Source: Saprospiraceae bacterium (lineage in GTDB: Bacteria; Bacteroidota; Bacteroidia; Chitinophagales; Saprospiraceae). From it: a stretch of DNA of 64,000 nucleotides. The stretch spans positions 1-64,000 of the forward strand of contig JAHDGJ010000003.1 in the NCBI GenBank assembly GCA_020627705.1, in the 5' to 3' direction. Positions 1 through 64,000 of this stretch are shown piece by piece. The notes under the pieces were generated by a model, which worked only from the letters and a program-made list of their open reading frames with translations, was not told the origin of the DNA and ran no database searches. The first letter of the stretch is position 1. Each line of letters opens with the position of its first letter. The position numbers were made by a program, and so were the translations under genes.

Positions 1-56
1 GAACCTTGAACCTTGAACCTTGAACCTTGAACCTTGAACCTTGAACCTTGAACCTA
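1..56. repeat. Tandem heptamer repeat (GAACCTT)n
   Basis: Seven perfect copies of GAACCTT in a row, followed by one copy ending in A instead of T. The array starts at the window edge, so the true copy number is unknown. It ends one base from the gyrB stop codon, so it forms the start of the gyrB 3' flank (AAGGTTC units on the gyrB strand). It encodes nothing recognisable. Confidence 0.95.
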
Positions 57-57
57 A

Positions 58-2034
<1,977 letters not shown>

Positions 2035-2143
2035 TTATTTTAGCCCAATATCAGCATAGTGTATTGGCTATAAGTAGCTCATTATCAGCGTTTTTTATAT
2101 TTAGTTTTTGTTCATCGGTTTAAAGAAGGAATTTCACTCACTT

Positions 2144-2162
2144 TTTGCATTCTTAATGCAAA
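2144..2162. promoter_or_regulatory. Perfect palindrome between gyrB and tsaE
   Basis: TTTGCATT, a three-base spacer CTT, then AATGCAAA: two perfect 8-bp arms in the divergent gyrB/tsaE intergenic region. It sits 25 bases upstream of the putative tsaE -33 box. It could be an operator or a hairpin; no T-run follows, so it is not a terminator. Confidence 0.4.
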
Positions 2163-2186
2163 CTTTGGATTACAATTATGATTTAA

Positions 2187-2217
2187 TTTAAGCTCATATC
2201 TGATTGTTATATATTTA
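2187..2217 (+). promoter_or_regulatory. Putative tsaE promoter, leaderless start
   Basis: TTTA (2187-2190), 19 bases, then TATATTTA (2210-2217), a one-base variant of the Bacteroidota TTTG-N19-TAnnTTTG promoter. The tsaE ATG begins exactly four bases later, so the transcript would start at or next to the start codon. Confidence 0.5.
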
Positions 2218-2221
2218 CTGA

Positions 2222-2632
2222 ATGGTGCAATTTGAACTTCAAAATGTAGAAGAGTTAGAAGAGATTTGCAGTAAAATATTGGCTTCTTCGCAACACAAAA
2301 TATTTCTTTTAATTGGCGACCTCGGTGCTGGAAAAACTACGTTTACCAAACATTTTGTTACGCTACTCAAATCAGAAGATATGGCAAGCAGCCCTACATA
2401 TTCTGTTATTAATGAGTATAAACTTCAAAAGGGCAATGCTTATCATATTGATCTTTACCGCCTAAACTCATTGGAAGAGGCTATGAATATTGGCATTGAA
2501 GATTACTTATATTCTGACTCTTATTGTTTTATCGAGTGGCCCGAGCTCATCAAACCTATTTTGCCAAATACGCATCACTCTTTAGAATTTCATATATTGG
2601 ATAACGGCAAACGAAAAATTCTGTTCAGTTAA
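2222..2632 (+). CDS. tsaE: tRNA N6-threonylcarbamoyladenosine biosynthesis ATPase TsaE
   Basis: P-loop ATPase that works with TsaB and TsaD to make the t6A modification at position 37 of ANN-decoding tRNAs. The 136-residue protein shows Walker A GDLGAGKTT (32-40), SSPTYSVINEY, HIDLYRL and FIEWPE, all hallmarks of TsaE. Length is normal. The next gene starts 14 bases downstream, so the two are probably cotranscribed. There is no Shine-Dalgarno sequence, and the ATG lies four bases after a promoter-like box. Confidence 0.93.
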   Translation: MVQFELQNVEELEEICSKILASSQHKIFLLIGDLGAGKTTFTKHFVTLLKSEDMASSPTYSVINEYKLQKGNAYHIDLYRLNSLEEAMNIGIEDYLYSDSYCFIEWPELIKPILPNTHHSLEFHILDNGKRKILFS

Positions 2633-2646
2633 ATAACTTTTGCTCT

Positions 2647-3876
2647 ATGAGCGACTTTGGAAAAAAAATTACTTTTTCAGACTTCTTTTCAGAAGGTCAA
2701 TTCGAAACACAAGTCGAAACGCTTGCCGTGAGTCAAAAAAAGGAATCCCTTACTATTGGTGTCCCGGTAGAAATTACCTTAAGTGAGAATCGAGTTCCCA
2801 TTGTTCCAAATTCAATTCGGACTCTAGTTGGTTATGGCCATCAGATTATAATCGAATCTGGAGCAGGTGACAATGCCCGATTTTCTGATCGCGATTATTC
2901 AGAAGCAGGAGCCAAAATTGTCCATAGCAAAGAGGAAGTATTCAAGGCAAATGTTGTCCTGAAAATTGCGCCTCCTACGCTCGAGGAAATTGATTTATTT
3001 AATCCTGATTCTATTTTAATTTCTCCCTTGCAAATACCCGTATTGTCTGAAGAGTATTTGCAAAGACTTAAAAAGAAAAAAGTGATTGCCTTAGCGATGG
3101 AGTATCTAAGGTCAGAGGATGGCACTTTCCCAATCGTACGGATTATTAGTGAGATTGCAGGTATGGAATCCATTTTAACTGCAGCCGAAATTTTAAGTAA
3201 ATCAAATGGAGGACGTGGCACTTTATTGGGAGGAATTTCTGGAATTCCACCTGCCAAGGTGGTCATACTTGGTGCAGGTGTTGTTGGAGAATTTGCTACC
3301 AAAACTGCCTTAGGACTTGGAGCGTCCGTTCGAGTTTTTGACAACGACATATCCAAACTTATGAGGCTGCAATCTCAAGTTGGACGACAATTACATACCT
3401 CTGTAATTAACCCTGTGTACCTAGGATATCAATTGGTGAGTGCTGATGTAGTTATTGGAGCAATGCATTCTCAGACTGGGCGAACTCCTGTTATTGTCAC
3501 GGAAGAAATGGTCAGCAAAATGAAAGAAGGTGCTGTAATTGTAGACATCTCTATTGACCAAGGTGGAATATTCGAAACTTCCGAAATAAGAACCTTAGAA
3601 AAACCAACATTTGTAAAACACGGCGTGATCCATTACTGTGTACCTAACATAGCTTCCAAAGTGGCAAGGACGGGTTCCATCGCCGTCAGTAACATCATAA
3701 CGCCATTGCTCCTACGCGCTGGCTCTGCTTTAAATTTCGAGTCGCTTCTATATCAAAACAAAGGCATACGCCATGGCGTCTATGTGTACAAAGGTTGTTT
3801 GACTAACGAATACTTAAGCCGACGTTTTGGCATGAAGTATACAAGTTTGGATCTTCTCCTTACCAGCAATTTGTAA
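2647..3876 (+). CDS. ald: Alanine dehydrogenase-family NAD(P)-dependent oxidoreductase
   Basis: Member of the alanine dehydrogenase/PNT family, which interconverts alanine and pyruvate with NAD. The 409-residue protein has the N-terminal substrate domain (ENRVPIVP, 48-54; GAG and DYSEAGA after it), Rossmann motif GAGVVG (209-214), and VDISIDQGGIFETS (299-312) with GVIHYCVPN. Compared with classical enzymes the Arg, Lys (LKIAPP, Lys106) and Asp positions are kept. The catalytic His of the usual YLHLA segment appears to be Gln129 (ISPLQIP), and there is an N-terminal extension of about 35 residues. Exact substrate is therefore uncertain. It lies 14 bases after tsaE. Confidence 0.85.
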   Translation: MSDFGKKITFSDFFSEGQFETQVETLAVSQKKESLTIGVPVEITLSENRVPIVPNSIRTLVGYGHQIIIESGAGDNARFSDRDYSEAGAKIVHSKEEVFKANVVLKIAPPTLEEIDLFNPDSILISPLQIPVLSEEYLQRLKKKKVIALAMEYLRSEDGTFPIVRIISEIAGMESILTAAEILSKSNGGRGTLLGGISGIPPAKVVILGAGVVGEFATKTALGLGASVRVFDNDISKLMRLQSQVGRQLHTSVINPVYLGYQLVSADVVIGAMHSQTGRTPVIVTEEMVSKMKEGAVIVDISIDQGGIFETSEIRTLEKPTFVKHGVIHYCVPNIASKVARTGSIAVSNIITPLLLRAGSALNFESLLYQNKGIRHGVYVYKGCLTNEYLSRRFGMKYTSLDLLLTSNL

Positions 3877-3951
3877 CATCAGTGTGTGTAGCAGCCAAAA
3901 AAATCTTGCCGACGTATCAGCAAGAACTTCATCATCTATGAAAAAACTATT

Positions 3952-4320
3952 TTACTTTACTGTCAAAGCATATTGTTTCGTTGGATTCAACGGACAAAAG
4001 AAAACATACTCTCCACTTGTAAGATTTACTACTTGCGTTTTTTGACTTCCTCCTTCCTTTACTGGAGCCACCACGTACGCTTCTTTGATGTGATTTTCTG
4101 CTTCTGTTTTTCCCTTAGGGGCCAAAACAAAACCTACCTCATGATCTACTCCGTTGTTGCTAATTTCAAATTGATAATCGCCTGGTGCCAGGGTTAAACT
4201 TTCAATTGAAAATGCTCCAGGTGTTTGTTCTAAGGAGATATTTTTAACCTGAGCAAATGAGCTGTTTACAGAAACAAAAAACAAAGCCATTACTACACTT
4301 AATACAATTTTAGATTTCAT
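3952..4320 (-). CDS. Secreted cupredoxin-like protein
   Basis: A 122-residue protein with a signal peptide (cleavage near SSFAQ, residue 24) and a single beta-sandwich resembling cupredoxins: LAPGDYQFEISNNGVDHEVGF, then GEYVFFCPLNP near the C-terminus. His60 and Cys109 sit where two type-1 copper ligands would be. The second His and the Met after the Cys are not visible (CPLNPTKQYAL), so blue-copper binding is doubtful. It stands alone between two plus-strand genes. Function unknown beyond fold; it may be a copper-carrier relative or a metal-free derivative. Confidence 0.7.
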   Translation of the reverse strand: MKSKIVLSVVMALFFVSVNSSFAQVKNISLEQTPGAFSIESLTLAPGDYQFEISNNGVDHEVGFVLAPKGKTEAENHIKEAYVVAPVKEGGSQKTQVVNLTSGEYVFFCPLNPTKQYALTVK

Positions 4321-4500
4321 CTTTTTAGATTTATTTATTAATTATTTGTTACTACAAAGTTGATCTGTAATCATAGGTGATAAGTAGTCTGCTTTTCCTT
4401 TTGACTTGTCATTCTTTCCCACATTTTCAAAATCTACGGAATTGACTAGTGACTTGATTTCATTTTTTTTCGTCTAAGATTTTACAAAAAACAATTATCA

Positions 4501-4968
4501 ATGTTCGAAAGTCTTAAACGAATTGCCATGCAAAAATTGGCGGAAAAAATGGAATCAAACGTACTTGGTGGTGCAGCGACATCAGCAGCAGCTGAGGAAG
4601 GTGCAGGATCCATTATTGAAACTCTTAAAGCTAAAATAGCCGGTGGAAATATATCTGAAGTCCAGGATTTATTCAAAGGTGGCAGCCTTGAAAACAATGG
4701 AGTATTTGCAGAGGCAAAAAGTAAATTGGCTTCCATTTTGGAAAGCAAAGGCATGTCTAATCAAGAAGCTACAGCTGAAGCCGAAAGAACAGCACCAGAT
4801 TTAATTGCTGGTTTAAAAGAAAAATTTGATTCCAAAGAAGAAGCGGATAAAGAATTTGATTTATCGAGCTTGACAGGAATGAATCCCAGCGATCTGCTTA
4901 ATAAAGCGCAAGATCTTTTAGGAGGAAACGCAGGAAGCCTTCTTAACAAAGCAAAAGATTTGTTCTAA
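4501..4968 (+). CDS. Small conserved-type protein, function unknown
   Basis: A 155-residue acidic, Ala/Gly/Leu-rich protein with no signal peptide or membrane segment. It is built of predicted amphipathic helices, with a repeated C-terminal motif (LLNKAQDLLGG and LLNKAKDLF). The layout recalls the DUF937/YidB type of small helical protein, but I cannot assign it. It is monocistronic and followed 32 bases later by a strong terminator. The opposite strand is also open, but codon use and the clean start and terminator support this strand. Confidence 0.75.
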   Translation: MFESLKRIAMQKLAEKMESNVLGGAATSAAAEEGAGSIIETLKAKIAGGNISEVQDLFKGGSLENNGVFAEAKSKLASILESKGMSNQEATAEAERTAPDLIAGLKEKFDSKEEADKEFDLSSLTGMNPSDLLNKAQDLLGGNAGSLLNKAKDLF

Positions 4969-5000
4969 TCTTTTGCTTTTGTAGAACAAAAAATTAAGAC

Positions 5001-5035
5001 AAAAGCCTGCTTTGAAAACAAAGCAGGCTTTTTTT
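5001..5035 (+). terminator. Rho-independent terminator
   Basis: A 14-bp perfect stem (AAAAGCCTGCTTTG with CAAAGCAGGCTTTT) and AAAA loop, followed by a T-run. It ends the 4501-4968 gene. Confidence 0.9.
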
Positions 5036-5079
5036 CGTCGACATCTTATTACATTTAAGAAAACCTTTCGCATTAAATA

Positions 5080-5713
5080 ATGATGGTTTCAAAGAAAAAT
5101 CAACCTTCTACTCTTTTCCATTGGGTTGTATTCTTTATACTTCTCTATACAATTCCTTCAGACTTAAAAAGTCAAACATTTTTCACTTCTGTAAAAAACA
5201 TAGAACTAGTCGACAAAGAAAGCTGTGCTCGACCAAATCTAACTAGCTGCCAAAACGGAAAGTCTGCCTCAGACAACTGGAATTGCACGCTCAAAGAAGT
5301 TTATTCCGAAATATGGGGCAACTTAAAATATCCAGGCATTGCTAGAGAAAACGGAAGAGAACAAGAAAGCCCCGTACCTATGGAATGCAGAACAAATTTT
5401 TTGCGAACGAAATCCTCATTTTGAAACACAAAGAATCAAAGCAAAAAAATTCAGGAAAGCACTTTTAAATTCGAAGCCCCTGTCCCAAATGTGGTTGTAT
5501 AAATTTGGTTTGGCCAAGTTTGAGTCCTTTGATTTAACGTGGAACAAAAAAAATAAGGAGCACATTACTTGGACGGATGTAAAAAATATTGATGAAAAAC
5601 TAATTGAAGAACTCACGCAAGAATTAAGCAAAGGAGACGAGCTAATTTTCAATATCCATGATCTGGTACATTCTGAGCCCAAGCAATTTCAAAAAAGAAT
5701 CGTTATTCAATAG
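5080..5713 (+). pseudogene. Broken TonB-C-like secreted protein gene (frameshifted)
   Basis: Two overlapping reading frames. The first (5080-5424) encodes a signal-anchor, a Cys-containing linker and EIWGNLKYPGIARENG. That last segment closely matches the start of the TonB C-terminal domain in this window's own tonB product (NLKYPAIARENG near 18450), but the domain then stops making sense and ends. The second frame (5342-5713) carries on to a stop at 5711. Its end (KGDELIF...KRIVIQ) weakly resembles C-terminal domains of GldM/M56-type proteins. Frame 1 also encodes KFEAPVPNVVV after its first stop, so more than one frameshift seems to have occurred. I read this as a decayed gene; two real small genes are the alternative. 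Confidence 0.5.
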
Positions 5714-5819
5714 AATCATAGGCGATCGAAACTGCAACATCTAATTATCCTATGTAGAAAGTCATTTCGTTTCAAAAATGATGACACTCCTTCCTTCTAA
5801 AGAACTTATATCTTTTTAA

Positions 5820-5827
5820 TACTTTTG
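5820..5827 (+). promoter_or_regulatory. Promoter -7 box of the ileS leader
   Basis: TACTTTTG is a perfect match to the Bacteroidota TAnnTTTG element. The leader-peptide ATG begins eight bases after it, so the transcript would start only a few bases before that codon. No clear -33 box is seen at the usual spacing. Confidence 0.65.
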
Positions 5828-5835
5828 CAAGCGAC

Positions 5836-5889
5836 ATGAGAATCAAACGAATTATTAGTATTAGTATAATTAGAAATAAACACTCCTAG
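5836..5889 (+). CDS. Isoleucine-rich leader peptide of ileS
   Basis: A 17-residue reading frame MRIKRIISISIIRNKHS ending in TAG. Six residues (3, 6, 7, 9, 11 and 12) are Ile, using ATT, ATC and ATA codons. It begins just after a perfect -7 box and ends 23 bases before a terminator hairpin that sits directly in front of the isoleucyl-tRNA synthetase gene. Six Ile codons in 17 immediately upstream of ileS is the classic sign of ribosome-mediated attenuation: scarcity of Ile-tRNA would stall the ribosome within codons 3-12. Too short for ordinary gene finding. Function is inferred from composition and position; the reading frame is seen directly. Confidence 0.8.
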   Translation: MRIKRIISISIIRNKHS

Positions 5890-5942
5890 TCGGAAGAGTA
5901 ATTGATATATATAGCTCTGACGATTGTCAGAGCTTTTTTTTT
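5881..5942 (+). promoter_or_regulatory. ileS attenuator (anti-antiterminator, antiterminator, terminator)
   Basis: Competing pairings can be drawn. Antiterminator: GTCGGA (5889-5894) with TCTGAC (5916-5921), six contiguous pairs including one G-U. Terminator: AGCTCTGAC (5913-5921) with GTCAGAGCT (5926-5934). They share 5916-5921, so only one can form. A weak first hairpin, ACTC (5882-5885) with GAGT (5896-5899), would block the antiterminator. A ribosome at the leader stop (5887-5889) covers the antiterminator arm and lets the terminator form. A ribosome stalled on the Ile codons leaves that arm free. Confidence 0.7.
5913..5942 (+). terminator. Intrinsic terminator in front of ileS
   Basis: A nine-base-pair stem AGCTCTGAC/GTCAGAGCT with GATT loop, then nine T residues (5934-5942). 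It ends two bases before the ileS ATG, so read-through is needed to express ileS from the upstream promoter. Confidence 0.88.
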
Positions 5943-5944
5943 GC

Positions 5945-8900
5945 ATGCTTATGAGTACATATAAAGAATTTAAACAGCTTAACCTCCCAGAAATAGATAA
6001 AGAAACTTTGGCCTTTTGGGAAAGCGAAAAAATATTTGAAAAAAGCGTATCTCAACGTCCTGAATCCAAACCTTTTGTATTCTATGAAGGGCCTCCTTCT
6101 GCCAATGGCAAACCTGGAATTCATCATGTGATGGCACGAGCGGTTAAAGATCTCTTTTGCCGTTACCAGACCATGAAAGGCCACAGAGTAGAACGAAAAG
6201 GTGGTTGGGATACACATGGTTTGCCTATAGAATTAAGTGTCGAAAAAGAATTGGGCATTACTAAAGAAGACATTGGCTCTAAAATTTCTGTGGACCAGTA
6301 CAATCAGCAATGCCGGACCACAGTCATGCGGTACAAAGATCTTTGGGATGATATAACAAGAAAAATGGGCTATTGGGTGGACTTGGATAACCCATATATT
6401 ACCTTCGAAAATAATTATATAGAATCAGTCTGGCATCTTCTTAAAATACTATACGACAAAGATTTACTTTATAAAGGATACACCATACAACCTTTTTCAC
6501 CTGCAGCTGGAACAGGACTTAGTTCACACGAATTAAATCAACCGGGCTGCTATAAAGATGTCAAAGACACTTCTGCTGTCGCCCAATTTAAGGTGATTCA
6601 AAATGAAAAATCCAATTTTCTATTTGATGGAATTGAGGACGGTGATGTATTTTTTATTGCATGGACAACAACGCCTTGGACGCTTCCTTCCAACACTGCT
6701 TTGGCTGTTGGTAAAAAAATAGACTACGTTCGAGTTAAGACATTTAATCCTTATACCAAGCTACCCGTAAACCTCATTTTGGCGAAGGCCTTATTAAGTA
6801 AATGGTTTAAACCAGAACAAGCAGATTTAAGTTTTGAAGACTATTCGACTGAAGACAAATTAATTCCTTACCAAATAACGGGCGAATGGAAGGGTGCTGA
6901 CTTTGAATTATTGGAGTACGAACAATTGTTGCCCTATGTACAACCTGAAGATGGCGATGCGTTCAAAGTTTTAATTGGTGATTTTGTTTCAACTGAAGAC
7001 GGAACAGGTATTGTACACCTTGCACCTTCTTTTGGAGCAGACGATATGCGTGTTGCCACCAAGTATGGAATGGGTTCTTTGACTCTTGTAGATAAGCAGG
7101 GGAAATTTGTTGACAGTGTTACAGATTTTGCAGGGAGATACGTGAAGGATTATAAGGACGAAGGCGAGGCGTATGCCAATGTTGACGTGGACATCTCTAT
7201 AAAGTTAAAAACCGAAAACAAAGCATTTAATGTACAAAAGTATAGCCACAATTATCCTCATTGCTGGCGGACCGATAAACCTATTTTGTACTACCCATTG
7301 GACAGTTGGTTTGTCAAAGCATCTTCTGTCAAAGAACGTATGCAACAGTTAAATAAGACGATCAATTGGAAACCTGCGCATACTGGCGAAAAACGATTCG
7401 GAAATTGGCTCGAAAATTTACAGGATTGGAATTTATCCAGATCCAGATATTGGGGGATTCCACTACCTATTTGGAGGACTGCAAATGGTGAGGAAGAAAA
7501 ATGCATCGGCTCTATAGAAGAATTAGAGAAAGAAATAAATCTTGCCAATGCAACATTGGGCTTATCTCAAAGCGTACCAAAAGATTTACATAGACCGTAT
7601 ATCGATGACATCAAATTAGTCAATGGAAATGGTGAAGAAATGATCCGAGAATTAGACCTAATAGATGTTTGGTTTGATAGCGGATCAATGCCTTATGCGC
7701 AATGGCATGCCCCTTTTGAAAACGAAGATAAATTCAAACAAAATTTCCCCGCTGACTTTATTGCAGAAGGAGTAGATCAAACCAGAGGCTGGTTTTACAC
7801 CTTACATGCGATAGCAGTCATGGTCTACGACAGTGTCGCTTATAAGAATGTCGTTTCTAATGGGCTTGTCTTAGACAAAAATGGAGTGAAAATGTCTAAA
7901 CGCTTAGGCAATGCCATTGATCCATTCGAGACAATTGAAAAATATGGCGCCGATGCAACACGGTGGTACATGATATCAAATGCACCACCTTGGGATAACC
8001 TCAAATTTGACTTAGACGGTGTAGAGGAAGTACGTAGAAAGTTTTTTGGAACACTCTATAATACGTATTCCTTTTTTGCACTTTATGCCAACATTGATGG
8101 CTTTAGCTATAAAGAAGAACAAATTACTTTGGCCGAAAGGCAAGAAATAGATCGATGGATCATATCAAAATTAAATTCTTTAGTCGAAGAAGTCGATTCC
8201 GAATATGGGAAATACGAACCCACTTCTGCAGCTCGAAAAATTCAGTCGTTTGTAGAAGATCATTTGAGTAATTGGTATGTCCGCTTATGCCGAAGAAGGT
8301 TTTGGAAAGGAGAATATACCAAAGACAAAATCGCTGCATATCAAACCTTATACGAGTGCATGACCGCCATTGCAAAAATGATGGCACCAATCGCACCTTT
8401 CTTTGCAGACTGGCTATATAAAAACTTAAACGAAGCCACAGGTCAAGAGAAAAACGAATCCGTTCACCTTGCAAATTTTCCGAGCACCGAGGCATCAAAT
8501 GTAGACAAGAGTTTGGAGCAACGCATGGATTATGCCCAACGCATTTCTTCGTTGGTACGATCCCTGCGCAAAAAAGAAAAACTCAGAGTAAGGCAACCTT
8601 TACAAAAGATATTGTTGCCTATTCTTGATAGTGATTTTCAAGATCAAGTTGATGCGGTTAAAGAACTGATTACTGCTGAGGTAAATGTCAAAAGCATTGA
8701 GTATTTGACCGATGATGGATTTATCAAAAAGAAAGTGAAGCCCAACTTTAAAACCCTGGGTAAAAAACTCGGCAAAAACATGAAGGCCGCAGCTGCCGCT
8801 ATCTCTCAATTTGGACAAGATGAAATTTCGCAAATCGAAAAAAATGGCAGCTATGCCTTACAATTAGATGGCGTAACATTCGAATTACTTACGGAAGATT

Positions 8901-9244
8901 TTGAAATCAGTTCGGATGAAATTCCAGGATGGCAAGTAGCAAACGACAGAGACATTACCGTGGCTTTAGACGTAACATTAACCGAAGAATTATTAGCGGA
9001 AGGTACAGCTAGAGAGATTGTAAATAGAGTTCAAAACATCAGAAAAAACAATGATTTTAACGTAACGGATAGAATTCGTCTTTTGGTCTCATCAAACGAA
9101 AAGGCTCAAATGGCGATTCATCAGTTTGGAGATTATATAAAATCCGAAGTTCTGGCAGATTCGATAGAGCTCAAAGACAACGAAGGAGAATTGTTCGAAC
9201 TCGTTGAGGGCGTTGAAGTAAACATTTATGTAGAGCGCGTTTAA
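5945..9244 (+). CDS. ileS: Isoleucyl-tRNA synthetase (long, eukaryote-like IleS2 type)
   Basis: Charges tRNA-Ile with isoleucine in the cytosol. The 1,099-residue class I synthetase has the HIGH-type motif in the form GKPGIHHV (residues 56-63), the CP1 editing domain (TTTPWTLPSNTALAV), and KMSKR (649-653). An anticodon-binding region and a long C-terminal extension follow. The length and the GIHH form match the IleS2 clade, whose members in other bacteria are often less sensitive to pseudomonic acid. I chose ATG 5945 (MLMSTYKEF); ATG 5951 is equally possible. A TTG at 5924 is rejected because it lies in the terminator loop. Expression is probably controlled by the Ile leader and attenuator just upstream. 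Confidence 0.96.
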   Translation: MLMSTYKEFKQLNLPEIDKETLAFWESEKIFEKSVSQRPESKPFVFYEGPPSANGKPGIHHVMARAVKDLFCRYQTMKGHRVERKGGWDTHGLPIELSVEKELGITKEDIGSKISVDQYNQQCRTTVMRYKDLWDDITRKMGYWVDLDNPYITFENNYIESVWHLLKILYDKDLLYKGYTIQPFSPAAGTGLSSHELNQPGCYKDVKDTSAVAQFKVIQNEKSNFLFDGIEDGDVFFIAWTTTPWTLPSNTALAVGKKIDYVRVKTFNPYTKLPVNLILAKALLSKWFKPEQADLSFEDYSTEDKLIPYQITGEWKGADFELLEYEQLLPYVQPEDGDAFKVLIGDFVSTEDGTGIVHLAPSFGADDMRVATKYGMGSLTLVDKQGKFVDSVTDFAGRYVKDYKDEGEAYANVDVDISIKLKTENKAFNVQKYSHNYPHCWRTDKPILYYPLDSWFVKASSVKERMQQLNKTINWKPAHTGEKRFGNWLENLQDWNLSRSRYWGIPLPIWRTANGEEEKCIGSIEELEKEINLANATLGLSQSVPKDLHRPYIDDIKLVNGNGEEMIRELDLIDVWFDSGSMPYAQWHAPFENEDKFKQNFPADFIAEGVDQTRGWFYTLHAIAVMVYDSVAYKNVVSNGLVLDKNGVKMSKRLGNAIDPFETIEKYGADATRWYMISNAPPWDNLKFDLDGVEEVRRKFFGTLYNTYSFFALYANIDGFSYKEEQITLAERQEIDRWIISKLNSLVEEVDSEYGKYEPTSAARKIQSFVEDHLSNWYVRLCRRRFWKGEYTKDKIAAYQTLYECMTAIAKMMAPIAPFFADWLYKNLNEATGQEKNESVHLANFPSTEASNVDKSLEQRMDYAQRISSLVRSLRKKEKLRVRQPLQKILLPILDSDFQDQVDAVKELITAEVNVKSIEYLTDDGFIKKKVKPNFKTLGKKLGKNMKAAAAAISQFGQDEISQIEKNGSYALQLDGVTFELLTEDFEISSDEIPGWQVANDRDITVALDVTLTEELLAEGTAREIVNRVQNIRKNNDFNVTDRIRLLVSSNEKAQMAIHQFGDYIKSEVLADSIELKDNEGELFELVEGVEVNIYVERV

Positions 9245-9284
9245 AGAGTATTTATTTTATTGTTGGTATTCGAGCTTGCATGCA

Positions 9285-9644
9285 TTAAAACTGCTTTGCA
9301 AGCAGAAATCCTAGGTATAAACCAAGGAGACACAAAAGGATACTCGCTGTGATATATACAAATGCCATAGTATGATTCCCACTTTGAAAATTGCGAAATA
9401 CCTCCGCGGTAAACGTTGAAAAAGTGCTGAATCCACCACAAAAACCTGTCATTAAAAAAAGCTTGGTATTTCCCTCCATTCCTTTATACAACTCAGAAGA
9501 TATTAAATAGCCCAGAATGAATGAGGCTATAAAATTTGCCGAAAAAGTTGCCCAAGAAAAATCATCATTTGGAAGAATTTTAGAGAGCCCAAAACGACAA
9601 ATACTTCCAAGTCCGCCGCCAAGAAAAATCATCAAATAGGTCAT
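9285..9644 (-). CDS. crcB: Fluoride ion channel CrcB/FluC
   Basis: Small inner-membrane fluoride exporter that works as a dual-topology dimer. The 119-residue protein has four hydrophobic segments and the family motifs GGGLGSICRFG near the N-terminus, an SANFIASFILGY segment with the pore Asn, and GFCGGFSTFSTF. Its start codon overlaps the stop of the upstream transferase gene by four bases (ATGA), so translation is likely coupled. I see no fluoride riboswitch. Confidence 0.93.
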   Translation of the reverse strand: MTYLMIFLGGGLGSICRFGLSKILPNDDFSWATFSANFIASFILGYLISSELYKGMEGNTKLFLMTGFCGGFSTFSTFTAEVFRNFQSGNHTMAFVYITASILLCLLGLYLGFLLAKQF

Positions 9645-10708
9645 GATCTACTTAATTCCTTTTTTCGATTGTTGGAAATTAACTGCAACAGCCCAGTAAG
9701 GAGTACAGCCAGGCCCAAAATCAAAATAAGCAAGTTCATGGCACCAATATGTTGGAGTTTGACCACAATGAAAATGAAAAACATATTAACCAAGACTAAA
9801 ACACTAGTAGCTTGCATATGCGATAGTCCACAATCGATCAGTAAATGATGAATATGCGTCCGATCTGGATAAAAGGGAGACTTCCCTTTTGCAATACGCA
9901 TTACAAAAACGCGTAAGGTATCAAACAAGGGCAAAATTAAAATACCAAATGCCACCGCCGGAGCAGATTGAAAGGCAAATTCAGCATATTGCGAATCCGG
10001 TAAATCTTTGTGCAACTCAATAAACTTTATTGCCAGAATAGAACAAACAGTTCCAAGAAGCAAAGAACCAGTATCCCCCATAAAAATCTTGGCAGGCGTA
10101 ACATTAAATTTTAGAAATGCTAGTACAGATCCAGATAAGGCAAAAGCAACAATAGCAATCTCTATTCGGTCAATTTGATAAAACCAAACGCCCAAAACAA
10201 CAGAAATCAAAATGCCCAAGCTTCCTGAGAGTCCATTAATACCATCTATTAGGTTAAAAGCATTGATGATAACTATGATCGTCAACAATGTCAAAATAAC
10301 AGCTAAAGGATATGGAATCTCATGAATGCCAAACAATCCATGAAAACTAGTAAGTATAACTTTGGCCTTAAATATCAATATCAATGCGGCAAAAATCTGA
10401 CCTGCAAATTTTTTATACGGCGACATTGGGTCTATGTCATCCTTGGCGCCAATAAGAAATATGATGATAAACGAACACAAAATATATTGAAGGTCTCCGA
10501 AATATCTAAAAGGTGTCCATAGAATTATAGAAAATATCATTCCAGCAAAAATCCCTATCCCACCTAAGCTAGGTGTACTTACCACATGAGAGCGACGCTC
10601 TCCTGGCTCATCCATCAACCTCTTTTTTACCGCCACACTGATAATTGAGGGTATGGCCATAAAGGTCAAGGTGAAGGCAGTTAAAAAGGAAAGAATAATA
10701 TCATACAT
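9641..10708 (-). CDS. WecA/MraY-family undecaprenyl-phosphate sugar-1-phosphate transferase
   Basis: Integral membrane enzyme predicted to transfer a HexNAc-1-phosphate from a UDP-sugar to undecaprenyl phosphate, starting polysaccharide or O-antigen synthesis. The 355-residue protein has about ten membrane segments. It shows the Asp-rich DEPGERRSH and AKDDIDPMSPYKK motifs, NAFNLIDGINGL, FMGDTGSLLLG and PDRTHIHHLL; the last is typical of WecA/TagO rather than MraY. Sugar specificity cannot be read from sequence. It lies divergent from uppS, which makes the lipid carrier, and upstream of crcB. Confidence 0.88.
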   Translation of the reverse strand: MYDIILSFLTAFTLTFMAIPSIISVAVKKRLMDEPGERRSHVVSTPSLGGIGIFAGMIFSIILWTPFRYFGDLQYILCSFIIIFLIGAKDDIDPMSPYKKFAGQIFAALILIFKAKVILTSFHGLFGIHEIPYPLAVILTLLTIIVIINAFNLIDGINGLSGSLGILISVVLGVWFYQIDRIEIAIVAFALSGSVLAFLKFNVTPAKIFMGDTGSLLLGTVCSILAIKFIELHKDLPDSQYAEFAFQSAPAVAFGILILPLFDTLRVFVMRIAKGKSPFYPDRTHIHHLLIDCGLSHMQATSVLVLVNMFFIFIVVKLQHIGAMNLLILILGLAVLLTGLLQLISNNRKKELSRS

Positions 10709-10804
10709 ATACTATGCAAGGATAATCAGATTTATTCGTTTATTCTTCATCATTTGACGAGAATGCTTCATTTCAATAATAGAGCATGCCTTGACCTATT
10801 TTCT

Positions 10805-10812
10805 TACCTTTG
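10805..10812 (+). promoter_or_regulatory. Putative uppS-bamA promoter -7 box
   Basis: TACCTTTG matches TAnnTTTG and lies 30 bases before the uppS ATG. No clear -33 box is visible. Confidence 0.55.
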
Positions 10813-10842
10813 TGGATTCTTTTTTACGCGCGAACCAATTCG

Positions 10843-11589
10843 ATGTCTAAAGAGCTTAAAGAACAATTAGATCAAAATAAGATCCCTAAACACGTTGCCG
10901 TGATTATGGACGGTAATGGTCGTTGGGCGAAGCAAAAAGGAATGCCTCGAATATTTGGTCACAGAGAAGGCGTAAAATCTGTTAAAGAAATCACTGAAGC
11001 GGCGGCAGAGATAGGCATTAAGTATATTACTTTATACGCTTTTTCTACAGAAAATTGGAACCGCCCAGCATTTGAAGTCAATGCGCTAATGACACTTTTG
11101 GTTGATACCATTCGTAAAGAAATCGAAGATCTCAACAAAAACAATGTGAGACTCAATGCTATTGGAGACATAGACCAATTACCATCAAAGAGTAAAAAAG
11201 CATTGTTACAAGCGATTGAAAGCACCAAATCAAACGATAAGGTCGTTTTGTCCTTGGCTCTAAATTACAGTTCGAAGTGGGAAATCCTTGAAGCAGTTAA
11301 AACCATCGCTTCTAAAGTAAAAGAGGATAAAATCAACATCGAACAAATCGATGAAAATACCATAAGTCAACATCTTGCAACAAAGGGTATCCCTGATCCA
11401 GAATTATTAATTCGTACAAGCGGAGAAAAACGGATCAGCAATTATTTACTGTGGCAGTTGGCATACACTGAGCTTATGTTTCTTGACATATACTGGCCTG
11501 ATTTTAAGAAAAAGCATCTTTACGAATGCATTTTGGACTTTCAAGGCAGAGAAAGAAGGTTTGGAAAAATTAGTGAACAGCTCATTTAA
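10843..11589 (+). CDS. uppS: Undecaprenyl diphosphate synthase (isoprenyl transferase)
   Basis: cis-Prenyltransferase that extends farnesyl diphosphate with eight isopentenyl units to make the carrier lipid for peptidoglycan and polysaccharides. The 248-residue protein has HVAVIMDGNGRWAK (catalytic Asp23), GHREG, AFSTENWNRP and LIRTSGEKRISNYLLWQLAY. The segment usually written NYGGRW appears as NYSSKW, a mild deviation. ATG 10843 gives the normal N-terminus; the in-frame TTG at 10810 lies inside the -7 box. bamA follows closely, an arrangement common in Bacteroidota. Confidence 0.95.
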   Translation: MSKELKEQLDQNKIPKHVAVIMDGNGRWAKQKGMPRIFGHREGVKSVKEITEAAAEIGIKYITLYAFSTENWNRPAFEVNALMTLLVDTIRKEIEDLNKNNVRLNAIGDIDQLPSKSKKALLQAIESTKSNDKVVLSLALNYSSKWEILEAVKTIASKVKEDKINIEQIDENTISQHLATKGIPDPELLIRTSGEKRISNYLLWQLAYTELMFLDIYWPDFKKKHLYECILDFQGRERRFGKISEQLI

Positions 11590-11662
11590 TTATTAGTTAA
11601 AGAATCCTGATACCGATATCGTGCAATTAATTACCAATAAACTTGTGAGAAATTTTAAATCA

Positions 11663-14281
11663 ATGTTTAGAATAAAAATCACGCATTGTGTTCTTTTCAT
11701 GCTTTTAAGCTTATTTAGCACCGCACAGGATAGCCTAAGTATATATGATTATACGCAAAAAGGCCAGTTCGAAATAGGTGGGATTGAAGTTATAGGAGCG
11801 GAAACAAGAGACGAAAGAGCAATCATTTCTATCACTGGTTTGGCCGTTGGAAAGTCTATAGAATTACCTGGTGCCGAAATTCCACAAGCAATTAAGGCTT
11901 TATTGAGGCTCAACTTGTTTGAAGATGTACAAATAGTCCAAAAGAAAACTGCGGGTGACATTATATTCCTTGAAATTCGTTTGAGAGAAAGGCCTATCCT
12001 TTCCAGACATTCTTATGTGGGCATACGTAAAACGCTTCATGATGATTTAAATGAAATTGTAAACAATGTCTTTTCTAAAGGTTCGATCGTCACAGAAGAC
12101 CAAAAAGAATTATCTAAAAGAAAAATAATAGATTTCTTCGATGGCAAAGGAAAACCGGGCACTATCGTAGAAATTGAAGAAATAAAAGATGAGGCCAAGG
12201 CCAATGCAGTTAGGCTTCAGTTTACTGTAACGCCTGGAGATCGAGTTAAAATTGCTGGCGTTTACTTTGTAGGCACAGAAAGTGTTAGTCCCAGAAAGCT
12301 CAGAAAGGCCATGAAAAACACGAAGCAAAAGGGGACCATATTTAAGCGGAGCAAACTGGTCAATGCCGATTATGAAGAAGACAAAGAAGGGATCATTGCA
12401 TATTACAATAAAAAAGGGTTCCGAGATGCCAAAATTGTTAGTGACTCTGTGTGGCAAAACGCTTTGGGTGAATACATGGTCATGATTCATGTAGACGAGG
12501 GGAATCAATATTATTTCCGCGACATCAAATGGAAAGGAAATTCGAAATATACTGACGATCAATTGAGTCGAGTATTGGGTATTTTAAAGGGAGATGTTTT
12601 CAACCCTAGCCTTCTAGAAAACAGATTAAGGTTTAGTCAAGATGGAAGAGATATCTCTTCACTTTACCTTGATGATGGATACTTGTTTTTTGATCCACAA
12701 ATTGTTGAAGTAGCTGTTGAAAACGATTCTATAGATTTAGAAATTCGACTTTATGAAGGCCCACAGGCTACCATTAGCAATGTTATTATCAAAGGTAATG
12801 ATCGCACAAACGAACACGTTATTCGTCGAGAATTAAGAACTCGTCCGGGAGAAAAGTTTAGTAGATCTGACATTATAAGATCCCAAAGAGAAATTATCAA
12901 TTTGGGGTATTTTAATCCAGAAAATCTTGACATTCAAACCCCTGTTAACCCTCAAAGAGGAACCGTTGATATAGAATATACTGTTGAAGAACGGCCGTCG
13001 GATCAATTGGAGCTTTCTGCCGGTTATGGAGGACAAAGTGGCTTACTAGGAACGTTGGGTGTAACCTTTAACAACTTCTCTATTGCAAACATTCGAGACC
13101 GATCTACATGGAGCCCGCTGCCACAGGGTGATGGTCAAAAAGTATCGCTCAGACTTCAATCCAACAGTCGATTTTTTAGATCAGGGAATGTATCCTTCAC
13201 CGAGCCATGGCTTGGTGGAAAGAAAAGACAGTCCTTTACCTTAGGGGGATTATTTTCGGCTTTCGATTTTTCTGAATTCTCAGGAGGATCACTTTTTATC
13301 TATAGAGCTTATGCAGGGATCGGTTCTCAGCTAAAATGGCCAGATGATTTCTTTTCCAGAAACACCCAGTTAACACTAGAATTTTTGGACATGGCTAATT
13401 ATCCACAGGGTAGATTCTTTGTGGATGATGCAAACGGAGGGTCATCCATAAACATACCTGATGGGAATTTCAAAAATTTCTCTATCCGACAAGTATTTAC
13501 TCGAAGCTCTGTAAGTGAACCCATCTATCCTAGAAGAGGTTCTCGAATTTCGTTAACCATGCAGTTTACTCCTCCCTATTCTTTATTTAGAAAAGACAAT
13601 TACTGGGATTGTGATGCAGATTGTCAAGAAGCGATCAAGAGAGAATTAGAATTTGAGCTAGGTCCAAGGGAGGTAGTGACAGAAGCTGCATTAGAACGAG
13701 CAGTCAGAGTACATGAAGAGTCAAGAAAACACGAGTGGTTAGAATATCATAAATGGAGAATAGATGCAGAGTGGTACTATAACATCGTTGACAAATTAGT
13801 TATTGCTGCCAATGCAAAAATCGGAATTTTAGGAAGGTATAACCGTGATATCGGATATTCGCCATTCGAGCGATTCGAACTGGGTGGAGATGGATTGTCA
13901 AACCAATCTGTAGGGATCACAGGTAAAGATATCTTAGCGCTTAGAGGGTATGAAGTAGAGGATCTTCCTCAAAATGATGTTGGGGGTGCTACGGTGTTTA
14001 ATAAATATACCCTAGAGCTTAGATATCCTTTATCATTAAATCCTACGTCCTCCATTTACTTCCATACTTTCTTTCAGGGTGGAAACTCATGGGGTAACAT
14101 TAGAGATTTTAACCCATTCCAATTACAACGATCTACAGGATTTGGTATGAGGGTGTTCTTACCGATGTTTGGATTGCTAGGATTTGATTATGGTCTAGGA
14201 TTAGACAAAAATCTTCCAGAAGGTTCGAAACTAGGCCAATATGGTAAGTTTAGCATAGTTCTTGGTTTTGAACCTGACTAA
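11663..14281 (+). CDS. bamA: Outer membrane protein assembly factor BamA
   Basis: Central outer-membrane component that inserts beta-barrel proteins. The mature protein (872 residues with signal peptide, MFRIKITHCVLF...STAQ) has N-terminal POTRA repeats over about the first 430 residues and a C-terminal barrel. The barrel carries the conserved loop-6 motif LRGYE near residue 760 and ends in an aromatic-rich strand. A charged insert with two close cysteines (CDADC, near residue 650) and helical content lies between barrel strands and is probably surface-exposed. ATG 11663 is preferred over GTG 11621 because it gives a clean signal peptide. The gene lies between uppS and the chaperone gene. Confidence 0.95.
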   Translation: MFRIKITHCVLFMLLSLFSTAQDSLSIYDYTQKGQFEIGGIEVIGAETRDERAIISITGLAVGKSIELPGAEIPQAIKALLRLNLFEDVQIVQKKTAGDIIFLEIRLRERPILSRHSYVGIRKTLHDDLNEIVNNVFSKGSIVTEDQKELSKRKIIDFFDGKGKPGTIVEIEEIKDEAKANAVRLQFTVTPGDRVKIAGVYFVGTESVSPRKLRKAMKNTKQKGTIFKRSKLVNADYEEDKEGIIAYYNKKGFRDAKIVSDSVWQNALGEYMVMIHVDEGNQYYFRDIKWKGNSKYTDDQLSRVLGILKGDVFNPSLLENRLRFSQDGRDISSLYLDDGYLFFDPQIVEVAVENDSIDLEIRLYEGPQATISNVIIKGNDRTNEHVIRRELRTRPGEKFSRSDIIRSQREIINLGYFNPENLDIQTPVNPQRGTVDIEYTVEERPSDQLELSAGYGGQSGLLGTLGVTFNNFSIANIRDRSTWSPLPQGDGQKVSLRLQSNSRFFRSGNVSFTEPWLGGKKRQSFTLGGLFSAFDFSEFSGGSLFIYRAYAGIGSQLKWPDDFFSRNTQLTLEFLDMANYPQGRFFVDDANGGSSINIPDGNFKNFSIRQVFTRSSVSEPIYPRRGSRISLTMQFTPPYSLFRKDNYWDCDADCQEAIKRELEFELGPREVVTEAALERAVRVHEESRKHEWLEYHKWRIDAEWYYNIVDKLVIAANAKIGILGRYNRDIGYSPFERFELGGDGLSNQSVGITGKDILALRGYEVEDLPQNDVGGATVFNKYTLELRYPLSLNPTSSIYFHTFFQGGNSWGNIRDFNPFQLQRSTGFGMRVFLPMFGLLGFDYGLGLDKNLPEGSKLGQYGKFSIVLGFEPD

Positions 14282-14341
14282 CGCATGACTAACATATGTT
14301 TTAATCTTACGTTAAAATGTTCAAAATATCTCCTTGATGGA

Positions 14342-14349
14342 TATATTTG
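14342..14349 (+). promoter_or_regulatory. Putative ompH/skp promoter -7 box
   Basis: TATATTTG matches TAnnTTTG and lies 21 bases upstream of the OmpH-family start codon, so this gene may have its own promoter in addition to bamA read-through. Confidence 0.5.
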
Positions 14350-14370
14350 TCGTCCTTAAAGAAAAAATAA

Positions 14371-14883
14371 ATGAAATCATTGAAAACTATAATAGCGTCA
14401 TTGTGTCTTAGCTTCTTTGCCTTCACTGCAATACAAGCTCAAAAATTTGGTTATGTAAATTCTGCAAGCTTATTGACCCAAATGCCCGATGTAAAATCAG
14501 CTGATTCGGAGTTGCAAGCCTATCAAAAACAATTGGTTACAAAGGGAGAAAATATGATGAAAGCTTTTGAGCAGAAGTATCAAACCTACATGACAGAGGT
14601 TAATTCGGGTACGCTCTCTAAGATCCAGATGCAAAAGAAAGAAGGTGAATTGGCGGCAGAGCAACAAAACATCCAAAAGTACGAGGTAGAGGTACAACAA
14701 AAGTTATTGTCCAAAAGAGAAGAACTCTATAAGCCTATACTCGAAAAAGTACAAAATGCTATAAATGCTGTCGGTGCTGAAGGAAGCTATACCATGATCT
14801 TTGATACAAGTACAGGAGCTTTGCTTCATTCGTCCAAAAGCGATGACTTGACTTCAAAAGTGCATTCAAAACTTGGCATTTGA
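14371..14883 (+). CDS. OmpH/Skp-family periplasmic chaperone
   Basis: Periplasmic holdase that delivers unfolded outer-membrane proteins to the Bam complex. The 170-residue protein has a signal peptide (cleavage near AIQAQ, residue 24), then KFGYVNSASLLTQMPDV, the usual start of mature OmpH/Skp. A long Lys/Glu/Gln-rich helical section (residues about 50-130) suits coiled-coil tentacles. Its position right after bamA matches the conserved order in this phylum. It ends one base before the convergent protease gene. Confidence 0.9.
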   Translation: MKSLKTIIASLCLSFFAFTAIQAQKFGYVNSASLLTQMPDVKSADSELQAYQKQLVTKGENMMKAFEQKYQTYMTEVNSGTLSKIQMQKKEGELAAEQQNIQKYEVEVQQKLLSKREELYKPILEKVQNAINAVGAEGSYTMIFDTSTGALLHSSKSDDLTSKVHSKLGI

Positions 14884-14884
14884 T

Positions 14885-15982
14885 TTAGCTCTTTAGAAAA
14901 GAATTAATTCGATGGCGATCAATTACTCCAACAAGTTGATCGCCATTTTTTATTCCTGCAATAGCCCAGCCTTTTTCATTCATATATTTAAAGACGGTTT
15001 CGACGTCTTGATCTAATTGAAAAAACCCATACAAAGAACTCATAAAAGTACACGTCAACGCATCCATGCTTGTATTCGAATTGGACAGTTGATCCAGATA
15101 ATATTGAGGCAAAGACCCAATCACATTATTGGACTCGTCAAATACCAAAAAATTTTTATACCCTGATTGTTGGTACAAATGCTTCACTTTCTCTAAATCA
15201 TAAAAACCATAGATTCTCATGAAATTCGGTTCCATTATTTCATGCACTTTGGTCCTTTGTAACTTCTCCTGTATGACCGTTTGCTTATTTTCCATACCGG
15301 CCATTAAGTAGACAAATCCACCGATAAAAATTAAGGTTGGATGAGTAGCCCAAACGGCATATGCCATCATCATTACCGCCAAACATTGGCCTGTGATGCT
15401 TGCGATGCGGGTAGCCTTTAATCTACCAAACCTCATGGCTAATAAAGCCCTTAAGATTCTACCTCCATCCATCGGAAAGGCCGGAAATAAATTAAAGAGA
15501 AATAAGACTACGTTGATGATAATCATCATTCGAAGAAAATTCTCTACTCCTATCGGATTGGCATTTTGCTCCAAATTCGCAATCAGTGCACTACCGGAAT
15601 AGAGTAAACTAAACAATAGAAAAACGGCTATGGCCAAAGCAACATTCACCAAAGGACCTGCTATTGCGATTACCAACTCTTCTTTTGGCTTTTTGGGCAT
15701 TCCTTCCAAACGGGCAACCCCTCCAATTGGTGAGATGATGATATCCTTAGTAGGCACTCCATAATTTCGCGCGGCTAGCGCATGACCGTATTCGTGAAGA
15801 ATGACGCAAAAAAATATAGCAACGATATAGGTGGAATACCAAAACAAACTGAGCCAGGAAAAGCCTTCCTCTACAGTTAGGAATAGGGCAAATAAAAACA
15901 TAAAAGCAAAGGTCCAATGCACAAACACCGGAATTTTGGCATAGGTGCCAAGGTATAATGTTTTGCCTAATTTATCCTTCAA
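14885..15982 (-). CDS. Site-2 protease family (M50) metalloprotease with CBS domains
   Basis: Intramembrane zinc protease. The 365-residue protein has six or so membrane segments, HEYGH (63-67) as the zinc motif and NLFPAFPMDGGR (Asp172) as the third ligand region. The C-terminal cytosolic part (about 230-365) has the size and pattern of a CBS pair and so may sense nucleotides. This is the SpoIVFB-like group III arrangement. The start appears to be TTG at 15982, overlapping the upstream DUF4286 gene by 11 bases. The substrate is unknown. Confidence 0.88.
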   Translation of the reverse strand: MKDKLGKTLYLGTYAKIPVFVHWTFAFMFLFALFLTVEEGFSWLSLFWYSTYIVAIFFCVILHEYGHALAARNYGVPTKDIIISPIGGVARLEGMPKKPKEELVIAIAGPLVNVALAIAVFLLFSLLYSGSALIANLEQNANPIGVENFLRMMIIINVVLFLFNLFPAFPMDGGRILRALLAMRFGRLKATRIASITGQCLAVMMMAYAVWATHPTLIFIGGFVYLMAGMENKQTVIQEKLQRTKVHEIMEPNFMRIYGFYDLEKVKHLYQQSGYKNFLVFDESNNVIGSLPQYYLDQLSNSNTSMDALTCTFMSSLYGFFQLDQDVETVFKYMNEKGWAIAGIKNGDQLVGVIDRHRINSFLKS

Positions 15983-16289
15983 CTAAAATATTCATTAATG
16001 TTCTGAAAGCTACGTATTTATCTTTGTAGCGCGTGGTATGCTCGGCTTGTAAATCCTTCGCATAGTTGGCCTGATATTCCATAAACTCATCCATATTGGC
16101 ACTGACATACTGAATCGCAAAAGTTCTCCCTTGTTCGTCTTCCTCAATGATTTCGGAAAGCTTATATGATTCAAATTTTCCTGTTTTCATGACATCTGGA
16201 ATATGCACATTCTGCATCCAATTCAACCATTCTTCTGCCAAAGGCTTAAGTATTTTGACCGTAACGTTGTAAAGAATTTTATTGGACAT
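15972..16289 (-). CDS. DUF4286 family protein
   Basis: A 105-residue soluble protein with the pattern of DUF4286 (MSNKILYNVTVKI, then PDVMKTGKFESYKLS, then AIQYVSANMDEFMEYQ). The fold is probably a ferredoxin-like dimeric alpha-beta barrel; no biochemical role is known to me. It overlaps the TPR gene upstream and the M50 protease downstream by 11 bases each, so all three are probably one translationally coupled operon. Confidence 0.85.
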   Translation of the reverse strand: MSNKILYNVTVKILKPLAEEWLNWMQNVHIPDVMKTGKFESYKLSEIIEEDEQGRTFAIQYVSANMDEFMEYQANYAKDLQAEHTTRYKDKYVAFRTLMNILVEG

Positions 16290-18105
16290 TTTCTTCTAAT
16301 GCTTCTAAGAATCTATATTTTTTTCGAGCTTCCACAGCTAAGGTACTGTTAGAAAAATCTATGAATAACTTTTTATAAAGTTCCTTGGCTTTGGATCTAT
16401 CTTCCAGTTGGTTTTCGTAAAGACTGGCAAGTTCATAAATCGAATTATCACATCGAATTTCTTCGGTATGCTTTTCTATAACTTGATTATACGCTGCTAT
16501 TGCATAAGAAAAATCTTGTTTTTTAACATAGATCTGAGCCTTTTTATACAGGATATCATCGAGTAATGAATGCTCAGGAAATAAGGTATTAATAGAATCA
16601 AGTTTCGAAAAGGCTAAGTCAAACTTGTTTTGAAAAAACAGCAAATCAGCATCGGCAAACATTTTTAAGGGCACATCTGTCGTATCCAATCCCATATTGT
16701 CAATAATAAAGACTGACATATCAATGGCATCATTAGAAATCAGTCTGGATGTAGCAGCTTTTAGTATATCAAACTGCTCTTGCGCCCATTCAAAGTTCCC
16801 TCGATAATAACTAAACATCGCATTTTTAAAGCGTGCTTTTTCTCCGATCTGTTCTTCTTTAAACTCCTTATCCACTTGAGAATAGAGCAAGGTAGCTTCC
16901 CAAATTTGTTCATCGATTAAATAGTAGTCTGCCAAATTGATTTTGGCCCTGGCCCGCATTAAACGATTAATTCCTTTGAGTTCAACAATTTCCTCTAATA
17001 TTGAAATGGCCGATTTTACATTGTCAGCATACTCGGCTTGTAACTCCGCAAAATCGAGCATCAACCAAGCAGTTTGACGGTTTTTCCCAAATTCTACCAA
17101 AAAGCTATCATACTCAATGGCAACTGGAGCAAAATCTTCAGCGGTAAAATTATAGCCCTCAACAATCATATTCTTTTTAGCCAACAACTGATATTGCTTC
17201 GAATCAAAGTAATAACTAGAATTTTGGCCTTTAGTATCGATTATATATTGAAATGCTTTAATAGCCGTATCATAATCTTTTGAAGCCCGCGCATTTTGCC
17301 CAAGCCTATACACACGTTCTCCATTCTCCTCATTTCTACGATCCAATGATTTTGCTTGCCGAAACGCTTTCGAAAATTCTTTTCTCTGTTCGAATACCCA
17401 TTGTAATAATTCAGGAAAAACAATCATATCAGGAAATTCTTGGATCTCCTCATACAACTGAACCTTCAGTAGGTCCATGCCCTCTTCATACCCATCCTTT
17501 TCGAATATTTTAGATAAAGCCGTTTTGAGAGAATTGGCGTTTTTAGGGTTGCTTCTTAAGTTGTACAAATAGTATTTGATCGCATTTTTGAGATCACCTT
17601 TTTGCCGGTAAATTCCTGCCAGATTATATGAATAATAATCTTTAGGTGCGGTAATCTCCATACCCTTTTTATAAACCTCAATGGCAAGGTCATATTTTCT
17701 CAAATTTCGAAAGGAGGAACCCAATCGGTTTATGCTGTTTGGATCATTGCCAATGTTATCAATAGCTCTTGTATATATCTCCCTTGCTTTGTCCTTTTTA
17801 TCTTGTCGATCATAAAGATTTCCTAGTGTCGTATACAACGAGATGTTTTTGGAGTCCCGTTTTATGACTTGCTGGATTTTCTTTTCGGCAATTTGGTAAT
17901 CCTCTAAAGCAATCAAACAATCAATATATCGATTAAAATACGAGGTATTTCTGGTGTTCTGATTGTATAATTCTTCATACAATTGACCTGCCTTCTCATA
18001 CTCGCCAGTGTTATAATATTGATAGGCCAGCTGCGTTTTATTGCCCTGCGCAGCAAGTTGAAGTAAGAAGAAACCAGAAAATATAATGCTAAAAATTACT
18101 CTCAT
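16279..18105 (-). CDS. Tetratricopeptide repeat protein, exported
   Basis: A 608-residue protein with a signal peptide (MRVIFSIIFSGFFLLQLAAQG) and at least eight TPR-like units along its length (for example YQYYNTGEYEKAGQLYEELY and LYTTLGNLYDRQDKKDKARE). Such proteins act as periplasmic scaffolds; no partner can be named. It overlaps DUF4286 at its 3' end. A minus-strand terminator between it and the tonB gene shows that it starts a separate transcript. Confidence 0.88.
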   Translation of the reverse strand: MRVIFSIIFSGFFLLQLAAQGNKTQLAYQYYNTGEYEKAGQLYEELYNQNTRNTSYFNRYIDCLIALEDYQIAEKKIQQVIKRDSKNISLYTTLGNLYDRQDKKDKAREIYTRAIDNIGNDPNSINRLGSSFRNLRKYDLAIEVYKKGMEITAPKDYYSYNLAGIYRQKGDLKNAIKYYLYNLRSNPKNANSLKTALSKIFEKDGYEEGMDLLKVQLYEEIQEFPDMIVFPELLQWVFEQRKEFSKAFRQAKSLDRRNEENGERVYRLGQNARASKDYDTAIKAFQYIIDTKGQNSSYYFDSKQYQLLAKKNMIVEGYNFTAEDFAPVAIEYDSFLVEFGKNRQTAWLMLDFAELQAEYADNVKSAISILEEIVELKGINRLMRARAKINLADYYLIDEQIWEATLLYSQVDKEFKEEQIGEKARFKNAMFSYYRGNFEWAQEQFDILKAATSRLISNDAIDMSVFIIDNMGLDTTDVPLKMFADADLLFFQNKFDLAFSKLDSINTLFPEHSLLDDILYKKAQIYVKKQDFSYAIAAYNQVIEKHTEEIRCDNSIYELASLYENQLEDRSKAKELYKKLFIDFSNSTLAVEARKKYRFLEALEENVQ

Positions 18106-18159
18106 AAATCATGCGCTATACTAAAGACGAAAAAACCTCAAATTTTGTACTTCAAAACC

Positions 18160-18192
18160 AAAAAAGGCTATCTTTTTTCAAAGATAGCCTTT
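18160..18192 (-). terminator. Rho-independent terminator of the gltA-gcvH-vanZ-tonB operon
   Basis: A 13-bp perfect stem (AAAGGCTATCTTT with AAAGATAGCCTTT) and four-base loop, followed on the minus strand by a T-run (A-run 18160-18165 on plus). It lies just after the tonB stop codon. Confidence 0.88.
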
Positions 18193-18217
18193 AATTAATT
18201 TACAGTTTCTTTATTGA

Positions 18218-19141
18218 TTATCCCTCAAGTTTAAACTTGACAGGAAGTGTGTAAAGCACTTTTACTGGAGTTCCTCTTTGCTTTCCTGGCGTCCACTTTT
18301 GACCCATGTTGTTCATAGACTCCACAATCTTCTTTGCTGCCGCTCCTGTACCTGCTCCTGGATCTCTAACCAACTCAACATCTTCAACAGAACCGTCTTT
18401 TCCAACAACAAATCTGATTACAGCCATACCTTCTACTCCATTTTCCCTTGCAATCGCCGGATACTTTAAGTTTTTATAAATGTATTGAAGCAATTTACCA
18501 TCAGCACATTTTTTCTTTTCAGCATCGCTTCCACCCTGATCTTCACACCCAGGAAATCTAGGCATTTGCTCTACCACTTTAAAGATTTCTTCTTCTTCCG
18601 GCGCTGGTGGCGGTGGCGGAGGTGGTGGCGGAGGCGGCGCTTCTTCTTCAGCAACAGGAGCATCCTCAATAACAGTTTCTTCTTCTACGGTCATATCCTC
18701 GAAGACAGGCTCTTCTTCTTCAATAATTTCTTCTTCCGGTACTTCCTCTATCACAGGTGGTGGTGGCGGTGGTGGTGGTGGTGGTGGTTCCGCAGTTCTT
18801 GGAGGTTCAATTTCGATCTCTTCATCTAACTCCAAAGCACCATCTGGGATTATGACCGGCTCATCTTCAGAGGTCCAACTAAAAGCAAAAAGGACCATCG
18901 CCAAAGAAATTGCCAAACCATATCGAAAGACAGATCTTGATAATCCAAAAGCATTTGCTTCAGGATATTTATTTCTTCCTTGTAAAGGAGATTTCCATTT
19001 GTGATCTCTGTACTTATCTGTAAGATCTTGCGAGGATAGTTTATTGTATCTAAGACGCATAAACACAATAATACCAATGGTTAAAAGAACCAGAAACAAG
19101 ATCAACAGCATGACACTTTTTCCTGAGATTGCTATTTCCAT
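18218..19141 (-). CDS. tonB: Energy transducer TonB
   Basis: Links the inner-membrane proton motive force to TonB-dependent outer-membrane receptors. The 307-residue protein has two N-terminal hydrophobic segments (about 8-28 and 72-90) rather than the usual one. Two polyproline runs of eleven residues, separated by a Glu-rich stretch, then span the periplasm. The C-terminal TonB domain (PRFPGC, YPAIARENGVEGMAVIRFVVGKDGSV, PVKVLYTLPVKFKL) ends the protein. It is last in the operon with citrate synthase, gcvH and vanZ, eight bases after vanZ. Confidence 0.92.
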   Translation of the reverse strand: MEIAISGKSVMLLILFLVLLTIGIIVFMRLRYNKLSSQDLTDKYRDHKWKSPLQGRNKYPEANAFGLSRSVFRYGLAISLAMVLFAFSWTSEDEPVIIPDGALELDEEIEIEPPRTAEPPPPPPPPPPPVIEEVPEEEIIEEEEPVFEDMTVEEETVIEDAPVAEEEAPPPPPPPPPPPAPEEEEIFKVVEQMPRFPGCEDQGGSDAEKKKCADGKLLQYIYKNLKYPAIARENGVEGMAVIRFVVGKDGSVEDVELVRDPGAGTGAAAKKIVESMNNMGQKWTPGKQRGTPVKVLYTLPVKFKLEG

Positions 19142-19148
19142 AATTTGA

Positions 19149-19508
19149 TTATTTAATAAAACGTAACAGTAATACTCCTATAACAGAGCCTATAATATTA
19201 GCGATAATATCACCAATTTCAAAATAGCGTCCAGTAAAAAGAGAAAATTGAAGTATTTCCATTAATGTTCCGAAAAGAAACGCAACCATTAAGGCTAGAA
19301 AACACCATTTTTTATTCAATTCTACTCTCAAAATAAAGCCCAACCAAGCACCTAAAATTCCATAAGCAACCAAGTGCAAAATTTTGTCCGCATTCATAAA
19401 ATCGAAAGGATTAATAAGACTTGCTTGGTTTCCGTTCATCAAAGATCCCACAGCAAGCAATATCATGTACGCGGCACAAAATGGTCTATATGACAGCCAT
19501 TTTTTCAA
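19149..19508 (-). CDS. VanZ family membrane protein
   Basis: A 119-residue protein with four membrane segments and the VanZ-like pattern DKILHLVAYGILGAWLGF, then GTLMEILQF and ydiGDIIANIIGSVIG. VanZ relatives are linked to cell-envelope stress, but the molecular role is unclear. The start is a TTG at 19508; no ATG gives a full first helix. It sits between gcvH and tonB, an order common in this phylum. Confidence 0.85.
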   Translation of the reverse strand: MKKWLSYRPFCAAYMILLAVGSLMNGNQASLINPFDFMNADKILHLVAYGILGAWLGFILRVELNKKWCFLALMVAFLFGTLMEILQFSLFTGRYFEIGDIIANIIGSVIGVLLLRFIK

Positions 19509-19560
19509 TATCCTTTGATATTAATTCTAAGATGAAATAATTTGAATTTTTGGTGTACGG

Positions 19561-19950
19561 CTATGAAATTAATTCGCCATACCCAGAGGCATCCATCAAC
19601 TCTTCCAATTGAGACATATCCTCAATTTCAATTTTAATTATCCAGTTGGCATAGGCATCTTCGTTGATCGCTCCAGGATTGTCTCCTTCAGACTCGTCCA
19701 ACTCGGCATTAAATTCTAAAACCTTTGCCGCAATGGGCATAAATAGTTCGGAGGTCGTCTTAACGGCTTCTGCAGTCCCAAAAACTCCATCCTTTTCAAC
19801 CGATTCTCCAATGGTATCGACTTCAATATAGACCAATTCTCCAAGTTCTGATTGGGCATGATCCGTAATTCCGACATACGCAATATTTCCCTCTTCTACC
19901 CTTACCCACTCGTGCTCTTTAGAATATTTTAAATTTTCAGGAATGTTCAT
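19561..19950 (-). CDS. gcvH: Glycine cleavage system H protein
   Basis: Lipoyl carrier that shuttles the aminomethyl group between the P, T and L proteins of glycine cleavage. The 129-residue protein has HEWVRVEEG, GITDHAQSELGELVYIE and the lipoyl-lysine site AVKTTSELFMP (Lys64). Length is standard. It follows citrate synthase by 16 bases in the same operon; the other gcv genes are not in this window. Confidence 0.96.
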   Translation of the reverse strand: MNIPENLKYSKEHEWVRVEEGNIAYVGITDHAQSELGELVYIEVDTIGESVEKDGVFGTAEAVKTTSELFMPIAAKVLEFNAELDESEGDNPGAINEDAYANWIIKIEIEDMSQLEELMDASGYGELIS

Positions 19951-19966
19951 TCTTACTAGTTGTTGG

Positions 19967-21277
19967 TTATGATAAATTAAGTTGATCCTTCAGTGATTCC
20001 CAAGTCATAGATTTTGGTCGCTCCAATGGCATTCCCAAAGCTCGGGACCAACAAAGCGAAGCACAAACTCCAAGTGCTCTACTTACTCCAAAAAGTACCG
20101 TATAAAAACTGTATTCATTGAAACCATAATGCATAAGGATAGCTCCTGAATGGGCATCAACATTAGGCCAAGGATTTTTAACCTTACCCAAACTATCTAG
20201 GATCGGAGGAACCACTTCAAACAATTGCCAAACAATGTTGGTGTATATACTGTCCTTTATGTATTCTTCTGCAAAAATCTTTTGAGCTGTAAATCTTGGA
20301 TCAGGCTTACGCAATACCGCATGACCATATCCTGGAATCACCTTTCTTGCATCCAAAGTCGCCTGAACATAGTCAGCAATCTGATCGTTTGTAGGCGTTT
20401 TGGTCCCGAGTTGCTCCGTCATTTCTACAATCCACTTTATCACCTCTTGATTGGCTAGACCATGTAAAGGTCCAGCTAAAGAAGTCATCGCACCAGCATA
20501 TGACAAATAAACATCAGCCAAGGTCGAATTTACCAAGTGACCTGTATGTGCTGAGGCATTTCCACCTTCGTGGTCCGCATGGATGGTCAAATACAACCTC
20601 ATGAGACTCTTAAAATCCTTGTCTTCTCCATAACCTAAGAGATGAGCAAAGTTTCCTGCCCAATCTAAAGAAAGGTCAGCTTCTTTTTGGTCATTATTTT
20701 TCCAAATTCTTCTATAGATATATGCAGCAACTACTGGCAATCTTGCCAATAAATTCATAGAGTCCTCGTATGTCGCATCCCAGTATTCGTTTTTGCCCAT
20801 GCCTTCGGCATAACGTGTTGCAAAAACACTGTCAGTTTGCATCGCAGTGATAGCCAAAATAAACTGCGTCATCGGGTGTGTAGAAGAGGGCAAGGAGGAC
20901 AACATATCAAACACGTGTTGCGGAACCTTACTTCTTTTTTCCCATTCATCTGAGAGCCACTGCACTTGTTCTTTAGTTGGGACCTCTCCCACAAGCATTA
21001 ACCAAAACAACCCTTCTGGCAAAGGTTCTTTGCAATCATCTCGATGAGGCAATATTTCTTTTAATTCAGGGATCGAATATCCTCTAAACCTGATGCCTTC
21101 CTCAGGATCCAGTTTTGAGGTTTCCCAAAGCAAACTTTTTACACCTCTCATTCCTCCAAGGGTTTGAGCTAAAGTCACTTCGTCTATTTTCGTAGATCCG
21201 TGTTCTTTTAGGGTGCTTTTTATTTCGGTTTTTAATTTGGAAGTTTTCTCTTGGAATAGCGCTTTTAATGGATCCAT
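19967..21277 (-). CDS. gltA: Citrate synthase, mitochondrial (eukaryote-like) type
   Basis: Condenses oxaloacetate and acetyl-CoA to citrate, the entry step of the TCA cycle. The 436-residue protein carries the catalytic triad His272 (GPLHGLANQE), His319 (VIPGYGHAVLR) and Asp374 (NVDAHSG). Long stretches such as GIRFRGYSIPE, EPLPEGLFWL, LYLTIHADHEGGN and KNPWPNVDAHSG are nearly those of animal mitochondrial enzymes. They differ from typical type II bacterial citrate synthases. The NADH-sensitive hexameric form is therefore unlikely. It heads the operon with gcvH, vanZ and tonB and has a TATTTTTG -7 box upstream. Confidence 0.95.
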   Translation of the reverse strand: MDPLKALFQEKTSKLKTEIKSTLKEHGSTKIDEVTLAQTLGGMRGVKSLLWETSKLDPEEGIRFRGYSIPELKEILPHRDDCKEPLPEGLFWLMLVGEVPTKEQVQWLSDEWEKRSKVPQHVFDMLSSLPSSTHPMTQFILAITAMQTDSVFATRYAEGMGKNEYWDATYEDSMNLLARLPVVAAYIYRRIWKNNDQKEADLSLDWAGNFAHLLGYGEDKDFKSLMRLYLTIHADHEGGNASAHTGHLVNSTLADVYLSYAGAMTSLAGPLHGLANQEVIKWIVEMTEQLGTKTPTNDQIADYVQATLDARKVIPGYGHAVLRKPDPRFTAQKIFAEEYIKDSIYTNIVWQLFEVVPPILDSLGKVKNPWPNVDAHSGAILMHYGFNEYSFYTVLFGVSRALGVCASLCWSRALGMPLERPKSMTWESLKDQLNLS

Positions 21278-21318
21278 TTAGTCGGTGAAAATTATAATAT
21301 GTTAGAGGATTTAAGTCT

Positions 21319-21326
21319 CAAAAATA
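21319..21326 (-). promoter_or_regulatory. Putative citrate synthase operon promoter -7 box
   Basis: TATTTTTG on the minus strand matches TAnnTTTG and lies 41 bases upstream of the citrate synthase ATG. Confidence 0.5.
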
Positions 21327-21430
21327 CAGTTTTGGCCCTTAATCTTTAAAGCTCCATTGCAATTCTTTAAGCTTTTCTTTTAAATCAAGTTTAATCTTGT
21401 ATTCAAACTAAGAGTTAACCCTATAACGCT

Positions 21431-21461
21431 TTTAGATTACAGTACGTTCACCGTAACTTTA
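21431..21461 (+). promoter_or_regulatory. Putative promoter of the DUF3109 gene, leaderless start
   Basis: TTTA (21431-21434), 19 bases, TAACTTTA (21454-21461), then four bases and the GTG start. The spacing is identical to that in front of tsaE. Confidence 0.5.
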
Positions 21462-21465
21462 TAAA

Positions 21466-22053
21466 GTGATAGTAATTGACGAAATATTAATTAGTGATGA
21501 GATTTTAGAACAAAAATTTCATTGCAACTTAGAAAGCTGTAAAGGATCCTGCTGCGTTGAGGGTGAATTTGGAGCCCCTTTGGAAGAAAAAGAGATAGCA
21601 ATACTAAATGACATTTATCCTAACATCAAACACTTGTTATCTAAAGAGGCAATCGATAAAATTGAAGCAGTTGGTGTAAGTCAAGAATTTAAAAAGGATA
21701 AATCTTTTCAAGGCACTGCTTTATTGGATGATGGCAAATGTGTTTTTGCGAACGAAGATGCCTTAGGAATAATGAGGTGTATGATAGAAAAAGCACATTT
21801 CGAAGGAATCATTCGTTTTAAAAAACCCATTTCTTGTCATTTATATCCAATACGCGTTTCAGAAAACGAAGAGATTGATCTATTTAGCGTCAATTACGAC
21901 GAATGGGACATTTGCGCAGCAGCGTGTTCTCTAGGTGAACAAAAAAAGCTTCCATTATATCAATTTGTAAAAGATGCGTTGATCCGAAAATTTGGCCAGA
22001 ATTTTTACGATAAATTGGATGGGTACTATCAGCAACATGGAGCACCGAAATAA
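21466..22053 (+). CDS. DUF3109 family cysteine-rich protein
   Basis: A 195-residue cytosolic protein with ten or so cysteines, including CNLESCKGSCC near residue 20, GIMRCMIEK, ISCHLYP and WDICAAACS. This pattern fits DUF3109, related in style to YkgJ-type putative metal (zinc or iron) chelating proteins. No function is established. The start is GTG at 21466, four bases after a promoter-like box, so the mRNA is probably leaderless. Its 3' end overlaps the convergent SH3-domain gene by 25 bases. Confidence 0.85.
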   Translation: MIVIDEILISDEILEQKFHCNLESCKGSCCVEGEFGAPLEEKEIAILNDIYPNIKHLLSKEAIDKIEAVGVSQEFKKDKSFQGTALLDDGKCVFANEDALGIMRCMIEKAHFEGIIRFKKPISCHLYPIRVSENEEIDLFSVNYDEWDICAAACSLGEQKKLPLYQFVKDALIRKFGQNFYDKLDGYYQQHGAPK

Positions 22054-23003
22054 ACTGCCTTTTTCTCAGCAATGGTACTTTCTGCATTTGTTCCGATCCA
22101 AAGTTCTATAGTATATTCTCCTGATGACAGGATATAATCACGGATTCCATCACCATTTATATCTCCAGACCAATAAATCATAGCGCCAAACTCACTTATT
22201 AACTGCTTGCGGCGATCCTGAACCAAGAAAACATTGCAATACTCCAAAGAGAAATATTCTTCTCCCTTCCTATTTTCTTTACGCGAAGCCTTTGAAGTCA
22301 CTTCTATAAAATTTTGAGTCCAAGTAGTTTCTAAGGTATCGTTGGGATTCTGTTTGACATATGCTGCTATTTTTCCTGTATTGATGCCTTGTGCTAGGGC
22401 CATTCGGTTTTGCTTATGTCCTATTATATAGCGCAAATCTTTATCCCTTTGAGCAACAATATGAAAATTCTGCATTTCATCTAAATCACAAAAAAATTCA
22501 AATTCGATGGGTTCAAATCTAAAACTGCTGTCGGCACTTTCGTACAATCCAAACCATTGATATTGTTGATAGGGATAAACATTTTGCGCACAATCTGAGC
22601 CAGGAATCAAAATCACCCATTCGTTATTGATCGAATCCCATTCTGGTGTTTGCTCTTGCTCAACATAATGCCAATGAGGAATCAAATATGCCGTATTTAC
22701 AAATCCAACATATTCTTGATATTGCACCTTAAGCCAGTATCCTTCCACTTTATATTTTCCAATCTCTGTGTTGATCTCCTCAAATTTTTCTAAGCCATAA
22801 GTGTCCTTATGGTGTAACTTGACAAGTTCCATTTGAGGAATTTTAGTAATTATTTGGGATCTTGTATTTGGCTTGGCTCTAAGATTTAATCCAGATTTCG
22901 CAATTACCCTAAATCCTTTATGATATGGCCTAAAAGACACTTCCTGACCTAAGCAATGGCTCAATATTCCCAAAAAAACGAAAGCAAACACGCTGATTCT
23001 CAT
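22029..23003 (-). CDS. Secreted SH3b-domain protein
   Basis: A 324-residue protein with a signal peptide (MRISVFAFVFLGILSHCLGQ) followed by a bacterial SH3 domain (SGLNLRAKPNTRSQIITKIP, then GYWLKVQYQEYVGFVN). A region of unknown fold follows. A C-terminal GDINGDGIRDYI segment looks like a calcium-binding FG-GAP/EF-hand-like loop. SH3b domains usually bind cell-wall peptides. ATG 23003 is preferred over an upstream in-frame start at 23075 because it gives the signal peptide. It overlaps the convergent DUF3109 gene. Confidence 0.78.
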   Translation of the reverse strand: MRISVFAFVFLGILSHCLGQEVSFRPYHKGFRVIAKSGLNLRAKPNTRSQIITKIPQMELVKLHHKDTYGLEKFEEINTEIGKYKVEGYWLKVQYQEYVGFVNTAYLIPHWHYVEQEQTPEWDSINNEWVILIPGSDCAQNVYPYQQYQWFGLYESADSSFRFEPIEFEFFCDLDEMQNFHIVAQRDKDLRYIIGHKQNRMALAQGINTGKIAAYVKQNPNDTLETTWTQNFIEVTSKASRKENRKGEEYFSLEYCNVFLVQDRRKQLISEFGAMIYWSGDINGDGIRDYILSSGEYTIELWIGTNAESTIAEKKAVYFGAPCC

Positions 23004-23143
23004 GATATAAATTTTATGACAGCAAGTTCGATTTATATTGCTTTTTACAACCCTCAGAATGAGTATTCGTAGCACAAAAGAGAATATTCGTTACAAAGAG
23101 TGCTCTTATTTGCTTTGTCTAAAATTGTTCCCTGGTAAAGTCG

Positions 23144-23174
23144 TTTGTAAAAACCACTAAATCAGCTACCTTTG
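23144..23174 (+). promoter_or_regulatory. Consensus promoter of ppiD
   Basis: TTTG (23144-23147), 19 bases, TACCTTTG (23167-23174). This is a perfect match to the Bacteroidota TTTG-N19-TAnnTTTG promoter, 44 bases upstream of the ATG. Confidence 0.75.
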
Positions 23175-23218
23175 CGACGCTTTTTTCAAAAGCATGTAAA
23201 GCAGAAATAAGATTTACT

Positions 23219-25339
23219 ATGGCATTAATTGGTACTATTAGAAATAACTTTTGGTTCGTCCTTATTGTGTTAGGACTAGCCTTGGTGGCCTTTTTATTTA
23301 TGGACATATTTGGTGGACCTGCCGGTGGTGGAGGTACATCTGGACCAACATTAGGTAAAGTAGCTGGAGAAGAAATTAGCTACAACGAATTTAGAGACGC
23401 TGAAGCCTCTTTATATCAGGGTTCAACCGCAAATACGAATGCAATCAAAAATAGTCTTTGGAACTTTTTCGTAGAAAGGGTTTTGGTAAACAAAGAATCC
23501 GAAGCTTTAGGTATTGACGTGAGCAAAGAAGAGCTTAGAGATTTGGAATTTGGAAATAATCCTCATCCAATGATTACAAATTATTTCCGAAATCCTCAAA
23601 CTGGTCAATTAGATCGTGCGCAACTTAATCAAGTTCGTGATGCTATTGACAATGGCGAGGTGGACAACCCTGATTTCGAAAGACGTTGGTTGGAAATGAG
23701 AAAGCAGATTCGAAAAGATCAAAAACAAACGAAACTAAATTCTATGGTTTCTAAGGCTATGTTTACTCCAGGTTGGATGATCAATGAAATTAGTGCGCAA
23801 AACGCATCAACGGCCTCGTTTGATTATGTAAAAGTTCCCTTTGATTACATTGCCGATACAGATGTTGAGGTGAAAGATTCTGATATTTCTTCTTTCCTTA
23901 ACAAAAACAAGGTGAAATATACTAACGAGAAAGAAACAAGAAGAGCTGAATACTTTGTTTTTAACGTTGTAGCCACAGCTGAGGACTCGATGGCAAATCG
24001 AAACCAAATGCTAGAATACATCAAAACGTTTCAAGAAGGTAAAGACGATTCTACCTTCGCCATCAACCACAATGGTTCTTATAGAAATTTCTACTCTGCA
24101 GCATCTGATATTCCAGAAAACGTTAGAGCTTCTGTTCAAAATCTAGAGATTGGTGAAGTGTACGGTCCTTACATAGATCAAGGACATTATAACGCGATCA
24201 AGCTTGTAGATAGAAAAGTAGTCCCAGATTCAGCCAAGGTAAGACATATTTTAAAGAACGCGAATCCATTGGATCCCACATCAATGGCTGCAGCAAGAGC
24301 ACAAATTGATAGCATTTATACTGAGATCAGAGCAGGAAGAGCAAAATTTGCTGATATGGCTGAGCAGTTTAGTGATGATCCTGGGAGTAAAAATAATGGC
24401 GGAGAATATGATTATGCCCCTCAAGGTGCATATGTTCCAGAGTTTAATGAAGTGTGTTTCTTTGCCAATGAAGGAGATTATAAAATTGTACAAACCCAAT
24501 TTGGAATTCATTTGATTAACGTTATTGATCAGAAGTTTAATAACAGAGATCCTAAGTATAAAACAGCCATCATTCGAGTTCCGATTATTCCTTCTCAAGA
24601 TACCCAAGATGCGATGTACTCAGAAGTAACAGATCTTGTTAGTGCAAGCAAAGACGGTGCATCTTTAAGAGAAGCAGCACAAGCTAAAGGTGTTGAAGGC
24701 GAATTATCCACCTACTTGGATGACAGCGCATACGTTATCGGTAACCTTGGTGACGACAAATCTTCTAAAGAGATTGTCAAATGGATGTTTGACAGCGACA
24801 CTGATGTTAACGAGATTTCTAAAGACATATATTCTTACAGCGATCCTTTACTTTATCACAACAACAAATATGTTGCAGTGATGCTAAACGACGTTTCTCC
24901 TAAAGGTTTAATGTCCGTTTCTGCAGCCAAGAATGATTTAGAATTTTTGGTTCGAAATGAACTCAAAGGTGAGAAGATAAAAGGTCAAATTTCTGGTAGT
25001 GACTTGGCAAGTATTGCACAGACTTTTGGTCAAGAAGTTTCGAGTGTTGCTTCTGTGAATTATAACTCTAACAACATACAAGGTTTGGGAAGTGAGCCCA
25101 AAGTTCTTGCTTATGTTATGAATGGTGATTTAAATAATGCGAGCGCTCCTATCGTTGGCAATTCTGGTGTTTTTGTTGTTAAACCAATAACAAGAAACGA
25201 AGGGGTTGCCTCAGGAAATGTTCCGTCTTTAAGAAGCACAACAAACAATGCAGATCGTGCTCGAGTTCAAACTGGGCTAATCAATGCTTTAAGAAAAAAC
25301 GCAGATATTTCTGACTCTAGAATTTCACTAGATTTCTAG
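23219..25339 (+). CDS. ppiD: PpiD/SurA-type membrane-anchored peptidyl-prolyl isomerase
   Basis: Inner-membrane-anchored periplasmic folding factor. The 706-residue protein has one N-terminal membrane helix (FWFVLIVLGLALVAFLFMDIF), a SurA-like N-domain and a parvulin domain around residues 340-440. The parvulin motifs are VRHILKNA, FADMAEQFSDDPGSKNNGGEYDY and VQTQFGIHLINV. A long C-terminal chaperone-like region follows. Length is typical of Bacteroidota homologues. It is monocistronic, with a perfect promoter and a strong terminator. Confidence 0.93.
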   Translation: MALIGTIRNNFWFVLIVLGLALVAFLFMDIFGGPAGGGGTSGPTLGKVAGEEISYNEFRDAEASLYQGSTANTNAIKNSLWNFFVERVLVNKESEALGIDVSKEELRDLEFGNNPHPMITNYFRNPQTGQLDRAQLNQVRDAIDNGEVDNPDFERRWLEMRKQIRKDQKQTKLNSMVSKAMFTPGWMINEISAQNASTASFDYVKVPFDYIADTDVEVKDSDISSFLNKNKVKYTNEKETRRAEYFVFNVVATAEDSMANRNQMLEYIKTFQEGKDDSTFAINHNGSYRNFYSAASDIPENVRASVQNLEIGEVYGPYIDQGHYNAIKLVDRKVVPDSAKVRHILKNANPLDPTSMAAARAQIDSIYTEIRAGRAKFADMAEQFSDDPGSKNNGGEYDYAPQGAYVPEFNEVCFFANEGDYKIVQTQFGIHLINVIDQKFNNRDPKYKTAIIRVPIIPSQDTQDAMYSEVTDLVSASKDGASLREAAQAKGVEGELSTYLDDSAYVIGNLGDDKSSKEIVKWMFDSDTDVNEISKDIYSYSDPLLYHNNKYVAVMLNDVSPKGLMSVSAAKNDLEFLVRNELKGEKIKGQISGSDLASIAQTFGQEVSSVASVNYNSNNIQGLGSEPKVLAYVMNGDLNNASAPIVGNSGVFVVKPITRNEGVASGNVPSLRSTTNNADRARVQTGLINALRKNADISDSRISLDF

Positions 25340-25368
25340 AAAAAGACTAGCATAATAAAACAAAACGC

Positions 25369-25403
25369 AAAAGGGCTTACAGTAAACTGTAAGCCCTTTT
25401 TTT
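25369..25403 (+). terminator. Rho-independent terminator of ppiD
   Basis: A 14-bp perfect stem (AAAAGGGCTTACAG with CTGTAAGCCCTTTT), TAAA loop and T-run, 29 bases after the ppiD stop. Confidence 0.92.
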
Positions 25404-25640
25404 GAAAACGTAGCTAGAATGATGATGAGCTTTACTCTTAAAACTCTCACAGAACATAGTTACTTCAATTCTGATGCTACAACCTAAATTTATCCTGGCC
25501 TCAATTCTCCTAAGTAAAATAAGTGACAATAAAATTTCATTTTGTAAGGTTCTTGTTTATAGAACGTAGGGTTTAGGTAATTTTCAAAAACAAGAACAAT
25601 TGATTCCTTATCCTATTCGTTAGTTTTGAGATAGATAATT
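25404..25640 (+). promoter_or_regulatory. Intergenic region with promoter of the MORN-porQ genes
   Basis: The gap between ppiD and the MORN-like lipoprotein gene spans about 300 bases including the terminator. The only signal I see is TTG (25600-25602), 18 bases, then TAGTTTTG (25621-25628), a good promoter match 12 bases before the ATG. Nothing coding is visible. Confidence 0.55.
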
Positions 25641-26243
25641 ATGAAAAACCTCACACCACTACTTCTTTTAGCTCTACTAGTTTCTTGTAACCCCTTAGAA
25701 GAGATTCAACTCAAAGACGACCATGGAAATGTATCTGAAATTTTTTCAAAAGATAAAGAAGGGAAAAAGCAAGGCTTGAAAACCACTTTTTTGGAAGGAG
25801 TCAAATATTGTGAAGAGTTCTATCAAGACGATGTACTCAGTGGTACCAGAAAAATATTTTACCCAAACGGCAACATAGAGGTAGAAGAGAGGTATGTAGA
25901 CGGCCTTTTGGATGGATTGGTCAAAAGTTATTATGAAGATGGGAAGCTGTTGCTTACAGCAGAGTATTCGAAAGGAACCATGTCAGGGATTGTAAAAAGT
26001 TACTATCAAGATGGCCAACTCAAAGAAGAAGTTACTTTTGTAAACAACGAAGAAAATGGGCCTTTTAAAGAATATCACTCCAATGGACAATTGTCCTGGG
26101 AGGGCACGTACATAAACGGAGAAAACGAAATAGGGCTAATTGTTCAATACGATGATAAAGGAGGATTACTTAAAAAAATGCAATGTGATACCTTTATGGG
26201 CTTTAGTAAATGTAAAACCATTTGGGAAGTAGGGAACGACTAA
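25641..26243 (+). CDS. MORN-repeat (YwqK-like) lipoprotein
   Basis: A 200-residue lipoprotein (lipobox LLVSC, Cys16). It has about five MORN-variant repeats of the form G-x-x-x-x-YYEDGKL (YPNGNIEVEERYVDGLLDG, YYEDGKLLLTAEYSKG, YYQDGQLKEEVTF, YHSNGQLSWEGTYINGE). Such proteins are often labelled YwqK-family antitoxin, but no toxin partner is present and I do not infer one. It lies seven bases upstream of porQ and is probably cotranscribed. Confidence 0.82.
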   Translation: MKNLTPLLLLALLVSCNPLEEIQLKDDHGNVSEIFSKDKEGKKQGLKTTFLEGVKYCEEFYQDDVLSGTRKIFYPNGNIEVEERYVDGLLDGLVKSYYEDGKLLLTAEYSKGTMSGIVKSYYQDGQLKEEVTFVNNEENGPFKEYHSNGQLSWEGTYINGENEIGLIVQYDDKGGLLKKMQCDTFMGFSKCKTIWEVGND

Positions 26244-26249
26244 GAATTT

Positions 26250-27299
26250 ATGAAACATAAACTATCTATTCTGATATTTCTTTTGCTGAGCCAATGTGCT
26301 TTTGGCCAATTGGGCGGTCAGCATTCTTTTGAGTTTCTCTCTCTGCCTTCTTCTGCACGTGTAACTGCTCTGGGTGGTTCTGTAATTGCCGTTAATGATG
26401 ATGATTTAAGTTTAGCGCTTCATAATCCAGCAGTTTTGGATTCGAGTTCACATAACTTCATCTCTTTTAATCACCATTTTCATTTGGCAGACATAAGCAA
26501 CGGATTTTTTAATTATGCCAGGAATCTTCCTTGGCTCGGCTTAACGGCACATGCCGGAGCACAGTATGTTAATTATGGAGAATTTGCTTTAACGGATGAA
26601 ATTGGTAACACTTCAGGCACCTTTGATGCCAAGGATTTGGCACTGGTTTTTGGAGTTGCCCGCCAGATGAATGAACGCATTCGACTAGGCCTAAATCTAA
26701 AATTGATCAACTCATCGTATGAAAGCTATAGTTCTACGGGCTTAGCTAGTGATTTGGGTTTGTATTACGAAAATCCAGAATCAAATTTTTCTGCAGGAAT
26801 TGTAGTACAACATGTAGGAATCCAGCTGTCTAGTTTTGTTGAAGAAAAAGAATCTTTGCCCTTAGATGTTCAGCTGGGTATATCTAAAAAACTAGAACAT
26901 TTGCCCTTTAGATTTTCTGTCATAGCTCATAACTTACAAACGTTTGGAATTCGTTATGACGACCCCAACATTGCCCCAGTGACCGATATCTTTGGAGAGG
27001 TTCAGAGTTCTAGCCGATTTGAAGAAGGGCTAGATAACTTTTTTAGACACTTTATTTTTAGTGGTGAATTTTTATTGGGCAAAAAAGAAAATTTACGGTT
27101 GAGATTTGGCTACAATCATCTTCGAAGAAAGGAGCTTAAAGTCTCTGAGTTTCAAAGCATAGGAGGATTTTCATTGGGCTTTGGACTAAAAGTATATAAG
27201 TTTAGAATTGACTATGGTGTGGGCTATTACCATTTGGGGGGCAATACCAATCATTTGAGTATTACAACCAATCTTCAAGAATTCAGAAAGAAAATCTGA
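26250..27299 (+). CDS. porQ: Type IX secretion system protein PorQ
   Basis: Outer-membrane beta-barrel of the FadL-like PorV/PorQ group, part of the T9SS cell-surface attachment machinery. The 349-residue protein has a signal peptide (ending CAFGQ) and the family opening LGGQHSFEFLSLPSSARVTALGGSVIAV followed by NPAVL. Alternating strands run to the end, with a C-terminal DYGVGYYHLGGNTNHLS. A T9SS cargo gene at 34 kb and a PorV/PorQ relative at 62 kb support an active system. Confidence 0.9.
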   Translation: MKHKLSILIFLLLSQCAFGQLGGQHSFEFLSLPSSARVTALGGSVIAVNDDDLSLALHNPAVLDSSSHNFISFNHHFHLADISNGFFNYARNLPWLGLTAHAGAQYVNYGEFALTDEIGNTSGTFDAKDLALVFGVARQMNERIRLGLNLKLINSSYESYSSTGLASDLGLYYENPESNFSAGIVVQHVGIQLSSFVEEKESLPLDVQLGISKKLEHLPFRFSVIAHNLQTFGIRYDDPNIAPVTDIFGEVQSSSRFEEGLDNFFRHFIFSGEFLLGKKENLRLRFGYNHLRRKELKVSEFQSIGGFSLGFGLKVYKFRIDYGVGYYHLGGNTNHLSITTNLQEFRKKI

Positions 27300-27342
27300 T
27301 TTAAACTGCCCTATCTTAGCATAACTAATCCTTTAGATTAAT

Positions 27343-28698
27343 ATGCATCGTATTTCTTTCGTTGTTTTTATCGTATTTCTTTTAGTTTCTTGCTCTACGT
27401 CCAAAAATGTAAGAAAGGAAGCCCCTAAAACAACATCCAAAGAGGTGAGCGCAAATCCCAATCCTAAAATTTTGGAAAAAGCGCTTTCCAAAGAAGAAAA
27501 AATCATTAACACCTTTATTGAAAACCCCACTTTTCAAAACCACCTCTTTGGGATAGTCTTACACGATGTAGAAAAAAACAAATCAATATTAAACTTCAAT
27601 GGTCAAAAACTTTTTACACCAGCATCGAACATTAAACTCTTCACCTTATACACCGCACTCAAATTACTTGATCAAAAAGAATCACTAATAAAATTTAAAG
27701 AAACCGATCAAGCTTTGTTTTTCAAAGGTACCGGTCATCCAGCGTTTTTACACCCCTACCTGCCTAAAGCGTCACAAGCTTTTGATTTTCTCAACGCAAG
27801 TAAAAAAAGCATCTACTATTGCTCCGATCATTTTGATGATCAGGTATTTAATCCTGGCTGGGCCATTGATGACATTCCTTTTTACTATCAGGTAGAAAAA
27901 TCCAGTCTGCCTATGTTTGGGAATACTTCATGGCTAAGCAGAGCAAAGGGCCAAAAAGAGTTCAAAATTGTCCCTCCAAAACTTAAAAACAACATAAAGT
28001 ATACTTCTCAGCGTCTAAAGTACCCTCTCCGCTCCACCACCGACAACACAATCCTAGTATCCAATGAATTGAGTAGTGAAAAGGACTGGAGTATGGATAT
28101 ACCAATCAAAACTTCTAACGAATTAATCACGCTTTTTTTAAGTGATACCTTAAACAGAAAAGTAAGCTATGGTTGTACAGATCAGATGAGCCAAACTATT
28201 TCGGACTATCCTACTGGAGAACTGTACAAAAGAATGATGCAAAAAAGCGACAACCACATAGCAGAACAATTGCTGCTTATGTGCAGTGACAAAATGTACG
28301 ATACCTTAAACACTGCAAGAATTATTAGATATGCTCTGGACAGTCTCATGGAAGAAATTCCCAACAAACCACGATGGGTGGATGGCTCGGGCTTGTCCCG
28401 TTATAACCTGGCTACGCCGAGTTCTATGGTATGGGTGCTTGAAAGGATTCAAAGAAGATTAGGCCAAGAGTTAATCGAAACCTATTTCGAAAAAATTTAT
28501 CTAGACGAAACAAAGTCAGTTGCTGTCTTTGCCAAAACAGGCTCATTGAGCAACAACTTTTGCCTAAGCGGATATCTTACAGGTGCTTCAGGTAAGAAAT
28601 ACCTCTTTTCCATCATGCACAATCATTTTATGGGTACCCGAAAGAAGATATACACAGAAGTAAAGAAACAATTGCTGATGCTGCATGACGAATTATAG
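27343..28698 (+). CDS. dacB: D-alanyl-D-alanine carboxypeptidase/endopeptidase (PBP4, S13 family)
   Basis: Periplasmic peptidoglycan peptidase. The 451-residue protein starts with a lipoprotein signal (LLVSC, Cys17). It has the three penicillin-binding motifs: SNIK (95-98, catalytic Ser95), SDN (302-304) and KTG (398-400). The large gap between the first and second motifs is typical of class C PBP4 proteins. It follows porQ by 43 bases and may share its transcript. The lipid anchor would hold it at a membrane. Confidence 0.9.
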   Translation: MHRISFVVFIVFLLVSCSTSKNVRKEAPKTTSKEVSANPNPKILEKALSKEEKIINTFIENPTFQNHLFGIVLHDVEKNKSILNFNGQKLFTPASNIKLFTLYTALKLLDQKESLIKFKETDQALFFKGTGHPAFLHPYLPKASQAFDFLNASKKSIYYCSDHFDDQVFNPGWAIDDIPFYYQVEKSSLPMFGNTSWLSRAKGQKEFKIVPPKLKNNIKYTSQRLKYPLRSTTDNTILVSNELSSEKDWSMDIPIKTSNELITLFLSDTLNRKVSYGCTDQMSQTISDYPTGELYKRMMQKSDNHIAEQLLLMCSDKMYDTLNTARIIRYALDSLMEEIPNKPRWVDGSGLSRYNLATPSSMVWVLERIQRRLGQELIETYFEKIYLDETKSVAVFAKTGSLSNNFCLSGYLTGASGKKYLFSIMHNHFMGTRKKIYTEVKKQLLMLHDEL

Positions 28699-28729
28699 CG
28701 TATCAGGCATTACAAATATTAATTTAGTT

Positions 28730-29227
28730 TCAATTGTTTTCTGTAGCGAAAATCAACTGCCCGTCATCCGCAATATCAATCTTAAAAACTTTGCTTTGTT
28801 TCGGATCATATTCTGTTGACGCAGATTCATTATGACCAGCAACAATTGAAATCGTCATGTTTTCATCAATTCGCGCGACAGATTTTTTAATGTTCTCTTC
28901 TTCTAAAAAACTGCTTGCGATTGACCTTCTACATATAAAATTGCCTTTAAGATCATAAGTAACCATCAAGTATTCTTTCTTTAATAAAGACGCCTTCCAA
29001 TAAACTATGCCGGTAAAAAGCTCTGTATCGGGCAATCTAAAGCAAGGAACAAACTCCGTAAATTCATCAATTTCTGATTCTATGGGAATAATAAACTCTT
29101 GCACCGCTTCCAAAGTTAGGGGCTTGTTTTTTCTAGAAAACTCAATAGCAACTTCTTCCGTTAAGAGTACTGGCAACTCCAGTACTGGAAAAAACTTAAA
29201 GTATTGTTTGAGGGTTAATTTTTTCAC
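28730..29227 (-). CDS. Conserved-type protein of unknown function, GTG start
   Basis: A 165-residue soluble protein (MKKLTLKQYFKFFPVLELP...EFTEFVPCFRLPDTELFTGIVYWK) with no signal peptide or recognised domain. The opening 'K-YF-FFPxLELP' and the acidic centre suggest a small alpha/beta fold. I chose GTG 29227 because it lies four bases after a TATTTTTG promoter box. An in-frame ATG at 29242 lies inside that box region and would need an upstream promoter. The product starts with the same residues either way. Confidence 0.7.
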   Translation of the reverse strand: MKKLTLKQYFKFFPVLELPVLLTEEVAIEFSRKNKPLTLEAVQEFIIPIESEIDEFTEFVPCFRLPDTELFTGIVYWKASLLKKEYLMVTYDLKGNFICRRSIASSFLEEENIKKSVARIDENMTISIVAGHNESASTEYDPKQSKVFKIDIADDGQLIFATENN

Positions 29228-29231
29228 GGCG

Positions 29232-29239
29232 CAAAAATA
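29232..29239 (-). promoter_or_regulatory. Putative -7 box of the 28730-29227 gene, leaderless start
   Basis: TATTTTTG on the minus strand, then CGCC, then the GTG start. This is the same four-base spacing as at ruvC and nadE. Confidence 0.5.
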
Positions 29240-29362
29240 CATCCAATAGATTCAACATGTTGCACTTAGATTGATTCTAAATAAGGATTGTGCGTAATCC
29301 CAATCCCTAATCTACTGTTGACTTAAGTAACTTTAGTTCATCGAAATTTTAAAGAAAACAAC

Positions 29363-30058
29363 ATGACTTGGATATTAAACCTATTGACTTCTAGTATTGG
29401 AAGGAAATTGGTCATGAGCCTTACCGGTTTGTTTCTTATTAGCTTCTTATTGATCCATCTATTGGGAAATTTTCAGCTTTTAATAAATGATGGTGGAGAA
29501 AGCTTTAATACCTACGCGTATTTCATGACCAACAATCCATTGATAAAGACGATTTCCTATGGATTATACTTCTTTATCCTATTGCACGCTTTCCAGGGAC
29601 TGGCCTTGGCCTATACCAACAACAATAGAAGTGGAGGAAAGGCTACTGGTAAATATGCCGTTAAAACCTATTCCAATGGAAGTTGGGCATCAAAAAATAT
29701 GGCCTTGCTGGGCACTTTTATTCTATTCTTCATTTGCATACATATGGGAGATTTCTGGTGGAAAATGAAGTTTGGTGATTTGCCAATGATCAAATACGAT
29801 GGATTTGAAAACGAAGTGGTTGATTTATATACCAGAGTAAGTGTTGCATTTGATCAACTTTGGATAGTAATCGTTTACCTAATTGGTCTAATTGCGCTAT
29901 GTTTTCACCTCATCCATGGATTTGGTAGCGCTTTCCAATCGCTGGGTTTAAGACACAAAAAATATACTCCGCTAATTAACGGTTTTGGAGTAGTTTTTTC
30001 CATATTAATTAGCCTCGGATTTGCAGCTATTCCTATTGTTCATTATTTCAATAACTAA
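29363..30058 (+). CDS. sdhC: Succinate dehydrogenase/fumarate reductase cytochrome b subunit
   Basis: Membrane anchor of complex II, binding haem b and passing electrons between the iron-sulfur subunit and quinone. The 231-residue protein has five membrane segments with conserved His residues ([37 protein letters not shown]). This matches the single-polypeptide, di-haem anchor of Bacteroides and Bacillus. It is first in the sdhCAB operon, with sdhA starting two bases after its stop. Confidence 0.93.
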
Positions 30059-30060
30059 GT

Positions 30061-32055
30061 ATGAGTCTAAAGAATAATATTCCCAAAGGTCCCTTAGCGG
30101 AAAAATGGACCAACTATAAGTCCAAAATGGACCTTGTTGCACCAAACAACAAAAGAAGAATTGAAGTCATTGTTGTGGGGACAGGCTTGGCAGGAGCATC
30201 AGCCGCAGCTACTCTAGGAGAATTAGGCTATAAAGTAAAAGCATATACTTTTCATGATAGTCCTAGAAGAGCACACAGTATTGCCGCGCAAGGAGGAATA
30301 AACGCAGCCAAGAATTATCAAAATGATGGAGATAGTATTTGGAGGTTGTTTTATGATACGATTAAAGGGGGAGATTATAGATCAAGAGAGGCTAATGTCC
30401 ACAGACTTGCTGAAGTGAGTACGGATATAATTGATCAATGTGTCGCCCAAGGGGTACCCTTCGCAAGAGAATATGGAGGCTTGTTACATAATCGATCATT
30501 TGGTGGTGTTCAGGTGTCTCGTACCTTTTATGCAAGAGGTCAAACGGGGCAGCAACTATTGATTGGAGCCTATCAAGCTTTATCACGTCAAATTGCAAAT
30601 GGAAACGTTACGATGTACAACCGACATGAGATGTTGGATGTGGTTAAAATTGATGGCAAAGCTAGAGGAATAATAACCCGAAACCTCCTCAATGGAAAAA
30701 TAGAAAGCCATGCGGCGCATTGTGTTGTATTAGCTACTGGTGGGTATGGTAATGTATTTTACCTTTCGACCAATGCCATGGGCTCCAATGTAACTGCAGC
30801 TTGGCGTGCCGTTAAAAGGGGCGCGTATATGGCCAATCCTTGCTATACACAAATTCACCCTACCTGTATTCCGGTTTCTGGTGAATACCAATCAAAACTG
30901 ACCTTGATGTCAGAATCCTTAAGAAATGATGGGAGAGTTTGGGTGCCAAAATCTGTAAAAGATGCACAGGCCATTCAACGAGGAGAAAAAACAGGTTTGG
31001 ACATTAAAGAAGAAGACCGAGATTATTACCTCGAAAGAAGATATCCTGCCTTTGGAAATTTAGTGCCAAGAGATGTAGCCTCAAGAGCGGCCAAAGTAGC
31101 ATGTGATGAAGGCAAAGGCGTTTCAAAAACAGGATTAGCAGTATTCCTTGATTTTGCATCTGCCATACAGCGATATGGTAAATCTGCAGCTTTATCCCAA
31201 GGCATCTCTGATCCAGATGCTGGCACAGTTTTAAAATTGGGAGAAAAAGTTGTTGAAGAAAAGTATGGCAACCTTTTCCAGATGTATGAAAAAATTACTG
31301 GAGAAAATCCGTATAAATTTCCAATGAAGATTTACCCTGCAGTACATTACACCATGGGTGGATTATGGGTAGATTATAACCTTCAAACCAACATACCAGG
31401 ATTATTTGCTCTTGGAGAGGCGAATTTCTCCGATCACGGTGCCAACAGACTTGGCGCCTCAGCATTGATGCAAGGCTTAGCCGATGGTTATTTTGTTATC
31501 CCTTATACGATTGGCACCTTCTTATCTCATGAGATTCGAACACCAATGATCTCTAACGAGACACCCGAATTTAAGGCCGCAGAAAAGGAGGTAAAAGAAA
31601 GAATACAAAGATTAGCTAATTCTCAAGGTAATCAGACGGTAGAATCCTTCCATAGAAGACTTGGAAAGATCATGTGGGAGTATTGTGGAATGTCTAGAAA
31701 TGAAGAGGGTCTAAAAAAAGGAAGACAAATGATCCGAGAGCTAAGAAAAGAATTTTACAGCGACGTTTATGTTCCAGGATCCGATACCGAATATAATCCT
31801 GAATTAGAAAAGGCCGCAAGAGTAGCAGATTTCTTAGAAATGGGAGAAGTTATGATGTTGGATGCTTTAAATAGAAACGAATCTTGTGGAGGACACTTTA
31901 GAGAAGAATTCCAATCTCAAGAAGGAGAAGCCCAAAGAAACGATGCAGATTACACCTATGTAGCTGCTTGGGAGTGGGACGATGAAAATCCTATTTTACA
32001 CAAAGAAGATTTGGAATTTGAAAATGTTGAATTGAAAACCAGAAGCTACAAGTAG
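30061..32055 (+). CDS. sdhA: Succinate dehydrogenase/fumarate reductase flavoprotein subunit
   Basis: Catalytic FAD subunit that oxidises succinate to fumarate or the reverse. The 664-residue protein has the FAD dinucleotide motif [11 protein letters not shown], the covalent-FAD region [13 protein letters not shown], the substrate-site motif QIHPTCIP, and [18 protein letters not shown]-like sequence near residue 470. The C-terminal helical domain closes the protein. Length suits the long Bacteroidota form. The direction of catalysis cannot be told from sequence; with a mitochondrial-type citrate synthase nearby, aerobic succinate oxidation is likely. Confidence 0.95.
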
Positions 32056-32075
32056 TAGCCTAAAATATTTGAATT

Positions 32076-32822
32076 ATGAAACTCAAACTTAGAGTCTGGA
32101 GACAAAAGAATAACCAAGCTAAAGGTGGATTTGAAGTATATAATGTGGAAGCTGATGAACATATGTCATTTTTAGAAATGATGGATGTCCTAAATGAAGA
32201 GTTAATTAGCAAGAAAAAAGAACCTGTAGCTTTCGAACATGATTGCCGTGAGGGCATTTGTGGTACTTGTAATATGGTGATTGATGGAAGACCTCATGGA
32301 CCACAAAAAGGTACGACAGTTTGCCAATTGCATATGAGACATTACAAGGATGGAGATACTATTACCATTGAGCCATGGAGGGTAAGTTCCTTCCCATTAA
32401 TCAAAGATTTGGTGGTGGATAGATCAGCATATGATAGAATTATACAAGCTGGTGGATATATTTCTGTAAATACAGGGCAAGCACCTGATGGCAATGCTAT
32501 TCCAATTGATAAAGAAGTCTCGTCAGAAGCCTTTGATGCAGCAACTTGTATAGGTTGTGGAGCTTGCGCAGCTGCCTGTCCAAACGGTTCTGCAATGCTT
32601 TTTACCGCAGCAAAAGTGGCTCATTTAGGGAAGCTTCCGCAAGGAAAAGTGGAGCATAAAAAGCGTGTTCAAAAAATGGTTGGGCAAATGGATAAAGAAG
32701 GGTTCGGTTTTTGCTCTAATGTTGGAGCATGCGAAGTAGAATGTCCAAAAGAGATCTCTACAGAAAACATTGCAATGCTTAACAGGTCTTATTTAGGGTC
32801 TATGTTAAGTACAAATGATTGA
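32076..32822 (+). CDS. sdhB: Succinate dehydrogenase/fumarate reductase iron-sulfur subunit
   Basis: Electron-transfer subunit of complex II. The 248-residue protein has the [2Fe-2S] ligands CREGICGTC (Cys57, 62, 65) and Cys83. The ferredoxin-like [12 protein letters not shown] and the later [15 protein letters not shown] supply the [4Fe-4S] and [3Fe-4S] clusters. It is the last gene of sdhCAB, and a terminator hairpin follows 55 bases after its stop. Confidence 0.95.
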
Positions 32823-32877
32823 TATAAATATTAAGTAGGATATACAAAATCCATTAGTATTTAAACCTTAACAATCG

Positions 32878-32907
32878 GCTCTGGTGGGGACACCAGAGCT
32901 TTTTTTT
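32878..32907 (+). terminator. Terminator of sdhCAB abutting the dinB start codon
   Basis: A nine-base-pair stem GCTCTGGTG/CACCAGAGC with GGGA loop and eight T residues. The last T is directly followed by the dinB ATG at 32908. It therefore ends sdhCAB and also lies in any dinB leader. Confidence 0.88.
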
Positions 32908-34008
32908 ATGCTTTCATATCACATCAACTCCTCAAGAAAAATAGTGCATATTGACATGGATGCATTCTATGCATCCGTAGAACAACGAGATAATCCTTCA
33001 TTAAAAGGCAAAGCAATTGCCGTTGGAGGCGGAGGAAATAGAGGAGTAACTACAACAGCCAGTTATGAGGCCAGAAAATTTGGTGTACGCTCTGCGATGC
33101 CTGGTTGGAAAGCAAAACAACTTTGTCCGCACATTATTTTTGTCCCTCCTCGCTTTGAAGTATACAAAGAAGTATCTCGGCAAATTAGATCCATATTTCA
33201 AAGGTATACAGACCTCATAGAACCACTTTCTCTTGATGAAGCATTTCTGGATGTCACCGCCAACAAAAAGAATATTCCCTTTGCAATGGAAGTCGCTCAG
33301 CAGATCATGGATCTTATCAAGGAAGAAACTAGCTTAACTTGTTCAGCAGGAGTGTCATATTGTAAGTTTTTGGCCAAAGTAGCATCTGACATGAACAAGC
33401 CCAATGGGCTCACCATTATTACCCCACAAAAAGCAGTATCCTTTTTAGAAAAGCTCGAAATTGAAAAATTTTTTGGAGTCGGTAAGGTTACAGCAGATAA
33501 GATGAGACGTATGGGGATTCTACATGGAGCAGATATCAAAAAGCTTAGTAAATTGGAATTAGCCATGAAATTTGGTAAAGCAGGGCTTCATTTTTATGAT
33601 ATTGTTAGAGGCATTGATAATCGTCCCGTAAATCCTAATCGTACCCGTAAATCATTGGCAGTCGAGCGCACCTTAGAAGTGGATTTAGAGCAGCTTGAAG
33701 ATATTTTACCTGTATTAAACGATATCACAGATAAATTTTTCAAACGACTAACGAAAGCCGATAATTTCGGCCGAACGATCACCTTAAAATTAAAACGCAG
33801 TGATTTTCAAACCATTACAAGAAGCATCTCCAAGAATTATTTCATCAAAGAAAAAGAAGAGTTAAATGAGATTGCTGTTAATCTCCTAAGGCAGCATCAA
33901 GATGCCTTCGACAAAATTCGCTTGATTGGTTTAACGGCAACCAACCTAGAAAAAGAGTTGAATGATTCAGAAAATCTACAACTCAGTTTTGATTGGGAAG
34001 AAGAATAA
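32908..34008 (+). CDS. dinB: DNA polymerase IV
   Basis: Y-family translesion polymerase. From ATG 32908 the protein has 366 residues. It shows the catalytic motif IVHIDMDAFYASVEQRD (Asp16), VTTTASYEARKFGVRSAMP, and PLSLDEAFLDVT with the second acidic pair. A helix-hairpin-helix region (FFGVGKVTADKMRRMGI) and the little-finger domain follow. A likely clamp-binding tail (LQLSFDW) lies at the end. ATG 32908 follows the T-run of a terminator without a gap; an in-frame GTG at 32884 lies inside the hairpin and is rejected. No SOS box was recognised. Confidence 0.92.
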   Translation: MLSYHINSSRKIVHIDMDAFYASVEQRDNPSLKGKAIAVGGGGNRGVTTTASYEARKFGVRSAMPGWKAKQLCPHIIFVPPRFEVYKEVSRQIRSIFQRYTDLIEPLSLDEAFLDVTANKKNIPFAMEVAQQIMDLIKEETSLTCSAGVSYCKFLAKVASDMNKPNGLTIITPQKAVSFLEKLEIEKFFGVGKVTADKMRRMGILHGADIKKLSKLELAMKFGKAGLHFYDIVRGIDNRPVNPNRTRKSLAVERTLEVDLEQLEDILPVLNDITDKFFKRLTKADNFGRTITLKLKRSDFQTITRSISKNYFIKEKEELNEIAVNLLRQHQDAFDKIRLIGLTATNLEKELNDSENLQLSFDWEEE

Positions 34009-34016
34009 AGTATGGT

Positions 34017-36515
34017 TTATTCTTTTGCTATAACAATTTTCTTCGTAGTTCGGATTTCATCGTTTCTAATTGTTACCCAATAAATCCCGTTATTTACGGT
34101 AGAAAGGTTTATTTGTCCATTCTGTAGATTTCCCTTCAAAACTTCTCTACCCATTTGATCTATAACTTGCACATTGGCATCACCAACACCAGAGATGTTT
34201 AATACCGTGCTGACTGGATTTGGATAGAGCATTAGCTCAATTTGCTCTTCATTTTGAGTCGAACTTGGCTCAGCAAGTAGGGATTCTATATTATAGCTTT
34301 GCATTGATCTTGCAAAAGTAGCTGCCACCAGTTCTTTCTTTTCGACATTATAGGCCAGATCATAGGTGACAACGTTTGGCATATTTACACCCAAACGTTC
34401 CCATGTTTCCCCAGCATCTTGCGTCCCATAAACGCCTGCATCTGTGGCAACAAATAAAAGTTGGTCTTCAACATCTGGAATAATAAACAAATCATTAATG
34501 GCAATATTGGGCAAATTACCTATGATAGGTTCCCATGACTGACCATAGTCTTGGGTTCTATATAACCTTGGAGAGAAATCATTGTCTTTATATCCCGAAA
34601 AACTCACATAAGCCCATCCTTCATAATATGGCGAAGCTTTGATATCGGTAACATATCGCTCCGGCAAAGTCCCGGAGACCTTTTCCCAATCCCCTACTGG
34701 TCTTTTAACTTGGACATTACCATTATTTGTTCCAACATATAACACTCCCTGCTCTACTATTGATTCATCAAGACAGGTAATGTTAGCCGGCCGATTTGCG
34801 ACAACGCCGGCATCTGTAAGGTCCTCAGAAATCGCAGTCCAAAACGGAAGATAAGAGTTATAACTAGCGTAGACTTTATCTGTTCCAGTATACATAACAT
34901 TTGGATCATGCGGACTCATAATATACTGCATGTCCCAATCTCTTGGTCCTTCTAACCCTTCCGTCGCATCATTAGCCTCGCCATTTAAGTATTGGGTAAT
35001 GCCGCCCAATTGGGTTTCGACAAAATATAATTCCGGATCCGTTGGATGAAAAACCATTTGAAAACCATCTCCACCATGATTCCTTACCCATTCATCTATT
35101 GCATTTGCATTACCACTCGTCGTACCGTTGTCCTGAGCTCCACCATAATATAACTCCGGATTATGTGGATTGTAGGCCGTACGATAAAATTGAGTAGCAG
35201 GAATATTCTCAATATCGGTCCAGTCCTCATCATCTATTTGCTTTTTGTAAACACCACCATCAGTAGCCAAAAACATTTGACCATTATTCAAAATTTGCAG
35301 ATCGTGTTTGTCTGCATGTACGATATATGTCCACCATGGTGGAGCGGATTCTAACCATGTATCTCCCGCATCTCTGGTTTCAAAAAGATCAACTCCTAAT
35401 ATAAAAACGTGCTCAGGGTCTACAGTATTGACATGAAGTTTTCCAAAATACCATCCAAATCCCCCAAAAACACCAGGGTCCAAATTGTCAATAGGAATAG
35501 ATTCAAAACTTGCCCCATAATCTTGACTACGATAAATGCCTTCCAAATTATGGGTCACATCAACAACCACAACATACACATTATTAGGTGCGGATTTACA
35601 AATGTCTATCCCATGCCTTCCTAGCCTACCATCAGGTAAACCATCTAGCACGGTCTCCCATGTATCTCCACCATCTGTGGATCTATATAAATTAGAACCT
35701 TCTCCATTAACTAAATTTATGGCATTGCTCCGCACTCTATCCCAACTTGTGGCATATACAATATTGGGCATTTCGGGATTTATAATTACATCTGTAAATC
35801 CTGTACTATCAGAAACCGATAAGACTTGCTCCCAGGAACTGCCTCCATTTTGAGATCGATATATTCCTCTTGTATTGTTTTTGGTGAAAGGCAATCCCAT
35901 ACTAGCTACAAAAATTTCTTGGTTGTTGTTAGGATTTACCTCAACTTTGGATATAATTCTTTGCTCTTCTAAGCCAATATACGTCCAGTTTAACCCTCCA
36001 TCAATTGATTTGAAAACACCATTTCCAATATTTGGAAACCCGCCCAAATTGGGATCCCCCGTACCAACATAAATGGTTTGATCATCCATAGGATCAATAC
36101 AAACATGTCCTATAGCCAAAAACGAATTTTGATCAAAAATAGGATCCCAAGTGTTTCCCCCATCAAGGGTTTTAAACAATCCTCCCCCACTAAAACCAGC
36201 ATAAATCTCATTATGATTGTTTGGATTGATGGCTAAAGTATTGACTCTAGCTCCTATATTTCCTGGGCCCTGTACGGTCCACTCTTGGTCAAAACCAGGA
36301 CTGCGATTTACAGCATTAAGTCGAAATGCGTTTGCTTCTTCCAAGCCTTCGACATAAGCCTTTATATCCACTTTATCATTTGGAAAATTAAACTCCAAAT
36401 AACGATCATAATAGGGATACATCTTTTCTTCAAGCTTAGAAAGAATATTTGCTTCTTTCTCATGACAAGATGAAAACAAAAAAAACAGAATCAACAAGGC
36501 CAATAAACACCGCAT
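34017..36515 (-). CDS. BNR/sortilin-like repeat lipoprotein with T9SS sorting domain
   Basis: Large exported protein of 832 residues. It starts with a lipoprotein-like signal (LLALLILFFLFSSC, Cys17). More than ten BNR/VPS10-type repeats follow (for example GGGLFKTLDGGNTWDPI and YRSTDGGDTWETVL), predicted to form a beta-propeller as in sortilin-like or exo-glycosidase proteins. The last 75 residues are a type A T9SS C-terminal domain (LYPNPVSTVLNISG, then GIYWVTI and TTKKIVIAKE). The Asp-box motif SxDxGxTW occurs many times. The substrate is unknown. The gene is monocistronic on this strand and converges on dinB, nine bases apart. Confidence 0.88.
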   Translation of the reverse strand: MRCLLALLILFFLFSSCHEKEANILSKLEEKMYPYYDRYLEFNFPNDKVDIKAYVEGLEEANAFRLNAVNRSPGFDQEWTVQGPGNIGARVNTLAINPNNHNEIYAGFSGGGLFKTLDGGNTWDPIFDQNSFLAIGHVCIDPMDDQTIYVGTGDPNLGGFPNIGNGVFKSIDGGLNWTYIGLEEQRIISKVEVNPNNNQEIFVASMGLPFTKNNTRGIYRSQNGGSSWEQVLSVSDSTGFTDVIINPEMPNIVYATSWDRVRSNAINLVNGEGSNLYRSTDGGDTWETVLDGLPDGRLGRHGIDICKSAPNNVYVVVVDVTHNLEGIYRSQDYGASFESIPIDNLDPGVFGGFGWYFGKLHVNTVDPEHVFILGVDLFETRDAGDTWLESAPPWWTYIVHADKHDLQILNNGQMFLATDGGVYKKQIDDEDWTDIENIPATQFYRTAYNPHNPELYYGGAQDNGTTSGNANAIDEWVRNHGGDGFQMVFHPTDPELYFVETQLGGITQYLNGEANDATEGLEGPRDWDMQYIMSPHDPNVMYTGTDKVYASYNSYLPFWTAISEDLTDAGVVANRPANITCLDESIVEQGVLYVGTNNGNVQVKRPVGDWEKVSGTLPERYVTDIKASPYYEGWAYVSFSGYKDNDFSPRLYRTQDYGQSWEPIIGNLPNIAINDLFIIPDVEDQLLFVATDAGVYGTQDAGETWERLGVNMPNVVTYDLAYNVEKKELVAATFARSMQSYNIESLLAEPSSTQNEEQIELMLYPNPVSTVLNISGVGDANVQVIDQMGREVLKGNLQNGQINLSTVNNGIYWVTIRNDEIRTTKKIVIAKE

Positions 36516-36623
36516 ATCAAAAAATTTAGTCGAATTTAAAAACTATCCATAGTTAATACGACAAGAAACACCCGCTTCGTCAGTTTATGCCCTTGTAACT
36601 TCGAAAATCACAAATTAATAACT

Positions 36624-36652
36624 AAAAAAAGCCCTCAGTAAAACTGAGAGCT
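36624..36652 (-). terminator. Rho-independent terminator of the serS-yugP-frr operon
   Basis: On the minus strand a 10-bp stem AGCTCTCAGT/ACTGAGGGCT (one G-U pair) with a three-base loop, followed by seven T residues. Confidence 0.8.
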
Positions 36653-36680
36653 TCTATTTTTTGAAGTTATGCAAAGTATT

Positions 36681-37244
36681 TTATACAGTCATTATTTCTT
36701 TTTCTTTGACAGCCAATAGCTCCTCCACTTTAGAGGCTCCTGATTTTATCATTCCATCTATTTCTCCCTCTTTTTTCTTTCCAGCATCTTCAGGATATCC
36801 ATCCTTGACCTCTTTTTTCACAAAGTCCATCATTTTTTGCCTTGCTGTACGCAAACTAACTTTGGCATTCTCCCCAAGTGATTTGGTTTGTTTGACCAAT
36901 TCTTTTCTTCGCTCTTGCGTTAAAGCAGGAATATTGATCCGGACAAACTCTCCGTCATTCATTGGAGTTAAACCCAAATTTGCTGCAAATATGGCTTGTT
37001 CGATTGGAGCAAGCATACTCTTTTCCCATGGCTGAATACTCAAGGTTCTTGAATCAGCAGCTGACACATTGGCCACTTGACTTAAGGCGGTAGGTGTACC
37101 ATAGTAATCTACCTTAATAGAACTAAGCATGTTGGGCGAAGCTTTACCCGCCCTAATTTTACCCAATTCATCAGCCAGGTGTTGAATGGTTTTGTCAATT
37201 GATGACTTGCCGTGATTTATTGTTGATTCAATTGTTTCACTCAT
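36681..37244 (-). CDS. frr: Ribosome recycling factor
   Basis: Splits post-termination ribosomes together with EF-G. The 187-residue protein has the family hallmarks GKASPNMLSSIKVDYYGTPTALSQVANVS, LSIQPWEKSMLAPIEQAI, and NDGEFVRINIPALTQERRKELVKQTKS. Length is normal. It ends the operon that begins with serS, 30 bases after the protease gene. Confidence 0.97.
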   Translation of the reverse strand: MSETIESTINHGKSSIDKTIQHLADELGKIRAGKASPNMLSSIKVDYYGTPTALSQVANVSAADSRTLSIQPWEKSMLAPIEQAIFAANLGLTPMNDGEFVRINIPALTQERRKELVKQTKSLGENAKVSLRTARQKMMDFVKKEVKDGYPEDAGKKKEGEIDGMIKSGASKVEELLAVKEKEIMTV

Positions 37245-37274
37245 AACTCTAATAAATTATCGATTCTATGAATC

Positions 37275-37967
37275 TTAATCGTTTCCTAACATTTGAAGTG
37301 CAAAATAAAGAAACATAACCAGCGCAGAAAGTGCTGCTGAAACGTAAGTCATTGCTGCCCACCAAAGCGCATCTTTTGCACCTTCGTACTCAGCGCCCAC
37401 TGTAGTTCCCGTATCATCCAACCAAGCGAGAGCTCTTCTTGAAGCATCGAATTCCACTGGTAAAGTAACCAAGCTGAATAAGGCAGTAACTCCAAAAGTA
37501 ATGGTCAAGGCAATCATAAACATACCGCCAATACCGCTTCCTGCTCCAGCCATTCCAAATATGAATCCCATAAAAAGCAACTGTTGGATTCTGGATGAGA
37601 ATTGAACCACAGGGACCAACTTAGATCTTGTTTGTAACATGCTGTATGCTGTAGCATGTTGTACCGCATGACCACATTCATGTGCTGCAACTGCTGCTGC
37701 GGCAACAGATCGGCCTTGATATACATCTGGACTCAAACTGATCGTTTTGGTCTGCGGATTGTAATGATCTGTAAGCATTCCTCGTCCTTGCGTAATTTTC
37801 ACGTCGTGAATATTATAATGCGCCATCATTGCTTGGGCAATTTCTGCCCCGGACATCCCACTGCTTGTAGGTACCCTGCTGTATTTTTTAAATTTACTTT
37901 TTAGTCTAGAACTGATCAAAAATCCCACTAGAGTAAAAAATCCAATTATTACGTAATAGAATATCAT
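37275..37967 (-). CDS. Neutral zinc metallopeptidase, YugP-like
   Basis: A 230-residue membrane protein with an N-terminal helix, the zinc motif HECGH (96-100) within AAAVAAHECGHAVQHA, and three further hydrophobic segments. This is the DUF/YugP family of putative membrane proteases. The conserved PxxxSGMSGAEIAQAMM opening fits. No substrate is known. It lies between serS and frr in one operon (15 and 30 bases apart). Confidence 0.88.
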   Translation of the reverse strand: MIFYYVIIGFFTLVGFLISSRLKSKFKKYSRVPTSSGMSGAEIAQAMMAHYNIHDVKITQGRGMLTDHYNPQTKTISLSPDVYQGRSVAAAAVAAHECGHAVQHATAYSMLQTRSKLVPVVQFSSRIQQLLFMGFIFGMAGAGSGIGGMFMIALTITFGVTALFSLVTLPVEFDASRRALAWLDDTGTTVGAEYEGAKDALWWAAMTYVSAALSALVMFLYFALQMLGND

Positions 37968-37982
37968 CTTGTATGTTTTTTT

Positions 37983-39263
37983 CTAATTAATAATATCAAA
38001 TCCGGTATACTTCCTTATGACCTCAGGTATAACGATTCCGTCACTGGTTTGGTTATTTTCTATCAACGAAGCCATAATCCTTGGTAAAGCCAAAGCACTT
38101 CCATTTAAAGTATGAACAAGGCTTTTTTTACCTTCCGTATCCTTAAATCGCATCTTCATACGATTGCTTTGAAAAGTTTCGAAATTCGAAACCGAACTCA
38201 CTTCGAGCCATCTTTTTTGTGCTGCCGAATATACCTCAAAATCATAAGTAAGGGCAGATGCAAAACTAAGGTCTCCACCACATAAACGCAAAATACGGTA
38301 TGGCAGTTCCAGTTTTTTAAGCAATCCTTCTACGTGAGCAAGCATTTGGTCTAAAACTTCATAAGATTTATCAGGATGAACCATTTGAACAATTTCTACT
38401 TTTTCAAATTGGTGCAAGCGATTTAATCCTTTAACGTCAGCTCCATACGAACCCGCCTCTCTTCTAAAACAGGGAGAAAAGGCAGTGTATTTTTTTGGAA
38501 GATCTGCTTGAGCTATGATTTCAGCCCTATGCATATTGGTCACTGGTACCTCTGCAGTTGGGATCAAATAAAAATTGTCTGTAGTACAATGATACATTTG
38601 TCCTTCTTTGTCAGGCAAATTTCCTGTACCTCTGGCTGAAGCTTCGTTTACCACAAATGGAGGGTTCAACTCCAAATAACCTGCATCTGAAGCTTCATTT
38701 AAAAAAAACTGTACCAAAGCTCTCTGAAGTTTGGCCCCTTTCCCCATATATACGGGAAATCCTGCCCCTGTAATTTTAACGCCTAATGCGAAATCGATCA
38801 GACTATACTTTTGAGCCAATTCCCAATGCGGTATGGCATCGGTACCCAAATCAGGTAATGCACCTTCTAATGCTTTAAAGACTTCATTATCCTCATCGGT
38901 TTGTCCATTGGGCACCAATTCGTTTGGAACATTGGGCACTTGATACAAGGATTCATTCAACATCTCTTGTACTTTTTTCATCTCAGCCTCTAAATCACCT
39001 GTCTTAATTTTCAAAGCACTTACCTCCCCTTTGAATTCGTTTGCTTTTTCGGCATTGCCTGATTTAAAGAGTTCGCCGATCTCTTTAGATTTTGCATTGA
39101 TTTGCGAAAGAAATTGATCGTTTTGAGTCTGCAAGGACTTCCTCTTATCATCAAGGGATATAATTTCATCCAAAATATTCATTTTAGATGCTTCCCATCC
39201 ACGTTTTGCTAACCCCTTGATTATCCGTTCTTTTTCTTCTCTTATAAATTGTACTTGCAACAT
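37983..39263 (-). CDS. serS: Seryl-tRNA synthetase
   Basis: Class II synthetase that charges tRNA-Ser and tRNA-Sec. The 426-residue protein has an N-terminal coiled-coil arm (about 25-105, rich in Lys/Glu). Motif 2 is FSPCFRREAGSYGADVKGLNRLHQFEKVE and motif 3 ALALPRIMASLIENNQTSDG. Length is standard. It is first in the operon with the YugP-like protease and frr. No leader peptide or T-box was seen upstream. Confidence 0.96.
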   Translation of the reverse strand: MLQVQFIREEKERIIKGLAKRGWEASKMNILDEIISLDDKRKSLQTQNDQFLSQINAKSKEIGELFKSGNAEKANEFKGEVSALKIKTGDLEAEMKKVQEMLNESLYQVPNVPNELVPNGQTDEDNEVFKALEGALPDLGTDAIPHWELAQKYSLIDFALGVKITGAGFPVYMGKGAKLQRALVQFFLNEASDAGYLELNPPFVVNEASARGTGNLPDKEGQMYHCTTDNFYLIPTAEVPVTNMHRAEIIAQADLPKKYTAFSPCFRREAGSYGADVKGLNRLHQFEKVEIVQMVHPDKSYEVLDQMLAHVEGLLKKLELPYRILRLCGGDLSFASALTYDFEVYSAAQKRWLEVSSVSNFETFQSNRMKMRFKDTEGKKSLVHTLNGSALALPRIMASLIENNQTSDGIVIPEVIRKYTGFDIIN

Positions 39264-39512
39264 ATTTTAGACGATTAAGTCAACAAAATTGCGACTTTAA
39301 ACATGGAGAAGGAAATTACAAACAAACTATTTCACAAATGATCAAAACAAACCAAGGGATATTCCTGAATTGTTAATTTTCACTTAATATCACATGGGAC
39401 TTTACTTTTTGAATAAAACAATCTAATTTTAGGTATTCACAATTAAAAACTCTTGTCTATAAGTTCATAGTTACACTTTAATCGAATTACATCATTGTTA
39501 AAGTTGTCAGCT

Positions 39513-40094
39513 ATGAGTTTAAAAAATCTCACGGATAGAGAGTTAATCCACGAATACTTAGGAGGAAAAGAAAAGGCATTTGAAGTCCTTTTAAATCGTC
39601 ACAGAGAAAAGATCTACACGTCTATTTATCTTTTTGTAAAAGATAGAAATAAGGCTGATGATATTTTTCAAGACGTGTTTATTAAAATCATCAAAACATT
39701 GCGTAAAGGAAATTATAACCATGAAGGCAAATTTGTCCAATGGGCTATGAGAATTTCTTACAACATGTGTGTTGATAATTTTAGAAAGAACAGAAGAAGA
39801 ACCAAAGTTAGTGCCACGGAGACCTTTGACATTTTTGATGTCCTAGAAAACAAGGATGATAATCAAGAGCTTACTATGATTAAAAATGAGGCGTACTCCA
39901 AAATCAAACAGCTCGTGGATCAATTGCCACCAGAACAAAGAGAAGTGGTAGTCTTGAGACATTATGCTGATATGAGCTTCAAAGAAATCTCGTTGCTGAC
40001 CCGAGTTTCTATTAATACGGCTCTAGGTAGAATGCGCTACGCTTTAATCAATATGAGAAAAATGGTTGAAAACAAAGAGTACCTATTACAGTAG
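39513..40094 (+). CDS. Sigma-70 family (ECF-type) RNA polymerase sigma factor
   Basis: A 193-residue sigma factor with region 2 (FEVLLNRHREKIYTSIYLFVKDRNKADDIFQDVFIKIIKTL, then FVQWAMRISYNMCVDNFRKNRR) and region 4 (LPPEQREVVVLRHYADMSFKEISLLTRVSINTALGRMRYALINMRK). The regulon is unknown; no anti-sigma gene is adjacent. ATG 39513 is preferred over an in-frame TTG at 39495. A hairpin terminator follows, so it is monocistronic. Confidence 0.93.
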   Translation: MSLKNLTDRELIHEYLGGKEKAFEVLLNRHREKIYTSIYLFVKDRNKADDIFQDVFIKIIKTLRKGNYNHEGKFVQWAMRISYNMCVDNFRKNRRRTKVSATETFDIFDVLENKDDNQELTMIKNEAYSKIKQLVDQLPPEQREVVVLRHYADMSFKEISLLTRVSINTALGRMRYALINMRKMVENKEYLLQ

Positions 40095-40131
40095 GTTTAA
40101 AGAATTAGCTTATATACAAACTATTTTGTAG

Positions 40132-40161
40132 AGGTGATGCTAAAGTGTGTCACCTTTTTTT
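40132..40161 (+). terminator. Terminator of the sigma factor gene
   Basis: AGGTGA (40132-40137) pairs with TCACCT (40150-40155), followed by a T-run. The stem is six base pairs with a 12-base loop, so it is weaker than the others in this window. Confidence 0.65.
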
Positions 40162-40242
40162 ATACCCCAACTCAAGACTTCAAAATGACCAAAAGATCGA
40201 ATAAGTCAATGTATTTTTGAACCTGCAAGTCCTCTTACTTTT

Positions 40243-41229
40243 ATGAAAAATGCTTTTTACTTACTCGTACTGCTCTTTATTGCATCCTGTAAAGGAGATT
40301 CCTCGCAAAAGGAGATAGTTAAAACGGGAGATGCTATTCTTGATCAAATGACTCAAGATATTTTGGACAAACCCTTAAAGCCAGATTTATATTTTACTAG
40401 AGCACAATACTTATACGAACAAGAAAATTATGAGCAAGCGCTTCAAGACATGCAAAAAGCGCTTCAAATAGATTCTATTAAGGCCGATTATTATCATTTG
40501 ACTGCGGATATACTTTTGGATTATTACCAATCAGATAATGCGCTTAAAGCAATGCAAAAAGCGGTGGCCTTGCATCCACAAAGGACTCCCTCGCTTTTGA
40601 AGCTGTCCGAACTCCAAATGATTCTCAAACAATATGACCCTTCTATCAAAACGATAAATGATATATTATTTTATGACCCTCAAAATGCGGAAGCCTATTT
40701 TATGCTCGGGATGAATTTTAAAGAACTCAATGATATACCCAAAGCAATCAATAGTTTCCAAACCGCAGTAGAAAACGATCCCGAACTAGTAGACGCATGG
40801 ATCATTTTAGGAGATCTTTATGATCAACAAAAAGACCTTAGAGCCATAGACTTTTATAATAATGCTGTTTCGGTAGCCCCAAAAAACATCCAAGCCCTTC
40901 ACAGCAAAGCCTTCTATCTACAAAATCATGGTAAAATTGATGAGGCGATAAGTATCTATGACCAAATTATTGATATTGATTTACATTATAAGGAGGCCCA
41001 CCTCAACAAAGGAATTCTTTTCATAGAAACCAAAAACTATGAAAATGCATATGAAGAATTCAACATTGTCTGCAAATCAAATCCAGTATATCCTCTGGGC
41101 TATTATTATCGAGGTGTGGCAAGTCAACTTAAAGGAGATATCGCTTCTGCTAAAAATGATTTTCAAAATTGTTTAAATCTAAATCCTGAATTTCAACGCG
41201 CTCAAGAAGCACTAAAGTCTATTCAATAA
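40243..41229 (+). CDS. Tetratricopeptide repeat lipoprotein
   Basis: A 328-residue lipoprotein (lipobox LLFIASC, Cys16) with about seven TPR units in register (LYFTRAQYLYEQENYEQALQ, AYFMLGMNFKELNDIPKAIN, AWIILGDLYDQQKDLRAIDF and others). The start recalls PilF/NlpI-type outer-membrane scaffold lipoproteins, but no specific partner can be named. It is flanked by terminators of unrelated genes. Confidence 0.87.
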   Translation: MKNAFYLLVLLFIASCKGDSSQKEIVKTGDAILDQMTQDILDKPLKPDLYFTRAQYLYEQENYEQALQDMQKALQIDSIKADYYHLTADILLDYYQSDNALKAMQKAVALHPQRTPSLLKLSELQMILKQYDPSIKTINDILFYDPQNAEAYFMLGMNFKELNDIPKAINSFQTAVENDPELVDAWIILGDLYDQQKDLRAIDFYNNAVSVAPKNIQALHSKAFYLQNHGKIDEAISIYDQIIDIDLHYKEAHLNKGILFIETKNYENAYEEFNIVCKSNPVYPLGYYYRGVASQLKGDIASAKNDFQNCLNLNPEFQRAQEALKSIQ

Positions 41230-41376
41230 CATAGAGGATTAGTAAATACAACACGTTTTCGCACTACTAAATTTTAAAATTCCTCTTTAGTGCACTGTAG
41301 AAGAAACCTATCTAAATATTAACATATTACGATTTTTTATAATATATTAGTATTCTCAAAACTCAAATACTCGATT

Positions 41377-41580
41377 ATGGCGATACTAAAAGTAATAGAA
41401 GTACTAGCGAATTCCAGCAAGAGTTGGGAAGACGCTACAGCGAATGCAATTAAAAGAGCTTCAAAATCTGTCAAGAACATTAAATCTGCTTTTGTACAGA
41501 GTCAATCTGTCACGGTTGCAGGCGGAAAAATAAAAGACTATAGAGTCAATGTAAAGATTACGTTTGAAGTTAAAGCGTAG
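41377..41580 (+). CDS. Dodecin
   Basis: Small flavin-binding protein that assembles as a hollow dodecamer and buffers FMN or riboflavin. The 67-residue sequence has the dodecin pattern KVIEVLANSSKSWEDATANAIKRASKSVKNI, then AFVQSQSVTVAGGKIKDYRVNVKITFEV. Length is typical. It is followed by an unusual long-loop structured terminator. Confidence 0.93.
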   Translation: MAILKVIEVLANSSKSWEDATANAIKRASKSVKNIKSAFVQSQSVTVAGGKIKDYRVNVKITFEVKA

Positions 41581-41592
41581 TTATAAAAATTT

Positions 41593-41666
41593 AAAGGCTG
41601 CCTAGAGAGTTATACCGCAATTCTCCGAATCCAAATATCTGAACAATATTTTTGGCAGCCTTTTTT
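41593..41666 (+). terminator. Structured terminator or small RNA 3' of dodecin
   Basis: An outer 10-bp perfect stem AAAGGCTGCC (41593-41602) with GGCAGCCTTT (41654-41663), followed by T residues to 41666. The 51-base loop encloses an inner hairpin, GAGAGTT (41605-41611) with AATTCTC (41619-41625) around ATACCGC. An ordinary terminator has a much shorter loop, so this may be a stable RNA domain. Confidence 0.6.
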
Positions 41667-41709
41667 CTCTTTCTTTCCGATCTACTAGATATTTCATTTA
41701 TCAACTCCT

Positions 41710-41717
41710 TACCTTTG
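41710..41717 (+). promoter_or_regulatory. Putative thrS promoter -7 box
   Basis: TACCTTTG matches TAnnTTTG and lies 24 bases before the thrS ATG, downstream of the dodecin terminator. It follows that the dodecin hairpin is not a thrS attenuator when this promoter is used. Confidence 0.6.
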
Positions 41718-41741
41718 TACGCTTAATTGAAGAGTAAGGTT

Positions 41742-43661
41742 ATGATCAACATCACTTTCCCAGACGGCAAAGTTCAACAATTTGAAAAAGGCACTTCGGC
41801 ACTAGAGATTGCAAATTCTATAAGTGAAGGGTTGGCGCGAAATGTACTTTCCGCAAATGTCAACGGAGAAATATGGGATGCCACAAGACCCATAAATACA
41901 GATGCTGAGCTCAAACTTTATACTTTCAAAGATCAAGAAGGCAAGGCAAGTTTCTGGCACTCAAGTGCTCACTTAATGGCCGAGGCGCTTCAAGCACTTT
42001 ATCCTCACACAAAATTTGGGATCGGTCCTTCGATCGATGCAGGGTTCTATTATGATGTGGATACAGGGGATAAAACGCTCGTTCCTGAAGACTTGATCCA
42101 AATAGAAAAGAAAATGATCGAGTTGGCTCGAGAAAAAAATCAATTCGTTCGTAAAGAAATTTCAAAAGACGAAGCAATTTCTTATTTCAAAGAAAAAGAA
42201 GACGAATACAAATTGGAGCTTCTGGAGGACCTCGAAGATGGTACGATCACATTTTATACGCAAGGGAGCTTCACGGATTTATGTCGTGGACCTCATATTC
42301 CTCATACTGGATTTATAAAGGCCACAAAGTTGACTGCTTTGGCTGGAGCGTATTGGAGAGGAGATGAAACGCGAAAGCAAATGACCAGAATCTATGGCGT
42401 AAGTTTTCCAAAACAAAAAGAACTAACCGAGCATCTTGAGCTAATTGAAGAAGCGAAAAAAAGAGATCATCGAAAATTGGGTAAGGAACTTGAGCTCTTT
42501 ATGTTTTCACAGCGCGTAGGATCAGGACTACCTATTTGGTTGCCAAAAGGTACTCAATTGCGAGAACGTCTTCAAAACTTTTTGCGAAGTGAGCAAGAGA
42601 AACGTGGCTATAAGATGGTGGTAACCCCACACATCGGTGCAAAAGAATTGTACGAAACTTCTGGGCACTATGAGAAGTACGGAGAAGATAGTTTTCAACC
42701 TATCAAGACCCCAAGAGATGGTGAAGAGTTTCTCCTAAAACCAATGAACTGCCCACACCATTGTGAAATTTTTGCCAATGCTCCCCACTCCTACAAGGAG
42801 CTCCCTTTAAGAATTGGTGAATTCGGTACAGTATACAGATATGAGCAAAGTGGAGAGTTACATGGCCTATCAAGAGTGAGAGGGTTTACCCAAGACGATG
42901 CACATATTTTTTGTACCCCAGAGCAAGTGAAAGGAGAGTTTTTAGACGTTTTAGATCTAACGACACATGTCCTAAATAAAATGGGCTTTGAAAACTTTAC
43001 CGCTCAGATTTCTTTGCGTGATCCAAATACTCCTGAGAAATATATTGGTTCTGATGAAAACTGGAAGACCGCCGAACAAGCCATTATTGATGCTTGCAGC
43101 GAGGTAGATTTAGAGACAGTTACCGAATATGGCGAAGCAGCATTCTATGGTCCGAAGTTGGACTTTATGATCAAAGATGCTTTGGGAAGATCTTGGCAGT
43201 TAGGGACTATACAAGTAGATTATAATCTTCCAGAAAGATTCGAACTAGAATATATAGGTTCAGACAATGCACCTCACAGACCTGTGATGATTCACCGAGC
43301 ACCCTTTGGTTCTATGGAACGCTTTATCAGTATTCTAATAGAACACACAGGAGGAAAGTTTCCTTTGTGGCTGACGCCAGATCAGTTTGCTCTATTACCC
43401 ATTTCTGATAGACTCATCCCCTATTGTAAAGAAATTGAAACAACCTTGGCAAAGCACGACATTAGAGGATTTATCGATGATCGTACGGAGTCAATCGGTA
43501 AAAAGATTCGAGACACTGAGCTAAAAAAAGTTCCAATCATGTTAATCATTGGAGATAAAGAACAAGAGGCCGGCAAAGTGTCTGTTCGTCTTCAAGGAGA
43601 TGGAGACAAAGGCACAATGACCATTGAAGAATTCGTTAGCTACTTTCAAACCATAATTTAA
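41742..43661 (+). CDS. thrS: Threonyl-tRNA synthetase
   Basis: Class II synthetase that charges tRNA-Thr. The 639-residue protein has an N-terminal TGS domain ([24 protein letters not shown]) and an editing domain with [16 protein letters not shown] and [12 protein letters not shown]. The catalytic core ([41 protein letters not shown]) and anticodon domain follow. ATG 41742 is chosen; the in-frame TTG at 41727 would extend it by five residues with no family support. The next gene starts six bases after its stop. Confidence 0.96.
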
Positions 43662-43667
43662 GCAGAC

Positions 43668-45287
43668 TTGAAGCAAATTTTAATTGATCATCCGTTGCTG
43701 CTTTTATTTTTAGTAGCGGCTATTGGCTATTCTATAGGTAGTATTAAAATTAAAGGCAGTTCGCTTGGTGTTGCGGCCATTCTTTTTGTCGGTTTGGCAT
43801 TTGGGGCTACAAGCAAAGATTTTCAGATCCCCGAAATCATTTTCATGTTGGGTCTAGTCTTGTTTGTTTACTCAATAGGACTGAGCTCAGGAGATGCTTT
43901 TTTTAAATCTTACCAAAAAAACGGACTGCGAGATTTTCTTTTTATTATTTCCATGCTTCTCATCTCTGGTTTAATAGCCATTGGTGTCGGTTTTATATTT
44001 GGAATAGATCCAGCAAAAATCACAGGAATATATGCTGGGAGTACTACGAATACACCGGCCTTAGCAGGTATGTTGGATTATTTGGCAAGTAACGATTTAG
44101 CCCAATCTGTTCAATCAGACCATGTGGTAGTTGGTTATTCCTACAGTTATCCCATGGGTGTATTAGGCAGTATGATTGCTATAATTATACTCCAGTCTTT
44201 ACTCAAAATAAATTTCAAAAAAGAACTTGATGACTTAAAGTCTGAGTATCCTGTGGGTACAAACCTAACGTCAAGATCTATCGAAGTAATCAATGAACAG
44301 GCCATAGGTGTTGAGCTTAGAGACCTGAAAAAATCGCAAAAATGGAATGTCATATTCGGCAGGATGAACATCAGCGACACCATTTCTTTATCTAACTATG
44401 ACAAAAAATTTAAAAAGGGAGATCAAATTTTGGCGGTTGGCTCTGAAGAAGAATTATTGCGCGTAGCTAAGTTTATGGGAAGAGTTAGTGACAAAAGGGC
44501 CTGGCTAGGGAATGATTACGACTCGCGAAGAATATTTGTTTCTAACCCAGCAGTTGTGGGTAGAACCCTTGCCTCTTTAAACCTTGACGAAAAATATAGC
44601 GCTATAATTACAAGAATCAGAAGAGGAGATGTCGACATGTTGGCCAAAGGAAATACTATACTGCAACAAGGAGATCGAATCCGATTTGTTGCTCGACGTA
44701 AAGATTTAAAAGCACTAGCAAAATATTTTGGTGATTCGTATCAAGCAGTAAGTAAGGTTAATCTTTTCTCTTTTGGACTTGGTATTGGGATTGGATTGTT
44801 GCTTGGGTTAATCCAATTTTCGATAGGCGATTTTTTCTCTTTCAAACTTGGATATGCCGGGGGCCCACTTATTGTGGGATTGTTCTTAGGCGCCCTACGG
44901 CGAACTGGACCCATTGTTTGGTCTTTGCCCTATAGTGCAAACGTAACACTTCAGCAACTTGGACTTATATTATTGCTTTCTGCTGTAGGAGTGAGAGCTG
45001 GCAATGCCTTTGTAGAAAGCTTTACATCTGATGCCTTTGTTATGATTGGTGCAAGTGCCATAATCAGTATCCTTGGAGCCCTATTAACCTTATGGATAGG
45101 ATACAAATTTGTGAAAATTCCATTTACACTACTTATGGGTATGGTCTCCAATCAACCCGCAATTTTAGATTTCGCCAACGAACGAAGCGGCAACAACATT
45201 CCAACCTTTGGTTACACTATGATGTTTCCAATCGCCTTGATTGGAAAAATTGTTATTGCACAGTTGATTTATGTCTTACTTACATAG
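43668..45287 (+). CDS. AspT/YidE/YbjL-family putative transporter with TrkA-C domains
   Basis: Integral membrane antiporter-like protein of 539 residues. Two homologous blocks of about five membrane helices flank a central cytosolic region with two TrkA-C-like modules (around residues 195-360). The sequence SIGxxSGxxFF (YSIGLSSGDAFF) and AGSTTNTPALAGML are family marks, repeated near the end as GVRAGNAF and MVSNQPAIL. The substrate is unknown. The start is TTG at 43668, six bases after thrS, so cotranscription is likely. It converges on recQ with 11 bases between. Confidence 0.83.
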   Translation: MKQILIDHPLLLLFLVAAIGYSIGSIKIKGSSLGVAAILFVGLAFGATSKDFQIPEIIFMLGLVLFVYSIGLSSGDAFFKSYQKNGLRDFLFIISMLLISGLIAIGVGFIFGIDPAKITGIYAGSTTNTPALAGMLDYLASNDLAQSVQSDHVVVGYSYSYPMGVLGSMIAIIILQSLLKINFKKELDDLKSEYPVGTNLTSRSIEVINEQAIGVELRDLKKSQKWNVIFGRMNISDTISLSNYDKKFKKGDQILAVGSEEELLRVAKFMGRVSDKRAWLGNDYDSRRIFVSNPAVVGRTLASLNLDEKYSAIITRIRRGDVDMLAKGNTILQQGDRIRFVARRKDLKALAKYFGDSYQAVSKVNLFSFGLGIGIGLLLGLIQFSIGDFFSFKLGYAGGPLIVGLFLGALRRTGPIVWSLPYSANVTLQQLGLILLLSAVGVRAGNAFVESFTSDAFVMIGASAIISILGALLTLWIGYKFVKIPFTLLMGMVSNQPAILDFANERSGNNIPTFGYTMMFPIALIGKIVIAQLIYVLLT

Positions 45288-45298
45288 AATCTCCAATG

Positions 45299-47098
45299 CT
45301 AGTAACGATTGGTCAATTCCAAAACCGATTCACCATAGTCCTCCAACTTCTTTTCGCCAACTCCATTGACGGTTAATAAGCTCATTTTTGTTTTTGGAAC
45401 TGATGCGGCTATACCTTTTAGCGTCCGATCATTGAAAATAACATAAGGCGGCACCTTTTTCTCTTTGGCAATACGCAATCGCCAGGATTTTAATTGCGAA
45501 AATAATTCTTCATTGTATGCGCTAATGTCCACAGCATTCTTAACTGGCTTTTCTACTTTTTTCTTAGCAAGATCCACAAATTGAGCTAGTTCGACCTTAA
45601 ACTCGTCTTTTAAAACCTCATGAGAGAGCGGTGTAGTTTTTAATCTTGACGAATCCGAAAAGTCGATACTCAAAATTCCCTGGTTAATCATTTGGTTGAC
45701 GTAAAATACCCAATGCCTTTGAGGGACTTCTCTTCCTACACCGTAGGTCTTTAACTTATCTAATCCCAACTGCTTTACTTCATACTTATAGGAACCTCTT
45801 AACAGGTCCACCAGCAAAGATTGAGTAATGGATTGACCAGAACGAAGAATCCCCGAAATGGCCATCTTTGAGTACGTGGTACCATCAATATATTTTGGTG
45901 GTTCTAGACAGTTGTCACAATGTCCACATCCCTCTAATCGATATTCACCGAAATAATTCAAAATAAAATTGGTTCGACAATTAAAAGCATTTGCAAACTG
46001 CCACATCCGCTCAAGCTTCGCAGTTTGCACCTTCTTAAAAGTGTCCTCTGCTTGGCCTTCATCAATAAATTTCTTAAGCTGAATATAATCTCCCCAGCCG
46101 TAAAAAAGCAAGCTTTGGGAAGGTTCGCCATCTCGACCTGCTCTTCCAATCTCTTGATAAAAACTTTCGAGATTCTTAGGCATATTATAATGCACCACCC
46201 AACGAATATTGGGTTTATCAATGCCCATTCCGAATGCAATGGTAGCACACATTATCGTCAATTCATCTCGTTGAAATTTTTCTTGGACTTTGCTGCGGTC
46301 GTCTGCGGTTCTACCCGCATGATAATAATCAGCTTTATATCCTCGATCAGATAATTTTTTAGCCAGGTTCTCAGTATTCTTTCTACTGAGACAATAAATT
46401 ATTCCAGACAAATGATTTTGGTCATTTATAAACTGATAAATCTGATCTATCCTATTCTGTCCAGGTCGTACATTTATGGATATATTTCTCCGTTCAAAAC
46501 TCGAAAGAAACGTCCTGGGATTATCCAGCCTAAGTTGTTTTGCAATATCCGTTTGAGTGGCACTGTCGGCAGTTGCAGTTAGTGCAATAACTGGGATTTT
46601 AGGAAATTCCTTTTTAATGAAAGCCAGTTTGACATAATCAGGCCTAAAGTCATTTCCCCAAACACTAACACAGTGGGCTTCATCTATGGCAAATAAATCA
46701 ATCTTTAGGTTTTTTAGATAATGGTAATTGTCTTTGTTCAATATACCCTCCGGCGAAATATAAAGCAACTTTAATTCACCACTATTTAATTTGGCATTAA
46801 TTTTTGATCGCTCTTCAAAACCAATATTACTGTGCAGAGTGGCAGCCTCTACACCTAGTTGTTGTAACGCCAACACTTGATCATTCATCAATGCGATCAA
46901 AGGCGAGATAACAACTGTAAGCCCCTCCTGAATTATTGCTGGCAATTGATAACAAATGGATTTTCCTCCGCCCGTAGGCATAATGACCAAGGCATCTTTA
47001 CGATCCAAGACATGCCTTATGATTTCCTCTTGTTGAGGACGAAAATGGCTATAACCAAAAGTCGATTTGAGTACATCGAATAGCACACTGTTTGACAT
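45299..47098 (-). CDS. recQ: ATP-dependent DNA helicase RecQ
   Basis: 3'-to-5' DNA helicase of recombination and repair. The 599-residue protein has Walker A MPTGGGKS (40-47), the DEAH box (139-142) and the arginine-finger motif QEIGRAGRDG. A zinc-binding RQC region with Cys residues (CRTNF, CGHCDNC) and a C-terminal HRDC-like domain (about 525-595) follow. It stands alone, with the YeeE genes upstream on the same strand. Confidence 0.94.
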   Translation of the reverse strand: MSNSVLFDVLKSTFGYSHFRPQQEEIIRHVLDRKDALVIMPTGGGKSICYQLPAIIQEGLTVVISPLIALMNDQVLALQQLGVEAATLHSNIGFEERSKINAKLNSGELKLLYISPEGILNKDNYHYLKNLKIDLFAIDEAHCVSVWGNDFRPDYVKLAFIKKEFPKIPVIALTATADSATQTDIAKQLRLDNPRTFLSSFERRNISINVRPGQNRIDQIYQFINDQNHLSGIIYCLSRKNTENLAKKLSDRGYKADYYHAGRTADDRSKVQEKFQRDELTIMCATIAFGMGIDKPNIRWVVHYNMPKNLESFYQEIGRAGRDGEPSQSLLFYGWGDYIQLKKFIDEGQAEDTFKKVQTAKLERMWQFANAFNCRTNFILNYFGEYRLEGCGHCDNCLEPPKYIDGTTYSKMAISGILRSGQSITQSLLVDLLRGSYKYEVKQLGLDKLKTYGVGREVPQRHWVFYVNQMINQGILSIDFSDSSRLKTTPLSHEVLKDEFKVELAQFVDLAKKKVEKPVKNAVDISAYNEELFSQLKSWRLRIAKEKKVPPYVIFNDRTLKGIAASVPKTKMSLLTVNGVGEKKLEDYGESVLELTNRY

Positions 47099-47115
47099 AC
47101 TCTACGTTAATTTTC

Positions 47116-47529
47116 TTAATGTGGTAGTTTGTTTTTTAGTGCTCCATAGAGCATTGCCCCAAAAAGAGCGGCTAGTAAAACAATAATAAAACCAAGGTTT
47201 CCAGCTCCTATCAAAACATAAATTGGTCCAGGACAAGCCCCCGTGATAGCCCACCCAAGTCCAAACAACGAGCCACCAACGATGCTTGCAAGGTATGTTT
47301 TAGGCTTGTCTTCAAAAACTATTTTTTGCCCTTCCAAATTCCTAGCCTCTGCCTTTTTAATTACAACATGGATTAATACACCCAATACCACCGTAACACC
47401 AATGATGCCATACATGTGAAAACTTTCGAAGAGAAACATCTCTTGTATTCTATACCAGCTGATGGCTTCAGACTTAAACATGGTAATGCCAAAAAATATC
47501 CCGATAAAAAGAAAGATTAATTTTTTCAT
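47116..47529 (-). CDS. YeeE/YedE-family (DUF6691-like) sulfur transport protein
   Basis: A 137-residue membrane protein with four helices and the conserved cysteine motif FGLGWAITGACPGP. It corresponds to one half of the YeeE/TsuA-type transporter for thiosulfate or other reduced sulfur. The other half is the next gene upstream, one base away, so the two probably form one complex. Third in the operon with the MBL-rhodanese protein. Confidence 0.85.
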   Translation of the reverse strand: MKKLIFLFIGIFFGITMFKSEAISWYRIQEMFLFESFHMYGIIGVTVVLGVLIHVVIKKAEARNLEGQKIVFEDKPKTYLASIVGGSLFGLGWAITGACPGPIYVLIGAGNLGFIIVLLAALFGAMLYGALKNKLPH

Positions 47530-47530
47530 A

Positions 47531-48088
47531 TTAAAAGATATTTGGCATTATTAAATAGGTCATCAATAATCCTCCAATAAAAAATCCCATCACTGCAACC
47601 AAAGAAGGCAATTGCAAATTGGATAATCCCGAAATTGCATGGCCACTAGTACACCCTCCAGCATACCTCGTTCCGAATCCAATAAGTACCCCACCAATGA
47701 TCATAAGAATCATCGAATGCCCAGAAAGACTATCCAAAGAAAAAATCGAAGTTGGCGCAAGCTCATTGATCCCAGGAGAGGCGATCCCCAAATCGGCAAG
47801 ATGCGAAATTGTGCCTTCCGTAATTTGTACAGCCTCAGTATTTGCCATGAAGCTTGAAGCAAGAAATCCTCCAAATATAGATCCAATAACGAAAAGCAAC
47901 AGCCAGTCATGGCTTTTCCAATTATAGTTAAAATAAGGAATATACTTTCCAAGTCCTGAAGCGCTACAAACTGCTTTGAAAGAAGAAGATACACCAAAAC
48001 GCTTTCCTGCAAAAATGAGCGAAAGCATAACCAAAGCAATCATTGCCCCTGAAAAAGACCAATGCCAAGGAGAATGAATAAGATCCAT
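47531..48088 (-). CDS. YeeE/YedE-family sulfur transport protein
   Basis: A 185-residue membrane protein with five helices. The conserved motif GFGTRYAGGCTSGHAISGLSNLQL carries the functional cysteine, as in the TsuA/YeeE thiosulfate carrier. It pairs with the 47116-47529 product and lies nine bases after the MBL-rhodanese gene, which points to sulfane-sulfur import or export. Confidence 0.87.
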   Translation of the reverse strand: MDLIHSPWHWSFSGAMIALVMLSLIFAGKRFGVSSSFKAVCSASGLGKYIPYFNYNWKSHDWLLLFVIGSIFGGFLASSFMANTEAVQITEGTISHLADLGIASPGINELAPTSIFSLDSLSGHSMILMIIGGVLIGFGTRYAGGCTSGHAISGLSNLQLPSLVAVMGFFIGGLLMTYLIMPNIF

Positions 48089-48097
48089 ACGTAAGTC

Positions 48098-49504
48098 TTA
48101 ATTAGCCGTACAGGCTGTTTCTAAAATTTTAAAACCATCAGTTTGGGCAATGGCATTAAAACCACCTATGATATCCACAGGAGCCTTGTATCCCATTTTT
48201 TTCATCATGGATGCATAAACCATTGATCTATACCCGCTTCTGCAAAAGACAAAGTATTCTTTCGATTTATCCAAACTAGAAATATTTTGATCAATATAGT
48301 CTAAAGGAAAATTTTCAGCGGATTCGACAGTAGAACGCCCAAATTCTGAGGGCTTTCTTACATCAATAACGCTGAGCTGAGACATTTCCATTTTTTGTTG
48401 CAATTCCTCTGTTGGAATAGAAAGTATTTGATCAATAGGTTTTCCTGCACTAATCCAAGTGTCCATTCCTCCTTTCAAGAATCCAAGTACCTGATCAAAC
48501 CCCACTCTAGCCAACCTTACTACCACCTCTTTTTCTTTTCCTTCTTCGCAAACAAACACAATCTTCTGATCAACATTTTTAAGCACACTAGCTACCCATG
48601 GAGCAAAACTTCCTTTAAGCCCAAAAAACAAGGCCCCTGGAATAAATGCTTTATTAAATATTTGCTGATGTCTTGTATCGATGATCAAAACATCTTCTTC
48701 TGAGGATAAGGATTTGAAATCTTGCAGACTCAGAGCTCGAGTACCTCTAGCAACAACTTCTTCAATGGAGGAATATCCTTGCTTATTTAGAAGCGCATTT
48801 AAAGCAAAATATTCTGGTGGAGGGGCGATGCCATCAAGGACTTCAGCGACAAAATCATCTTCAGTCATATCTGCCCGCAAAGCGTAATTTTTTTCTTTCT
48901 GATTTCCTAACGTATCAAAAGTTTCATCACTCATGTTTTTGCCACATGCCGAGCCCGCGCCGTGCGCAGGATAGATGGTAATGTGGTCAGGCAATACCAT
49001 AATTTTTTCTCTTAAACTATGGTACATCATTTTAGCTAAATCTTTTTTGGATAAGCCATTATCGATAGCCAAGTCTGGCCTTCCAACATCTCCAATAAAC
49101 AACGTATCTCCAGTAAAAATGGCCGTTTCCCTCTCTTCTTCATCAAACAATAGATAACAACTGCTTTCCAAAGTATGTCCCGGTGTATGGAGCAGTTTGA
49201 ATCTTAGTTTACCAACTTTTAATTCATCACCATCGGCCAGCTGAATAACATCAAAATCGGGATTTGCGTTTGGCCCATAAACAATGGGAGCGTTAGCTTC
49301 TTTTGAAAGATCTAAGTGACCAGAGACAAAATCTGCATGAAAATGTGTTTCAAATATATATTTCAATTTGGCTCCATTCTTCTTCAATTTTGCCAAATAA
49401 GGTTCTGCTTCTCTTAAAGGATCAATAATTACCGCCTCGCCATCGCTTTCGATATAATAACTCGCCTCTGCTAAGCAACCTGTATATATTTGTTCTACAA
49501 TCAT
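48098..49504 (-). CDS. MBL-fold persulfide dioxygenase/rhodanese fusion (CstB-like)
   Basis: A 468-residue protein with an N-terminal metallo-beta-lactamase domain of the ETHE1/persulfide dioxygenase type (ETHFHADFVSGH, LLHTPGHTLESSCY, FTGDTLFIGDVGRPDL, YPAHGAGSACGK). Two rhodanese domains follow. The first has CEEGKE in its active loop; the second has the canonical CRSGYRS. This order matches CstB-type enzymes that oxidise persulfides and process thiosulfate. Together with two YeeE genes it forms a sulfide-detoxification operon. Confidence 0.88.
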   Translation of the reverse strand: MIVEQIYTGCLAEASYYIESDGEAVIIDPLREAEPYLAKLKKNGAKLKYIFETHFHADFVSGHLDLSKEANAPIVYGPNANPDFDVIQLADGDELKVGKLRFKLLHTPGHTLESSCYLLFDEEERETAIFTGDTLFIGDVGRPDLAIDNGLSKKDLAKMMYHSLREKIMVLPDHITIYPAHGAGSACGKNMSDETFDTLGNQKEKNYALRADMTEDDFVAEVLDGIAPPPEYFALNALLNKQGYSSIEEVVARGTRALSLQDFKSLSSEEDVLIIDTRHQQIFNKAFIPGALFFGLKGSFAPWVASVLKNVDQKIVFVCEEGKEKEVVVRLARVGFDQVLGFLKGGMDTWISAGKPIDQILSIPTEELQQKMEMSQLSVIDVRKPSEFGRSTVESAENFPLDYIDQNISSLDKSKEYFVFCRSGYRSMVYASMMKKMGYKAPVDIIGGFNAIAQTDGFKILETACTAN

Positions 49505-49541
49505 AACTTTAAATCAGTGTGCAAAATTAGCTGAAAATCAC

Positions 49542-51179
49542 TTACGACAAGTATTTTCCAACAATTGGCATTCTTCTACCCATTCCAAAAGCTTTGGGCG
49601 AAACCCTTAAAACGGGAGCAGTTTGATATCGCTTAAATTCGTTTCTGTTTACCAATCTCAAAATGCGCTTTACCAATCGCTCTTCATATCCCTGGGCGAT
49701 GATCTCTGCTGGGCCCTTTCGTTCTTCAATATATAAAAATAAAATCTGGTCTAAAATCTCGTAATCAGGCAAACTGTCCGAATCTTTCTGATTAGGACGC
49801 AATTCTGCTGAAGGCGGCTTTTCGATGGTATTTGTCGGAATAACCTCTCCGTCTTTATTCATATACTTAGCCAAGGCATAAACCTCCATTTTGTACACAT
49901 CTCCGATCACTGATAACCCTCCGCATAAATCACCGTAGAGCGTACCGTACCCCACAGCCATTTCACTTTTATTTGAGGTATTTAATACGATGTGCCCAAA
50001 TTTATTTGACAGAGCCATATTTAACATGCCTCTAATTCTGGCTTGTATATTTTCTTCGGTAACATTAAAAGGCTTTTCTCCGAAAATTGGATCCAGTTTA
50101 TTCATATATACATCGAAGATTTCCTTAATCGAGATAATATCGTATCGTATGCCCAAATTTTCTGCTAAAGCCATGGCGTCCGCCAAAGAATGATCAGAAG
50201 AAAATTGTGAGGGCATTAATAAGACTCGAACGTTCTCAGGACCCAATGCTCTTTGAGCGAGGACAGCTGTAACTGCTGAATCAATTCCACCAGATAATCC
50301 AAGAATGGCTTTTTTAAAGCCGAGCTTACCAAAATAATCCTTAAGTCCTAAAACGATAGCGTGGTGTATTTTTTCAATTTTATCCATGGACTGCACTTTG
50401 GATTCTCCTGGGACCAGCACCTTATCCAAATCAAAGGATTGTATTTCTTCTCGGAAATAACTCATTTCTTCATACAAGGTGCCGTCACCCCGCATTACTA
50501 CGGAGCCTCCATCAAAAATCACTTCGGTCTGTGCCCCTACATGATTGACATAGAAAATAGGAATTTGGTATTTTTTAGAATTCTCTGTTAGTATATGATG
50601 CCTCTCTTTGGCTTGATTATAATTAAAAGGCGAGGCAGAAAGATTAATCACAAAGTCCGGATGGTAAGGCATCATTTCATCCAAGGGACAAATGGTATAC
50701 AAAGGGTTTTCATTCCCTATATTCCATATGTCTTCACAAACAGTCAGTGCAATTTTTTTACCCTTAAACTGAACCACACCAAAGGTGGAGGCAGGTTCAA
50801 AATAACGGTATTCATCAAAAATGTCGTACGTAGGCAGCAAACATTTATGTTGCACATATTTAATTACCCCTTCAGATAAAAAATAAGCTGAGTTATACAA
50901 ATCCTTGCCTTCAATAACAGGGTTTTTGGTTGGCGAACCCACTACAATAGCAATATCATGCGAATGCTTGACCAATTCTTGAATTGTTTCATTTGCAAGC
51001 CTGATAAAATCATCGAATTCTAAAAAATCACGCGGGGGATATCCACAAGTTGCCAACTCCCCAAAACATATAATATCAGATCCCTCTTTTTTGGCTTTAT
51101 CAATGGCGTTTATCATTTTTTCGAGGTTTCCCTCAAAATTGCCAATGATATAGTTCAACTGCGCAATGGTTATTTTCAT
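49542..51179 (-). CDS. nadE: Glutamine-dependent NAD+ synthase
   Basis: Last step of NAD synthesis, amidating nicotinate adenine dinucleotide with ammonia released from glutamine. The 545-residue protein has an N-terminal nitrilase domain with the Glu41-Lys112-Cys148 triad (FGELATCGYPPRD, HKCLLPTYD, TVCEDIWN). The C-terminal synthetase has the PP-loop SGGIDS (296-301) and GTLYGDLCGGLSVIGD. The ATG lies four bases after a TAAGTTTG box, suggesting a leaderless transcript. It is divergent from dnaX. Confidence 0.95.
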   Translation of the reverse strand: MKITIAQLNYIIGNFEGNLEKMINAIDKAKKEGSDIICFGELATCGYPPRDFLEFDDFIRLANETIQELVKHSHDIAIVVGSPTKNPVIEGKDLYNSAYFLSEGVIKYVQHKCLLPTYDIFDEYRYFEPASTFGVVQFKGKKIALTVCEDIWNIGNENPLYTICPLDEMMPYHPDFVINLSASPFNYNQAKERHHILTENSKKYQIPIFYVNHVGAQTEVIFDGGSVVMRGDGTLYEEMSYFREEIQSFDLDKVLVPGESKVQSMDKIEKIHHAIVLGLKDYFGKLGFKKAILGLSGGIDSAVTAVLAQRALGPENVRVLLMPSQFSSDHSLADAMALAENLGIRYDIISIKEIFDVYMNKLDPIFGEKPFNVTEENIQARIRGMLNMALSNKFGHIVLNTSNKSEMAVGYGTLYGDLCGGLSVIGDVYKMEVYALAKYMNKDGEVIPTNTIEKPPSAELRPNQKDSDSLPDYEILDQILFLYIEERKGPAEIIAQGYEERLVKRILRLVNRNEFKRYQTAPVLRVSPKAFGMGRRMPIVGKYLS

Positions 51180-51183
51180 ACAA

Positions 51184-51191
51184 CAAACTTA
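51184..51191 (-). promoter_or_regulatory. Putative nadE promoter -7 box, leaderless start
   Basis: TAAGTTTG on the minus strand, four bases (TTGT), then the nadE ATG. It is a perfect TAnnTTTG match; no -33 box was recognised. Confidence 0.5.
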
Positions 51192-51264
51192 GTAAGTGCT
51201 ACTTAATTAGACATAGAAATGAATCTTATGTCTCGACAATTCACAACAAAAATGCTTAAAAAGG

Positions 51265-51272
51265 TATTTTTG
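51265..51272 (+). promoter_or_regulatory. Putative dnaX promoter -7 box
   Basis: TATTTTTG matches TAnnTTTG and lies 17 bases before the dnaX ATG. Confidence 0.5.
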
Positions 51273-51275
51273 TTT

Positions 51276-51283
51276 AGGAGGAG
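51276..51283 (+). promoter_or_regulatory. Strong Shine-Dalgarno sequence of dnaX
   Basis: AGGAGGAG, six bases before the ATG. Other genes of this window lack such a site, as is usual in Bacteroidota, so this stands out. Confidence 0.7.
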
Positions 51284-51289
51284 TATAAA

Positions 51290-52987
51290 ATGAGCCAATA
51301 TTTAGTTTCAGCAAGAAAATATAGACCTACTCGTTTCGACGAATTAGTAGGTCAATCGCATGTAGCAAATACATTGAAAAATGCCATTTTGAATGATCAA
51401 TTGGCTCATGCTTTTTTGTTTTGCGGTCCAAGAGGCGTTGGGAAAACGAGCTGTGCAAGAATATTGGCTAAAGTGCTAAACTGTCAAAATCTTCAAAATC
51501 AGTTTGATCCTTGTGGAGAATGCAGTTCTTGCGTTTCATTTAATGATAATGCAAGCTTCAATATTATAGAATTAGATGCGGCTTCAAACAATTCTGTAGA
51601 ACATATCCGAAACCTAACAGAACAAGTAAGGTTTCAACCGCAACATGGGACACACAAAGTGTTTATCATTGATGAGGTTCATATGTTGAGTAGTCAAGCA
51701 TTTAATGCTTTTCTAAAAACACTCGAAGAACCACCACCTTATGCGGTATTTATCTTGGCTACAACTGAAAAACACAAGATTTTACCCACTATTCTATCGA
51801 GATGCCAAATATTTGATTTTAAACGAATTCAAGTAAATCAAATCGTAGAGCAGCTAAAATCTATTTCGACGAAAGAAAACATTACTTACGATGAACGTGC
51901 ACTGAGTATTATTGGTCAAAAAGCAGATGGAGCAATGCGTGATGCCTTGTCCATTTTTGATAAAGTCGTAAGTTCTACAGATCGGCAAATAAGTTATGAG
52001 GAGCTCATAGAACATCTCAACATTTTAGACTATGATTACTACTTTAAACTAACAGAATACTTTTTAAGCGAGGACATTTCCAATGTCATGCTCTTGTTTG
52101 ATGAAATTCTTTCCAAAGGTTTTGATCCCGAACTTTGCTTATTGGGACTTGCGGAGCATTTTAGAGAACTATTACTTGGTAAAAACCCTGCAACTCAAAA
52201 ACTCCTCATTGGAAACCCAGAACTAATCACCCGATATAGCAATCAAAGCAAGTTATGTTCTCAATCCATGATTTTAAGTGCTCTAAGTATTTTAAATGCA
52301 GCGGATATCAATTTTCAAAAAGCTAAGAACAAAAGACTTCATGCCGAAATAAGTCTGTCGAAACTTACTTTTCTTAATAGAAGACTAGATTCTACATCTG
52401 CTCAAACTACTACCGCTACTAAACCTGCCGCTGTTGAATCAGCAAAAAACGTGGAAACTAATACCACAGCACCGCCAAAACCTAAGGTTATGGTGAAATC
52501 TAGCAGCCCAAGTAAGACTATACATCGTACAATAAAAAAAATTGGGTTTAGTACAGAAGAAGAAATATTAGAGCAAATAGAAATAGAAGAAGAGAAACAA
52601 AAAGTCAAGCCGAAAAAATTGGACTTAGAGTTGATCAAAGCCATTTGGGATACCTATTTAGAAAATATTAATTCGCCAACAATAGGGACCTCCCTCAGGC
52701 TTAAAAGCATCGAACTCCAAAGTAATAAAATACTTGTACATCTTCCTTCACCAAGTGCGTTGAACACCTTTGTGGCCGAAACCAAATTGGTAAATCAAAT
52801 AAGGAATGCTTTTGACATCGACATGTTGAAAATCGAACCAATGGTTAACACGGTAATGTTTCCGGATTACGAAAAATTTACACCTAAAAAACGATTAAAC
52901 CCTAGAGAGAAATACGAAAAATTAGTAGAGGCAAATCCTGATTTAATATTATTGAAACGAGCGTTTGACCTCAAAGTAGATTCCTAA
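51290..52987 (+). CDS. dnaX: DNA polymerase III subunit gamma/tau
   Basis: Clamp-loader ATPase. The 565-residue protein has Walker A GPRGVGKT (46-53), a four-cysteine zinc module (LNCQNL...CGECSSC, about 62-78), Walker B and DExx (FIIDEVHML) and the sensor motif ATTEKHKILPTILSRCQ. A low-complexity Thr/Ala/Pro/Lys linker (about 365-420) leads to a short tau-like C-terminus. I see no obvious slippery A-run hairpin for a gamma form. The Crp/Fnr gene follows by 18 bases. Confidence 0.95.
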   Translation: MSQYLVSARKYRPTRFDELVGQSHVANTLKNAILNDQLAHAFLFCGPRGVGKTSCARILAKVLNCQNLQNQFDPCGECSSCVSFNDNASFNIIELDAASNNSVEHIRNLTEQVRFQPQHGTHKVFIIDEVHMLSSQAFNAFLKTLEEPPPYAVFILATTEKHKILPTILSRCQIFDFKRIQVNQIVEQLKSISTKENITYDERALSIIGQKADGAMRDALSIFDKVVSSTDRQISYEELIEHLNILDYDYYFKLTEYFLSEDISNVMLLFDEILSKGFDPELCLLGLAEHFRELLLGKNPATQKLLIGNPELITRYSNQSKLCSQSMILSALSILNAADINFQKAKNKRLHAEISLSKLTFLNRRLDSTSAQTTTATKPAAVESAKNVETNTTAPPKPKVMVKSSSPSKTIHRTIKKIGFSTEEEILEQIEIEEEKQKVKPKKLDLELIKAIWDTYLENINSPTIGTSLRLKSIELQSNKILVHLPSPSALNTFVAETKLVNQIRNAFDIDMLKIEPMVNTVMFPDYEKFTPKKRLNPREKYEKLVEANPDLILLKRAFDLKVDS

Positions 52988-53005
52988 TTTCATAAACAGC
53001 CAACA

Positions 53006-53698
53006 ATGAAAGATCAGTCTATTTGGTATTTAGAAAACATTAATGTCAATGACATCTTGTGTCCTAATAAATTGGGCCAAACGATGAATGACAACCATTT
53101 AAAAACATTTAAAAAGGGAGAGTATATCTATTTGCCTGATCAAGCTGCAGATAAAATCTTCTTTATTAATGAAGGAAGGGTCAAAATAGGAACGATTAAC
53201 GAAAATGGCAAAGAAATTACCAAAGCCATCCTAAATAGTGGTGAAGTTTTCGGAGAGCTCTCATTTATTGGAGAGAATAAAAGAAGAGATTTCGCCTATG
53301 CTATGGAGTCAAGCAAAATTTGTGCAATTACGACGAGCGAAATGAAAGGACTTGTCAAAGACCATAGTACGCTTAATCTTTTTTTAATGCGCGCCATGGG
53401 TTCCAGAGTATTAGAAATGGAACAGCGCTTAGAATCGCTTGTGTTTAAAGACAGCCGTACGCGTATTATTCAATACTTATTGGACTTGGTCAACAAAAGT
53501 GGGCAACGTGTGGGCTATGAATGGGTGGTTCGTAAATTTATTACCCATCAAGAAATCGCCAACCTAACAGCCACCTCCAGACAAACTGTAACGACCATTC
53601 TCAATGAGTTAAGAAATGATGAGATTTTAACTTTTGATCGTAAAAGACTTTTGGTTAGAGATTTGGATAAATTGAAGAGCGAATTACAGCCAAATTAA
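53006..53698 (+). CDS. Crp/Fnr family transcriptional regulator
   Basis: A 230-residue regulator with an N-terminal cyclic-nucleotide-binding-like beta-roll (KGEYIYLPDQAADKIFFINEGRVKIG, GEVFGELSFIG) and a C-terminal winged helix with recognition helix TATSRQTVTTILNELRNDEIL. The roll lacks an FNR-type N-terminal cysteine cluster, so a small-molecule effector is more likely than Fe-S sensing. It is downstream of dnaX and upstream of the OmpA gene, which has its own promoter. Confidence 0.88.
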   Translation: MKDQSIWYLENINVNDILCPNKLGQTMNDNHLKTFKKGEYIYLPDQAADKIFFINEGRVKIGTINENGKEITKAILNSGEVFGELSFIGENKRRDFAYAMESSKICAITTSEMKGLVKDHSTLNLFLMRAMGSRVLEMEQRLESLVFKDSRTRIIQYLLDLVNKSGQRVGYEWVVRKFITHQEIANLTATSRQTVTTILNELRNDEILTFDRKRLLVRDLDKLKSELQPN

Positions 53699-53761
53699 AA
53701 TTGTATCCAAACCTTGTTTTAAGGTCTAATTGTTAAGATTAAAAATAAGTGTTTACCCTAC

Positions 53762-53792
53762 TTTCATATTACCTGCCTTTGTAATACTTTCG
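53762..53792 (+). promoter_or_regulatory. Putative promoter of the OmpA-family gene
   Basis: TTTC (53762-53765), 19 bases, TACTTTCG (53785-53792): a promoter match with one deviation in each box, 37 bases before the ATG. Confidence 0.45.
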
Positions 53793-53829
53793 CGACTTAT
53801 TTTAAATAAGTAATCTTAAAAAACCAACA

Positions 53830-55611
53830 ATGAGACGATGTTTTTCAACAGTTGTGTTAGCTGTTTTTGTAAGTACTTTCCTATTGGGGCAAGAAATTGA
53901 ATCAGTCGAATGGAAAGACAATAGTAAATTTTCAATTGGCTTGAATGTAGGCCTTTCTAATGCTGATACTGATACGCATAGTATTTTTAGAGATGGAGGA
54001 ATGACCTTTGCGCATGCACATTTGATGTATGGACTAAACGCACAGTATAATATTTCTGATAATCTTGGGATTAGAGCAAATTGGTTTGAAACCAACATCT
54101 CTGGGGACGACAATGATTTTGACGGTCCTTGTAACGATGGAGATCCTGACACCCCAGATCCTTGTGAGCACAATGCCCGCGGATGGAGTTTTGAATCTCC
54201 TTTAAGAGAATTTAGTTTAGATTTAGCCTGGGAGCCATGGGGCCATAAGAGATATCAAACTCCTGCTTTTTTTGATGCCAACGGAAATAAAATCAGCAAC
54301 TCCAGAATCAGCGTAAGTGATGCCACATACTACGACAAAGATGGAAATGAGTTAAACATAGCCTCTTTTGGCAAATTCAAGAAAATGATTTCTCCTTACC
54401 TTCTGTTTGGCGTAAGTGTGGCCCAGACTGACCCAGAGCTTAACTTTACAGAAACTCCAGGCTTTGCAACAGCTGCGAGACAAGAAGCAGATTTAGCACA
54501 AAGGCAAGACTTTTATGGTCATATGCAATGGGGCGTTGGTCTAAGATTTGATTTGAGTGAAAAGTTATTTTTAGATCTAGAAGCTAGAGGTGTAGTACCA
54601 ACCACAGATATGATTGACGGAATGCGTGAGGTTGCGCATTCTTTTGATGGTGAAAATTTAGATAACAATGACGACTCATATCAGTTTGCTTTTGCAAGAC
54701 TAGGCATGAGATTAGGCGGTGTAGGTGATTGTGATAGTGATGGTCTTAATGACAATTTCGACAGATGTAAATGCGAGCCAGGTGAAGTAAAAAATTGGGG
54801 ATGTCCAGATACAGATGGAGATGGTATCATTGACAAAAATGATGAATGCCCAGGTGTACCGGGTCGTAAGATCCACAACGGGTGTCCTGATACAGATGGC
54901 GATGGTGTTCCAGATAAAAATGACACATGTCCAGAAGTCGCGGGCATGAAAAAATTCAATGGTTGTGCAGATACCGATGGTGACAATATTCCAGATAATA
55001 TGGATGATTGCCCAACTGTGGCTGGAGAAAAAGAATTTAATGGTTGCTTGCCACCTGATACGGATGGCGACGGTGTATATGATAGAGACGACGAGTGTCC
55101 AAAAACCCCAGGAGACATCAACGGTTGTCCTGATACAGATGGTGATGGTATCGTAGACAAAAATGACAAATGTCCTGACACCCCAGGTATTGCTTCAGAA
55201 ATGGGTTGCCCTAAGAAAGTAGTGGTAAACACGAATCCAGTTCTGTTGACTTGTGAAACTATTTATTTCAATACCAATCAGTCTTCCATTGATAACAAAA
55301 CAAGAGATAGATATTTAGACGCCAAAGAAAATGTTGCGATCATGGAAAGAGCATTGGCTAAACTAAATGAAAATCCTTCGTATAGAGCAGTTGTTCAAGG
55401 ACACACAGACAGTAGAAATACAGATGAGTACAATCAAAAACTTTCTGAACGAAGAGCCAATCAAGTTTTAGACGAAATGCTCAAAAGAGGATTTCCTGCT
55501 GCCAGAACTTCGTCTATTGGCTTTGGTGAAACAAACCCAGTAAGTACAAACGATACCAAAGAAGGAAGAGCGCAGAACCGAAGAGTTGAGATTTGTATTT
55601 ACGATAAGTAA
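53830..55611 (+). CDS. OmpA-family outer membrane protein with thrombospondin type 3 repeats
   Basis: A 593-residue outer-membrane protein. After a signal peptide (LLGQ, about residue 21) comes a beta-barrel of roughly 270 residues. Six calcium-binding TSP3 repeats follow (pattern DTDGDGIxDKNDxCP; about residues 300-460). The C-terminal OmpA peptidoglycan-binding domain has IYFNTNQSSID, VVQGHTDSRNTDEYNQKLSERRAN and the final NRRVEICIY. It anchors the outer membrane to the cell wall. Ends at a clear terminator. Confidence 0.93.
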   Translation: MRRCFSTVVLAVFVSTFLLGQEIESVEWKDNSKFSIGLNVGLSNADTDTHSIFRDGGMTFAHAHLMYGLNAQYNISDNLGIRANWFETNISGDDNDFDGPCNDGDPDTPDPCEHNARGWSFESPLREFSLDLAWEPWGHKRYQTPAFFDANGNKISNSRISVSDATYYDKDGNELNIASFGKFKKMISPYLLFGVSVAQTDPELNFTETPGFATAARQEADLAQRQDFYGHMQWGVGLRFDLSEKLFLDLEARGVVPTTDMIDGMREVAHSFDGENLDNNDDSYQFAFARLGMRLGGVGDCDSDGLNDNFDRCKCEPGEVKNWGCPDTDGDGIIDKNDECPGVPGRKIHNGCPDTDGDGVPDKNDTCPEVAGMKKFNGCADTDGDNIPDNMDDCPTVAGEKEFNGCLPPDTDGDGVYDRDDECPKTPGDINGCPDTDGDGIVDKNDKCPDTPGIASEMGCPKKVVVNTNPVLLTCETIYFNTNQSSIDNKTRDRYLDAKENVAIMERALAKLNENPSYRAVVQGHTDSRNTDEYNQKLSERRANQVLDEMLKRGFPAARTSSIGFGETNPVSTNDTKEGRAQNRRVEICIYDK

Positions 55612-55649
55612 TCAAACATATATAGGGTAAGATTAAATTCTTACAACAG

Positions 55650-55682
55650 AGGCTATGTCTTTCTTTAGACATAGCCTTTTTT
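55650..55682 (+). terminator. Terminator of the OmpA-family gene
   Basis: An 11-bp perfect stem (AGGCTATGTCT with AGACATAGCCT), six-base loop and T-run, 38 bases after the stop codon. Confidence 0.92.
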
Positions 55683-56026
55683 ATTTCCAACAGATTCAAT
55701 ATTGTATTTCAAATATTATATGGTGTTTTTAATTAATGTCAATTTTAAATGCTTCAATATTGATATCTTTAATAATTATTTATTAATTTTCCATTAACCC
55801 CAAGCAAGACCAATTGCTAACACCTTAAATAATACTTGTAAGATCTAGTCAATTTTCAAGTTTCAAAATGTAGTTGAATCAATTAATGATTCTTGACCAA
55901 TTGAGTATTGTCTTTGGATATTACCGAATTGGACAAGGAATTAACTTTAAAACTCTTTCTTCTGGTACGCACTCGTCATACAGCAGAATTATCAAGAACT
56001 AAATAAATTATTATACTAGTTTTTTG
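55683..56026 (+). other. Long AT-rich intergenic region upstream of the peptide transporter
   Basis: About 340 bases with no supported gene. A 38-codon reading frame (55886-56002) is open but has no family resemblance. A TAACTTTA box at 55942-55949 could start a short transcript of about 110 bases that ends at the hairpin at 56027-56060. It is either a small RNA or the 5' leader of the transporter gene. Confidence 0.4.
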
Positions 56027-56060
56027 GCCCTACTTTGAGTTGTCAAAGTGGGGCTTTTTT
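56027..56060 (+). terminator. Terminator or attenuator upstream of the POT gene
   Basis: An 11-bp stem (GCCCTACTTTG with CAAAGTGGGGC, one G-U pair) and six-base loop with six T residues. It lies 80 bases before the transporter ATG, and the preceding gene already has its own terminator. Confidence 0.8.
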
Positions 56061-56139
56061 GTTTTTATTAACGTAACGAGATTGCCCACAACTGCACGAA
56101 ATATTCTATTTTAAAGGCAATTAAAATACTACTACTACA

Positions 56140-58227
56140 ATGAGCGAACAAGAAAAGCTTGGTTCCATAGACACAATGGGACTACCTCAGGCCTTTGGGC
56201 ACCCGAAAGGCTTAATTTATTTATTCTTTGCTGAATTATGGGAACGTTTTTCATTCTATGGAATGAGGGCTCTACTGACCTTATACATGGTAAATGAGCT
56301 ATACAAAGATTTAGCCAATGGTGAAACCAAAGGACTTGGAATCTATGCTGCATATGGTGCCTTAGTATATGCCACACCTCTTATAGGTGGATACATTGCT
56401 GATAAACTTATCGGTTATAGAAAATCCATTATGCTTGGAGCCGCCTTAATGACCTTGGGTCATTTTATCATGGCTTTTGAGAGTGAATTTTGGTTCTTTT
56501 CTGCCTTAGGCCTACTAATCGTCGGTAATGGATTTTTCAAACCAAACATTTCTAGTTTGGTCGGAACATTATATGCAGATGGTGATGTAAGACGAGATGC
56601 TGGTTTTACCATATTCTATATGTCGATAAATATTGGAGCTTTTCTGGCCCCTCTGGTTTGTGGGTGGTTAGCAGCCTCTTATGGATGGCATTATGGTTTT
56701 GGTGCTGCAGGAATTGGGATGTTTATTGGTTTGCTTTGCTTCCAACAGGGTTCGAGCAGTGGTGTGTTTGGGGATAATGGTTTGCAGCCAGAAAAATTTC
56801 AAGAGCAAAAATATGCAGGCATGAACATCTTTATGCTCATCATTATTGCGGCATTTATATTGGTTCCAATTTTCTCAGGGATGGTTTATTTCAATGAGAA
56901 AGTTATGGGTGCTTTCCTATGGGTAGTACTTGCCTTAGTAGGAGCCTTTTTGCTCTACTATTGCTTTGCCAAAGCAAACAAAGTGGAGAGAGAGCGAATC
57001 TTTGTGATTGTATTTATCACTGTTTTACTCACTGTATTTTGGTCTTTCTTCGAACAAGCAGGGAGTTCTTTGACACTTTTTGCTGAACGTAATGTGGATC
57101 TTAAATTTATAAACGCAGCACAAACAAATTCTATAAATCCAGGATGGATTGTTCTACTTGCTATTCCATTTGCCTCGCTTTGGACGCTTCTTACTAAAAG
57201 AGGTAGAAACCCAAGAACGCCATATAAATATGCTTTGGGTATTGCACAATTAGGTTTAGGGTTTTTACTCTTTGCTTGGTCAGCTCAATACATGAGTGCA
57301 GCGGGTCGAGTGCCTATGTTCTTCCTCCTTATTGGATGGTTTTTCGTAACCACAGGTGAGTTGTTTGTATCTCCTATTGGGCTTTCGAAAATCACAGAGT
57401 TAGCGCCAAAACATATGGTTGCCTTTTTCTTTGGGGTGTTTTTCCTCTCTTCGGCTTTTGCACACCACATTGCTGGGATTATCGCAAAGCTTACGGTTCC
57501 TGCAGAAAGCAAATCTGAGGTTTATGTTCCTAAAGATGACATCTTTACCAAATTCGGAACTTGGGTATCCGGCAATGATCAAAACAAAGTTGGTGAATTC
57601 GAATTTAATTTCAATAAACATTATGGTTCTCTTGTCGATACAATGTTGGAGAAAAACAACAGCTATCCTAGTATGGGAAGTCTAGATAACTATATCTCTA
57701 CGATCAATAATATGGAATCTTTCCCTTCTTGGAAAGAGGCGGCAGCTCCTGTAAAAACGAAAGCAGCCGAACTAAAAGGAATTTTAGGGCAATTGTTGAG
57801 TTATCCAGACAGTACACATAGTTATCTAAAAAAGGACTATCACAGATTTACTAATGCCTATTTAGAAACGCAAAAGAAAGGTTCGGCTATTGCGGCCTAT
57901 GAAAATCTAAAAAAGAGAGATGCTGGAACATTGGTAGGTGAAGAATTTGATAAAGCAATGTTTGATGTTTCTAAAGGATGGCAAGACAAAGCAGAAGAAC
58001 GATATAAAATCGAAAAAGAACTGATGGCTAAAGATCCTCAATGGGCTAAAACTGTCATGGACTTTCATTCGACTTTAGAGGAAAACAAACAGCAGGCAAA
58101 ACCGATTTTTGGATTGTCTTTATACTCAAAGATATTTTCGCAGATAGCTTTGATATCATTTATTATTGCATTGCTTACTTTATTGATCTCTCCCATTATA
58201 AAACGTTGGATGCATGGCATCAATTAA
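56140..58227 (+). CDS. Proton-dependent oligopeptide transporter (POT/PTR2 family)
   Basis: Major-facilitator proton-coupled di/tripeptide importer. The 695-residue protein has the proton-coupling ExxERF motif (ELWERFSFYGMRALLTLYM, residues 32-50), GGYIADKLIGYRKSI, and FFKPNISSLVGTLY. About 200 residues longer than ordinary POT proteins: a hydrophilic insert (roughly 455-655) lies before the last membrane helix and is probably extracytoplasmic. Nearby PBP4 and PpiD are not co-regulated in any visible way. A shared terminator follows. Confidence 0.9.
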   Translation: MSEQEKLGSIDTMGLPQAFGHPKGLIYLFFAELWERFSFYGMRALLTLYMVNELYKDLANGETKGLGIYAAYGALVYATPLIGGYIADKLIGYRKSIMLGAALMTLGHFIMAFESEFWFFSALGLLIVGNGFFKPNISSLVGTLYADGDVRRDAGFTIFYMSINIGAFLAPLVCGWLAASYGWHYGFGAAGIGMFIGLLCFQQGSSSGVFGDNGLQPEKFQEQKYAGMNIFMLIIIAAFILVPIFSGMVYFNEKVMGAFLWVVLALVGAFLLYYCFAKANKVERERIFVIVFITVLLTVFWSFFEQAGSSLTLFAERNVDLKFINAAQTNSINPGWIVLLAIPFASLWTLLTKRGRNPRTPYKYALGIAQLGLGFLLFAWSAQYMSAAGRVPMFFLLIGWFFVTTGELFVSPIGLSKITELAPKHMVAFFFGVFFLSSAFAHHIAGIIAKLTVPAESKSEVYVPKDDIFTKFGTWVSGNDQNKVGEFEFNFNKHYGSLVDTMLEKNNSYPSMGSLDNYISTINNMESFPSWKEAAAPVKTKAAELKGILGQLLSYPDSTHSYLKKDYHRFTNAYLETQKKGSAIAAYENLKKRDAGTLVGEEFDKAMFDVSKGWQDKAEERYKIEKELMAKDPQWAKTVMDFHSTLEENKQQAKPIFGLSLYSKIFSQIALISFIIALLTLLISPIIKRWMHGIN

Positions 58228-58250
58228 GTAATTAGGGTATAGCATTAGTT

Positions 58251-58285
58251 AAAAGCCGAATAGAATTATTTTCTATTCGGCTTTT
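58251..58285. terminator. Bidirectional terminator between the POT and DUF3108 genes
   Basis: A 15-bp perfect stem (AAAAGCCGAATAGAA with TTCTATTCGGCTTTT) and five-base loop TTATT. T-runs follow on both strands. The DUF3108 stop codon lies within the hairpin loop. Confidence 0.92.
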
Positions 58286-59069
58286 TATGTAAATCATATT
58301 CTATACCCTCCACTTTTTTTATCACAGCTTTGACCGAACCTACAGATATCGGCGATTCTGCCATTAAGGCAAATTGATGTTGATCGTTGGATACCCAGAT
58401 GTTCATTTGTGAATCTTCATTAAAAACAGTCCCAGCAACAACTTGAGGAGAAATCAAATGACAAAATCGTTTTCCCAATTTGCGAATCTTCTTCTTTTTG
58501 ATCCCTTTGTATTTCATTTTAAGCGGAAATTCTTCCTTGTCAAACAATAAAACAAAGGGAATTTCTTCACCACCCTGTAAATCATTAAACTGTATGTTGC
58601 GAAAAGCATAAATTATAGAAAGCATATCATGTGCACACTCACTAATAGCTAAATCATATGGGCTTGCCAATGCTTTTGATTTACCCAAAGCACCTGTAGC
58701 CCTGAGATTGGTATGGTCAAAATGAATACTATCAAACTTGGTATAGCCCCCTTCATTAATGTCACGTATAAACTCGATAGGTCTGCCCGTTTTTTTATCA
58801 ATTCTACTAGAAAAATAATCGCTAACCTCAAAAATCGAATTGTACGATTCATATGTCTTTCCTCTACATTGGATAAAATATTCATCTGGTGATTCAAAAA
58901 CCTCAAATTGGAATTCACCAGCAGGTATCCAAACAAAAGAAACATTGTAAAAAACCTGATAGGTTACTTTTTCCTTCGCCTGAAATACTGTGTTTTGATA
59001 TTCACACTGTTGGGCAATTGTGTTATGTGAAAAAAAGACAAAAGCTAGAAATGATACTATTACTCTCAA
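58266..59069 (-). CDS. DUF3108 domain-containing exported protein
   Basis: A 267-residue protein with a signal peptide (FLAFVFFSHNTIAQQ) and the DUF3108 pattern (KEKVTYQVFYNVSFVWIPAGEFQFEV, then GRPIEFIRDINEGGYTKFDSI, then KCRRLG-like C-terminal strands). The fold is probably a lipocalin-like or LolB-like barrel in the periplasm; no function is proven. It overlaps the upstream membrane-protein gene by four bases, so it is translationally coupled. Confidence 0.85.
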   Translation of the reverse strand: MRVIVSFLAFVFFSHNTIAQQCEYQNTVFQAKEKVTYQVFYNVSFVWIPAGEFQFEVFESPDEYFIQCRGKTYESYNSIFEVSDYFSSRIDKKTGRPIEFIRDINEGGYTKFDSIHFDHTNLRATGALGKSKALASPYDLAISECAHDMLSIIYAFRNIQFNDLQGGEEIPFVLLFDKEEFPLKMKYKGIKKKKIRKLGKRFCHLISPQVVAGTVFNEDSQMNIWVSNDQHQFALMAESPISVGSVKAVIKKVEGIEYDLHKKPNRK

Positions 59070-60040
59070 CCCTGATTATTGATGTTCGTTTTTAAAACGA
59101 AAAAAGAGCCCAAAATGGATGGAATAATTAGATTAATTATCCATAATGCAAAAGTTGAGGACAACATAGCAAGTACATTATCCGAATAGATACTCCAAAT
59201 TAGTACAGAAATTTCTGCTCTAGCTGCTATATCCAGAAGAGGTGGCAAAGGTATTCCTGATTGGATTAAATATATAGTGGAGATTCCGATCATTCCCTCA
59301 ACTGCACTAACGTCAATTCCGAAAAACCACAGCAGAAACAAATATTGACACAGATATACAGCATATCTCAAAATTGAAAGAACCAAAACTTGCACGTGTT
59401 CGCTCAAGTCTATTTTCTTGAAATAAGAAAGTTTGTAAATCCAATCTTTGTATTTGGAAGGAAGCTTGGTATTATTCAAAATCCTCTTCACAACATCTGT
59501 ATTTCGATAGATGAGATAAAAGAGTATGAATATCAATACTCCGCTCACCACTATAAATATCATCCAATACTTGCTGAGAAGCTCGAGCTGATCATTTAAA
59601 AAATAAAGCCCAAGGAAACCAAATCCAATGTTTACAATGTTTTGCATTATGCTGCAAAGCAAAGTAGCTAGTATTCCATTTACCCGATGCTTTGTAGGAA
59701 TGGACAATATTCTTCCGCCATATTCACCAATCCTTTGAGGCGTAATAATTCCAATAGATATTCCAGAAATGATAGCACGCAATGAACGTTTAAAAGAAAT
59801 AGAAAAATCCTTTTGTATCAAGGTCTTCCATTTTAAGGCCTCCAACGACCAATTAATTGGCATCAAAAACAATACAACAAAAATTAGTAGCCAGCCTTTG
59901 GAAGCCAAGTTTGATCTATATAAATCAAGGATTTGATTCAAATCATTTCGTCCAATCACTTGACTATAGATCAAATAAATCAGTAGGACCAAAAAAATGA
60001 TCTTCGCTAAAATTGCCCAACTTAATCTTACTCTACTCAT
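59066..60040 (-). CDS. Lysylphosphatidylglycerol synthase TM-region (flippase-like) membrane protein
   Basis: A 324-residue protein with eight or so membrane helices, matching the UPF0104/AglD family (LEALKWKTLI, ISGISIGIITPQRIGEYGGRI, then PLPPLLDIAARAEISVLIW). Members are linked to lipid or polyisoprenyl-sugar translocation, but no catalytic domain is attached here. It is first of a two-gene unit with DUF3108 and divergent from ruvC. Confidence 0.82.
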   Translation of the reverse strand: MSRVRLSWAILAKIIFLVLLIYLIYSQVIGRNDLNQILDLYRSNLASKGWLLIFVVLFLMPINWSLEALKWKTLIQKDFSISFKRSLRAIISGISIGIITPQRIGEYGGRILSIPTKHRVNGILATLLCSIMQNIVNIGFGFLGLYFLNDQLELLSKYWMIFIVVSGVLIFILFYLIYRNTDVVKRILNNTKLPSKYKDWIYKLSYFKKIDLSEHVQVLVLSILRYAVYLCQYLFLLWFFGIDVSAVEGMIGISTIYLIQSGIPLPPLLDIAARAEISVLIWSIYSDNVLAMLSSTFALWIINLIIPSILGSFFVLKTNINNQG

Positions 60041-60073
60041 ATGTTCTGTCCCACAGCATTTAACATATAATAG

Positions 60074-60081
60074 TAATTTTG
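60074..60081 (+). promoter_or_regulatory. Putative ruvC promoter -7 box, leaderless start
   Basis: TAATTTTG, four bases (CTAT), then the GTG start of ruvC. Confidence 0.5.
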
Positions 60082-60085
60082 CTAT

Positions 60086-60643
60086 GTGAGTGAAAAATAC
60101 AAAATATTAGGAGTTGACCCCGGCACAAATGTACTGGGTTATGGACTCATTGAAATAGATAAAAAAAAATGCTCCATGATCACCATGGGCGTTATTAATC
60201 TTAAAAAGTTTGAAACGCATCAAGTAAAACTAAAAGAAATCTACCTGCAACTTCAAGAAATTATTGAAACATATCTACCTAAAGTACTAGCAATTGAGGC
60301 ACCATTCTTTGGCAAAAACGTTCAATCAATGCTTAAGCTAGGCCGAGCACAAGGAGTATCCATGGCCGCTGCAATAACAATGGGATTAGAAATTGTGGAT
60401 TATTCTCCCAAAGAGATCAAAAAATCGATAACGGGTAATGGCAATGCCTCTAAAGAACAAGTGGCTTCAATGTTAAAAAGCATACTAAAAATAAATATTG
60501 ATAACCAACCCTTAGATGCCACGGATGCATTGGCTGCTGCATACACATATTTCAATCAGAGCAGCTCTCCACTTATAGCAAAAAAGAAATATTCTGGTTG
60601 GGACAGTTATTTGAAGGATAACCCAAAAAAGTTGGTTAGGTAA
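60086..60643 (+). CDS. ruvC: Crossover junction endodeoxyribonuclease RuvC
   Basis: Resolves Holliday junctions with RuvAB. The 185-residue protein shows the acidic catalytic quartet: Asp11 (GVDPGTNVLGYG), Glu71 (AIEAPFFGKN), Asp144 and Asp147 (DATDALAAAYTYF). The start is GTG at 60086, four bases after a -7 box. Its 3' end overlaps the convergent HIT gene by eight bases. Confidence 0.95.
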   Translation: MSEKYKILGVDPGTNVLGYGLIEIDKKKCSMITMGVINLKKFETHQVKLKEIYLQLQEIIETYLPKVLAIEAPFFGKNVQSMLKLGRAQGVSMAAAITMGLEIVDYSPKEIKKSITGNGNASKEQVASMLKSILKINIDNQPLDATDALAAAYTYFNQSSSPLIAKKKYSGWDSYLKDNPKKLVR

Positions 60644-61031
60644 AATTACTAGCCACCAACCTCGCAATCTCTATCATTTCTTCTTTTGTAAATTGAAGTC
60701 TTTTAGAATTAAAAGACATTTGGCTTTCTTCTTGAAAAGGAATTAAATGAATATGCGCATGAGGAACCTCTGTCCCAATAACAACTGAACCTATTCTTTT
60801 ACACTCTATTGATTTATCTAAGGCCTTTGCAACTCTTCTAGAAAATGCATGAAGTCCTAAATAAAGATCTTGACTAAGGTCAAAAATATAATCAACTTCT
60901 TGTTTGGGAATTACCAATGTGTGTCCCTTGGCTAAGGGATTTATATCCAAAAATGAAAGATAGTTTTCGTCTTCCGCAATTTTATATGCCGGAATTTGAC
61001 CTAATATAATTTTGGTAAAAATACTGGCCAT
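60636..61031 (-). CDS. HIT family hydrolase
   Basis: Histidine-triad nucleotide-binding protein, probably hydrolysing AMP-linked substrates. The 131-residue protein has the motif HAHIHLIPF with His91, His93 and His95, and the opening SIFTKIILGQIPAYKIAEDENYLSFLDINPLAKGHTLVIPK. It starts where greA stops (one-base overlap), so the two are coupled. Confidence 0.93.
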   Translation of the reverse strand: MASIFTKIILGQIPAYKIAEDENYLSFLDINPLAKGHTLVIPKQEVDYIFDLSQDLYLGLHAFSRRVAKALDKSIECKRIGSVVIGTEVPHAHIHLIPFQEESQMSFNSKRLQFTKEEMIEIARLVASNFT

Positions 61032-61504
61032 TAGATACTAATGTCTAATATTTCAAACTCCATCTTTCCTCGTGGCGTTGAAATCGTGGCTACCTCCCCT
61101 ACTTTCTTACCTAACAAACCTTTACCAATTGGAGAAGTTACAGAGATTTTTTTCTCCTTCAAATTGGCTTCAGATTCAGAAACCAAATTATAGGTCACTT
61201 CCATGCCGTTGGCAAGGTTCTTTATACTCACCTTACACAAAACCATTACCTTAGACGTGTCAATATCTTTTTCATCTAAGATTCGTGTATTGGATAAGGC
61301 TTTCTCCATTTCATTAATGCGCAGTTCAAGCATTCCTTGGGCATCCTTGGCTGCATCATACTCTGCATTTTCGGAGAGATCTCCTTTCTCGCGAGCCTCT
61401 GCTATAGCCTTAGCGACTTCTTGACGACCACGTGTTTTTAAATCGTCCACCTCAGCTTGAAGCTTATCGTAGCCCTCTTGCGTCATGTAGTTTATTCCAG
61501 ACAT
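61031..61504 (-). CDS. greA: Transcription elongation factor GreA
   Basis: Rescues backtracked RNA polymerase by stimulating transcript cleavage. The 157-residue protein has the N-terminal coiled coil with the acidic tip (AREKGDLSENAEYDAAKDAQG) and a C-terminal FKBP-like domain (ISVTSPIGKGLLGKKVGEVATISTPRG). It is followed directly by the HIT gene. Confidence 0.96.
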   Translation of the reverse strand: MSGINYMTQEGYDKLQAEVDDLKTRGRQEVAKAIAEAREKGDLSENAEYDAAKDAQGMLELRINEMEKALSNTRILDEKDIDTSKVMVLCKVSIKNLANGMEVTYNLVSESEANLKEKKISVTSPIGKGLLGKKVGEVATISTPRGKMEFEILDISI

Positions 61505-61530
61505 AACTATTATTTTAAGCTTTTAATATA

Positions 61531-61572
61531 TAAATAGAACGTTTTCACCTTTCGACGAAAACGTTCTATTTA
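61531..61572 (-). terminator. Long inverted repeat downstream of the PorV-like gene
   Basis: Two perfect 16-bp arms (TAAATAGAACGTTTTC and its complement) with a ten-base loop, between the PorV-like gene and greA. No strong T-run follows on the minus strand, so it is either a weak terminator or a stability element. Confidence 0.6.
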
Positions 61573-61606
61573 TCTAAAATAAGTTTTTCTTGTAAAAAAG
61601 TTCCCG

Positions 61607-62635
61607 CTAGAAATTAACTCTAATGCTAAAATTATGAGAACCTCTAAACGGATCAGTAGTACGATATGCATAATCGATACCAAGTCTAAAATTTGATGAA
61701 ATATCAAAGTTTGCTGAAGCACCCGCTGCTACCCCGGTATAGATGTTGTCCCCTGCACCTGCAGAATCACCAAAATCAAGTTTGTATCCTGCTCTAACTG
61801 CAAAGTCATTAAAGATTGCTAATTCTAAGCCAGCTCCGATCTGATCTCTTGAAAAGGCATTAGAAGTAAAGTTTGCAACTGTACGCAATACATTTTCAGT
61901 ACCAAGAGCAATGTCATATGATACACCAATATTTAATGCTGAAGGCATTTGAAAAGGTTCAGGTCTCTGCTGTACCGTAATTGGTTGATCACCATCCAAT
62001 ACCGTTTGTACAGACAAGCCTTGTCCATCAAACTTCATTGGAGACCCTACATTACGTAAAGAAATACCCAATTTAAATTCATCATTATCTCCTGAGACAT
62101 ATTGCACACCCGCATCTATGGCAAAACCTGAAGCGGATACATCTGTTATTGACTCAAAAACACCTCTTAGAAGAATACCAACGGAAATTTTATTATCATA
62201 TGTGTGCGCATAACCCAGCCCCATATGGAAAAAACTTGGAGAATATGTACCTCCTATTCCTTCGGGCTGATCAACAGTTGTGATTCGGATATCACCAAAA
62301 TCAACCGCAGCCATCGTTACACCAAAAGCGCCGTTCGTTCCAACTTTCTTTACAAACCCAAAGGCATTGAATTGTAAGTCAGCACCTTCATAAAGTCTCG
62401 CATTACCTGCGGAAAACTCTATATTTTCAATTCTTCCTATTCCTGCTACGTTTAATCTCATAGCCTCAACTCCTGTAACGAAGGAAGTACTCATGCTGTG
62501 TAATCCAGCACTTCTAGCCCAAGGATTAAAAAGTAACTCTGTTGCTCCTGCCTCACCTTGTCTGTCAGGATTTCCAGCAAATAAAATTGGTGTTACCAAT
62601 AAGCAAATTAAAATAGAGTATAAAATTCTTCTCAT
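61607..62635 (-). CDS. PorV/PorQ family outer membrane protein
   Basis: A 342-residue outer-membrane barrel with a signal peptide (MRRILYSILICLLVTPILFAG). It has the family opening GEAGATELLFNPWARSAGLHSMSTSFVTGVEAMRLNVAGIGR, in which the usual NPAG becomes NVAG. Alternating strands run to a final SHNFSIRVNF. It belongs to the FadL-like group of PorV and PorQ and may hold T9SS cargo at the surface. ATG 62635 is chosen; the in-frame GTG at 62683 lies in a hairpin. It follows a large secreted-protein gene and is probably in its operon. Confidence 0.82.
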   Translation of the reverse strand: MRRILYSILICLLVTPILFAGNPDRQGEAGATELLFNPWARSAGLHSMSTSFVTGVEAMRLNVAGIGRIENIEFSAGNARLYEGADLQFNAFGFVKKVGTNGAFGVTMAAVDFGDIRITTVDQPEGIGGTYSPSFFHMGLGYAHTYDNKISVGILLRGVFESITDVSASGFAIDAGVQYVSGDNDEFKLGISLRNVGSPMKFDGQGLSVQTVLDGDQPITVQQRPEPFQMPSALNIGVSYDIALGTENVLRTVANFTSNAFSRDQIGAGLELAIFNDFAVRAGYKLDFGDSAGAGDNIYTGVAAGASANFDISSNFRLGIDYAYRTTDPFRGSHNFSIRVNF

Positions 62636-62659
62636 ACTGTTCCTTTTTCTTTTTAGAAA

Positions 62660-62683
62660 GTGGAAGGAGTAAACTCCTTCCAC
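62660..62683 (-). promoter_or_regulatory. Intercistronic hairpin
   Basis: A 10-bp perfect stem (GTGGAAGGAG with CTCCTTCCAC) and four-base loop between the partial secreted-protein gene and the PorV-like gene. No T-run follows, which suggests an mRNA processing or stability element, or a weak terminator that lowers read-through. Confidence 0.55.
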
Positions 62684-62694
62684 ATCTTATAATA

Positions 62695-64000
62695 TTATAA
62701 TCCTGTCGGATCAAATTGTCTATGTACTCCAAACCATTTAATGGTTCTTTCCTCTCCTAACTCCGGTGCACTAATGTGAACCAAATACACTCCACTCGCT
62801 ACTGGTATTCCAGCGAAATTTTCTAGATCCCATTCTACGTCTGGGAAAACTTGATTATTAATTACACCAGGATTGTTTCCGGCTTTAGCCCCAGGATTTT
62901 CATTTCTTCTAAACTCTCTAATAAACTTACCATCTAAAGAATAAATAGTCACTGTACAAACAGCTGGTAAATTGGTAATCTTCACTGTATTCGTAAACTG
63001 AGTCGTTTCATATTGGGAATATCCGTAATAAGGGTTAGGTACAACGTTGATGTTTTCTAAAGCCCCTGAATATTCTTCTTGTTCTAAGACACCTGCCGCC
63101 TGCGCTCTGAAATCCAATCGATATCTTGGTAAATCTCCAATCCTAGCACAGTTGTTTGAACCACCATAATCCACTACTCTTTCTTTATTGTAATTGTTCG
63201 ACACTCGCAATTTGACCTTCATGTCATTTGGAATTAGTCCATCCGCAAGCGAAAGCAACTCTTGTCCAGGCGCAGTCATTGCCATTCCCGTCCAAGTAAC
63301 AACTGATAGAGCATTGTTTTTCTGGAAACATATGAAATTACATGGGCCTTCCAAATCACCTCTCATTTCTGCACATCCATCGTATTCTTGTCTTGTAACA
63401 AAAATCTGATGCCCACCTCCAATATACCAATCAAACAAACCGATTCCTGCATTGTCATCTTCAAGCATCAATTGATTGCCAGGATTAAAGATCATATCAG
63501 CACCTCTCGCTACACCATCATCATACAATTCGACATGCTCGTCGTCATACATAGAGTTTTCACCAAAGAAGATATTCAATCTTTTACCCGTTTCAACATC
63601 AATGGCATATCCTGGGAACCAGCCCATACCATTGCCATCTCCATCTGGGTTTCCATCTTTGTCTACAGATGCCGCAGCTCTCAAATCAAATTGATTCATA
63701 TTGCCCTCTGAAGAATATCCTTCTTGTCTGTATAGCGCATGTGATGTTTCCACAACCGCACATCTACTCCATTTGGATTTATCAGAAGTAAGAATAATAT
63801 CGACATTATTTAAATCTCCCAAATCTGTATTTCCTCTTAAAAATCCACCACCATTATGTTCGATATAACCTGGTGATACATAAGGAGGACTTTGCATTAA
63901 ATCAGGAGTCAAGTAATCACATAGAGATAAAGGATAAAAATATCCATCTCCCAGAGTCGAAAATTCTCCTTGAGGATCAAGGTTATTGTCTGCCTCTCCA
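62695..64000 (-). CDS. Large secreted protein with FlgD/T9SS-like C-terminal domain (partial)
   Basis: The reading frame is open to the window edge on the 5' side, so only the C-terminal 434 or so residues are seen. It has Asp-rich, calcium-binding-like stretches (DKDGNPDGDGNGMG) and a C-terminal beta-sandwich (NINVVPNPYYGYSQYETTQFTN, VTIYSLDGKFIREFRRNENP, WDLENFAGIPVASGVYLVHI). That last part is the FlgD-Ig or T9SS-like sorting fold. Such proteins precede PorV-like genes in Saprospiria. The function is unknown. Confidence 0.75.
   Translation of the reverse strand, partial: GEADNNLDPQGEFSTLGDGYFYPLSLCDYLTPDLMQSPPYVSPGYIEHNGGGFLRGNTDLGDLNNVDIILTSDKSKWSRCAVVETSHALYRQEGYSSEGNMNQFDLRAAASVDKDGNPDGDGNGMGWFPGYAIDVETGKRLNIFFGENSMYDDEHVELYDDGVARGADMIFNPGNQLMLEDDNAGIGLFDWYIGGGHQIFVTRQEYDGCAEMRGDLEGPCNFICFQKNNALSVVTWTGMAMTAPGQELLSLADGLIPNDMKVKLRVSNNYNKERVVDYGGSNNCARIGDLPRYRLDFRAQAAGVLEQEEYSGALENINVVPNPYYGYSQYETTQFTNTVKITNLPAVCTVTIYSLDGKFIREFRRNENPGAKAGNNPGVINNQVFPDVEWDLENFAGIPVASGVYLVHISAPELGEERTIKWFGVHRQFDPTGL

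Follow-up and report, generated by a model that had tools for sequence, protein, structure and literature searches.

In the 64,000-nucleotide stretch of Saprospiraceae DNA that was analyzed (the window), the gene for isoleucyl-tRNA synthetase, ileS, is preceded by three closely spaced elements: a promoter-like box, a short isoleucine-rich open reading frame and an intrinsic terminator (Table 1). The ileS product carries the Pfam domains tRNA-synt_1, Anticodon_1 and DUF5915, and its closest relatives in named genomes come from Saprospiraceae metagenome assemblies (82-84% identity). Box and frame had been picked out by an earlier, sequence-only reading and both are as described there: the box is perfect and stands eight bases 5' of the leader ATG, as can be read directly in the sequence, and translation confirms 17 residues, with Ile codons at 5842, 5851, 5854, 5860, 5866 and 5869. 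By its likeness to the Bacteroidota consensus, TAnnTTTG, TACTTTTG would be a -7 box; inspection by eye of the DNA upstream of it finds no clear -33 element.

The terminator hairpin, AGCTCTGAC-GATT-GTCAGAGCT (5913-5934; stem 5913-5921/5926-5934), is followed by a run of eight T (5935-5942). Hairpin and T-run had also been claimed, and they are real; the two-base gap to ileS that was claimed with them probably is not. There are two in-frame ATGs, at 5945 and 5951, and the IleS starts of two relatives from the same genus (MSKYKEFK and MSKYKEYK) align to MSTYKEF at 5951, so that ileS probably starts at 5951 (5945 would be two codons too early) and the T-run probably ends eight bases before it rather than two.

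Table 1. Window coordinates of ileS and of the elements upstream of it
Feature	Position	Strand	Remarks
Promoter -7-like box P1, TACTTTTG	5820..5827	+	Bacteroidota TAnnTTTG form
Leader peptide ORF MRIKRIISISIIRNKHS (then stop), also region 1	5836..5889	+	17 codons, 6 Ile
Region 2, antiterminator 5' arm AGUCG-GA-AGAGU, begins within the leader stop codon	5888..5899	+	
Region 3, antiterminator 3' arm GCUCU-GA-CGAUU	5914..5925	+	covariation of the family helix
Intrinsic terminator, regions 3:4	5913..5942	+	-14.2 kcal/mol; covariation in the family
ileS, isoleucyl-tRNA synthetase	5951..9244	+	Pfam domains; probable start, by comparison with relatives

How readily does such an arrangement come about by chance? 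Among 2000 dinucleotide shuffles of 5714-5944, six contain an ATG-initiated leader with at least five Ile in nine codons and two contain a terminator scoring at least 21 (the real one scores 21.8); none contains both, in order. Folded without constraints, 5830-5945 shows no exceptional stability (z -0.78), and the case therefore rests on comparison and not on folding energy.

Distribution and coding character of the leaders

Loci of ileS were collected with tblastn from 61 genomes searched in the family and from 119 searched in the order, 108 of which gave a match; in the order's other families 95 genomes matched, 60 were taken and 59 were usable. By a rule that specifies a leader with at least four Ile in nine codons and a terminator 10-40 nt after the leader stop, Ile leader and terminator precede ileS at 24 of the 57 usable family loci (56 genomes), or at 23 of 55 if a duplicate and L033, which was picked for its leader likeness, are set aside. 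Ile-rich leader frames are thus present in part of the relatives, a sign for which the sequence-only reading had suggested looking; the other families of the order yield 0 of 59.

A covariance model, R1, was made from 25 leaders, that of the window among them, and used to search 150 family genomes: at E ≤ 0.01 it matches in 75 and finds nothing in the other half. (A technical note: the R1 searches of the family and of the phylum scored at most 23 or 8 candidates per genome, and sites may have been missed.) At E < 1e-4 there are 61 matches, one of them an antisense echo, leaving 60 strong sites in 59 of the 150 genomes. These comprise 23 of the model's own seeds and 37 non-seed sites; 58 are at ileS, and the remaining two (in G231 and G015) end at contig edges. 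Two of the 58 (in G003, and the second copy in G224) lie some 950-1100 nt upstream of ileS, beyond an inserted gene. Weaker matches (E 1e-4 to 0.01) are located at ileS in G034, G046, G056 and G255, and 12 that were read, with E from 2.2e-4 to 0.0036, are ordinary-looking terminators without an Ile leader. Fifteen of 80 named ileS loci have a sense R1 match.

Presence of the attenuator is patchy on a tree of IleS (69 rows), with 12 changes in the best tree and, by a bootstrap that has not settled, at least six forced by well-supported branches. The pattern in these sequences fits an old trait that was lost repeatedly; it may also have come about by transfer.

The matches yielded 72 distinct leaders, counting L052, a manual addition (R1 gives no match to it at E ≤ 0.001, and its antiterminator is poor, -2.3), and after removal of L256 as a duplicate. 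They start with ATG (68), GTG (2) or TTG (2) and are 10-25 residues long; an N/H-III-S-III core is found in many, and beyond the Ile run the peptides diverge widely. Of 1284 residues 33.6% are Ile and 0.7% Val, the Ile codons being ATT (286), ATA (91) and ATC (54). Changes in Ile codons fall at positions 1, 2 and 3 in 19/386, 43/385 and 117/386 cases among 65 aligned rows (of 78; antisense or partial matches and duplicates were left out), which is a coding signature, in part biased by the seeding of R1 with leaders picked for Ile content. No such leader is seen by eye in the 300 nt before each of valS, leuS and metG in the window's genome.

Alternative pairings in the leader RNA

Compensatory changes among relatives, which had been named as a sign to look for in both stems, occur in both. 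In the family alignment the terminator stem has 95.6% of its cells paired and two-sided changes in 10 of 16 pairs (0/500 shuffles). The antiterminator, whose usual form joins CAATCTG, around the leader stop, to CAGATTG in the 5' arm of the terminator, has 82% paired and two-sided changes in seven of nine pairs. Its covariation score is 0.343 vs. 0.176 for shuffled alignments (0/500); the two weaker of five such measures are equalled by some shuffles (30/500 and 8/500). An alignment-free comparison of 71 leaders (L186, with no called terminator, was excluded) points the same way: arms pair with their own terminators at a mean of -14.9 kcal/mol vs. -11.4 when partners are permuted (0/10000). Individually, 49 of the 71 arms beat 95% of shuffled arms and 22 do not.

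For the window, the antiterminator had been drawn as GTCGGA (5889-5894) with TCTGAC (5916-5921). These can pair, and TCTGAC does lie within the 5' arm of the terminator; what needed revision is the register. The helix of Table 1, which has a GA/GA internal loop, reaches -12.9 kcal/mol as a duplex vs. -5.9 for the earlier six pairs, and -11.1 kcal/mol as a hairpin. Its region 3 overlaps both the 5' arm of the terminator (5913-5921) and its loop (5922-5925). The genus relatives L003 and L033 are able to form an antiterminator like the revised one.

Where would ribosomes stand in relation to these arms? In 62 of 71 leaders the 5' arm of the antiterminator shares bases with the stop codon of the leader, an overlap favoured by a search for the arm confined to 18 nt before to 14 nt after the end of the stop. 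When a ribosome occupies the middle Ile codon, a median of 7 nt separates it from the start of the arm, which in 69 of 71 leaders lies at the front edge or farther on. A ribosome's footprint is given as reaching 12 nt downstream in the part of one report that was available (PMC4833913). With 12 nt of cover assumed for a ribosome at the stop codon, the arm lies wholly inside the masked stretch in 59 of 71 leaders and extends past it in 12.

Folds of the window's RNA in which everything up to the front edge of the ribosome is kept unpaired agree with this geometry. A ribosome placed at the stop (front at 5901) leaves the terminator as the only possible structure; when it is placed on an Ile codon, for each of the five tried, transcripts ending at 5925 and 5930 fold best as the antiterminator. 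The claim that a ribosome at the stop codon masks the antiterminator arm and that one stalled on Ile codons does not is supported by both approaches. Once the 3' arm of the terminator is complete (5934), the terminator is always best (-14.2 vs. -11.1 kcal/mol); the switch must consequently act co-transcriptionally, as in the known attenuators. For regions 1 and 2, where bases of the Ile run would pair with the spacer 3' of the stop as the counterpart of the trp 1:2 hairpin, the picture is more mixed: true partners beat permuted ones (0/5000), the covariation score is equalled in 1/500 shuffles and the number of two-sided pairs in 305/500, and in the window two lengths of folded RNA give different 1:2 folds.

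A second promoter-like box, inserted genes and other Ile leaders

The TAnnTTTG box is not peculiar to the window. It occurs within 60 nt upstream of 45 of 72 leaders (mean 3.9, maximum 11 in 100 shuffles), and a second such box, P2, stands between terminator and ileS at 46 of 63 loci (shuffles: mean 4.3, maximum 12). (The P2 count omits, from the 72, five leaders without a called ileS start or terminator, three with gaps above 400 nt, and the second copy in L158.) Family loci that lack a leader have a box within 100 nt of ileS in 25 of 28 cases (shuffles: mean 1.6, maximum 6; the 28 are from 27 genomes, with G028 counted twice). All of these boxes are read as putative promoters from their likeness to the Bacteroidota consensus. 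Neither the window nor either of its two genus relatives has a second box, and the gaps from stem to ileS are, in that order, 10 (to the upstream ATG), 26 and 18 nt. The simplest reading of these arrangements is that the attenuator was added ahead of an old ileS promoter, which would have been retained 3' of it in most lineages and lost elsewhere. The attenuator appears to be the sole route into ileS in the window's genus. For most relatives, P2 suggests that ileS has a basal level of expression, to which the attenuated promoter would add transcription induced by starvation.

In five genomes one or more genes lie between attenuator and ileS: an Abi_C gene in G003, a Uma2 gene in G046, endonuclease V and a Y1 transposase in G255, a Fic gene flanked in G056 by two copies of the attenuator with an identical 207-nt run in common, and, in G224, an opposite-strand lipoprotein-like gene, with no Pfam match, between two near-identical copies. 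No second box was seen between terminator and accessory gene in G056, G046 or G255. These arrangements may be errors of assembly. One can also think of the Saprospiraceae attenuator as a movable starvation switch, an add-on before an existing promoter that became the sole gate in some lineages and was elsewhere captured or duplicated for readout of accessory genes with a defence-like character (Abi_C, Fic, Uma2, endonuclease V with a transposase) when charging of Ile-tRNA fails; as a general account this is a speculation that we consider rather unlikely.

Scanned with R1 at E ≤ 0.001, 13 of 395 genomes of the phylum have a match, and 12 loci were read. In four (L271, L273, L280, L284) an Ile leader and terminator precede a branched-chain aminotransferase gene, identified as ilvE by NCBIfam in the three that were scanned; one (L277) has an Ile leader before a gene that has not been identified, another (L276) a His-rich leader before hisG, and six are ordinary-looking terminators. 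Against the Thr_leader family of Rfam (RF00506) the ilvE leaders of L271 and L284 score 38.2 and 28.8 bits, below the 55-bit cut-off, and the window itself has no match to that family at the gathering score. Within the Saprospiraceae, eight of 26 ilvD-type loci have short Ile/Val-rich frames, seven of them with a terminator; G016 has two Ile/Val leader-terminator units one after the other ahead of ilvD, of which the first is an R1 match (G016:C37:8535, E 0.0071). In the window's own genome ilvD comes immediately after a leuB-like gene and lacks a separate leader. Among 30 family loci found by a PF01063 search for ilvE-like genes (27 aligned to the ilvE query) none has a leader with terminator, which says little, these loci being distant paralogues at 22-32% identity. 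The Ile leaders at ilvE and ilvD point to a wider practice among Bacteroidota, of which the ileS version is distinguished by Ile with almost no Val.

Mechanism, alternatives and known systems

The Saprospiraceae ileS leader is very probably, judging from these sequences, a transcription attenuator of the trp/his/ilv leader-peptide type that controls ileS. To the observed anatomy, conservation and covariation this adds a predicted start site, termination, stalling and direction of response, as follows. RNA polymerase would start just 5' of 5836 and a ribosome would enter the Ile-rich leader. With Ile-tRNA charged, the ribosome would arrive at the stop codon and cover region 2, leaving region 3 to pair with region 4, and transcription would terminate in the U-run before ileS. 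With charged Ile-tRNA scarce, the ribosome would stall on Ile codons and region 2 would be free to pair with nascent region 3; the terminator would then come too late, and ileS would be transcribed.

Might the hairpin instead act, or act also, on translation, hiding the ileS start region until translation of the leader opens it, with little or no termination? The likely ileS start of the window lies 16 bases after the end of the stem and eight after that of the U-run, and the short gaps noted above for the window and its two genus relatives would suit such a device. The hairpin has the form of a terminator, however, with its eight U, and at 53 of 63 loci a distance of 30-283 nt separates it from ileS downstream, in most cases too great for the start to be hidden, so that we hold this to be quite improbable. 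A trans-acting product is a different proposition: the terminated leader RNA, or the hydrophobic peptide, would act as a small RNA or membrane peptide and the attenuator would be a by-product. Such products are described for trpL in the part of a report that was available (PMC7298713), and at loci with P2 the leader would be transcribed as an RNA of its own. Yet the peptides differ widely beyond the Ile run, and the alternative pairing with the terminator, a requirement of a cis-acting switch, is visibly under selection; a role in trans is very unlikely to be the explanation.

Two further readings would do away with the leader peptide altogether. The region is AT-rich, and ATT and ATA codons arise easily in AT-rich DNA; an ordinary terminator of upstream transcription might simply lie beside a stretch that happens to read as Ile, with ileS served by its own promoter, for which the boxes after the terminator at 46 of 63 loci could be adduced. 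The shuffles strongly disfavour a chance frame (0/2000), however, and the covarying antiterminator, the codon-position bias, the near absence of Val and the lack of any such leader at the 59 loci of other families all argue against it, making it extremely improbable. The other reading is that a T-box or some other riboswitch senses uncharged tRNA-Ile, or isoleucine, directly and without translation of a leader. T-boxes are the usual ileS device in Firmicutes, according to the portion of a survey that was consulted (PMC2494555). The leader here is only about 110 nt long, and a riboswitch would leave its coding signature and Ile run unaccounted for. Moreover, no Rfam family reaches its gathering score anywhere in the window and no T-box is found in 5600-6100 even at a lax threshold; we attach practically no credence to this reading. 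Leader-peptide attenuation of transcription stands as the preferred account.

Leader-peptide attenuators are known for the trp, his, thr and ilv operons of Proteobacteria. The ileS leaders share with them a leader rich in cognate codons, a stop within region 2, and mutually exclusive antiterminator and terminator; they differ in having a synthetase gene as target, in belonging to Bacteroidota, and in the promoter-like box that often lies 3' of the terminator. The pheM-pheST attenuator of E. coli likewise places a synthetase gene under a leader for its own amino acid, with a different amino acid, gene and phylum. The same likeness and the same three differences apply to the candidate trpS and leuS attenuators of Streptomyces (PMC1262725, in part) and to the His leader peptides that precede two paralogues of hisS in bacilli (PMC2965389, in part).

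Nearer to hand, the part of a study of Flavobacterium psychrophilum that was available (PMC9723704) offers strong clues for leader attenuation before amino-acid operons and structured 5' UTRs on synthetase mRNAs; phylum and mechanism are as here, and that part names no ileS and gives no leader. Short frames reminiscent of leader peptides are noted in Bacteroides 5' UTRs (PMC7366714, in part). No published leader-peptide attenuator for ileS was found in the literature covered, which does not extend to a comparison of attenuation at synthetase operons by Lopatovskaya and others (2010).

What is offered is a well-supported candidate for leader-peptide attenuation of a synthetase gene in the Bacteroidota, a phylum for which the accessible part of one survey, of seven Bacteroidetes/Chlorobi genomes, records no T-boxes (PMC2494555). 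Its many natural variants with covarying switches make the coupling of transcription to translation in Bacteroidota testable on one gene, and the second box, like the accessory genes found between the attenuator and ileS, gives hints of the ways in which switches of this kind are acquired, circumvented and put to new use. Among the leaders described above, those at Bacteroidota ilvE are of the same N/H-III-S-III type with a terminator, and precede a biosynthesis gene rather than a synthetase gene. The remaining comparison is with the T-box, the known form of RNA control for ileS, which is recorded for ileS in Firmicutes and Actinobacteria (PMC2494555 and PMC1262725, each in part; the latter assigns ileS T-boxes and not leader peptides). 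Target gene and signal are common to the two systems: the T-box reads uncharged tRNA, whereas here it would be the translation of a leader that is read.

Genes around the probable ileS attenuators

In several relatives, accessory genes stand between the ileS-type attenuator (the Ile leader and terminator unit recognized by covariance model R1) and ileS itself, and in genomes G056 and G224 the attenuator is present twice, flanking the accessory gene on both sides. As for the frames upstream of the window's own leader, a Pfam scan of 5339-5713 returned no match; the stretch 5080-5713 may hold either two small genes or just one that contains a frameshift.

Features near ileS leaders (L, fetched locus; G:C, genome and contig)
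Feature	Location	Context
Two overlapping frames	window 5080-5424 and 5339-5713	upstream of ileS leader
Fic gene	L160 (G056:C95)	between ileS-type attenuator and ileS
Abi_C gene	L157 (G003:C58)	between ileS-type attenuator and ileS
Uma2 gene	L171 (G046:C9)	between ileS-type attenuator and ileS
Endonuclease V + Y1 transposase	L187 (G255:C142)	between ileS-type attenuator and ileS
Lipoprotein-like gene, inverted	L158 (G224:C269)	between ileS-type attenuator and ileS

One metagenome bin holds two ileS loci (L196 and L220, on MAG-146 contigs), each with its own, differing Ile leader; the pair may be paralogues or represent two strains.

Leaders at biosynthetic genes

Within the window's own family, short Ile/Val-rich frames lie upstream of ilvD at L322, L323, L327, L328, L331, L335, L336 and L337, seven of the eight with a called terminator. 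At L323 (G016:C37) the leader-terminator unit is a tandem pair, MNTNIIISVIIINVIRN first and MVTINIISIIIIIAVIVIIGP second.

Separately, hisG at L276 (G319:C121) is directly preceded by a His-rich leader frame, MTAKKLNTTHMHWHHIITFELAGG, and a terminator.

In other Bacteroidota families, ilvE (identified by NCBIfam at L271, L280 and L284) is preceded by a leader and terminator at these loci and at L273. Rfam Thr_leader matches in L271 and L284 both fall under that family's cut-off. The four ilvE leaders are of the same N/H-III-S-III type as the ileS leaders, terminator included.
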